Source: Xanthobacter autotrophicus (lineage in GTDB: Bacteria; Pseudomonadota; Alphaproteobacteria; Rhizobiales; Xanthobacteraceae). Taken from it: 35,231 bases of DNA. The notes below the pieces were generated by a model. That model had not been told where the DNA came from, did not search any database, and saw nothing but the letters and a program-made list of their open reading frames with translations. Position numbers and translations under genes: made by a program. Shown here piece after piece: positions 1 to 35,231 of the stretch. Each line of letters begins with the position of its first letter. Positions within the stretch are counted from its first letter, which is position 1. The DNA lies in assembly GCF_030015065.1 (NCBI RefSeq), contig NZ_JAIVFN010000040.1, positions 1 to 35,231 on the forward strand, read 5' to 3'.

Positions 1-154
1 GGCAAGCGGGAGAGGGGCACCGGGGGGCGGTGCATGGAGCGGCCCGCTCGCCGGCCCGGCCAAGCCGTCCGCGCGCCGGCGCCGGCCGCCGCACCCCGAA
101 GGTGGCGCCGGCTGGTGGTCGCGGCTATAGAGGCCCGCGCATCAGGAGTGTCCC

Positions 155-1675
155 GTGACTGACACCTATCTCCACCGGGAGGCCGACGCCGTCGCGCCGA
201 AAGCCGTTCCGTTCTGGGCGCGGCAGGACGGCGTCGCGGTCATCGTCGGCGCCTATATGGTGCTGCACGCCGTCATCGCCACCGTCTTCGAGATCGCCGT
301 CAATGCCGACGACGCTATCGAGAGCTATCTGGTCCAGTCGCTGGAACTGTCCTACGTCCCGCGCAACCCGCCGTTCTTCGACTGGCTGCTGTGGGGCCTC
401 CAGCAGGTGGTGGGCACCGACCGCCTCTCCTTCGCCCTGCTGCGCTACACGCTGCTGTTCGCCTGCGCCATGCTGGTCTACCGCATCGCCCGCCGGGTGA
501 TCGCGGAGCCCCGCCTGCAGGCGCTCGCCACCTTCTCCCTCTCCGCCATCTGGGTGATCGGCTATCACAGCCATCGCATCCTCACCCATTCCAATGTGAT
601 GATTGTCGCCATTGCCGGCGCCTTCCTCACTGTCGTCGCGCTGGCCCGCAAGCCCTCCGCCGGCCTTTATGCCGGGCTCGGCGCGTGGATCGCGGTGGGC
701 ATCCTCGGCAAGTTCGGCTTCGTCGCCTTCCTCGGCGTCCTCGCGATCGGCTGCCTGATCGAACCGACCTACCGCAGGGTGCTGCTCGACCGGCGCATCC
801 TCGTCACCCTCCTCGTGGCGGCGGTGCCGCTCGGCATCTATGGCTGGGCGCTCTGGCACTACGGGCAGAACGTGGCCCAGGCCACCGCCCAGACCATCGG
901 CGCCACCGGCGCGGGATGGGACGCGGTGCTGGCCTCGGTGGTGGGGGCGCTGGCGGGCTATGTGCTGCCCCTCGCCGCGCTGATGGCGCTGGTCTTCCTC
1001 CCCTACAACCGGGGCGAGGGGGCGCTGCCCGACGATGGCGAGCGCGGCGCCGCGCGGCGGGTGCTGCGCACCGTGATCGTGCTCGGCATCGTGATCACCC
1101 TCGCCACCACCTTCGCGGTGGGCACCACGAACCTGCGCGACCGCTACTTCCACGTCTTCCTGCTGCTGCTGCCGGTCTATCTGTTCGCGGAACTGGAGCG
1201 CCTCGGCGGCTGGCGGCCGCGCGTCGGCCTGTATCTGGGCGTGCTCGCCGCCATGGCGGTGGGCGTCATGGCGGTGCGCGTCGCCGTGCCCCTGTGGCCC
1301 GATCCGCGCCTGTGCGGGCGCTGCGTGGCGGCGGAGCCGCTGTACAAGATGCAGTTCGGCGTTTCCGCCAAGCTCGGCACGTCGCCCACCCTCGTCGCCG
1401 ACGACCGCTTCTCGGCCGGGCGCCTGCGCGCCGCCATTCCCGGTGCGCGGGTGGTGGTTTGGTACGAGGACCAGTATCGCCCGCCGTCGCGCCCGACCAC
1501 GGGATGCGCGCGCATCACCGGCATCGCCAACGGCCTGCCCCGGCTGCTGCTGCCGCCGGCCGACAAGAACACCATCGAGATGGCTGTGAAATGGTGGTCG
1601 CCAGCCATGAATCCCCATCGCTGGAGCGACTGGCAGATGACCGTCCTGTCGCCGGACGATCCCCTGTGCCGCTGA
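155..1675 (+). CDS. GT39/ArnT-like integral membrane glycosyltransferase
   Basis: A 506-residue polytopic membrane protein with roughly ten or more hydrophobic segments. The N-terminal cytoplasmic stretch (about 25 residues) is followed by a first membrane helix and a periplasmic loop with acidic residues (D52, D53, E56) and the stretch YVPRNPPFFDWLLW at about 67-80. That layout resembles the first loop of the PMT/ArnT (GT39, GT-C fold) family, which transfers sugars from polyprenyl-phosphate donors to lipid A, proteins or polymers. The substrate cannot be read from the sequence. The GTG start at 155 is supported by AGGAG at 144-148. The stop overlaps the start of the following acetyltransferase, suggesting co-transcription. 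Family assignment is by pattern recognition; function beyond sugar transfer is inference. Confidence 0.8.
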   Translation: MTDTYLHREADAVAPKAVPFWARQDGVAVIVGAYMVLHAVIATVFEIAVNADDAIESYLVQSLELSYVPRNPPFFDWLLWGLQQVVGTDRLSFALLRYTLLFACAMLVYRIARRVIAEPRLQALATFSLSAIWVIGYHSHRILTHSNVMIVAIAGAFLTVVALARKPSAGLYAGLGAWIAVGILGKFGFVAFLGVLAIGCLIEPTYRRVLLDRRILVTLLVAAVPLGIYGWALWHYGQNVAQATAQTIGATGAGWDAVLASVVGALAGYVLPLAALMALVFLPYNRGEGALPDDGERGAARRVLRTVIVLGIVITLATTFAVGTTNLRDRYFHVFLLLLPVYLFAELERLGGWRPRVGLYLGVLAAMAVGVMAVRVAVPLWPDPRLCGRCVAAEPLYKMQFGVSAKLGTSPTLVADDRFSAGRLRAAIPGARVVVWYEDQYRPPSRPTTGCARITGIANGLPRLLLPPADKNTIEMAVKWWSPAMNPHRWSDWQMTVLSPDDPLCR

Positions 1676-2130
1676 CGGGCCTCCTGATCCGCCCGGCCCG
1701 GCCGGGAGACCTGCCGGCGCTGGTGGCGCTGTTCGCCGCCGACGCGCTCGGCGGCCACGGCGACACCTGCGATGCGGCGGCCCTCGACGCCTACCGCGCG
1801 GCCTTCGACGCCATCGCCGCAGATCCGCGGGCGACGCTCTATGCGGCCGAGCTCGACGGACGGGTGGCGGGCACCTTCCAGATCGTGCTGGTGCGCAGCC
1901 TGCCGGGGCGCGGGGCCCTGCGCGCCTTTCTGGAGGCGGTGCAGGTGGACGCGGCGCTGCGCGGCCGTCGCATCGGTGAGGCCATGGTGCGCTTCGCCAT
2001 GGCCGAGGCCGGCCGTGCCGGCGCGGCGAGTCTTGCCCTCACCTCCAACAAGGTCCGTACCGGCGCCCACCGATTCTATCGCCGGCTGGGTTTCGCCAAC
2101 TCGCACGAGGGCTTCAAGATCGAGCTGTAG
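1666..2130 (+). CDS. GNAT family N-acetyltransferase
   Basis: About 154 residues with the GNAT fold pattern: an N-terminal IRPARPGDLPALVALF strand/helix, a central strand (AGTFQIVLVRSL), the acetyl-CoA-binding motif A (VQVDAALRGRRIGEAMV, with the R-x-x-R/G-x-G/A pyrophosphate loop) and a C-terminal THRFYRRLGF-like motif B (AHRFYRRLGFANSHEGFKIEL). The proposed GTG start at 1666 overlaps the end of the glycosyltransferase gene by 10 bases. No ATG exists between that point and the first conserved strand, so translation is probably coupled. The acceptor substrate is unknown. The long open frame running upstream from 391 is a shadow of the glycosyltransferase gene and is not part of this protein. 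Confidence 0.8.
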   Translation: MPLTGLLIRPARPGDLPALVALFAADALGGHGDTCDAAALDAYRAAFDAIAADPRATLYAAELDGRVAGTFQIVLVRSLPGRGALRAFLEAVQVDAALRGRRIGEAMVRFAMAEAGRAGAASLALTSNKVRTGAHRFYRRLGFANSHEGFKIEL

Positions 2131-2311
2131 CCGGCGTTTCCCTGGCCTCGGCGGCCCGGGACGGCATGCCCGGTGGTCTCCCCCTTGCCCTCGGGCGGGC
2201 TCCTGTCTACCTCTAGCCCTCGGCCGCGGGACCGGCCTTTGACACGAAGAAGAGACCGTTTGCCGGCTGGATCGCCAGATGATCCGCCGCAGCGGGCTCC
2301 GGGAGCGCATC

Positions 2312-3022
2312 ATGGCCGCAGTCCAGTCTTTGCCGATCGAGCTTTTCTACTGGCCCACCCCCAACGGATGGAAGATCACCATCATGCTGGAGGAGTGCGG
2401 GCTGCCCTATGCAGTGAACCTCGTGAACATCGGCAAGGGCGACCAGTTCAAGCCGGATTTCCTCGCCATCTCCCCCAACAACAAGATGCCGGCCATCGTC
2501 GATCCGGATGGTCCGGGCGGGCAGCCCATCTCGGTGTTCGAATCCGGCGCCATCCTCCAGTATCTCGGCCGCAAGACCGGGCTGTTCTACCCCGCCGACG
2601 AGCGCGGCCGGGTGGAGGTGGACCAGTGGCTGTTCTGGCAGATGGGGGGCCTTGGCCCCATGGCGGGGCAGGCGCACCATTTCCGCATCTATGCGCCGGA
2701 GAAGATCCCCTATGCCGTCGAGCGCTACACCAACGAGGTGCACCGGCTCTATGGCGTGATGAACACCCGCCTCAAAGACCGCGAATATCTCGCCGGCGAC
2801 TATTCCATCGCCGACATCGCCTGCGTGGGCTGGGCCAAGCTGTGGGAGCGGCAGGGCCAGCACATCGAGGAGTTTCCCCACTTCAAGGCCTGGCTGGAGC
2901 GCGTCCTGGCGCGGCCCGCCGTGCAGCGGGGCCTCGCCGTGAATGCCGAGGAGCGGGCCAAGGTGGACCTTTCCAAGGACAAGGACGCCCAGAGCGTGCT
3001 GTTCGGCCAGCGCGCCCGCTGA
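2312..3022 (+). CDS. glutathione S-transferase, YfcG/Ure2p-like
   Basis: A 236-residue two-domain glutathione S-transferase. The N-terminal thioredoxin-like domain contains FYWPTPNGWKITIMLEE, NNKMPAIVDP (cis-Pro loop) and VFESGAILQYLGRK (the Glu-Ser pair that binds the glutathione gamma-glutamyl group). The all-helical C-terminal domain contains GGLGPMAGQAHHF and the N-capping motif YLAGDYSIADIA. TPNGWK and GPMAGQ..HF are hallmarks of the YfcG/YghU/Ure2p-type enzymes, which have disulfide-bond reductase activity with glutathione. The ATG at 2312 is preferred over the in-frame codon at 2279 because GGGAG (2301-2305) sits at the right spacing and conserved sequence begins just after it. Monocistronic by spacing; cytoplasmic. 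Confidence 0.9.
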   Translation: MAAVQSLPIELFYWPTPNGWKITIMLEECGLPYAVNLVNIGKGDQFKPDFLAISPNNKMPAIVDPDGPGGQPISVFESGAILQYLGRKTGLFYPADERGRVEVDQWLFWQMGGLGPMAGQAHHFRIYAPEKIPYAVERYTNEVHRLYGVMNTRLKDREYLAGDYSIADIACVGWAKLWERQGQHIEEFPHFKAWLERVLARPAVQRGLAVNAEERAKVDLSKDKDAQSVLFGQRAR

Positions 3023-3104
3023 GCCGGGCACCGCGATCCGATCGCCGCGTGAGCCGGCAATGCTATAAGGGTGACGCCGACTGATTCCGCGGCGAGGAGC
3101 GCCC

Positions 3105-5027
3105 ATGGCCGAGGACGAGCGCGCCGCATTTTCCCGCGCCACCGCATTGCACCGGGAAGGCCGCCTTGACGAGGCGATCGAGATCTATCGACGCTTGTTG
3201 AAGGCGCGCCCAGGGGTGTTCGAGGTGGAACGCCTCATCGTGTTCGCCGAGTTGCAGGCGGGACGGACCAAGGAGGCCCACGCCGTGGCCCGCCGGGCGA
3301 AGCAGGGCCATTCCGGCAATCCCCACGCCCATGTGCTGCTCGGCGCGACGCTTCAGGCCGAACGCAAATGGGACCGGGCGCTTGCTGCCTTCGAGGCGGC
3401 TGCGAAGCTCGATCCGGGCCTGGTCGAAGCCCACTACATGGCGGGCAACGTGCTCGCCAGCCTCGGCCGCGACGCGGAGGCCGTGGCGCGGTTCGACAAG
3501 GTGCTGGCCCTCGATCCCCGTTTTCTGGAGGCCATCGCCAATCGTGCGCAGGTCCGCGTGCGGCTCGGCCAGGAGGCCGAGGCCCTCGCCGATTTCGAGC
3601 GGCTGAGCGAGCTCCAGCCCTGGGAGCCGGCGCATTTCCTCGCCAAGGGGGCGCTTCTGCTGGGCTTCGGCCGCGGCGCCGAGGCGGCACGGGCGGCGCA
3701 GGCCGCCCTGCACCTCAAGCCCGATCTTGCGGACGCCCATTTTCTCATCGGCCAGACCTTCAACGCAGCCGGGGACCTGCCGGCCGCGCGGCTGGCCTTC
3801 AGCGCCGCCCTCGCCGCCGCGCCGGATCGGTCCGCCTTCCGGCTGGCGCTGGCGCAGGTGGAGCATCAGCTGGCCGAGCGTGAGGGAGCCGAAGATGCTC
3901 CGTGCCCGGTCGAACCCGAGGCGCCCGGCTCCGGTAGTCCGGCCGATGCTGCGCCGGATCGGGGTGACGCGGGGCAGGCGCCGGTCGATTTCGACGTCGC
4001 CCTCGCCGTTACGGAAGAAGCCGTGGCGGCCGTTCCCGTCGCCCCGTCACCGCTGCCCCTTGATCCCGCTCCGCCGGATGGGGGCATTGTTCCGGAGCAT
4101 CCGGCTGCGGTGGAAGTCCCCGGCCCGTACGCGCCGGACTATCTCGCCGCAGGGCGCTGGGCGGAGGGCTGGGCCGCCCTTGAGGCCGAACGGGTGCTCG
4201 CCGCCTCGGCGCAACAGCCGTTGCCGCTGCCGCGTTGGGACGGGGTGGAGGCGCCCTCGACCCTGATCGTGACCGCAGAGGGGGATCTCGCCGACCTGAT
4301 TCTGTTCGGCCGTCTGCTGCGGGTGCTGGCTGACCGGAAAATTCCCGCGCGCCTGCTGGCGGAGGCGGAGCACGTGGCGGTGCTGTCGCGCATCGACGCG
4401 CGCGTTCCGGTGGCGGGCGACCTCGCCGGGGTGGACGTGCGCGATCCGCACCTGCGCTGGGTGCCGCTCGTCGGCCTGCCCGGTCTTGTGGCGCCGGATC
4501 CCCACGATTGGCCGCATCCGCCCTATCTCCTTGCCGATCCTGCGCGCATCGCCCGCTGGAGGGACCTGCGGCCGCAGGGATTTGCCGTGGGCATCGGCTG
4601 GAACGGCGATACCGGCCTGCTCGCCGCCTTTGCCGAGCTCGCGGCGCTCGACGGCGTGGCGCTGCTGAGCCTCGAGACGGGCCCCGCTGCGGAGGCCGAG
4701 CTCGCCGCGTCGGCGTTCGGCGGGCAGGTGGCGCGTCTGGTGCCGGACTGGGACAAGGATGGCGCCCTGACCGATACGGCCGCGGTGATCCAGCATCTGG
4801 ATCTGGTGGTCACGGGGGAGGGGGCGCTCGCCCATCTGGCCGGTGCCCGAGGCCGCCCGGGCGTCGTCGCGGTGGATGCCGCGGCGCACTGGTGCTGGGG
4901 TCGCGAGGCCGGCGCGAGCCCCCTTTATCCCTCGCTCGGGCTTGTTCGCGGCCGGCGCGGCCACTGGTCCGATGTGGCGTCGCACCTCGCCGCCGCCGTC
5001 GCCGTGCGGCGGGATGCCGGGCGCTGA
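3105..5027 (+). CDS. TPR protein with C-terminal glycosyltransferase-9-like domain
   Basis: A 640-residue protein in three parts. Residues about 1-265 are tandem tetratricopeptide repeats (e.g. WDRALAAFEAAAKLDPGLVEAHYMAGNVL and the following units). Residues about 265-345 form an acidic, Pro/Ala-rich linker. Residues about 345-640 resemble the GT9/heptosyltransferase-like tail seen behind TPRs in many alphaproteobacterial proteins: FAVGIGWNGD, DTAAVIQHLDLVVTGEGALAHLAGA, and a late W-C-W-G..SPLYPSLGLVRG segment that aligns with the usual SPWYPSMRLFRQ motif. Some canonical residues differ (TGEGALAHLAG instead of TVDTALAHLAG), so catalytic competence is uncertain. GAGGAG at 3094-3099 supports the ATG at 3105. 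The role could be O-linked glycan or envelope polysaccharide assembly; this is inference. Confidence 0.75.
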   Translation: MAEDERAAFSRATALHREGRLDEAIEIYRRLLKARPGVFEVERLIVFAELQAGRTKEAHAVARRAKQGHSGNPHAHVLLGATLQAERKWDRALAAFEAAAKLDPGLVEAHYMAGNVLASLGRDAEAVARFDKVLALDPRFLEAIANRAQVRVRLGQEAEALADFERLSELQPWEPAHFLAKGALLLGFGRGAEAARAAQAALHLKPDLADAHFLIGQTFNAAGDLPAARLAFSAALAAAPDRSAFRLALAQVEHQLAEREGAEDAPCPVEPEAPGSGSPADAAPDRGDAGQAPVDFDVALAVTEEAVAAVPVAPSPLPLDPAPPDGGIVPEHPAAVEVPGPYAPDYLAAGRWAEGWAALEAERVLAASAQQPLPLPRWDGVEAPSTLIVTAEGDLADLILFGRLLRVLADRKIPARLLAEAEHVAVLSRIDARVPVAGDLAGVDVRDPHLRWVPLVGLPGLVAPDPHDWPHPPYLLADPARIARWRDLRPQGFAVGIGWNGDTGLLAAFAELAALDGVALLSLETGPAAEAELAASAFGGQVARLVPDWDKDGALTDTAAVIQHLDLVVTGEGALAHLAGARGRPGVVAVDAAAHWCWGREAGASPLYPSLGLVRGRRGHWSDVASHLAAAVAVRRDAGR

Positions 5028-5179
5028 TCCCCCGCCGGGCCCTGCCCGGGCAGGCTGTGCGGCGAGCGGGATGGGGTCTGTCTGACCCGCTGTCTGATCT
5101 GCCGGTGTCACATTTCCGGAGGGTTGCGGTGCCGGATGCCTTGCAAAGGGCGCTTGGGTTCGGCATAGGGAGACGTGCT

Positions 5180-5271
5180 GGAGACGTGGCCGAGAGGCTG
5201 AAGGCACTCGTTTGCTAAATGAGCAGACCCCCAAAAGGGTCTCGAGGGTTCGAATCCCTCCGTCTCCGCCA
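5180..5271 (+). tRNA. tRNA-Ser (anticodon GCU)
   Basis: A class II tRNA with a seven-base acceptor stem GGAGACG (5180-5186) pairing with CGTCTCC (5261-5267), discriminator G at 5268 and an encoded CCA at 5269-5271. The anticodon stem CTCGT/ATGAG encloses loop TTGCTAA, with anticodon GCT at 5214-5216. The long variable arm and the T-loop GGTTCGAATCC are typical of serine tRNA. An integrase relic lies just downstream, so the 3' end of this gene is a plausible attachment site for an integrated element. Confidence 0.97.
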
Positions 5272-5396
5272 TTTACCCCTTCCGGACAGTTCACCGACGA
5301 ACCAGAAAGCCCTGAAAAACAAAGGGTTTCCGGAAATCTTGGGAAGCCTTGGTATCACTGAATTACGCTGGATTTTAGTCCTACGTTGAGGCTGGT

Positions 5397-5433
5397 GTTG
5401 GGGCGAAATCGTTGGGGGCGATCCCGCCCCAAC
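5397..5433 (+). promoter_or_regulatory. inverted repeat upstream of integrase relic
   Basis: GTTGGGGCG at 5397-5405 is the exact reverse complement of CGCCCCAAC at 5425-5433, and a second GTTGGGGGCG copy sits in the loop. It lies 16 bases before the integrase ATG. It may be a regulator or integrase arm-type site, but nothing in the sequence distinguishes these. Confidence 0.35.
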
Positions 5434-5448
5434 GATGGGGGTTCCAGC

Positions 5449-6154
5449 ATGGCACTCGCGCTGAATCGCCTGACCGCACGTCAGGTTCAGACGATCACCA
5501 AGCCCGGCCGGCACGCTGACGGCGGGGGGCTTGTATCTGGTTGTCGATCCATCCGGAGCACGCCGATGGGTGTACTTGTTTCGGTGGAAAGGCAATCCGT
5601 CGCAGCCGGGGACCGGCCGGCTACGGGAGCTGGGCTTGGGCTCCTGCAAGGCGGTCAGTCTCGCGGAGGCGCGCGAGGCCGCCGCCGAGGCGCGAAAGAT
5701 GGTGGCCGCTGGGGTCGATCCCATCGCCGCGAAGCGAGCGGCGGCGCGGCCCGAGCGGAAGGTACCCACCTTCGCCGAGGTCGCTGAAGAGCACATCAAG
5801 GCAATGGAGCCGGGCTGGCGGAACGAGAAGCACGTCGCTCAGTGGCGCACGTCGCTCAGCGTCGAACGGGGCGAGGACGGCGCCCTGACCGACAGCGGCT
5901 ACTGCACTTCGATTCGCGAGAAGCCGGTGGATGAGATCGACACCGCTGCGGTGCTGGCGATTATCACGCCCCTCTGGCAGGCGAAGGCCGAGACCGCTTC
6001 GAGAATTCGCGGTCGGATTGAGAAAATCCTCGATGTGGCGAAGGCGAAGGGACTGCGCTCGGGAGAGAGCCCGGCGCGATGGCGCGGCCATCTGGAGTTG
6101 ATGCTGCCCGCCCGCCAGCGGCTTCAGCGCGGCCACCACGCGGCCATGCCTTAG
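5449..6154 (+). pseudogene. tyrosine recombinase/integrase, frameshifted and C-terminally truncated
   Basis: Reads as a P4-like integrase of the type that targets tRNA genes. The N-terminal arm-binding domain starts MALALNRLTARQVQTITKPG and continues in another frame with YLVVDPSGARRWVYLFRWKG. The core-binding domain follows (TFAEVAEEHIKAMEPGWRNEKHVAQW, KPVDEIDTAAVLAI, SRIRGRIEKILDVAKAKGLR). The frame break is in a run of six G at 5524-5529: removing one G restores the expected DGGGLYLVVD. The frame then ends just after the family's HHAALP-like segment (HHAAMP), where an IS element begins. The whole catalytic domain (R-H-R-Y) is therefore missing. Position directly after tRNA-Ser supports an ancient island insertion. 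Confidence 0.85.
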
Positions 6155-6428
6155 AGCCTGACCCAAAAGGTCGTTGCTCTTGGCGAGGTTGCGTGATTCA
6201 CCGGTTCTGCGAGGTTTGGAGCGGTGATTTGTGATGTGGACGGCGGAGCAGCAGGCAATCCATCGTCGGGAGAGCGGGCGCTTTCCGAGCAATCTGACGG
6301 AGGCGGAGTGGCGGCATCTCGCCCCGCTGATCCCGCCGGCCTCGCTAGGTGGACGGCCACGCAAGACCGGCATGCGGGCGGCCATGAGCGCCATCTTCTA
6401 CCTGCTGCGCACCGGTTGGGGGGAACGG
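6154..6428 (+). mobile_element. IS5-family insertion sequence remnant (left end)
   Basis: The left end appears to be at 6154, where GAGCCTGACCCAAAAGG resembles IS5-family (IS1031-like) terminal inverted repeats. TTA at 6151-6153 could be half of a 3-bp target duplication. It interrupts the integrase relic. The element is cut off after about 270 bases, at the first CRISPR repeat; the right end is absent from the window. Confidence 0.7.
6234..6418 (+). pseudogene. IS5-family transposase, N-terminal fragment
   Basis: About 60 residues (MWTAEQQAIHRRESGR, then LTEAEWRHLAPLIPP, GGRPRKTGMRAAMSAIFYLL, RTG) match the conserved N-terminal domain (DUF4096) of IS5/IS1031-group transposases. In complete proteins the next residues are a CQWR.LP motif. 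Here the reading continues into the CRISPR array, so the DDE catalytic domain is lost. Non-functional. Confidence 0.8.
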
Positions 6429-7917
6429 GTTGCCGCTGGACCACGATCTCTGAGCGGCTATCCTGCGCTCTACTCCAGGGAGAACGTGGACTTCGTTGCC
6501 GCTGGACCACGATCTCTGAGCGGCTATCCTGGAGAATAATAGACACCCATTTCCCGCTTGGTTGCCGCTGGACCACGATCTCTGAGCGGCTATCCTCGTC
6601 GGCGCCGGCCTCAAGCGCCCCACAGAGTTGCCGCTGGACCACGATCTCTGAGCGGCTATCCTCGGCACCGACAACGGCATTTGGCGGCGCATGTTGCCGC
6701 TGGACCACGATCTCTGAGCGGCTATCCTAACGTTGTTGTCCTCGAGCTTCTCACGAAGGTTGCCGCTGGACCACGATCTCTGAGCGGCTATCCTCCACGA
6801 CAGCAGCTTGCCGATGGCTGCGTCGTTGCCGCTGGACCACGATCTCTGAGCGGCTATCCTACCGTGCGAGTATTTCCAGACGCGGACGGTGTTGCCGCTG
6901 GACCACGATCTCTGAGCGGCTATCCTATTGGCGGTCGTGGTTCCCGGCTTGGGGCTGTTGCCGCTGGACCACGATCTCTGAGCGGCTATCCTGCAAGGCG
7001 TCAAGGTAACCTCACCGGCGCGGTTGCCGCTGGACCACGATCTCTGAGCGGCTATCCTTCGGCTTGGTGATGGGCTCACCGTCGAGATGTTGCCGCTGGA
7101 CCACGATCTCTGAGCGGCTATCCTCAACCCCCATGTTGATGAACCGCGTTGCAAGTTGCCGCTGGACCACGATCTCTGAGCGGCTATCCTCGCTTCTGCG
7201 GCCACGAGTTCACAGCGCCAGTTGCCGCTGGACCACGATCTCTGAGCGGCTATCCTAAAGGTCGGCATGTCCGCCTCGAATGCGATGTTGCCGCTGGACC
7301 ACGATCTCTGAGCGGCTATCCTCACCTCGGATATTTCGAGAGCTATGCGTCTGTTGCCGCTGGACCACGATCTCTGAGCGGCTATCCTTGCTGTCGAGAT
7401 AGGCGAAGGCGACGCGCTGTTGCCGCTGGACCACGATCTCTGAGCGGCTATCCTTCACGCGAATTGCTCGACGTCCTCGCCACCGTTGCCGCTGGACCAC
7501 GATCTCTGAGCGGCTATCCTCGGTCATGCTGCGGCCGTAGCCGCCGGCAAGTTGCCGCTGGACCACGATCTCTGAGCGGCTATCCTCATGCCCTGGTAGT
7601 TCGGCATCGCCCCGCCGGTTGCCGCTGGACCACGATCTCTGAGCGGCTATCCTCGGTGTCGTCCCACCAATCCCCGCCCACCGGTTGCCGCTGGACCACG
7701 ATCTCTGAGCGGCTATCCTCCGGTCCAAGCGTACCGGCGCCAAGCTGAAGTTGCCGCTGGACCACGATCTCTGAGCGGCTATCCTCTTGGTCACCTCCTT
7801 CTCAGGCTGCATCGTGTTGCCGCTGGACCACGATCTCTGAGCGGCTATCCTGGTAGTCTGCGAGACCACAAACCCCATGGCGTTGCCGCTGGACCACGAT
7901 CTCTGAGCGGCTATCCT
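6429..7917 (+). CRISPR. type II-C CRISPR array: 23 repeats, 22 spacers
   Basis: Twenty-three 36-nt repeats start at 6429, 6495, 6561 and so on every 66 bases up to 7551, then at 7618, 7684, 7750, 7816 and 7882. Each begins GTTGCCGCTGG, contains ACCACGATCTCTGA and ends GCGGCTATCCT; I saw no repeat variant. Spacers are 30 nt except the eighteenth (7587-7617), which is 31 nt. All 22 spacers differ. Orientation is plus: the anti-repeat of the tracrRNA (12863-12887) is complementary to the 5' two-thirds of the repeat as read on this strand. TATCCT at repeat positions 31-36, with TGGACC at 9-14 (16-nt gap), could form a promoter in each repeat, as in Neisseria type II-C arrays. No AT-rich leader precedes the first repeat, which follows the IS remnant directly. 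The 66-nt period keeps reading frames open and creates spurious ORFs. Confidence 0.99.
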
Positions 7918-7922
7918 CGATC

Positions 7923-7959
7923 TGCCGCCATCCCCTTGATACCAAAGGGGATGGCGGCA
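7923..7959. terminator. 15-bp perfect hairpin between convergent array and cas2
   Basis: Arms TGCCGCCATCCCCTT (7923-7937) and its exact reverse complement (7945-7959) with a 7-nt loop. It begins 6 bases after the last repeat and ends 30 bases beyond the cas2 stop codon. It could stop transcription from both sides, though neither side has a long T-run. It is the only recognisable structure between array and cas2. Confidence 0.6.
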
Positions 7960-7989
7960 ATCAGGACGGCCTGAAAATGCGGCATTCCG

Positions 7990-8328
7990 TCAGAACAAGG
8001 CCAACTGGTCGGGATTTTTGCGGGGACGCCGCCGGCGCTGGCCCGAGAAACGGACGATGTTCTCATACTGCCGGTCCGTGAAGGTGAGGATGTGGATCTC
8101 GCCCTGTTCGGGCAAGTTCGATTCGATGCGGCGCATGTACGCCTCGAACTGCTCCTTGCCGTTGCAGAAGCGCGCATAGACGGAAAACTGGCTTTTCTCG
8201 AACCCTTCGTCGAGCAGAAACTGCCGGAATTTTGTGGCGGCGTGCATCTCCGCCCGGCTGCCCACCGGCAGGTCGAACATCACGAAGATCCACATGAGCC
8301 GGTATCCGCTGAGTTGCGTGGCGGTCAT
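7990..8328 (-). CDS. cas2: CRISPR-associated endonuclease Cas2
   Basis: A 112-residue Cas2 with the ferredoxin-like start YRLMWIFVMFDLPVGSRAEM (the family Asp in FDLPV), then FRQFLLDEGFEKSQFSVYARFC and the strand IHILTFTDRQYENIVRF. This matches type II Cas2. Cas2 dimers bridge two Cas1 dimers in the spacer-acquisition complex. Its ATG overlaps the cas1 stop (ATGA at 8325-8328), so it is translationally coupled as the last gene of the cas9-cas1-cas2 operon. An alternative start at the internal Met (8295) would remove eleven residues before the first strand. The C-terminal tail is basic and ends NPDQLALF. Confidence 0.97.
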   Translation of the reverse strand: MTATQLSGYRLMWIFVMFDLPVGSRAEMHAATKFRQFLLDEGFEKSQFSVYARFCNGKEQFEAYMRRIESNLPEQGEIHILTFTDRQYENIVRFSGQRRRRPRKNPDQLALF

Positions 8329-9248
8329 CGGACGAGGGCCCCGAGCCCCGCCAGTTCCAGCCGCGATGGCGGGCGCGGCAGCACGAGTTCGGCGGACCGT
8401 CCGGTCTGAAATGCCGTCGCCAGCGTCTGGGCCGTACGCTGGGCGGCGCCCGCCACGGTGGTGGTGCCGCCCTCCACCGGCAGGTCGAGGGCGATGAGGC
8501 TGGCGAAGGCGCGCTTGGCCTCGGGCGTCACGGTCTCGATGCCGGCCGCGACCAGCCTCAGGGCCAGCGCATCCACCAGAGGGCGCAGCGGCTCCACCAG
8601 ATCGTCGGCCAGCGCGAAGGCGTTGGTTCGGTTCGCATGGTGGATGCCCATGGAGGGATGCAGGCCCGCCGCCACCGCCGAGCGCGCGCACAAGGATCGC
8701 AGAACCGTATAGCCGTAGTTCAGCAAGGCGTTTACGCCGTCTGCCTCCCGATCTCGCCGGAAGGCTTCGCCCATCAGCAGGGGCCAGTAGCGCCGCGCGG
8801 CCTGGGCTTCCACGTTGTCCGGATCGCCCGAGCGCACCTTGCGGGCGAGCAGGTCGAAGGCCGAGGCCGAGACGCCGCAGGATTCAAGCACCGCCGCCTG
8901 CCAGGAGATCTTGGCGACGATCACCTGTCTCCAGAGCTGCTTCAGCAGCGGGCGTCCCGCCTCGAGCTGGGCACGGATGCGGGCGTTCTGCGCATGGTGG
9001 CCTTCAAGGGGCAGACATACGGCGACGGGGGCGTGGTTGGGGCCACACAGGAGCAGGATGGCCCCGCGCTCGGCCAGCGCGACCACCAGGTTGGTGGTCC
9101 AGGTGACACCGTGGGCATGGATGATGACCGCGCACACGTCGTCGAGGGGAATGCGCCCGACCTCGCGGCGCTCCTCGCTCACCACGAGGAAGCCCCGGTG
9201 GGCGGACAGGTGGCGGCCATCGGTGGCGATGTCGACAATCCGCTCCAT
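8325..9248 (-). CDS. cas1: CRISPR-associated integrase Cas1 (type II)
   Basis: A 307-residue Cas1, usual length for type II. The N-terminal beta domain (residues 1-80) is followed by the helical catalytic domain. The metal ligands are visible: E147 in DNVEAQAARRYW, H203/H204 in GIHHANRTNAF, and E219 in ADDLVEPLRPLVD, equivalent to E149/H205/E220 of the Streptococcus pyogenes protein. The protein integrates new spacers together with Cas2, usually with Cas9 selecting PAM-bearing protospacers. GGGAGG lies just upstream of the ATG, in the 12-base gap after the cas9 stop. There is no csn2 or cas4, which defines subtype II-C. Apparently intact. Confidence 0.98.
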   Translation of the reverse strand: MERIVDIATDGRHLSAHRGFLVVSEERREVGRIPLDDVCAVIIHAHGVTWTTNLVVALAERGAILLLCGPNHAPVAVCLPLEGHHAQNARIRAQLEAGRPLLKQLWRQVIVAKISWQAAVLESCGVSASAFDLLARKVRSGDPDNVEAQAARRYWPLLMGEAFRRDREADGVNALLNYGYTVLRSLCARSAVAAGLHPSMGIHHANRTNAFALADDLVEPLRPLVDALALRLVAAGIETVTPEAKRAFASLIALDLPVEGGTTTVAGAAQRTAQTLATAFQTGRSAELVLPRPPSRLELAGLGALVR

Positions 9249-9260
9249 CGCCTCCCTCTG

Positions 9261-12200
9261 TTATTCCGCCGCTTTCGAGGCCGAGGCCGGTTTGCGGGCC
9301 GGGAAGCCCGGGTCGAACACGCGCCCGGCCTCATCCACGCGGACCTGGCGCGCCTTCAGCTTCTTCAGGCCTCCGGCCGTGGGGGAAGTGTATTCGAACG
9401 GGTCGTCGGCGTTCTTGGAGCGGGCGCGCAGGTCCCCACCCTCGTTGAGCGGGACCAGGGTGACCTGACCATTCTGCCAAAGCTGCAAGACTTTCATGAG
9501 ACGCCGCTCGCCGGCGGTCTCGACGGCGAGAATATCGTCCTTGTGCAGGCGCAGCACTTTGCGCGCGGTCGGGCAACCGGCCTTGATGCGTGAGGCCCAG
9601 CCGGGCTGGTGGGCCTCGAACATGGAGATCACCTCCGGCACCCATTTGCCGTCGGGCATTTCCCAGACGTCGCAGCGATAATTGGAATCGCCCTTGTAGC
9701 CCTTGTAGGCCACACCCTCGCGATCCCGGATGGGGATTACCGACAGGGGCTCGACCACCCGCACGCGACGGATGTTGCGGAACTGGAGCGGACCAAGCTC
9801 AGGGAATTGAGCGAGTCGCCGCTCGAAGTCCTTGCCTTCGCGGCCTCGGGTGAAATCGCGCAGGGCGGCGCGTAGTTCGGGATCACGCACGCGGCGTTTG
9901 CCGGATGCGTCGTCGGCCTCCAGCTCCGCGGCCTTCAGGGCGCCGAGCGGGACGCGATGCACTACGTCATCCGGGCGGCCGTCCTTGACCAGGCCATAGG
10001 CCGTATCGTTATGGAGGCGGCCCGCCGTCTGGTCGCGGCCCTTGGGAAGGCCAGCCTTGGAGGCCGTGCCGTGGTCCGGCCGGTGGCTGACCACGATGGC
10101 GTTGACGGCGGCCTTCAGGTCGTCGCGGAAGGTGGGCCAGGGATCGGGCACAACCACCCGTTCGGCTCCCTCCCTGCCTTCCTCGCCGGAGACCCTCGCC
10201 ATGCGTTGCAGCATGCCACGGTCGAGAATGCCGATCACGGCAGCATCGATGGCGTGGTGGCGATGGTCCAGGCGGTTCTTGGGCTGGTCCGCGCCGCCGC
10301 CGAAATTGTGATCCGGCAGCAGGCTATTCAGCCCGAGCTTGCGGCGCACCAGCTCGGTGAGGCGCCCCGTGGCCACCCACACCCGGCCAGAGCCCTCGCC
10401 GGTATCGGGATAGAGGGCGGAAAGATACTGGCGCGCCATGCGCGAGAGATATTGCGTGTCCACGAGATGGCGGGCGATGAAACCCTCGCCCTCGAATTTC
10501 TTCATGGCATCGGGCTCGAACCGCCAGCGCTTCTCCTTGGACAGGCGGCTTGCCAGCTCGGCGATCTGGGCCCAGCGGTCGGTGTGGCCCCAGGCCTCGA
10601 AGGGCGCGCGTTTGCGCTTCTCGCGGTTGGCCTCCCTCAGGCACAGGATGCGGTTGGCGTTGGAATCGTCCAGCGTCGCATCGAAGGGCAGGATGTGGTC
10701 CACCTCCACCTTGTCCGAGAACAGCATGTCCATGGAGATCTGCGCGCCGGTATAGATGCAGCGCCGGTCCAACACATTCTCGCGGTTCAGCTCTTCCCAC
10801 AGCTTCAGCCGGGCGCGGTTGGCTCCAGTGTCCGGCTGCCCCAATTCGGCAAGCTTCTTCGAGCGCTCCTCGGCGTCACGGCGGTTCCTGGTGTTCTCGC
10901 GGTTGCGGCGCTGCTTTTCGTCGTCGGTCAGCTTCAGTTCGCGGGCAAGCTCGATGACGATGCCGTCCGGTCGGCCGAACCGGCGCACAAGCGCATTCAC
11001 CAGCCGCCGCAGCTGGTTGAGGCCGATATGCACGGTGGGATTGGTGAGCCGGCCGATACGCATCTCCTCCGGATCGGAGGGCTCGGCGGTGCCGGGCATG
11101 ATGTGCTGCTCCAGCACCTCGCCATAATAGGGAAGCGCCGCGTTGCCCTTGTCGTCGGTGAAGATCTCCCCGGTGCGGAAGTCGCTGTGGTGGCCGAGCC
11201 CGGCCTTCGCCACCGCCTTGTCGTAGGTGATCACCTCCGCCTCAAGGGCCGCGATCAGGCGGGTCGTCGCGGTGAGGCCGAAACGGCCGTAGCCCTGCGG
11301 CAGCCGGACACCGGAAACGGCCTTCGCCTGCTCCGGCGTGAGCTGCCAGGCGCTTTCGAGCCAGGCCCTGAGCGCGGCTTCGTCCTCCTCCTCCTGGACG
11401 CGGGCGATCACCTGCCATTGCGCGTCGGGGGCAAGATGCTGCCAGCCCGTACCGAACCGGCTCTTGTGGCCGAGCAGGGCGGCGACTTCGTCGCCCTTCA
11501 GATCGCTACGGTGCTCGCTTTCCTTGTTGAAGCGCGCATCGGGGTCGAGCTTCAGCGGCTTGCGCAGCTTGTCGAAGGAGACCTTCGCCTTGTTCTTCAG
11601 TTCCAGCAGCAAGATGTTGCGCTGTTCCAGCGTGAGGACTTCGGCCTTTTCGCCGGCCCGCACCACCATGAGGGCATTCACCTCCTCCAGCAGCCGGCGG
11701 CGCTGGAACAGGGGATGCGCCTTGGGCAGCCGCTCCTCGCCGGGCACCAGCGTGCAGGTGCCCACCTTGGGCCGCTTGAGCGGGCGCTGGTGGAACACGA
11801 TCTCGAACAGGCGATCATGCACCTGCGGGGTCAGCACACCCGGATGATACGGCGCCTGCGCCTGCCAGATGGCGTCGAACTCCTCCTCCAGCAGATCCCG
11901 GCCGGGATAGAAATCATAGCCGTCGCCACGGGCATTCTCCTCCCGCTCCGGGCGCAGGCGGGTGCGCACCGAGGGGATAGCGTTCGAGTTCGCCGCGCCG
12001 GCGCGGCGCATATGCAGGAATTCGCCGAAGGTGCGGGCGCCGTCTCCCTCCATGGCAGTGCGCAGGCGATCGATGCCGATGGCGATCTTGCCGGCGTCAT
12101 CCTCGGCGCCCCGGTCGGTTTTGCGGTTCGACTTGAACCCCCGGCGCTGGTTGATGTGGAACAGGGCGCGGCCGATCTCGTGGAGGGTCAGTGGGGCATC

Positions 12201-12533
12201 GAGGGCGCGGGCGCGCAGAGCGAAGGGGTCGCGGCCTTCCAGCGCCTGCCGGGCGGTGGCCTCGGCCGGGAACAGGCCGTCCAGCTCCAGATGCTTCAGA
12301 AGGGCAGCTTGGCGCTGCTTGAAGCGGTCGCGCCGCCGCCGCATGGCGCGGGCGGCGCGGCGCTCCACCGCGAGCGGCGTGCCCTGCTGATCGCCCCGGC
12401 TGGGCGCACGGCCATCCCCGAACAGGCGAACGCCGGCGGCGAGGATGGAAACTGGCGCCCCATTCTCCTCAAGGGCAAGGGCACACCAGCCGATGGAACC
12501 GGCACCGAGGTCCAGGGAAAGTCGCCAAGCCAC
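9261..12533 (-). CDS. cas9: Cas9 endonuclease, type II-C, compact (1090 aa)
   Basis: RNA-guided DNA endonuclease. Numbering is from the GTG start: RuvC-I D8 (LSLDLGAGSIGW); arginine-rich bridge helix about 58-87 (RRAARAMRRRRDRFKQRQ); REC lobe to about 500; RuvC-II E528 (IVIELAREL); HNH domain with D612-H613 (EVDHILPFD), N625/N627, and Cys at 592 and 631; RuvC-III H759/H760 and D763 (HRHHAIDAAVIG); PAM-interacting domain in the last 270 residues. All catalytic residues are present. The size suits II-C. Start choice: GGAGG (12540-12544) touches the ATG at 12539 but lies six bases before the GTG at 12533, so GTG is preferred; the ATG would add two residues. The frame extends further upstream to 12710, but that part is non-conserved. 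It overlaps no other real gene. Confidence 0.97.
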   Translation of the reverse strand: MAWRLSLDLGAGSIGWCALALEENGAPVSILAAGVRLFGDGRAPSRGDQQGTPLAVERRAARAMRRRRDRFKQRQAALLKHLELDGLFPAEATARQALEGRDPFALRARALDAPLTLHEIGRALFHINQRRGFKSNRKTDRGAEDDAGKIAIGIDRLRTAMEGDGARTFGEFLHMRRAGAANSNAIPSVRTRLRPEREENARGDGYDFYPGRDLLEEEFDAIWQAQAPYHPGVLTPQVHDRLFEIVFHQRPLKRPKVGTCTLVPGEERLPKAHPLFQRRRLLEEVNALMVVRAGEKAEVLTLEQRNILLLELKNKAKVSFDKLRKPLKLDPDARFNKESEHRSDLKGDEVAALLGHKSRFGTGWQHLAPDAQWQVIARVQEEEDEAALRAWLESAWQLTPEQAKAVSGVRLPQGYGRFGLTATTRLIAALEAEVITYDKAVAKAGLGHHSDFRTGEIFTDDKGNAALPYYGEVLEQHIMPGTAEPSDPEEMRIGRLTNPTVHIGLNQLRRLVNALVRRFGRPDGIVIELARELKLTDDEKQRRNRENTRNRRDAEERSKKLAELGQPDTGANRARLKLWEELNRENVLDRRCIYTGAQISMDMLFSDKVEVDHILPFDATLDDSNANRILCLREANREKRKRAPFEAWGHTDRWAQIAELASRLSKEKRWRFEPDAMKKFEGEGFIARHLVDTQYLSRMARQYLSALYPDTGEGSGRVWVATGRLTELVRRKLGLNSLLPDHNFGGGADQPKNRLDHRHHAIDAAVIGILDRGMLQRMARVSGEEGREGAERVVVPDPWPTFRDDLKAAVNAIVVSHRPDHGTASKAGLPKGRDQTAGRLHNDTAYGLVKDGRPDDVVHRVPLGALKAAELEADDASGKRRVRDPELRAALRDFTRGREGKDFERRLAQFPELGPLQFRNIRRVRVVEPLSVIPIRDREGVAYKGYKGDSNYRCDVWEMPDGKWVPEVISMFEAHQPGWASRIKAGCPTARKVLRLHKDDILAVETAGERRLMKVLQLWQNGQVTLVPLNEGGDLRARSKNADDPFEYTSPTAGGLKKLKARQVRVDEAGRVFDPGFPARKPASASKAAE

Positions 12534-12682
12534 CTGCATCCTCCAATTGCACATATAAATTGATTGCAACCAAAGATGGCGATCAAGATCCGCAACCCTT
12601 GTGGAACCGAATATGAGCCGGGCGGAAACCCTTCTCGTGCCGGGGTCGCCATCCGACGTGCGCACGACACGCCGGAGCCACC

Positions 12683-12710
12683 ACCATAGCGAGCATGCGC
12701 TGAAGATCAA
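12683..12710 (-). promoter_or_regulatory. candidate cas9 promoter
   Basis: On the minus strand TTGATC (12710-12705, preceded by CC) is separated by 16 bases from TATGGT (12688-12683). Each matches the sigma-70 consensus at four of six positions. Transcription would start near 12676, giving an approximately 140-nt leader. An AT-rich stretch nearer the gene (about 12551-12562) could hold another promoter, so the assignment is tentative. The -35 lies directly beside the 12-nt guide match at 12715-12726. Confidence 0.45.
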
Positions 12711-12713
12711 GGC

Positions 12714-12726
12714 TAACTCTGATCAC
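12714..12726 (-). promoter_or_regulatory. candidate Cas9/tracr-L target site upstream of cas9
   Basis: The minus strand reads GTGATCAGAGTTA here, identical to plus-strand 12783-12795 in the tracrRNA locus (a 13-bp perfect inverted repeat, 56 bases apart). The first 12 bases (12726-12715) equal the 3' end of the proposed guide. The PAM-side flank on the non-target strand is AGCCTTGA, overlapping the candidate cas9 -35. The core TGATCA is itself palindromic, so a protein operator is an alternative reading. Confidence 0.55.
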
Positions 12727-12750
12727 ATTAAACGCTTTCGCTCACTCGGC

Positions 12751-12764
12751 CTGCGGCCTATATT
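12751..12764 (+). promoter_or_regulatory. candidate tracr-L promoter / degenerate repeat end
   Basis: CTGCGGCCTATATT resembles the repeat's 3' end (CTGAGCGGCTATCCT). TATATT (12759-12764) is a good -10, with a weak -35 (TTTCGC, 12736-12741, 17 bases away). Exactly 30 bases separate it from the next repeat-like segment at 12795, the same as spacers in the array. Expected start about 12771. Confidence 0.5.
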
Positions 12765-12794
12765 GCGGTCAGCGCCCTGGACGTGATCAGAGTT

Positions 12795-12855
12795 ATTGCT
12801 TCTGGACCACGATCTCTAAGACCGAGCTTGACTGCGATCTCCATACCGCTATCCT
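12795..12855 (+). repeat. degenerate CRISPR repeat split by a 25-nt insertion
   Basis: 12795-12820 matches the first 26 bases of the array repeat with a few changes. 12846-12855 (CCGCTATCCT) matches its last ten bases. The intervening 12821-12845 carries the TTGACT box of the short tracrRNA promoter. This suggests the tracrRNA promoter was built on an old repeat. Confidence 0.65.
12828..12855 (+). promoter_or_regulatory. candidate short tracrRNA promoter
   Basis: TTGACT (12828-12833, preceded by C) and TATCCT (12850-12855) are 16 bases apart. Transcription would start at about 12862, right at the anti-repeat. The -10 is the same hexamer that ends every array repeat. Confidence 0.6.
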
Positions 12856-12861
12856 GAAAAT

Positions 12862-12938
12862 ACAGAGATCGTGGTCTGGCGGTTAACAAGCAGCCAGTCT
12901 GCACCAGATAAGGGCAGCGCTCCGGCGCTGCCTTTTTT
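12862..12938 (+). ncRNA. tracrRNA (short form)
   Basis: The anti-repeat at 12863-12887 (CAGAGATCGTGGTC, then TGGCGGTTAAC) is complementary to the 5' two-thirds of the array repeat, interrupted by a small bulge. The tail (12888-12912) contains a short nexus-like hairpin region (CAGCCAGTCTGCACCAGATAAG). The RNA ends in a GC-rich hairpin followed by six T. It is divergent from cas9, upstream of it, as in many II-C loci. It guides RNase III processing and is the Cas9 scaffold. Confidence 0.92.
12913..12938 (+). terminator. intrinsic terminator of tracrRNA
   Basis: GGCAGCGC (12913-12920), loop TCCG, GCGCTGCC (12925-12932), then TTTTTT (12933-12938). A textbook rho-independent terminator, and it fixes the transcription direction of the tracrRNA. 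Confidence 0.95.
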
Positions 12939-12940
12939 AT

Positions 12941-13275
12941 TTCAATCCATTGCCCCGATTGGTCAGACTGGCGAGCGCCCTGGCATCCACGCAATCCGAG
13001 AGCGGCGCAAAGCTCATTTGCACTCATCTGGAGTATGGCGCACGGCAGGCAATACGGCTCTTTCTACGGCTATTCAATTCGGACGGCTCGGTCGCTGAAG
13101 GTCTGGAAGTGGCGCGCTCCCGGATCTGGACGAGCCTCCATCAACCACCTCCACGCGCAGGGAACAACATATCCGGGAGCTTCGGGGGATGGCACCGAGG
13201 CGATGAGTCCGGGGCATTCCGAATCGTATGACGGAACTTGGGCTGACGCGCTCCACGCGCGCCAAGATGTGCGTG
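12941..13275. other. non-coding remnant region beyond tracrRNA
   Basis: No reading frame here resembles a known protein, and the apparent frames in both directions look like chance or decayed sequence. It is the junction between the CRISPR-Cas block and ordinary chromosome. I looked for a copy of the tRNA-Ser 3' end (a second attachment site) and did not find one here. Confidence 0.5.
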
Positions 13276-13832
13276 TCATACACGCCATCCTGGCAAGGGG
13301 AACCTGCTGCGCGTTCCCCATTGCATCCTCTCCGGCCTGGCTTTGGCAATGGTCGCCAGCGGCAGGAAGAGCTGGAGCGGCCGGTAGCTGAAGGCAACGA
13401 AGCTGAAGCGGGCGAGAACGCGGTCGCCCCCTCGTCCTTGGCATCCACCGCCAGCGCATAAACCCCCGTCTCGGCCCGCAGCGCCCGCTCGGCCGCATCC
13501 CACAGCAGAGTGGCGCCGAGCTTCCTGCCCTGGAATGCTTGGTCCACCGCGAGCCGGCCGATGCGGGCCACCCGGACCACTGGATAGCGTGGCAGGCGGC
13601 GGGCCAGATCCTCGGGAGTGTCCTTCAGCGCCACGTCGCCGGCGGACAGCGTGTAGAAGCCCGCCACCGCCTTCGCGCCCTCGGCGCAGGCCCCATAGCA
13701 GAGCGCGGCCCGGCGCTTCATGTCCTGGGTGGCCTGCTCCCTCAGATGGCGGTCGAGCACGAAGGTGCCGCAGGAAAAGCCCGTGCGGTCATGGGCGGCG
13801 CTCAAGACCTCGATAGTGAACGCCACGCTCAC
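13276..13832 (-). pseudogene. GNAT acetyltransferase (TacT/AtaT toxin-like), frameshifted
   Basis: GTG start at 13832. The first 140 residues are a clear GNAT of the kind found as toxins beside DUF1778 antitoxins: FSCGTFVLDRHLREQATQD, AVAGFYTLSAGDVAL, PVVRVARIGRLAVDQAFQGRKLGATLLWDA (motif A) and GVYALAVDAKDEGATAF. The expected continuation (ARFSFVAFSYRPLQLFLPLATIAKA) is in another frame. One missing base near 13414 (TTCTCGCC where TTCTACGCC is expected) explains this. After ATIAKA the restored frame runs on about 24 residues to 13276, so the natural stop may also be lost. No ribbon-helix-helix antitoxin gene is visible upstream, so this is probably a dead toxin. Confidence 0.8.
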
Positions 13833-13971
13833 TCCGCGTTCAGGATGAGCGAGGGTCGCGGTGCTGATCTGCGAATGTCATGGCGCGCCGCAGGCGGCGG
13901 GCCTTGAGACCGGGCCGCCGGCGGGCGGAGGCCGCTCCAAGGCCAGGGCGGCGCGATGGGCCGTCGATGAC

Positions 13972-15006
13972 CTATAGGGGCGACGTGAAGGGAGCCAGCA
14001 GCGCTTTCGGGGGGCGAAGGGTGCGGCGGTAGGTGCTGGGCGTCATCCCGGTCATGCGCCTGAACAGCCGGCGGAACGACGCCTCGTCCTCGTAGCCGAC
14101 CTGGTGCGCGATATCGGAGGCTGTGGCGTCGCTGGTTTCGAGGATCTGCTTTGCCTCCTCGATCCGCAGCGTCTGCACGTAAGCGAGCGGCGAATAGCCG
14201 GTCGCGGCCCGAAAGCGCCGGTCAAAGCTGCGCTTGGGCAATCCCGAGCGCTGGACGAGCTCGGCGATGATGCTCTGGCGCTCGTAGTTCCGGGCAATCC
14301 AGTTCTGGCACTCGAGGATGACCGCATCGCCGTGCCTCACGTTCTGGATCATCGAGACGAAGGGGAGCTGGCCGTCACGGTGCCATTGGTAGAGGAAGAG
14401 CTTCGACATGCGGATCGCTTCCTGCGTGCCGCCATGCTTGGCGATGAGCAGGAGCGCGAGGTCCTGCCAGGAGGAAGCTCCGCCGGCACAGTAAAGGCTT
14501 TGGTCCGGACCGGTCTGGACCAGGATGCGCTCGATGCGGAGGCGGACTTTCGGATAGTACTGGTCGAAGATCGGTGCATAGGTGAAGTGCGTCGTCGCCT
14601 CGTGGCCATCGAGGAGGGCGGCCTCGGCGAGCACGATGGCGCCGCCGCAGGCGGCATAGATCTGCGCGCCCCCTTGGTTCATGCGCCGGATCCAGTCGAT
14701 GAGGTCACGGTCGAGGTCGCGCGGCGACTGCCCGGCCCCGATGATGACGTTCGGCACGAAGACGATGTCGGTCGACGGCGTCCCGGCGATGGTGTCCTGG
14801 GGCACGATATGCACGCCGGTGATGAGCTGGAGGGGCTGCGTATCCACGGCCAACAGGCGTGGCTCGAAGAGGCCGTCCGCAGAGCCGCCCGGGACATGCT
14901 CCCACTGCCGCCCCGCGGCCCAAAGCGTGTCGAAGACCCCATAGATGATCGACGGATCGCATTCCCTGAAAACCGGGATGCTGACCCGAATTCGCGGCCG
15001 GTTCAT
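13972..15006 (-). CDS. GlxA-like AraC family transcriptional regulator
   Basis: A 344-residue regulator with two domains. Residues about 8-200 form a DJ-1/PfpI-like (class I amidotransferase-like) domain: IRVSIPVFRECDPSIIYGVFDTL, DIVFVPNVIIGAG, and the nucleophile-elbow-like YAACGGAIVLAEAALLDG. Residues about 235-335 carry two helix-turn-helix motifs of the AraC type: ERQSIIAELVQRSGLPKRSFDRRFRAATG, and ASDIAHQVGYEDEASFRRLFRRMTGMTPSTYRR. The ATG at 15006 is chosen because conserved sequence starts immediately, although its Shine-Dalgarno is weak. It is divergent from a methyltransferase gene 143 bases away and is a likely regulator of it; the ligand is unknown. Confidence 0.9.
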   Translation of the reverse strand: MNRPRIRVSIPVFRECDPSIIYGVFDTLWAAGRQWEHVPGGSADGLFEPRLLAVDTQPLQLITGVHIVPQDTIAGTPSTDIVFVPNVIIGAGQSPRDLDRDLIDWIRRMNQGGAQIYAACGGAIVLAEAALLDGHEATTHFTYAPIFDQYYPKVRLRIERILVQTGPDQSLYCAGGASSWQDLALLLIAKHGGTQEAIRMSKLFLYQWHRDGQLPFVSMIQNVRHGDAVILECQNWIARNYERQSIIAELVQRSGLPKRSFDRRFRAATGYSPLAYVQTLRIEEAKQILETSDATASDIAHQVGYEDEASFRRLFRRMTGMTPSTYRRTLRPPKALLAPFTSPL

Positions 15007-15149
15007 CAATAAACCCCGTTCGCGAGCGCTCCCGGGTCCTGGCCCAATTCGCCCGGACCCGGCCATTCTGCCCCTCACCCTGCTGTTTTTACAAGGATAG
15101 CACAGACCCGACGGCGCGGTGGGCGCCGACCTATCCTGGAGCAGGGACG

Positions 15150-16196
15150 ATGGACGTGAACATGGAGAAGCTGCAGGCGCTGCTGGCCACGGTTGTGAAC
15201 GAGCTCGGCGCGGCGTCAAACGCGGCTCTGGTCATTCTGGGCGACAAGCTCGGGCTCTTCCGGGCGCTCGCTGAGGGCGCCGCGACGCCGGACGAGCTTG
15301 CGGCCCGGACCGGCACCTTCGAGCGCTATGTGCGTGAATGGCTCTGCGCCCAGGCCGCGTCCGGATTCGTGAGCTACGACGCGCAAACGGGCCGCTTCGC
15401 CCTGTCGCCGGAACAGGCCGCGGTGTTCGCCGACGACGACAGCCCCGTGTCCATGGTCGGCGGCTTCAGCATGCTCACGGCCGTCTATCACGATGAGCCC
15501 AAGCTCGCGGAAGCCTTCAGGACCGGCAAGGGGATGCACTGGGGGGAGCACTGCAACTGCCTGTTCTGCGGCGTGGAGCGCTTCTTCCGGGCCGGCTATC
15601 GGGGGCACCTCGTCGCCGAATGGTTGCCGGCGCTCGACGGCGTGGTGGAGAAGCTCAAGCGTGGTGCGCGTGTCGCCGATGTCGGATGCGGCCACGGCGC
15701 CTCCACCTTGCTGATGGCCGATGCCTTCCCCAACTCGGAATTCGTCGGCATCGACTATCATGCCGGCTCGATCGAACATGCGCAGCGGCTGGTGGAGGGG
15801 CGCGCGAATGTGCGCTTCGAGGTCGGCCGCGCGCAGGACTTCGAGGGGCGCGACTTCGACCTCGTGACGCTGTTCGATGCGTTGCACGACATGGGGGACC
15901 CGGCAGGCGCCACCGCGCACATCCGGCGGGTTCTAAAGCCCGACGGCACGCTCATGCTGGTCGAGCCCGCGGCAGGCAACTCCTTGGCGGAGAACCTCAA
16001 TCCCGTCGGACGGGTCTATTATGCCGGATCGACCCACATCTGCGTGCCGACAGCGCTGAACCAGGGCGAGGGCGTCGCGCTCGGCGCGCAGGCCGGGGCG
16101 CGGCGCATCGAAGAGGTGGTTCGGGCCGGAGGCTTCTCGACCTTCCGCCAGGCGGCAACGACGCCGTTCAACATGATCCTCGAGGCGAGGCATTAG
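15150..16196 (+). CDS. class I SAM-dependent methyltransferase with winged-helix N-terminus
   Basis: A 348-residue protein. Residues about 10-100 form a winged-helix dimerisation domain (ALVILGDKLGLFRALAEGAATPDELAARTG, then YVREWLCAQAASGFV). Residues about 165-345 form a Rossmann methyltransferase domain: motif I VADVGCGHGAS (175-185), acidic motif II EFVGIDYHAGSIEHA, motif IV FDLVTLFDALHDMGDP, and post-motif LKPDGTLMLVEP. The arrangement resembles the Rv2258c-like methyltransferases. The cluster HCNCLFCG (about 134-141) between the domains is cysteine-rich and could bind a metal; this is inference. Methyl acceptor unknown. GGAGCAGGG precedes the ATG. Probably controlled by the divergent AraC-type regulator. 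Confidence 0.88.
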   Translation: MDVNMEKLQALLATVVNELGAASNAALVILGDKLGLFRALAEGAATPDELAARTGTFERYVREWLCAQAASGFVSYDAQTGRFALSPEQAAVFADDDSPVSMVGGFSMLTAVYHDEPKLAEAFRTGKGMHWGEHCNCLFCGVERFFRAGYRGHLVAEWLPALDGVVEKLKRGARVADVGCGHGASTLLMADAFPNSEFVGIDYHAGSIEHAQRLVEGRANVRFEVGRAQDFEGRDFDLVTLFDALHDMGDPAGATAHIRRVLKPDGTLMLVEPAAGNSLAENLNPVGRVYYAGSTHICVPTALNQGEGVALGAQAGARRIEEVVRAGGFSTFRQAATTPFNMILEARH

Positions 16197-16198
16197 CA

Positions 16199-16300
16199 CG
16201 ACTTTGGCAGAAGCGGCAGCAGATGCGTCCGCTCTATGTGGCAGGGCTGATCGGTCCGGGCGAGCGCAAGAGCATCGAGCCCGGGGCCGAGCGCCCTCGC
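16199..16300 (+). pseudogene. IS701-like transposase fragment
   Basis: The frame reads WQKRQQMRPLYVAGLIGPGE followed by RKSIEPGAER, closely resembling the N-terminal RR..PLYVAGLIGPGDRKSVEPMAAR motif of IS701-family transposases. After about thirty residues homology stops. It begins immediately behind the methyltransferase stop, so an IS probably landed here and was deleted. Identification rests on one motif. Confidence 0.6.
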
Positions 16301-16569
16301 GGCCCGATCCGCTCGCGCCGGCGAGGTGGAGGACCGGCCTTGCGCCGGAGATCGGCGGCGTGGGTCCGCTGTTTTGTTCGCGCCCCTCCTTCGATGCCCG
16401 TCGGGGCGGATCGTGGATGCGCCGCGGGGCAGGGCGGTACGCCGGCCGCGTTCACGGCGGTGCCGCCCCGTGCTAGCCTGCGCGTCGCTCGGATCGCATC
16501 GCGGTCTGAGCGGGTAACACCTTCTCCTTCTTTAAGTCGGAGACGGATTCACCATCCCGAGATCGAAGT
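16301..16569. other. intergenic region before transglycosylase gene
   Basis: No gene seen. It probably holds the promoter of the transglycosylase gene at 16570, but no convincing -35/-10 pair stands out. Confidence 0.4.
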
Positions 16570-17811
16570 GTGAGCGCTTCCTTGCGATCAGGTTGCCGCA
16601 CCCTCCTCCTTGCCCTGCTGCTTGCGGTGCCGGCCTTCCAGGCGCCCGCCCGCGCGGCCGACGCTGCCTTCGCGCAATTCATCGCCTCCCTGTGGCCGCA
16701 GGCGCAGGCGGTCGGCGTCTCGCGCGAGACGTTCGACCGCGAGACACGCGGCCTCGAACCGGATTACAAGCTGCCCGATCTGGCCCTGCCGGGGCGGCCC
16801 GCGACCGGCGCCTCATCCCAGGCGGAGTTCGTGCAGGTGCCGGCCACCTACGTGAAGGAAGCCACCATCGCGCGGCTTGCCGCCGAGGGCCGGCGGCTGA
16901 TGCAGAAGCATCGGGCGGCGCTCGATCGCATCGAAGGCCAGTTCGGCGTGCCGGGGCCGATGGTGCTGGCGCTGTGGGGCCGCGAGACCGATTACGGCCG
17001 CTACACCTCCCCCCATGACACGCTGCGCGTGGTGGCGACCCAGGCCTATGTGGGCCGCCGCAAGGAGCAGTACCGCGACGAATTCATTCTCGCGCTGAAG
17101 ATCCTCGATGACGGCGCGGTGGCCCGCAGGGATTTCCGTTCGTCCTGGGCCGGCGCCACCGGCCTCACGCAGTTCCTGCCGTCCGAATACTACAAGCACG
17201 GCGTCGATCTCGACGGCGACGGCCGCGTCGATATCTGGCGCTCGGTGCCGGACGCGCTGGCGTCCGCCGCCAAGCAGCTCGCCGACAAGGGCTGGCAGCC
17301 CGGCTTGCGCTGGGCCTACGAGGTCCGTGCGCCGGCCGATGCCGACTGCACCCTGGGCGTGCCCGAAGCGCAAAGGCCCATCGGCGAATGGCTGCGCGCC
17401 GGCTTCGCGCCGGTGCAGAAGATCCCGGCCGCCGAGCAGGGCCAGCCGGCTTCGCTGCTGCAGCCCGAGGGCATCTATGGTCCGTCCTTCCTTACCACGG
17501 CGAACTATTTCGTGATCAAGCAGTACAATTTCTCCGATCTCTACGTGCTGTTCGTCGGCCATCTCTCCGATCGCATGGTGAGCCCGCAGCCCTTCGCGAC
17601 GCCGTGGACGGCCTCGACGCAGCTGCGCACGGCCTCGGTGGAGGCGATGCAGAAGCATCTGACGCGCATGGGCCTTTACCGGGACAAGATCGACGGCAAG
17701 GCGGGGATGCAGACCCGCGCCGCGCTCGGCGCCTACCAGAAATCGGCCGGGCTGAAGGTGGATTGCTGGCCGAGCGAGGCGGTGCTGCGCGCGATGGGCG
17801 CGGCGAGATAG
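16570..17811 (+). CDS. MltB-family lytic murein transglycosylase with peptidoglycan-binding domain
   Basis: A 413-residue exported enzyme. The signal peptide (LLLALLLAVPAFQAPARA, cleavage near residue 29) is followed by the SLT_2/MltB domain. The catalytic Glu is E139 in MVLALWGRETDYGRY, and the motifs AGATGLTQFLPSEYY and DGDGRVDIWRSVPDALASAAKQL follow. The C-terminal 60 residues (ASVEAMQKHLTRMGLYRDKI to the end) are a PG_binding_1 domain. It cleaves the MurNAc-GlcNAc bond of peptidoglycan to give 1,6-anhydro ends in the periplasm. There is no lipobox, so it is probably soluble. Start is GTG at 16570; the Shine-Dalgarno is poor, but the signal peptide fits. Confidence 0.93.
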   Translation: MSASLRSGCRTLLLALLLAVPAFQAPARAADAAFAQFIASLWPQAQAVGVSRETFDRETRGLEPDYKLPDLALPGRPATGASSQAEFVQVPATYVKEATIARLAAEGRRLMQKHRAALDRIEGQFGVPGPMVLALWGRETDYGRYTSPHDTLRVVATQAYVGRRKEQYRDEFILALKILDDGAVARRDFRSSWAGATGLTQFLPSEYYKHGVDLDGDGRVDIWRSVPDALASAAKQLADKGWQPGLRWAYEVRAPADADCTLGVPEAQRPIGEWLRAGFAPVQKIPAAEQGQPASLLQPEGIYGPSFLTTANYFVIKQYNFSDLYVLFVGHLSDRMVSPQPFATPWTASTQLRTASVEAMQKHLTRMGLYRDKIDGKAGMQTRAALGAYQKSAGLKVDCWPSEAVLRAMGAAR

Positions 17812-18601
17812 CCCCCCGCTCGACGCCTTCGGCGGTCCGGCTCCCCGCTATCCCTGCGCGCAGTTCCACGGCTCCTGCCGTGCGTGGGGCACCTGCCGGC
17901 GGGGGCGCAGGGCGATCCGGCCCCGCCTGCTGCTGTCCCTTGCGAAACGATTCGATCTTACAACCCCGGCCGGACCTTCCACACCGGGCCGTCATTCCCT
18001 GCGCCTCCTCCGGTCAGCCCGCCGATCGGATGTGACGCAAGGGGATGTTGCCGCGATTCTCCCGGCGCGCGCGATCGGCGATGGCACGGCCTTCCGGCAG
18101 GAAGTCGTGTCGCCGCACCGCCTAGCGGCGAAAATGGCACACTTTGCGCTGTCCAGATTCCGCCACAGGAGAGCCCGGATCAGGTGCCTCCCCGGGCATG
18201 CAACCCATGAGCCGGCTACCTCCGGAAAGACCGGATGATCCGGTCGCGTCAGGCGACATCCGATTACGGAAAAACTTATTATATATCAGCATATTAATAA
18301 GGATTCGCCAACCTCAGGCAGGAAGTTCATTGCGGTATTATAGTGAGTAATGACCGGCGTGCCATTCCTGCAACACTCGGCGGAAAAGCGGCTGCTGGGT
18401 GACGTGAACGGTACCGTTACGATTGATCACCGTTTGGCCTTTTGTATGTTGGCCTTGCGACGAAGGGGGGCAGTCCCCGGTCGCCCACTGTGTGTTCGGG
18501 GGGTCTGAGCGCGCAGTGGGAAATCGGGGCAAGAACCCTCTCGGGGTGCAGCCGCACCGGCGAAGCGGAACTCGCTCCCTCGATCAAACTTGGAGGTCAA
18601 G
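17812..18601. other. 790-base region with porin promoter and leader
   Basis: No gene was recognised. 17812-18240 is GC-rich without clear structure. 18262-18350 is strikingly AT-rich (TTATTATATATCAGCATATT and following) and a likely promoter or regulator region. 18483-18520 carries CCCACTG and CAGTGGG arms that could fold in a long 5' leader of the porin mRNA. Exact promoter boxes are not assigned. Confidence 0.45.
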
Positions 18602-20068
18602 ATGAAGATGGTGAAGAGCCTTCTCCTCGGCAGCGCGGCGGGTCTCGTCGCGGTCGCTGGAGCCCAGGCCGCCGATCTGCCTGTGAAGGCGAAGGCTGTC
18701 GAGTACGTGAAGATCTGCTCCGCGTATGGCGCCGGCTACTACTACATTCCGGGTACCGACACCTGCATCAAGATCGGCGGCTATGCCCGCTTCGATACCT
18801 ATGTGAATGCGGTCGGCACCTTCAATCCCGCGATTGCCTCGCCTGCCGGCACCGCCTTCAGCGGTCCGGGCGTGGCGAACTTCGGCTATCCCTTCAAGGA
18901 TGCCGACGACAGCGACTACCTGACCCGCGTCCGCGGCGTCGTCGACTTCGATGCCCGCACCGCGACCGATTACGGCACCCTGCGCTCCTACGTGCGCTTC
19001 GGCGCCGAGTGGAACTCGCAGTCTGGCGCCAATGCCGGTCCGTCTTCGGGCGTGTACTTCGAGCGCGCCTTCATCCAGTTCTCCGGCTTCACGTTCGGTT
19101 ACACCCAGTCGTTCTTCGACACGGGTCTGAACTACATGCTGACCACCCCGTATGCGGGCTCCAACACCTGGACCACGCTTGCGGCCTACACCGCCCAGTT
19201 CGGCAACGGCTTCTCCGCCACCCTGTCGCTCGAAGACGCCGCCAACCGCACCACCGGCGTGCAGCTGGCCGGCTCCACCACCCAGCCCATCATCGGCACC
19301 AGCTCGGTTGGCTCGGGCCTCGGCTACACCAACTACCAGGCCGGCCAGCAGGCGCCCGACATCGTCGCCAACCTGCGCATCGACCAGGCCTGGGGTTCGG
19401 CCCAGCTCTCCGGCGCGCTGCACCAGGTGCAGGTCACGGCTCCGCTCTATGCGGGCTTCTATCCGGGTCTCGAGGCCAGCGACAGCTGGGGCTGGGCCGT
19501 GGGCGGCACGGTGGAGTTCAAGCTCCCCTTCATCGCCGCGGGCGACAGCATCTTCTTCCAGGCCGGCTACGCCGAAGGCGCTGCCAACTATCTCGGCCTC
19601 TCCGGCACGGCCCAGGGTCGTTCCGTGGGCGTCGGCTCCATCGACCTGAGCCAGGTTGGCACCGGCATCTACGGCAACGGCGCGTTCTACACCGTGGCCG
19701 ATGCGGTTGGCACGAGCCTCTGGGGCGACTACTCCCTGACCAAGGGCTGGAGCATCCAGGGTCAGTTCCGTCACTACTGGACCCCCGGCCTCCGGTCGTC
19801 GATCTACGGTGGTTACGTCTCCTACGAGGTGCCGGACAACATCGTCGCGGCCTTCGACTTCAACCTGTGGCAGGTCGGCGTGAACACCGTCTGGTCGCCG
19901 GTGAAGAACCTCGATATCGCGGCTGAAGCCCTCTACACCAAGGTCGATGGCTCCACCCCGCTCGGCTACTACTCGTCGGTCACCCCGTCGGGCGGCAACA
20001 CCTACTCGCTCGTGGGCGGCTCCACCGACATCTGGTCGGGCGGCGTGCGCGTGCAGCGTAACTTCTGA
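18602..20068 (+). CDS. alphaproteobacterial porin (Porin_2 family)
   Basis: A 488-residue outer-membrane beta-barrel. The signal peptide (MKMVKSLLLGSAAGLVAVAG, cleavage after AQA) is followed by the family signature VKICSAYGAGYYYIPGTDTC and IKIGGYARFDTYV. Many alternating hydrophobic strands follow, and the C-terminal VQRNF ends in Phe, as needed for BAM recognition. GGAGG at 18592-18596 supports the ATG at 18602. It forms trimeric general-diffusion channels like Brucella Omp2b and Rhizobium RopA. An excellent terminator follows, so it is a single-gene transcript. Codon choice looks strongly optimised (many GGC/ACC/TAC), consistent with high expression. Confidence 0.95.
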   Translation: MKMVKSLLLGSAAGLVAVAGAQAADLPVKAKAVEYVKICSAYGAGYYYIPGTDTCIKIGGYARFDTYVNAVGTFNPAIASPAGTAFSGPGVANFGYPFKDADDSDYLTRVRGVVDFDARTATDYGTLRSYVRFGAEWNSQSGANAGPSSGVYFERAFIQFSGFTFGYTQSFFDTGLNYMLTTPYAGSNTWTTLAAYTAQFGNGFSATLSLEDAANRTTGVQLAGSTTQPIIGTSSVGSGLGYTNYQAGQQAPDIVANLRIDQAWGSAQLSGALHQVQVTAPLYAGFYPGLEASDSWGWAVGGTVEFKLPFIAAGDSIFFQAGYAEGAANYLGLSGTAQGRSVGVGSIDLSQVGTGIYGNGAFYTVADAVGTSLWGDYSLTKGWSIQGQFRHYWTPGLRSSIYGGYVSYEVPDNIVAAFDFNLWQVGVNTVWSPVKNLDIAAEALYTKVDGSTPLGYYSSVTPSGGNTYSLVGGSTDIWSGGVRVQRNF

Positions 20069-20096
20069 TCCTCGCCTCGGCGAAGATTTCCGAAAG

Positions 20097-20128
20097 GCCC
20101 CGGCGGGAAACCGCCGGGGCTTTTCTTT
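20097..20128 (+). terminator. intrinsic terminator after first porin
   Basis: Ten-base arms GCCCCGGCGG (20097-20106) and CCGCCGGGGC (20111-20120) around a GAAA loop, followed by TTTTCTTT. Confidence 0.95.
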
Positions 20129-20475
20129 GTCTGAACTATATATTACGCTGCGTCATCAGATGATTTATCTGGAATTGTAATAATCTAATAGTGCGCCTGC
20201 GGTATTCCAATTGGTCTCGCATTTTGCCATTGTGGTGAGCGCAAATGTGCAGTGCGCGTTGCAGGCACGAAACCGGGCGCTCGGCTTCACGACACATGAC
20301 TGTCGGATATGGAGCGTAGTTATCCGCCTCGCGCAGGGGCCGGATTACGGCGTCGCGCGTCACGGACACCTGACGCAGCCTGTGTCGTGCCATCTGCATG
20401 CCGCGACAAATTCGATCCGGTCACGTCTTCCCTTGCAAGGGCGGAATGGCGACGATACAGATACATTATATCGTT
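20129..20475. other. intergenic region between tandem porins
   Basis: AT-rich at 20129-20195 (ACTATATATTACG, then TAATAATCTAATAG), which is likely regulatory or promoter DNA for the second porin. No gene seen. Confidence 0.4.
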
Positions 20476-21819
20476 ATGGGGGACTCAATCGTGCGATCCA
20501 ACGCTTCTGCCCGGCTCCGCTCCAAGGTTGGCGGTCCCAAGGTTGGCGCCTCCCGGAGGCCGGTTGCCCTTGCGGCGCTCGTCGGGCTGGCGTCCGTGGC
20601 AGGCGCGATTCCGGGCGCGCGGGCGGCGGATCTGCTGACCGTCAAGGCGAAGGACGCCTACATGCGGGCCTGCACGGCGCAGGGCGAGGGCTTCTATTAC
20701 ATCCCTGGCACCGACACCTGCATCCGCGTGGGCGGCTATGCCTGGGCGGAAGGCTATTACAACACCTATACCCAGTATCCGGTGGAGAACGACGAGAGCT
20801 ATTCCATCGCCACCGGCGGCCTCATCCTCGATGCCCGCACCGAGACCGAATATGGCACCCTGCGTTCCTATTTCGAGGCTCGTTTCCGCTGGCGTACGGC
20901 AGACCCGTGGTCCGACGGTCCGAACAAGAGCGAGGTCGAGCTCTGGAACGTGTATGTCCAGTTTGCCGGCTTCACCTTCGGCCACGCCCAGTCCTTCTTC
21001 GATTTCTATGCCAATGCCAACGTCCTCGGCACGGACCCGGCCACCATCGGCGACGACACGCGCATCAACCTCATCGCCTACACCTACGAATTCACCAAGG
21101 GCCTCAGCGCCACCCTCTCGTTCGAGGATGCGGCCGACCGCCAGTCCGGCACCCTCGCCGCCGATCCGGCAACCTTCACGGACGAAGACTACCTGGCCGG
21201 GCAGAGCGTGCCGGACGTGGTCGCGAACCTGAAGTATGAGGGCGAGTGGGGCTCGGTGCAGCTCTCCGGCGCGCTTCACCAGGTCAAGGCGGTGTCGCTG
21301 CTGAACACCATCTCGTCCACCGACTCGGACTGGGGCTATGCGCTCCAGGGCGGCATCATGTTCAACCTGCCCATGCTCGGGGAGGAGGACACGCTCTATC
21401 TCCAGTCCGCCTATGCGGACGGCGCCATGTCCTATCTCGGCCTGCAGGATCCCTCGGGCAGCTATTCGCCCCCCGATGCGTTCCTCAGCCTCACCGGCCT
21501 CACCCGCGTGTCGGGCTGGAACTTCACCGCCTCGCTCCTGCACAATTGGAACGAGAAGTGGAGCACCGCCCTGTTCGGCGGCTATGCCGCCTACGACTTC
21601 AACGACGCCTGGGCGCAGAGCTTCTACGGCGCCTCCGGCGGCGTGAACTACAATCTGGGCGGCTATCTTGCCTTCGCGCCGGTGAAGCACCTCACCATCG
21701 CGCTCCAGTACGACTACACCTACAATTCCGCATCGAACTTCCTGCCGACGGACTTCTCGCCCGCCCTGTCGTCGGTCGATGCCAATCGCGTGCTGCTCTT
21801 CGTCTCCCGCGATTTCTGA
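20476..21819 (+). CDS. second porin (Porin_2 family), diverged paralogue
   Basis: About 447 residues. A long basic n-region is followed by a hydrophobic core (ALAALVGLASVAGAIPGARA, cleavage before AD). The mature start shares DLLTVKAK, CTAQGEGFYYIPGTDTC and IRVGGYAW with the upstream porin. It ends FVSRDF with terminal Phe. The body is more acidic and about 40 residues shorter than its neighbour, with different putative loop regions. The start is uncertain: ATG 20476 has no Shine-Dalgarno, GTG 20491 has GGGGGA seven bases before it, and ATG 20446 would make an implausibly long signal. Tandem porin copies in this group are often alternately regulated; here that is inference. Confidence 0.92.
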   Translation: MGDSIVRSNASARLRSKVGGPKVGASRRPVALAALVGLASVAGAIPGARAADLLTVKAKDAYMRACTAQGEGFYYIPGTDTCIRVGGYAWAEGYYNTYTQYPVENDESYSIATGGLILDARTETEYGTLRSYFEARFRWRTADPWSDGPNKSEVELWNVYVQFAGFTFGHAQSFFDFYANANVLGTDPATIGDDTRINLIAYTYEFTKGLSATLSFEDAADRQSGTLAADPATFTDEDYLAGQSVPDVVANLKYEGEWGSVQLSGALHQVKAVSLLNTISSTDSDWGYALQGGIMFNLPMLGEEDTLYLQSAYADGAMSYLGLQDPSGSYSPPDAFLSLTGLTRVSGWNFTASLLHNWNEKWSTALFGGYAAYDFNDAWAQSFYGASGGVNYNLGGYLAFAPVKHLTIALQYDYTYNSASNFLPTDFSPALSSVDANRVLLFVSRDF

Positions 21820-21854
21820 CGCCGCGGCGCTCGTCCCGTCCTCGTCCCCACCCC

Positions 21855-21886
21855 ACGCGCCATCCTCCTGCCGGAGGGTGGCGCGT
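21855..21886 (+). terminator. hairpin after second porin
   Basis: Fourteen-base arms ACGCGCCATCCTCC and GGAGGGTGGCGCGT (one G-T pair) around TGCC. There is no T-run, so it may be a rho-independent-like stop or an mRNA-stabilising stem. Confidence 0.6.
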
Positions 21887-22047
21887 TGTCCGTTGCGGCG
21901 GCGGGATGGGCGCATGGACCCGGTGCATCGTCCTCGGAAGGCTTCCGGTTGGTCGCCGAAATGTGCTGAACTCCCGCCACCGATGGCTGGCACAGGCGTG
22001 GTCGGCCGGGCCGCGCGCACCGGCGCATGAGAGGGAGGCAGGAGCGG

Positions 22048-24237
22048 ATGGCTGCAGCGGATGGGGACGGACGCAGGCCGGAGCAAGCGCCGGGCAAGGC
22101 GCGCAAGGGCGTGTGGCCGCTGGTCCTCGGCCTCGTCGCCTTCGCCCTCCTGTGCGCCTTCACCCTCGCCGCCGCCCGCGGTCCCATCGAGGCCGATCTC
22201 GATTCGGCCGCCGCCGACATTCTCGCCCGCACCGGGGAAGGCTGGGCCTCGGCCCGCTTTGCGGGGCGCGATGCCACGCTGGAAGGCGAGGCGCTGGCGG
22301 AGGAGGCCCGGGCCAAGGTGCGCGCCTCTCTCGAGGGCCTGTTCGGGGTACGGGTGGTCCGCGACGAGACCACCATCCTGCCGGAACGGCGCCCGTTCAC
22401 CTTCAGCGCGGTGAAGGACGGCCGCACCATCGCCCTGGACGGCTACGTACCCTCGGCGGATGCGCTCGCCCGCATCGTCGCCGCGGCCCGCGCCGGTGGC
22501 GACCAGGTGGCGGGCCAGGAGCGGCTGGTGCGGGCGCGCGGCGCGCCCCCGGGGGATTTCGCCGCTCTGGTGACGTTCGGCCTCGCGCAGCTGAAGAAGC
22601 TGCCCTCGGGGCGCATCACCCTCTCGGACGGCGCCATCGGCATCGAGGGCCGCGCGCGCGACCTCGCGAGCTACGATGCGCTGGCCCAGACCATGCTGGG
22701 GCCGCTGCCGGATGGCATGGTGCTGGCGCGCTTCGCCGTGCGCCCGCCGGTGGCCTCGCCCTTCTTCTGGTCGGCGGTGCGCGATGGCACCGTGCTGCGC
22801 CTCAGCGGCTTCGTGCCCTCGGCGGAGGCGCGCAGCGAGGTGGCCGCCGCCTTGTCGTCGGCCGTGCCGGGCATCGGCATCAAGGACGACACCCGGCTCG
22901 CCGATGGCGCGCCCTCGACCGACCTCTGGCTGAAGGCGGTGCGCTTCGCCGGCCAGCTTCTGGCGCAGCTTCCGGAAGGCCGGGTCACCCTCTCCGACAG
23001 CGCCATCGCGGTGGAGGGGGCGGTGCCCAGCTTCCCGGGCTTCGACCAGCTTCTGGCCCAACGCCGCGCGCCGCCCGACGGCTTTCAGATCACCCGCTTC
23101 GCGGTCGAGCCGCCGCGCGCCGCCCCCTTCACCTGGCGCATCGAGCGGTTCGCGGAAGCGGTGCGGCTGTCCGGCTACGCGCCCTCGGACGAGGCGCGCC
23201 GGCTGCTGGTGGATGCGGCACGCGCCGCTTTCCCCGGGGTGCAGGTCTCCGACGACATGCAACTCGCCTCGGGCGGGCCGGCGCCCGAATTGTGGGCGAG
23301 CGCGGCAAGCTTCGCCGTGGCCCAGCTCGTCAAGCTGGGGATCGGGGCCGCGGATGTCGCCGGCACGCAGGTCACCCTGTCCGGAGAGGCGGCCGATTCT
23401 GTCACCTTCCTGTCCGTGATGCAGGCGGTGAAGACCCCGCCCGCCGGTGTCAGCGCGGTGGCGGAGGCGGTGCGCCCGCCCACCATCTCTCCCTATGTCT
23501 TCTCGGTGCGGCGCGAGGCCGATGAGCTCACCGTCTCCGGCTTCTATCCGGATGCCGCCGCCCATGCCGCCATCCGCGCGACGCTGGAGCGCGACTTCCT
23601 GCGCGAGAAGGTGAACGACGTGTCGGCCGTGGGCGGCGGCGCGCCGGATGGTTTCCTGCCCGCCGTGCTGGCCGGGCTGACCCAGCTGTCGCGCATGGGC
23701 AATGGCGAGCTGAGCCTTGCCGACGGCCAGCTGCGCCTCGCAGGAACCGCCTTGACGCCGGCCGCCGTCGCCGAGACGGATGCCGAGCTGAAGCGGGCGG
23801 TGCGGCCGCCCTTCATGGTGGAGACCGCCATCGAGCCGGCCATCGCCCCGCCGCCGGCGGACACCGTGGCCTGCGGCCGGCAGGTGGGCGAGTTGCTGGC
23901 CCGCGGCACCATCCGCTTCGCCAGCGGCAGCGCCGAGATCGACCGGCAGAGCCGCGGCCTCGTGGATCGCCTCGCGGTGGCGCTGAAAAGGTGCCCGGGG
24001 ACGGTGGTGCGCATCCTCGGCCACACCGACGGGGTGGGTGACGCCGAGTTCAACAAGCGCCTGTCGGAGGCGCGCGCCAATGCGGTTCTGGCCTATCTCG
24101 CGGCGGCGGGCATCGCCTCCGACCGGCTGAGCGCGGCGGGCTTCGGTTCCGGGCAGCCGCTGGCGCCCAACGACACGGAAGCGGGCAAGGCGCTGAACCG
24201 CCGCATCGAGATCGAGGTGAAGGAGCGCGCGCCGTGA
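22048..24237 (+). CDS. OmpA-family protein with multiple BON-like modules
   Basis: A 729-residue protein. One membrane helix near the N-terminus (about 20-43, VWPLVLGLVAFALLCAFTLA) is followed by five or so repeated segments of about 120-140 residues, each with a (R/E)PP..(S/A)PF.(F/W)..(V/I)R-type strand, an L.G..PS.(E/D)AR helix and D.(Q/R)LA.GAP segments. These resemble BON (phospholipid/envelope-binding) modules. The last 120 residues are an OmpA C-terminal peptidoglycan-binding domain: IRFASGSAEIDRQSRG, then GHTDGVGDAEFNKRLSEARA (TD and NxxLSxxRA motif), ending NRRIEIEVKERAP. Architecture resembles mycobacterial ArfA/OmpATb but with more BON units. ATG 22048 is supported by GGCAGGAG; ATG 22027 is an alternative. 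First gene of a three-gene overlapping operon. Confidence 0.85.
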   Translation: MAAADGDGRRPEQAPGKARKGVWPLVLGLVAFALLCAFTLAAARGPIEADLDSAAADILARTGEGWASARFAGRDATLEGEALAEEARAKVRASLEGLFGVRVVRDETTILPERRPFTFSAVKDGRTIALDGYVPSADALARIVAAARAGGDQVAGQERLVRARGAPPGDFAALVTFGLAQLKKLPSGRITLSDGAIGIEGRARDLASYDALAQTMLGPLPDGMVLARFAVRPPVASPFFWSAVRDGTVLRLSGFVPSAEARSEVAAALSSAVPGIGIKDDTRLADGAPSTDLWLKAVRFAGQLLAQLPEGRVTLSDSAIAVEGAVPSFPGFDQLLAQRRAPPDGFQITRFAVEPPRAAPFTWRIERFAEAVRLSGYAPSDEARRLLVDAARAAFPGVQVSDDMQLASGGPAPELWASAASFAVAQLVKLGIGAADVAGTQVTLSGEAADSVTFLSVMQAVKTPPAGVSAVAEAVRPPTISPYVFSVRREADELTVSGFYPDAAAHAAIRATLERDFLREKVNDVSAVGGGAPDGFLPAVLAGLTQLSRMGNGELSLADGQLRLAGTALTPAAVAETDAELKRAVRPPFMVETAIEPAIAPPPADTVACGRQVGELLARGTIRFASGSAEIDRQSRGLVDRLAVALKRCPGTVVRILGHTDGVGDAEFNKRLSEARANAVLAYLAAAGIASDRLSAAGFGSGQPLAPNDTEAGKALNRRIEIEVKERAP

Positions 24238-24341
24238 TCTATCTCACCCTCGCCTTGTGGCCTTATCTTGTGGCGGCGGTCGCAATCGGCGTCGCCACGG
24301 GCTATGTGATTGGCCGACAGAATCCGGGGAGGCGCGCATGA
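24234..24341 (+). CDS. small membrane protein (35 aa)
   Basis: A GTG start overlaps the OmpA-family stop (GTGA at 24234-24237), and its own stop overlaps the next ATG (ATGA at 24338-24341). The product is essentially one transmembrane helix (IYLTLALWPYLVAAVAIGVA) followed by YVIGRQNPGRRA. Overlaps on both sides indicate translational coupling and a real gene. Function unknown; an accessory to the envelope protein before it is possible. Confidence 0.65.
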   Translation: MIYLTLALWPYLVAAVAIGVATGYVIGRQNPGRRA

Positions 24342-25042
24342 TGGCCTTCACCATCGAAGTCTTGCTGCTTCTGGCTCTGGCCTTTTCGCTGGGTCTTGCC
24401 TTGGGCTTCAAGCTGGGCCGCCGCCGCGCGGCGGTCGTCGCCGAGCGGGAAGGCGGCCTGCCGCCCGTGTCCTCCGGCGTGCTGCCGGTCCGTGAGGTCG
24501 CGCCGCCGGGCGTGCTTCCCTTCGCGGCGGCGTCCTTTGATGCCCCGGCGAACGCGCCTGTTCCGGGCGCGCCGGACCACGTGCCGGCCCGCCCGGCCCC
24601 GACCTCGTCGCCACGCGAGCCGGACCTCTTCTCCCGGCTCGGCCTGAGCCCCGGCATGGTCTCCCTGCCGCGCGATCCGGAGGACGAGGAGCCGCCGCGA
24701 GGCCCGGTCTCCCCGCGGCCCGCGCCGGCCCCGGTCGTGGTGCGCGAGAAGGGGCCGGACGGCCATCCCGGCGTGCGTCCGCCGACCCTGGAGGCGCCGG
24801 AGGGCGCGGGCGCGGACGACCTGAAGCTCCTGAAGGGCATCGGCCCGCAGAACGAGCGCCGGCTCAATGCGCTCGGCATCTACCATTTCCGCCAGATCGC
24901 CGCCTGGACGCCCGACGAGGCGGCCTGGGTGGGCAGCTACCTTGCCTTTCCGGGGCGCATCGAGCGGGAGGACTGGATCGGCCAGGCGAAGGCCCGCGCA
25001 GCCGGCGAGCCTCCGGCCGCGCCCGACCGGGAAGAGGGCTGA
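24338..25042 (+). CDS. membrane-anchored protein with C-terminal helix-hairpin-helix domain
   Basis: A 234-residue protein. An N-terminal membrane helix (FTIEVLLLLALAFSLGLALG) is followed by a basic stop-transfer GRRR, a Pro-rich variable linker (residues about 45-170), and a conserved C-terminal domain: DDLKLLKGIGPQNERRLNALGIYHFRQIAAW, then GRIEREDWIGQAKARAAG. This HhH-like domain is common in alphaproteobacteria, sometimes annotated as related to NADH dehydrogenase subunit E extensions. Start ATG 24338 uses GGAGG (24328-24332) inside the preceding gene. Coupled with the OmpA/BON gene. A link between envelope and nucleic acid is speculative; the fold often serves protein contacts. Confidence 0.75.
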   Translation: MMAFTIEVLLLLALAFSLGLALGFKLGRRRAAVVAEREGGLPPVSSGVLPVREVAPPGVLPFAAASFDAPANAPVPGAPDHVPARPAPTSSPREPDLFSRLGLSPGMVSLPRDPEDEEPPRGPVSPRPAPAPVVVREKGPDGHPGVRPPTLEAPEGAGADDLKLLKGIGPQNERRLNALGIYHFRQIAAWTPDEAAWVGSYLAFPGRIEREDWIGQAKARAAGEPPAAPDREEG

Positions 25043-25213
25043 GGGGGAGGGGTCTCGCTGCCCGAGCGCGGCGGATCGGGCGAGCCGGTGGCTCCCTCAC
25101 CCGCAAGCGGCAGTGGGGTCAGCTGAGCCACATTTGCTCTCGTTGTGGGGAAGGGGCCCGGCCATGACGATGCCGCCAGCGCCACGCTCCGTAGTGTTCT
25201 CCGAGCCGCTGGG

Positions 25214-25244
25214 CGTCATGGCCGGGACAAGCCCGGGCATGACG
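25214..25244. repeat. REP-like palindrome
   Basis: CGTCATGGCCGGG, spacer ACAAG, CCCGGGCATGACG: arms match at 12 of 13 positions. This ATGGCCGGGACAAGCCCGG type is a familiar dispersed intergenic element in Hyphomicrobiales genomes. Confidence 0.6.
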
Positions 25245-25273
25245 CAGCCGGTGTGTGGGCAGCCGGTGTGTGA
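25244..25273 (+). repeat. tandem 15-base direct repeat
   Basis: GCAGCCGGTGTGTG occurs twice with a period of 15 bases (25244-25258, 25259-25273). Confidence 0.6.
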
Positions 25274-25344
25274 CATGCGCTCCGCTGCTCCCTCTCCCGC
25301 TTGCGGGCAAGGGGTGGGGAGGGCGCGCGCCGGGGCCAGCCGCC

Positions 25345-27699
25345 TCAGCGGCCGCCGCGCAGGTCCGCTTCCATCTGCAGCTTGGAGGGGATGTTGAAGC
25401 GCACCTTGTAGACTTGGTAGTTCTCCATCACCCGCTGCACGTAATTGCGGGTTTCGGAGAAGGGGATGGCCTCCACCCAGTCCACCACGTCCACGTCCGG
25501 GTCGCGCGGGTCGCCATAGCGCTGGATCCACTTCGCCACATTGCCGCGTCCGGCATTGTAGGCGGCGAAGGCGAGCACGTAATTGCCGCGGTAGCTCTCC
25601 ACCAGCTCGCCGATCTCGGCGGCGCCGAACTGCACGTTGTAGGTCTGGTCGCTCATCAGCCGGCGCTCGTCATAGGCGACGCCGGTGAGCTTGGCGACGT
25701 GGCGTCCCGCCTCCGGCGTCACCTGCATGTAGCCCATGGCCTTGGCGCTGGAGACGATGCGCGGGTTGAACTGGCTCTCCTGCCGGGCGATGGCGTAGAC
25801 CACCGCCTTGTCCACCGGATAGCCGATGGAATTGAAGCTGGGCAGGCCGAAGGTGGGGAAGGCTTCCGCCTCCAGCGGGTGGCCCTCGGCGAGGCCCTCC
25901 TTGCCCACCACCAGCGCGCCGCGGGCGTCGCCATTGGCCTCGGCGAGGTCAGCCAGCATCACGAGCTGGGCCGGGTCCTCCATGCGCCAGGCGAGGTCGT
26001 AATAGATGGTGAGGGGAATGTCGCGCTCGCCGATGGCGTAGAGCATGCGCACCGCCTTGACCGGCTCCAGCCGGGCGAAGGTGCTGCGGCTGTCGAACGA
26101 GGCCGAGGGCGCGCGCAGCACCACCGGCGCCATGCCCAGCTTGGTGCGCGAGAGCTGGCCGTAATAGGTGGCCGAGAAGCGCGCCGCCGCCTGGTAACGC
26201 TCGTGGGCGCGTCCGCTGTCGCCCATGGCCTCGGCCGCCCGCGCCTGCCAGTAATAGGCGCGCGACAGGGTGATGGGATGTTTCTGCTCGTCGTCGATCC
26301 TGGCGAAATGCTGGGCCGCCGTGCGCGGGTCCTTCAGGAAGCGCAGGGCGATCCAGCCGGCGGTGAAGTGCTGCTCGGCACGGTAATTGTCGGCCTTGGG
26401 CGGCACGCCGGTCGAGGCCACCTTGTAGGCGGTCTGGGCATCGCCCGCGTCGAGAAGCTCGCGGGCGACGAGGCGCCGCTCGATCCACCATTCGTCGGGA
26501 TCGGCGCGGACCTGGTCGGAGGTCGAGCCGGCCAGCAGCGCGCGCGCGGCCTCCTGCGGCTTGTCCGCCCGGCGGGCCAGCTGGGACTTGGCGAACAGAT
26601 AGGCCGGGTCGTTGGCGAGGGAGAACGGCACCTGGGCCAGCAGCTTCTCGCCGTTCGCCTCCTTCCTGGCGATGGCCATGCGCGCCTTGGTGAGGGCAAC
26701 CACGTCCGAGCCCGCGCGCGCGGCGGCGCGCAAGGCGCGGTCCGGGTCCGGCTTGTAGCTGAAGCGGTCGGCCCTCAGCTTGTGGTCGGTGCGCGTGAGG
26801 AAGCCGGAGAACTCGTCGAGGATCTTGTTCTCGAACAGCTCGTTCAGCTCATCCTCCCGCCAGGCCTCGCGCACCCAGTCGGCGGCATCCGAGCGGTTGC
26901 CCGTCGAGACGAGATAGCGGGCGAGCGCGATCTTGCCCTCGCCGGAGAGCGGCGGCTGCTCGGCGAAGAAGGCGCGCGCCTTGCCGGGGTCCCGGTTCTC
27001 CTGGAACAGCACCCGCTCGGCGCGGCGGCGCAGCGTGCTCTGGGTAGGCCAGCCGGGCTTTTCCTTGAGGAATTCGTTGATGGCGTCGAAGCCGAGGTCA
27101 TTGGGGGCGTGGCGGATGACCAGCCAGGTCACCAGCGTGCGCGCCGCCGGATCGTCGATCTGCTGGGCGGCGCCCATGGCTTCCGCCGCGCGCCCGTTCT
27201 TGGCGGCACTCACCGCCACCTTCAGCGCGGCGAGGTCGCCGCCGGGAATGTTGGCCGAGGCGCCCAGCGTCGGCGCGGCCTGCGGGACCGCGGCCGGGGC
27301 GCGGGCGGTGGCCGGCTTGGCCGAGGGTTTGGCGGCGGTGGGCTTGGCAGCGGTGGGCTTGGCGGCAGAGGAATTGGCCGAAGGTTTGGCGGCCTCCTTC
27401 TTCGCATCCTTGCCGGCCTTGGAATCCGCGGCCGCCTTGGCGTTGCTGGCCGGCTTCGCGGTGGTCGACTTGGCGTCGGCCTTGGCATCCTTGCCGGATT
27501 TCGCGTCCTTGGCGGCGGGCTTACCGGCATCCTTGGCGGACTTCGTGTCCTTGGACTTCGTATCCTTGACCGTGTCCTTGGCCGCAGCGGGTTTGGCCGG
27601 CGGCGTCGGCGTGGTCTCCGCGCGAGCCGGCATCGCCCCGCTCCACGCGAGGGCAAGCGCGAGCGCGCTCACGGAAATCAGGCTCGAAACAGGCGACAT
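25345..27699 (-). CDS. Slt-type soluble lytic murein transglycosylase
   Basis: A 784-residue periplasmic enzyme. Signal peptide to about residue 28 (ALALALAWSGAMPARA). Residues about 35-140 are a low-complexity Lys/Ala/Pro/Asp linker with KDAK and AAKP repeats. A long alpha-superhelical (doughnut) region covers about 150-610. The catalytic SLT domain has E641 in YAIARQESQFNP, followed by AMGYMQVTPEAGRHVAK and LAFAAYNAGRGNV. It cleaves peptidoglycan to 1,6-anhydro-muropeptides during remodelling. The ATG at 27699 has AGGA upstream and begins exactly at the signal peptide. The frame runs open further upstream without conservation. Divergent from dapA. The family is the Slt70/DUF-free alphaproteobacterial type; the extended Lys-rich linker may span the periplasm or bind polyanions (inference). 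Confidence 0.92.
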   Translation of the reverse strand: MSPVSSLISVSALALALAWSGAMPARAETTPTPPAKPAAAKDTVKDTKSKDTKSAKDAGKPAAKDAKSGKDAKADAKSTTAKPASNAKAAADSKAGKDAKKEAAKPSANSSAAKPTAAKPTAAKPSAKPATARAPAAVPQAAPTLGASANIPGGDLAALKVAVSAAKNGRAAEAMGAAQQIDDPAARTLVTWLVIRHAPNDLGFDAINEFLKEKPGWPTQSTLRRRAERVLFQENRDPGKARAFFAEQPPLSGEGKIALARYLVSTGNRSDAADWVREAWREDELNELFENKILDEFSGFLTRTDHKLRADRFSYKPDPDRALRAAARAGSDVVALTKARMAIARKEANGEKLLAQVPFSLANDPAYLFAKSQLARRADKPQEAARALLAGSTSDQVRADPDEWWIERRLVARELLDAGDAQTAYKVASTGVPPKADNYRAEQHFTAGWIALRFLKDPRTAAQHFARIDDEQKHPITLSRAYYWQARAAEAMGDSGRAHERYQAAARFSATYYGQLSRTKLGMAPVVLRAPSASFDSRSTFARLEPVKAVRMLYAIGERDIPLTIYYDLAWRMEDPAQLVMLADLAEANGDARGALVVGKEGLAEGHPLEAEAFPTFGLPSFNSIGYPVDKAVVYAIARQESQFNPRIVSSAKAMGYMQVTPEAGRHVAKLTGVAYDERRLMSDQTYNVQFGAAEIGELVESYRGNYVLAFAAYNAGRGNVAKWIQRYGDPRDPDVDVVDWVEAIPFSETRNYVQRVMENYQVYKVRFNIPSKLQMEADLRGGR

Positions 27700-28148
27700 G
27701 AAATGTCCTCGCGGCGCGTTCGTGATCGTGCGGATTGATCGTGCGGCTTCCCCCTGGGCCATGTTCCGCCAGCCGTGTTGACGAAACCCTAACCAGATTG
27801 ATCGCGCAAAGAGGGCGAAAGCGGGGCTCATGGCCCCGCATGGGTTGCAATGATGGCAATGCCTCACCGGGGTGCCGCCTGTCCGGGGCCGGCGCGGTGG
27901 CGCGCTACGGGCTCGGCTTCCGGGCGCGGGCCCGGCCGGCTTCGGGCGTCCGGCGGGGCGTTGTCGTCGCGCGCCCCCTTTCCGGGCGGCCGGCAAAAGG
28001 ATAAGGGTCAAGGTCCGCACCCGCCGCTCATCCGAGCCGGCGTGGCGCCGGGATGCCCGCGCGCGGGCGCTCCCGGCCAATCAGCAAGCCCCCGCGAGGC
28101 TGGCCGTCACGGCCGGCCGACCAGCCCCAGGAACCCAAGGCGTTCGCC
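27700..28148. other. divergent intergenic region slt-dapA
   Basis: 449 bases, strongly GC-rich, with GC palindromic patches (GGGCGCGGGCCCGGCC and similar around 27925-27945). It must carry promoters for both neighbours, but no confident boxes were found, and no gene. Confidence 0.4.
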
Positions 28149-29048
28149 ATGTCGCCCATTTCGTCTGCGTCGCGCTTCCGCGGCTCGTTTACCGCCCTCG
28201 TCACCCCGTTCCGCGACGGCGCGCTGGATGAAAAGGCGTTCCGCGCCTTCGTGGACTGGCAGATCGCCGAAGGCACCCACGGCCTCGTGCCCGTGGGCAC
28301 CACCGGCGAGAGCCCGACCCTCTCCCATGAGGAGCATAACCGCGTGGTGGAATGGGCGGTCGAGCAGTCCGCCGGCCGCGTCCCGGTGATGGCCGGCGCG
28401 GGCTCCAACAACACCGCCGAGGCGGTGGCCCTGGCCCGGCACGCGCAGGAAGTGGGCGCCGACGCCCTGCTGGTGGTGACGCCCTATTACAACAAGCCCA
28501 CCCAGGAAGGTCTCTACCAGCACTTCAAGGCCATCGCCGAGGCGGTGGAGCTGCCGATCTTCATCTACAACATCCCGAGCCGCTCGGTGATCGACATGTC
28601 GGTGGAGACCATGGCGCGGCTGTTCGAGATCCCGAACATCGCCGGCGTGAAGGATGCCACCGCTAACCTTGCCCGCGTCTCGCTGCAGCGGCAGGTGCTG
28701 GGGCCGGACTTCATCCAGCTCTCGGGCGAGGACGCCACTGCGCTGGGTTTCATGGCCCATGGCGGGCACGGCTGCATCTCGGTGGCGTCCAACGTCGCCC
28801 CGCGCCTGTGCTCGGACTTCCAGACCGCCTGCCTCGCCGGCGACTACAAGGCGGCGCTGGCCATCCAGGACATCCTGATGCCGCTGCACACGGCCCTGTT
28901 CGTGGAGACCAACCCGGCGCCCACGAAGTACGCCCTCTCGCTGCTCGGCAAGATGAGCGAGGAGGCGCGGCTTCCCATGGTGCCGGTCTCCGAGACCACC
29001 CGCGCCGTGGTGCGCAGCGCCATGGTGCATGCCGGCCTCATCAACTGA
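28149..29048 (+). CDS. dapA: 4-hydroxy-tetrahydrodipicolinate synthase
   Basis: A 299-residue TIM-barrel class I aldolase of lysine/diaminopimelate synthesis. It condenses pyruvate with aspartate semialdehyde. Key residues: T51-T52 in [10 protein letters not shown]114 in TPYYNKP, Y140 and R145 in FIYNIPSRS, and the Schiff-base lysine K168 in [29 protein letters not shown] is also typical. Full length and intact. The order dapA - (TA pair) - smpB is the usual Hyphomicrobiales layout with a TA module inserted. The product feeds peptidoglycan, consistent with the transglycosylase gene next door, though these are divergently transcribed. Confidence 0.97.
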
Positions 29049-29072
29049 GCGCCGGTCTGCTATGCTTTGTTC

Positions 29073-29318
29073 ATGACCAAGCTGCTGGAACAGGCCATTG
29101 CCGAGATCCGCAAGCTCTCCGACGCGGAACAGGACCGCGCCGCCGAGCTGCTGCTGGGCCTTGTCCACCAGGGCGAGGAAGGTGGAGGCGGGGCGGCGGA
29201 TTACCAGCTGACGCCGGAGCAGATCGAGCGGGTCCGGCTCGGTCTTGCACAGGCGCGGCGGGGCGAGTTCGCGGATCCGCAGGAGATCGAGGAGCTGTGG
29301 CGGCAGTTCGGGCTGTGA
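29073..29318 (+). CDS. antitoxin of a RelB/ParD-like toxin-antitoxin pair
   Basis: An 81-residue acidic protein: MTKLLEQAIAEIRKLSDAEQ, then LTPEQIERVRLGLAQARRGEFADPQEIEELWRQFGL. The C-terminal segment EQ...V..GLA.A.RGEFA....I..L...FG is typical of small antitoxins that wrap RelE/ParE toxins. The N-terminal part (IAEIRKLSDAEQDRAAELLL) is a conserved helix of a family of such antitoxins. Its stop overlaps the toxin GTG start (GTGA at 29315-29318), the usual coupling that keeps antitoxin in excess. It inserts between dapA and smpB. The start may be ATG 29073 (chosen) or TTG 29067. Confidence 0.8.
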   Translation: MTKLLEQAIAEIRKLSDAEQDRAAELLLGLVHQGEEGGGGAADYQLTPEQIERVRLGLAQARRGEFADPQEIEELWRQFGL

Positions 29319-29596
29319 AGGTCCACTTCACGCCGGTCGCGCAGGAGGACCTTGCGGCGATCCTCGCCTATTTGCGGCAGCATTCGCCGGCGGGCATGCG
29401 CCATGTGGGTTCCGCGATCCACCAGACCATCCGCCTGCTTGCGGCCGAACCTTTCATGGGGCGGCCGGGCGTTCTGCCGGGCACCCGCGAGTTCATCGTG
29501 CGCGGCTATCCTTATCTCATTGCGTATGGGGTTGATGAGACGCGCCGGGAACTGTCGATCGTTTCCGTCGTCCACACAGCCCGCCTGCGCCCCTGA
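29315..29596 (+). CDS. RelE/ParE family toxin
   Basis: A 93-residue protein with the ParE/RelE fold pattern: VHFTPVAQEDLAAILAYLRQHSPAGM, then IHQTIRLLAAEPFMGRPGVLPGTREFIVRGYPYLIAYGVD, and ELSIVSVVHTARLRP at the end. The R-G-x-P-G-x-R-E...Y.Y.I.Y and V.H..R motifs are those of ParE-type (gyrase) rather than classical RelE toxins, so the target may be gyrase. GTG start at 29315, overlapping the antitoxin stop. It appears intact. Confidence 0.88.
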   Translation: MKVHFTPVAQEDLAAILAYLRQHSPAGMRHVGSAIHQTIRLLAAEPFMGRPGVLPGTREFIVRGYPYLIAYGVDETRRELSIVSVVHTARLRP

Positions 29597-29641
29597 CCCA
29601 TCCCGCTTGCCTGAGCGGTGCGTCGAGACCACATTCCCACC

Positions 29642-30118
29642 ATGAGCAGCAAGAAGACTGAAGCCCCGCGCAAGATCGCCGCCGACAACCGGCGCGCGCG
29701 GTTCGATTTCGAGATTGGCGAGACCTTCGAGGCCGGTGTCATGCTCACCGGCACCGAGGTGAAGAGCCTGCGCGGTGGCAAGGCCACCATCGGCGAGAGC
29801 TATGCCGCCCAGAAGGCCGGGGAGATGTGGCTCTACAACGCCTACATTCCCGAATATCTGGAGGCCAACCGCTTCAACCACGAGACCCGCCGGCCCCGCA
29901 AGCTGCTGCTGCACAAGCGGCAGATCGCCAAGCTCGGCCAGGCGGTGGAGCGAGAGGGCATGACGGTTGTCGCGCTGAAGATCTATTTCAACGACCAGGG
30001 TCGCGCCAAGGTGGAGCTGGCCCTCGCCAAGGGCAAGAAGGCCCACGACAAGCGCGAGGCCTCCAAGGAACGCGACTGGGCGCGCGACAAGGCACGCCTC
30101 ATGCGCGACCGCGGCTGA
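29642..30118 (+). CDS. smpB: SsrA-binding protein SmpB
   Basis: A 158-residue protein with the SmpB signature: N-terminal beta-barrel with [63 protein letters not shown], and the basic C-terminal tail [24 protein letters not shown]. It delivers tmRNA to stalled ribosomes (trans-translation). The start is ATG 29642 after the divergent spacer. The tmRNA gene is not in the window. It is complete. Confidence 0.98.
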
Positions 30119-30136
30119 CGTAAAGGGGAGCGCGCC

Positions 30137-30542
30137 ATGGCCGGCAGGATCGCGTTTGACCATTGCGTCGTCCATGTGAGCGATTTCAAGCGCTCCAACG
30201 CCTTCTCTGCGGCCGTGCCGGGCGCCGATGTGGTGCCGGTGGGCGCAGGCTTCGCCTATGGCTTCGGCGACCGCCAGCTCAACCTGCACGGGCCGGGGGT
30301 GGACCCGGTCCCGGTGGCGCGGCTGCCGGTCCAGCCCGGCAACAGCGATCTGTGCTTTCGCTGGGACGGGTCCATCGCCGGCGCGATCGCGCACCTTGCC
30401 GCCCATGGACTCACGCCGAAGCTGGGGCCGGTGCCGCGCTTCGGCGCGCGCGGGCGGGGGGGCGAGCGTCTATTTCCACGATCCCGACGGATCGCTTTTG
30501 GAATTCATCTCCCATGACGACGCGCAGGAGGACACGCCATGA
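30137..30542 (+). pseudogene. VOC/glyoxalase-family protein, frameshifted in a G-run
   Basis: About 134 residues if repaired. The first frame gives IAFDHCVVHVSDFKRSNAF, then GFAYGFGDRQLNLHGPG and HLAAHGLTPKLGPVPRFGARG; the other frame gives ASVYFHDPDGSLLEFISHDD. The switch occurs in seven G at 30456-30462. With six G the protein reads straight through GARGRGASVYFHDPDG. The YFHDPDGSLLEF motif (metal-binding Glu) is thus cut from the domain. GGGGAG at 30124-30129 supports the ATG. The repaired stop overlaps the next start (ATGA at 30539-30542), so upstream translation would normally couple to the peroxiredoxin gene. It could be a sequencing error or a phase-variable tract. Confidence 0.85.
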
Positions 30543-31108
30543 GCACCTACACCGCGCTGCCCGAGAATCTTCCCGCGCCCGAGGATGACGGCGCCGCCGC
30601 CCATCTGCCGGGTCTGGAACTGCCCATCATCGCGCTGCCGGCCACCGACGGGCGGATGATCGACCTATCGGGCCTGTCGGGGCTCGCCGTGGTCTATGCC
30701 TATCCGCGCACCGGCGTGCCCGGCCAGCCTTTGCCCACGGGCTGGGACGAGATCCCCGGCGCGCGGGGCTGCACCCCGCAATCCTGTGCCTTCCGCGACC
30801 ATTTCGCGGACCTGAGGGCGGCTGGGGCGGAGCATGTGTTCGGCCTCTCCCTCCAGGAGACGCCCTACCAGCAGGAGGTGGCGGAGCGGCTGCACCTGCC
30901 GTTCCCGCTTTTGTCCGACCACCGCCATGAGCTGGCCCGCGCCATCCGCCTGCCCACCTTCACGGTGGAGGGGGCGCTGCTCTTGAAGCGCATCACCCTC
31001 ATCATCGAGGACGGCGCCATCTCCCACGTTTTCTATCCGGTGTTCCCGCCGGACCGGAACGCCGCCGACGTGCTGGCGCACCTTCACGCCAAGCGCGGGC
31101 AGGAGTAG
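30539..31108 (+). CDS. peroxiredoxin (AhpC/TSA, BCP/PrxQ-like)
   Basis: A 189-residue thioredoxin-fold protein. The core motif VVYAYPRTGVPGQPLPTGWD is followed by GCTPQSCAFRDHFADLRAAG, with C78 (peroxidatic) and C83 in the BCP/PrxQ spacing, although the usual DxxPGCTxE is stretched by an insertion. The later motifs VFGLSLQETPYQQEVAERLHLPFPLLSD and the strand LLLKRITLIIEDGAISHVFYPV are typical. It likely reduces peroxides with thioredoxin in the cytoplasm. Its ATG overlaps the end of the upstream VOC gene, so it is in an operon with it. Confidence 0.88.
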   Translation: MSTYTALPENLPAPEDDGAAAHLPGLELPIIALPATDGRMIDLSGLSGLAVVYAYPRTGVPGQPLPTGWDEIPGARGCTPQSCAFRDHFADLRAAGAEHVFGLSLQETPYQQEVAERLHLPFPLLSDHRHELARAIRLPTFTVEGALLLKRITLIIEDGAISHVFYPVFPPDRNAADVLAHLHAKRGQE

Positions 31109-31120
31109 CGCTCGCGCCGA

Positions 31121-31822
31121 TCAGGCCGCGTCGAGATAGCCGCGCACGGCGGCGAAGACCGTGCGGAACATGGCCGGCGTCAGCACGCCCGTATTGGTAT
31201 TGTAGCGCGAGCAGTGATAGCTCGCGAACAGCCGCACCGGTCCCATGGTCCCGTGCTCGATCGTGTCCGTGGCGCCGTGGCCGAACTTGAGCCGTGAGGC
31301 CTTCTGCCCCAGCGCCGCGAGGGTCGAATCGTGGGCGATCTTGCCGAGGGTCACGATGGCGGAGAGGCGCGGCATGGCGGCCATGGGCGCGGACAAAAAC
31401 GGCCGGCAGGTGCGGATCTCCTCCGGCGTCGGCTTGTTCTGCGGCGGCACGCAGCGCACCGCATTCACGATGCGGGCATCGGTGAGGGTAAGCCCGTCTT
31501 CCGGATGGGCGGCATAGGGGCCGGTGGCGAAGCCGTATTCGATCAGTGTGGCGTAGAGCAGGTCGCCGGCATAGTCGCCGGTGAAGGGGCGCCCGGTGCG
31601 GTTCGCCCCGCGCAGGCCGGGGGCGAGGCCGACGATGAGCAGGCGCGCATCCTGCGGCCCGAAGGCCGGCACCGGGGCATTGTGCCAGGAGGGCTCGGCC
31701 GCCCGCCATTCATGGCGGAAGTCGGCGAGGCGGGGGCACAGGGGACAGTCGGCCCCCGGCTCCAGGGGCGTCCGCGCAGGCGCCCGGGCGGCGGAGGCCC
31801 GGGCAACGGCAACCTTGGCCAT
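31121..31822 (-). CDS. uracil-DNA glycosylase family 5 (UdgB-like)
   Basis: A 233-residue UDG-fold protein. Four cysteines (C26, C29 in ADCPLCPRL; C124 in NAVRCVPP; C139 in RTCRPFL) are placed as in 4Fe-4S glycosylases. Active-site motif LLIVGLAPGLRGANRTGRPFTGDYAG and the late SYHCSRYNTNTGVLT (usual form SYHPSRQNTNTG) identify family 5, which acts on uracil and hypoxanthine in double-stranded DNA. Pro-to-Cys and Gln-to-Tyr changes in that last motif are a little unusual. Its gene ends convergently with the peroxiredoxin gene. The next gene upstream on this strand begins 16 bases away (31838), so they may be co-transcribed. Confidence 0.9.
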   Translation of the reverse strand: MAKVAVARASAARAPARTPLEPGADCPLCPRLADFRHEWRAAEPSWHNAPVPAFGPQDARLLIVGLAPGLRGANRTGRPFTGDYAGDLLYATLIEYGFATGPYAAHPEDGLTLTDARIVNAVRCVPPQNKPTPEEIRTCRPFLSAPMAAMPRLSAIVTLGKIAHDSTLAALGQKASRLKFGHGATDTIEHGTMGPVRLFASYHCSRYNTNTGVLTPAMFRTVFAAVRGYLDAA

Positions 31823-31837
31823 GCTCGGTTCCGAGGC

Positions 31838-32449
31838 TCAGGTTTCGCCGGGATCGCTGGCCGCGGCGGCGGCGCCGCGGCGCTCCAGGAAGCGGGGCGT
31901 CTCCGACATGCGGCCCTGCCGCTCGGAGGGGTCGCGCCCGATCTTGGGCTGGAGCTCCACCAGGTCGATGAACACGTCCGCCTGCCGGCGCAGGTCGTCG
32001 GCGATCAGCGGCGGCTGGGTGGAGATGGTGGAGACCACCGACACCCGCACGCCCTTGCGCTGGAGCGCCTCCACCAGCGAGCGGAAGTCGCCGTCGCCGG
32101 AGAACAGGACGATGTGGTCCACGTGCTCGGCGAGCTCCATGGCGTCCACGGCAATCTCGATGTCCATGTTGCCGCGCACGCGCCGGCGGCCCTGCGAATC
32201 CGTGAATTCGCGCGCGAGCTTCGTGACCACGGCGTAGCCGTTATAGTCCAGCCAGTCGAGCAGCGGGCGGATCGAGGAATATTCCTGGTCCTCGATCAGT
32301 GTCGTGTAATAGAAGGCCCGCAACAGATACCCACGGCTCTGGAACTCCTTCAGGAGCCGCTTGTAGTCGATGTCGAAGCCGAGCGCTTTGGTAGCGGAAT
32401 ATAGATTGGCGCCATCAATCAGAAGAGCGATCTTTTCCAGGCCCTGCAT
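31838..32449 (-). CDS. NYN domain protein (LabA/DUF88 family)
   Basis: A 203-residue protein with the PIN-like NYN nuclease fold: EKIALLIDGANLYSATKALG (first catalytic Asp), MDIEIAVDAMELAEHVDHIV (Asp cluster) and LFSGDGDFRSLVEALQRKG (GDGDF motif with acidic residues). Putative RNase that may act in RNA processing. The ATG at 32449 begins the conserved region; the Shine-Dalgarno is weak. It stands divergently from rpoZ, the usual Hyphomicrobiales arrangement. The C-terminal 35 residues are disordered (Arg/Ala/Ser-rich). Confidence 0.9.
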   Translation of the reverse strand: MQGLEKIALLIDGANLYSATKALGFDIDYKRLLKEFQSRGYLLRAFYYTTLIEDQEYSSIRPLLDWLDYNGYAVVTKLAREFTDSQGRRRVRGNMDIEIAVDAMELAEHVDHIVLFSGDGDFRSLVEALQRKGVRVSVVSTISTQPPLIADDLRRQADVFIDLVELQPKIGRDPSERQGRMSETPRFLERRGAAAAASDPGET

Positions 32450-32654
32450 ACAAAGGTCCGCCGATGGAATGGGATGGGCGTAACGGGAACGGTTGCAAAC
32501 CACGTCGTTCGACCGCCTTTCTCCGACGAAGCACCGTTCAAGGCAAGCGAAAAAGGCACGGCGGGCTTGCCCAACATGGTGAATTGCTGTACTGACCCGC
32601 TCTTCCCAAGGCCCATAGTTGCGCGCCTGATGCGCATGAGGGAGTGACGAGCCC

Positions 32655-33044
32655 ATGGCCCGTGTCACGGTTGAAGATTGCATCGACAAGGTGGACAACC
32701 GGTTCGAGCTGGTCCTGCTCGCCGCCCACCGGGCGCGCATGATCTCGTCCGGTTCCCAGATCACCGTCGATCGCGACAATGACAAGAACCCGGTGGTCGC
32801 CCTGCGCGAGATCGCCGACGAGACGGTGAGCCCCGAGGATCTGAAGGAAGACCTCATCCACTCGCTGCAGAAATACACCGAGGTGGACGAGCCCGAACCC
32901 GAGGCGGTGCCCCTCATCGCCTCCGGTGACAGCTCGGGCGGCGACGACAGCGACGTCATGCTCGACCGCATGACCGAGGAAGAGCTGCTCGCCGGCCTCC
33001 AGGGCCTCGTGCCACCGGAGCATACCGACGACGACGAAGGCTGA
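32655..33044 (+). CDS. rpoZ: RNA polymerase omega subunit
   Basis: A 129-residue omega subunit: [20 protein letters not shown], then [29 protein letters not shown], followed by an acidic extension of about 60 residues common in alphaproteobacteria. It helps assemble beta' into core RNA polymerase. GGAGTGACGAG precedes the ATG. An intrinsic terminator follows, so it is not co-transcribed with what follows; relA/spoT, often next in this order, is absent here. Confidence 0.98.
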
Positions 33045-33384
33045 GCGCGGGCCGCTCGCCGTATCGTATCGCACGGCCGGGCCTCGCCCGGCCGTTTGCT
33101 TTTACGGGCCGCTGCCTGACCTTCGGTGGCGTCTCAATCGTTTCGTATGATCGTTGACGCGCGGTGCGCGCGGGCTTAGGTTCGCCGCCATGTCTGGTTC
33201 GGGATGTGACATGGCCGGCTATCGCTTGGCCCTGCGGCGAATTCCTCGCCCGGTCGATGCGATCGGCCGGGTAATCTGACGCGTCGTCCGGGAAGCCTTC
33301 GCGACGGCGCGATGACCTGAGGGGCAAGCGCCCCTGTTCGCACCGCACGCGGCCGCACGGCCCGCTTCCGTTCCGGATTGTCCC
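33045..33384. other. intergenic region downstream of rpoZ
   Basis: 340 bases. Begins with the rpoZ terminator (33073-33103); the remainder is GC-rich without a recognisable gene or RNA. The usual neighbour relA/spoT is not here. Confidence 0.4.
33073..33103 (+). terminator. intrinsic terminator after rpoZ
   Basis: ACGGCCGGGC (33073-33082), loop CTC, GCCCGGCCGT (33086-33095), then TTTGCTTTT. Confidence 0.92.
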
Positions 33385-33714
33385 ATGCCCCGTTCCCAAG
33401 CCCCTTCGCCCGTCGTCGAGGACGGCGCGGGCCTCTATCGCCTCGTGGTGGCGGCCGAGGCCGAGACCAACCTGCTCCTGCGCCTGCTGGAACCGTTCGT
33501 GATCCATGACGTGCTGCCCACCGCCGTGGCCTGCCGCACCGACGGCGGGACGCTGGCGGTGGAGATCGCCTTCGCCGCCCATGGGGATGTCGCGCTCAGG
33601 CTCCAGGCCCGCCTGTCCGTGCTGTTCGGGGTGCACGAGGCAGCGCTGGTGCCCGTGGATGCGGGGGAGGCGCGCGCCGCCGCCGACCGCCCGGCCCCCA
33701 GCCGCGCGGCCTGA
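33385..33714 (+). CDS. small ACT-like/hypothetical protein
   Basis: A 109-residue protein. The central region YRLVVAAEAETNLLLRLLEPFVIHDVLP, then LAVEIAFAAHGDVALRLQARLSVLFGVHEAALV, has the alternating strand-helix pattern and length of an ACT-like regulatory domain (as in IlvN-type subunits), and the tail is Ala-rich. It lies 11 bases before the transporter gene, so they are probably co-transcribed. I do not recognise a closer family. The start ATG 33385 is the only sensible one. Confidence 0.6.
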   Translation: MPRSQAPSPVVEDGAGLYRLVVAAEAETNLLLRLLEPFVIHDVLPTAVACRTDGGTLAVEIAFAAHGDVALRLQARLSVLFGVHEAALVPVDAGEARAAADRPAPSRAA

Positions 33715-33725
33715 CGGACGAGACG

Positions 33726-34667
33726 ATGCTGAATACCCTCGCCGAGATCGCGGTCATCGTCCTTCCGGTCTTCGGCATGGTGGCGGTGGGCTATCTCGCT
33801 GCCAAGGTGGGGCTGGTCAGCGAGCGGGCCAGCGACGGGCTGGCGGAGTTCGTCTTCAGCCTGGCGGTGCCGGCGCTCATCTTCAAGACGCTCAGCGAAT
33901 CCAGCCTGCCGGAGGCCCAGCCCTGGGGCTACTGGATTTCCTATTTCGCCGGCGCCTTCTTCGCCTTCGGCCTCGCCATGCTGGCGGCGCGCAGGCTGTT
34001 CGGCCGCAGCCGGCAGGAGGCGGTGATCCACGGCTTCGCGGCGGGGCAGGCCAATACGGTGTTCGTGGGCGTGCCGCTGATCCTGAAGGCCTATGGCCCG
34101 GAAGGGGCGGTGCCGCTGTTCCTGCTCATCGCCATCCACCTGCCGGTGATGCTGGTGGCCGCCACCGTGCTCATGGAGGGCAGCGCCGGCTTTTCCCGCG
34201 CCACCGTGCTGAAGCTGGTGAAGGCGCTGGCGCTCAACCCCATCCTCATCGGCATCTATGCCGGCGCTCTCGCCCGGATCCTCGGCGTCCAGGCCACGGG
34301 CATCCCCCGGCAGATGGTGGACCTGATCGCCGCCGCCGCCACGCCCTGCGCGTTGATCTCGCTCGGCCTGTCGCTGAAGCGCTACGGCATGACCGGGGGC
34401 GACCTTGCGCCTTCGGCGTTTATCAGCGCGCTCAAGCTGCTGGTGCACCCGGCGGCGGTGTTCGCGCTCACCTTCGTGTTTCCCATGCCGCCGGTGTGGG
34501 CCGGGGTGGCGGTGCTGTTCGCCGCCATGCCCTCGGGCATCAACGGCTACCTGCTGGCCCAGCGCTACGGCATCGGAGTGGGCGCCTCCACCAGCGCGGT
34601 GTCCATGTCCACCGGGCTCGCGGTGTTCACCGTGGCCCTCTGGCTCTATGTGCTCGGGGTCGGGTAG
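33726..34667 (+). CDS. AEC family transporter (auxin efflux carrier-like)
   Basis: A 313-residue inner-membrane protein with about ten helices in two inverted halves. It starts LAEIAVIVLPVFGMVAVGYLAAKVGLVS and has SDGLAEFVFSLAVPALIFKTLSES, GQANTVFVGVPLILKAYGPEG, ALNPILIGIYAGALARILG and ATPCALISLGLSL (the conserved cytosolic/substrate loops of PF03547), and MPSGINGYLLAQRYG near the end. Likely a small carboxylate (e.g. malonate/malate) or related organic acid carrier; the substrate is not determined. The stop overlaps the convergent gluQ gene's end by 22 bases. Confidence 0.92.
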   Translation: MLNTLAEIAVIVLPVFGMVAVGYLAAKVGLVSERASDGLAEFVFSLAVPALIFKTLSESSLPEAQPWGYWISYFAGAFFAFGLAMLAARRLFGRSRQEAVIHGFAAGQANTVFVGVPLILKAYGPEGAVPLFLLIAIHLPVMLVAATVLMEGSAGFSRATVLKLVKALALNPILIGIYAGALARILGVQATGIPRQMVDLIAAAATPCALISLGLSLKRYGMTGGDLAPSAFISALKLLVHPAAVFALTFVFPMPPVWAGVAVLFAAMPSGINGYLLAQRYGIGVGASTSAVSMSTGLAVFTVALWLYVLGVG

Positions 34668-35231
34668 GGCCTCGCCCCATCGGGGCCGGAAGCCTGCCCC
34701 GCAACTGGCGGCGCGAGCCCCAGCCGCCGGCGGATGTCCTGCGGCGTGGCCCCGGCGGCGCGCAGCGCGGTCAGGCTGGTGGCGGCGTTGCTCTTGGAGA
34801 GCTTGTGGCCGCTCTCATCCAGGATCAGGCGGTGGTGATGATAGGCCGGCGTCGGCAGGTCCAGCAGCCGCTGCAGCAGCACGTGCACCGAGGTGGCGTG
34901 GTAGAGGTCCATGCCGCGGATGACATGGGTGATGCCCTGCGCGGCGTCGTCCACCACCACGGCGAGGTGATAGGAGGTGGGCACGTCCTTGCGCGCCAGC
35001 ACCACGTCGCCCCAGCGTTCGGCATCCGCCGCCACCGCCTTGCGCGGCCCCTCCGGAACGCCCTGCGCCTCCTCCCAGCCGAGCGGGCCGCCGGGGGAAG
35101 CGGTCTCCAGCGCCTTTTGCATGTCCAGCCGGATCACGAAGGGCGCGCCCGCAGCCCTGCGCGCGGCCCGCTCCGCATCGGTCATGGCGGAGCGGGGGAA
35201 GGGGAAGAGCGGGGCGCCGTCCGGATCGCGC
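34646..35231 (-). CDS. gluQ: glutamyl-Q tRNA(Asp) synthetase, 5' end beyond the window
   Basis: Partial: 195 residues of the C-terminal part of a truncated glutamyl-tRNA synthetase paralogue. The frame enters from the window's end with RDPDGAPLFPFPRSAMTDAE, then FVIRLD, VVLARKDVPTSYHLAVVVDDAAQGITHVIRGMDLYHATSVHVLLQRLLDLP and the class I signature HKLSKSNAATSL (KLSKS). The HIGH motif and the zinc-binding cysteines would be upstream, outside the window. The short C-terminus (no anticodon-binding domain) shows GluQRS rather than GltX; it glutamylates queuosine in tRNA-Asp. It ends convergently into the transporter gene. Confidence 0.92.
   Translation of the reverse strand, partial: RDPDGAPLFPFPRSAMTDAERAARRAAGAPFVIRLDMQKALETASPGGPLGWEEAQGVPEGPRKAVAADAERWGDVVLARKDVPTSYHLAVVVDDAAQGITHVIRGMDLYHATSVHVLLQRLLDLPTPAYHHHRLILDESGHKLSKSNAATSLTALRAAGATPQDIRRRLGLAPPVAGQASGPDGARPYPTPST

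Follow-up and report, generated by a model that had tools for sequence, protein, structure and literature searches.

The CRISPR locus on contig NZ_JAIVFN010000040.1 of Xanthobacter autotrophicus raises the question of whether a type II-C Cas9 can be led to the DNA upstream of its own gene by a guide built into its tracrRNA, as a preliminary description of the sequence had proposed. The window, meaning the whole stretch of 35,231 nucleotides that was analysed, carries a CRISPR array on the plus strand (6429-7917) with 23 repeats of 36 nt and 22 spacers, followed on the minus strand by a stretch with cas2 (7990-8364; TIGR01573, 65.2 bits), cas1 (8325-9248; TIGR03639 cas1_NMENI, 237.3 bits) and cas9 (9261-12539; TIGR01865, 587.5 bits), the translation of which starts at an ATG at 12539 or a GTG at 12533. 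The Cas9 family model TIGR01865 is not subtype-specific and the subtype was taken from the gene content: the locus is type II-C, because no further cas gene lies between cas9 and the array and because cas1 matches the cas1_NMENI model. The tracrRNA gene reads away from cas9 on the plus strand, with its anti-repeat at 12864-12886 and, as judged by the fold, its remaining hairpins and terminator at 12887-12938, the terminator ending at about 12938. An Rfam scan of the window gave a single match at the gathering score, a tRNA, and nothing at the tracrRNA. A tRNA-Ser and then an integrase-like open frame with arm-binding and central domains (5180-6154) adjoin the CRISPR array, and the locus may lie in an old tRNA-integrated island. 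Directly past the tracrRNA, an open frame (13074-13832) has a match to the GNAT N-terminal acetyltransferases which covers the frame in part only.

The model for such self-control comes from Streptococcus pyogenes, in which Workman et al. in 2021 reportedly described a type II-A natural single-guide RNA of about 171 nt, tracr-L. According to the accessible portion of a 2021 review, an 11-nt match lets Cas9 bind and repress the cas promoter while cleavage is apparently prevented (PMC8616872); tracr-L is also described in the available parts of PMC11417352 and PMC8730458. The length of the match to the cas promoter is given differently in these partly accessible sources, as about 11 nt (PMC8616872) or as 9 bp (PMC8730458). 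The same portion of the 2021 review states that tracr-L was not found in other subtypes (PMC8616872).

In the window, the proposed guide seed GTGATCAGAGTT at 12783-12794 (plus strand) is identical to the minus strand at 12726-12715, upstream of cas9, so that the claimed 12-nt match is real; with one shared A at the guide/repeat boundary, as had also been described, it extends to 13 nt including one repeat base (12714-12726 and 12783-12795). The 12-mer was absent from all 100 shuffles of the window, and the core with its flank, TGATCAGAGTTNNC, has a single site in the 5.04-Mb assembly of 594 contigs, which is the target upstream of cas9. On its PAM side the target (12715-12726, minus strand) is flanked by AGCCTTGA (12707-12714, minus strand). 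The repeat-like arm that had been placed directly after the guide (12795-12820, plus strand) does have 22 of 26 identities to repeat positions 1-26, and its proposed partner, in cis, is the anti-repeat. With an RNA start near 12771, the complete guide would span about 12771-12794. A consensus scan gives a candidate promoter for this long tracrRNA, TTCGCT-16-TATATT (12737-12764, plus strand), and for cas9 a weak candidate, TTGATC-16-TATGGT (12683-12710, minus strand); the -35 named in the preliminary description (12705-12710) belongs to this best-scoring promoter on the cas9 strand, and the target site abuts it. Array spacers are indeed 30 nt long in 21 cases and 31 nt in one. The idea that the guide is an array-like 30-nt spacer flanked on the left by a repeat did not hold: at 12729-12764, where that repeat should lie, only 10 of 36 positions are identical to the repeat, against a random mean of 9.6. 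A left-hand repeat was likewise looked for 30 nt before the arm in the 24 aligned loci considered below and was rejected there, with 5-15 identities. A feature absent from the earlier account is a second degenerate repeat (12820-12855, plus strand; 23 of 36 identities), the end of which, judging by its letters, likely carries the promoter of the short tracrRNA, TTGACT-16-TATCCT.

In the window, the anti-repeat follows the arm on the same strand at a distance of 69 nt, and both precede a single terminator. For the predicted RNA of 168 nt (12771-12938), folding gives 13 arm:anti-repeat pairs at -63.4 kcal/mol (z -3.7), and none of 229 compared stretches forms a better duplex with the anti-repeat than the arm (-30.6 kcal/mol). 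In 19 of the 24 aligned loci the anti-repeat pairs better with the arm than with any other compared stretch, the exceptions being L106, L041, L043, L080 and L111; in L080 and L111 the duplex is unexceptional. Minimum-energy folds of the long RNAs contain at least 12 arm:anti-repeat pairs in 15 of the 24 and none in six (L107, L159, L039, L041, L111 and L056). The distance from the start of the arm to the anti-repeat is 65-71 nt in nine loci, 45-63 nt in ten and 91-140 nt in five. No common position of a promoter for the long RNA could be recognised across the aligned loci, and a shared -10 upstream of the guide was discarded, as matches to TANNNT are scattered and many loci have none.

Conservation or co-variation of the match among related loci had been proposed as a test of the idea. 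Relatives of the Cas9 were collected from genome searches, one of which gave loci for 29 of the 34 other genomes with a match, and from one contig scan, which listed 79 distinct loci out of 513 encoding a relative. After exclusion of duplicates and of loci lacking the 5' end of cas9 or a divergent tracrRNA, 116 non-duplicate loci with a tracrRNA divergent from cas9 remained. The best repeat-like arm reaches a score of at least 6 in 36 of them, and in 15 of these 36 the sequence before the arm matches the locus's own cas9 upstream region over at least 11 nt. When each guide was compared with the upstream regions of the other loci, a match of at least 11 nt occurred in 1 of 4140 pairings; other end positions within the same loci gave 38 in 8198, with overlapping neighbours counted apart. 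A script picked 21 of the 116 loci as having a match of at least 9 nt near the arm. The aligned set of 24 leaves out one of these (L063) and includes four added after inspection (L106, L107, L080 and L056). Of the 92 loci outside the aligned set, most lack an arm or have only a short upstream region.

The same procedure was applied to further loci from 396 genomes of another order and two small searches. Of the 26 loci checked, four were already in the set and five had no divergent tracrRNA, leaving 17 to be counted; three of these (L248, L254 and L257) have matches of 11-12 nt ending at the arm, with the flanks GGAG, GGGG and AGAA, respectively. In L239 a 12-nt match ends 1 nt before the arm and was not counted, and the remaining loci have a match of at most 7 nt or no arm. 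Other arrangements were seen as well: between cas9 and the tracrRNA of L115, an inverted match of 18 nt stops 2 nt short of a repeat-like arm, and four loci (L129, L063, L132 and L044) have repeat-like arms upstream of the tracrRNA for which their cas9 region offers no clean match. These four guides may be aimed elsewhere or may have decayed.

The guides of the 24 aligned loci are mostly unrelated to one another, and each matches the cas9 upstream region of its own locus. Consecutive identities number 11-13 in 17 loci, and the other seven, some of which were added after inspection, have 9 or 10 identities in 11. Counted from the arm, positions 1-11 are identical in 24, 24, 24, 24, 23, 24, 22, 23, 24, 21 and 23 of the 24 loci; positions 12-15 in 5, 7, 6 and 5, and positions 13-26 in 3-11. 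The high identity over the first 11 positions is in part due to the way the loci were selected; the stop after 11 nt is not, because no upper limit was set. Five loci (L039, L041, L043, L178 and L208) have targets that share TAAG at positions 12-9 and guides with C or G at position 12, and it looks as if the mismatch directly past the match has been kept.

The flank of the targets, which were picked by a script that was blind to it, is also biased. Its second position is G in 23 of the 24 loci, the chance of which is about 2e-13 before multiplying for some 48 choices of base and position; at the third, 17 loci have G, five A, one T and one, the window, C. The trinucleotide is NGG in 17 loci and NGA in four, and the flank of L159 is AAAAAATA. 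Guide and target were moreover found to change together: in L043 and L178, the sites of which look homologous, the guides differ at three of 11 positions and the targets mirror every one of these differences, and L124 and L078 have one mirrored change in common, with one mismatch in L078. With 24 loci each matching itself, and next to no matches across loci, the proposed test was passed. The type II-C natural single-guide logic that had been claimed for this locus is likewise supported by the co-variation, the stop at about 11 nt and the PAM-like flank, its function being inferred.

A more difficult point is the PAM of the window's own Cas9, as its flank AGCCTTGA has G at position 2 and lacks G at position 3, reading AGC and not NGG. 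Spacer 14 matches a single target exactly, in a genome from the window's genus, where the flank is GTCCATGG. Spacer 15 (7389-7418) matches at 28-29 of 30 positions in the terminase gene of phage Pam5 and in three IMG/VR contigs, four related viral records with the flanks CGCCATTG, CACCATTG, CACCATTG and CGCCGTTG. From these few protospacers, those of spacers 14 and 15, a PAM of NNCCNT can be tentatively derived, and AGCCTTGA would fit it. The targets of spacer 6 (28/30; flank GGCGACGC) and spacer 4 (27/30; flank GCTGTTGG) fall outside this pattern, and the 31-nt spacer 4 of Xanthobacter agilis (flank GCCGTCAG) conforms only if the spacer includes one PAM base. A 31-nt X. agilis spacer also has 31/31 identities to its own genome (L234, G947:C20:53567-53598), and the array of this genome, G947, from the window's genus, is identical to that of X. 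agilis LMG 16336. Matches of window spacers with 22-26 of 30 identities were excluded from the PAM estimate, as were plasmid matches (H3-H6) at E 0.4. Single-pattern viral scans with spacers 14, 6, 21, 12 and 22 gave no match. Of the other arrays, that of L039 had, besides itself, one weak match (84% over 45 nt) in 69 genomes of its family; against phages, the array of L044 gave weak matches in five records, that of X. agilis six weak records and that of L106 no match. In the C-terminal region, the Cas9 proteins of the window and of X. agilis have KVLQLW, whereas the NGG set mostly has RVVKF. As far as the accessible part of its description goes, the PAM measured for EHCas9, also of type II-C, is NGG, with NGGDT as the best form (PMC10281378). 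The evidence on the window's Cas9 is thin but compatible, and AGCCTTGA as its PAM is plausible, not proven.

The sites occur in both orientations, with eight inverted, the window included, and 16 direct. Inverted sites lie further from cas9 (median 141 nt) than direct ones (61 nt; p 0.0013). Six of the eight inverted sites and three of the 16 direct ones have a TTGA in the 12 nt that follow. A FastTree phylogeny of Cas9 covering 110 of the 116 loci (six were left out) has 22 of 61 loci as carriers in its main clade and two carriers elsewhere. The 24 carriers require 21 changes on this tree against a mean of 22.1 when shuffled, and 150 of 500 shuffles need no more than that; the distribution is patchy, and gain cannot be told from loss. 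In X. agilis, the Cas9 of which is 93% identical to that of the window, the arm is eroded and a 7-nt match is the best that could be had by trying several arms and shifts; beside this match the flank AGCCTTGA is found again in the opposite orientation. Two further observations were made: a genome of the window's genus with no Cas9 match at 1e-30 has a solitary CRISPR repeat (L265, position 8044, G881:C11), 33/36 identical to the window's, and a cas9 relative in three pieces (L211-L213 and L216; G991:C79) has a repeat remnant (29/36) nearby.

Could the guide be no more than a self-derived spacer in decay, without present function? The eroded form in X. agilis, the several loci with arms and no match and the scatter on the tree, hardly different from shuffled carriers (21 changes against 22.1), would all be accommodated. 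Such a spacer should however leave a match of about 30 nt decaying along its length, whereas 21-24 of the 24 loci are identical at each of the first 11 nt and identity then drops to near background, in guides that are unrelated to one another; the mirrored changes in L043 and L178 also speak against decay, and this explanation is considered very unlikely. The long RNA might instead work by antisense pairing with the cas9 leader and not direct Cas9 to DNA at all. Its guide is complementary to the leader strand in 16 of the 24 loci, in some of them at the start codon, but in the window and seven others the match is inverted, which gives the guide the same sense as the cas9 mRNA and leaves it unable to pair. 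RNA pairing would not need a G at flank position 2 in 23 of 24 loci either, and an antisense role can hardly be credited.

Even less can be said for the paired sequences being sites of a protein regulator that lie beside the arm by accident. Short repeated boxes are common near promoters, and the TTGA-like -35 elements close to most of the inverted sites (6/8) and some of the direct ones (3/16) would suit such a regulator. Yet the sequences differ from locus to locus with a single cross-locus match in 4140, both orientations occur (in eight inverted and 16 direct sites), one copy runs exactly up to the arm and the G at flank position 2 accompanies the other copy only, so that next to no weight is given to this possibility.

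What is observed is the anatomy, the match between guide and target with its stop, the bias of the flank and the co-variation. The reading we prefer, and hold with high confidence, is that a short seed in a natural single-guide RNA keeps Cas9 bound, without cleavage, at the promoter or leader of its own gene; transcription, loading, binding and repression are all inferred. The long form of the tracrRNA, about 168 nt, would consist of guide, repeat-like arm, linker, anti-repeat, nexus and terminator. Pairing of the arm with the anti-repeat in cis would allow Cas9 to be loaded without a crRNA, and the complex would bind the DNA upstream of cas9 through the 12-nt seed and the PAM. By analogy with S. 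pyogenes tracr-L, the match would be too short for cutting and would permit binding only, which would make Cas9 its own repressor. In the window, a site abutting the candidate -35 of cas9 would imply a block of initiation, and the complex sitting there might in addition mask the -35 of the candidate promoter of the long RNA itself. In CRISPR interference, pairing of the guide with the coding strand is the orientation that blocks elongation. In relatives with direct sites nearer to the start codon, the guide would pair with the coding strand of cas9 and may thereby form a roadblock to elongation. Since many relatives carry the same design with different letters, this type II-C family probably restrains itself by its own guide, a conclusion for which there are no transcript or binding data.

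The proposed RNA resembles tracr-L in being an extended tracrRNA with a 5' guide that shares about 11 nt with its own cas promoter next to a PAM (tentative in the window), in joining the guide in cis to the anti-repeat, and in length, with 168 nt predicted here and about 171 nt reported for tracr-L. It differs from tracr-L in that the window's system is type II-C and from Alphaproteobacteria with a different Cas9 and tracrRNA, that the arm and the short promoter look derived from CRISPR repeats, and that targets occur in either orientation, the window's flank not being NGG. A tracr-L proper belongs to a type II-A locus; as the window's locus is type II-C, its RNA is a variant and not a II-A tracr-L. 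Shmakov et al. in 2023 are said to have described regulatory mini-arrays and standalone repeats, mostly of types I and V-A. Mini-arrays likewise combine a degenerate repeat with a spacer that partly matches a cas promoter, whereas here guide and tracrRNA form a single RNA, no left-hand repeat was found and the effector is Cas9. The scaRNA of Francisella novicida (type II-B) and Neisseria meningitidis (type II-C) is, in the available parts of its descriptions, also a repurposed repeat-like RNA at a type II locus through which Cas9 serves gene control (PMC8730458, PMC13431127). It is, however, a separate small RNA that pairs in trans with the tracrRNA and acts on other genes (lipoproteins; the efeO mRNA), whereas the guide here lies within the tracrRNA gene and is aimed at cas9; with arm and anti-repeat on one strand and a single genomic site for seed and flank, the window's RNA does not qualify as a scaRNA. 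Among the matches listed in the open-access literature, none reports a natural single-guide RNA from type II-C, and in that literature, as far as accessible here, type II-A is the only subtype in which Cas9 is described as controlling itself through a long tracrRNA.

A wider claim can be put forward only as a possibility that we would not assert, namely that single-guide self-control is recurrent and switchable in both II-C and II-A, being gained or lost almost freely among close relatives, that it works in two modes (inverted sites blocking the promoter, direct sites acting as roadblocks in the leader), that it stays at about 11 nt and tracks the PAM of the Cas9, and that in the window it perhaps also curbs the promoter of the long RNA. 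If Cas9 self-control in type II-C is real, the PAM of a Cas9 could be guessed from its own guide-target pair with nothing more than a genome, and these loci would be a source of natural truncated guides that are expected to bind without cutting. It would also make self-restraint a broader rule of type II immunity and would bear on how far Alphaproteobacteria hold their Cas9 levels down.
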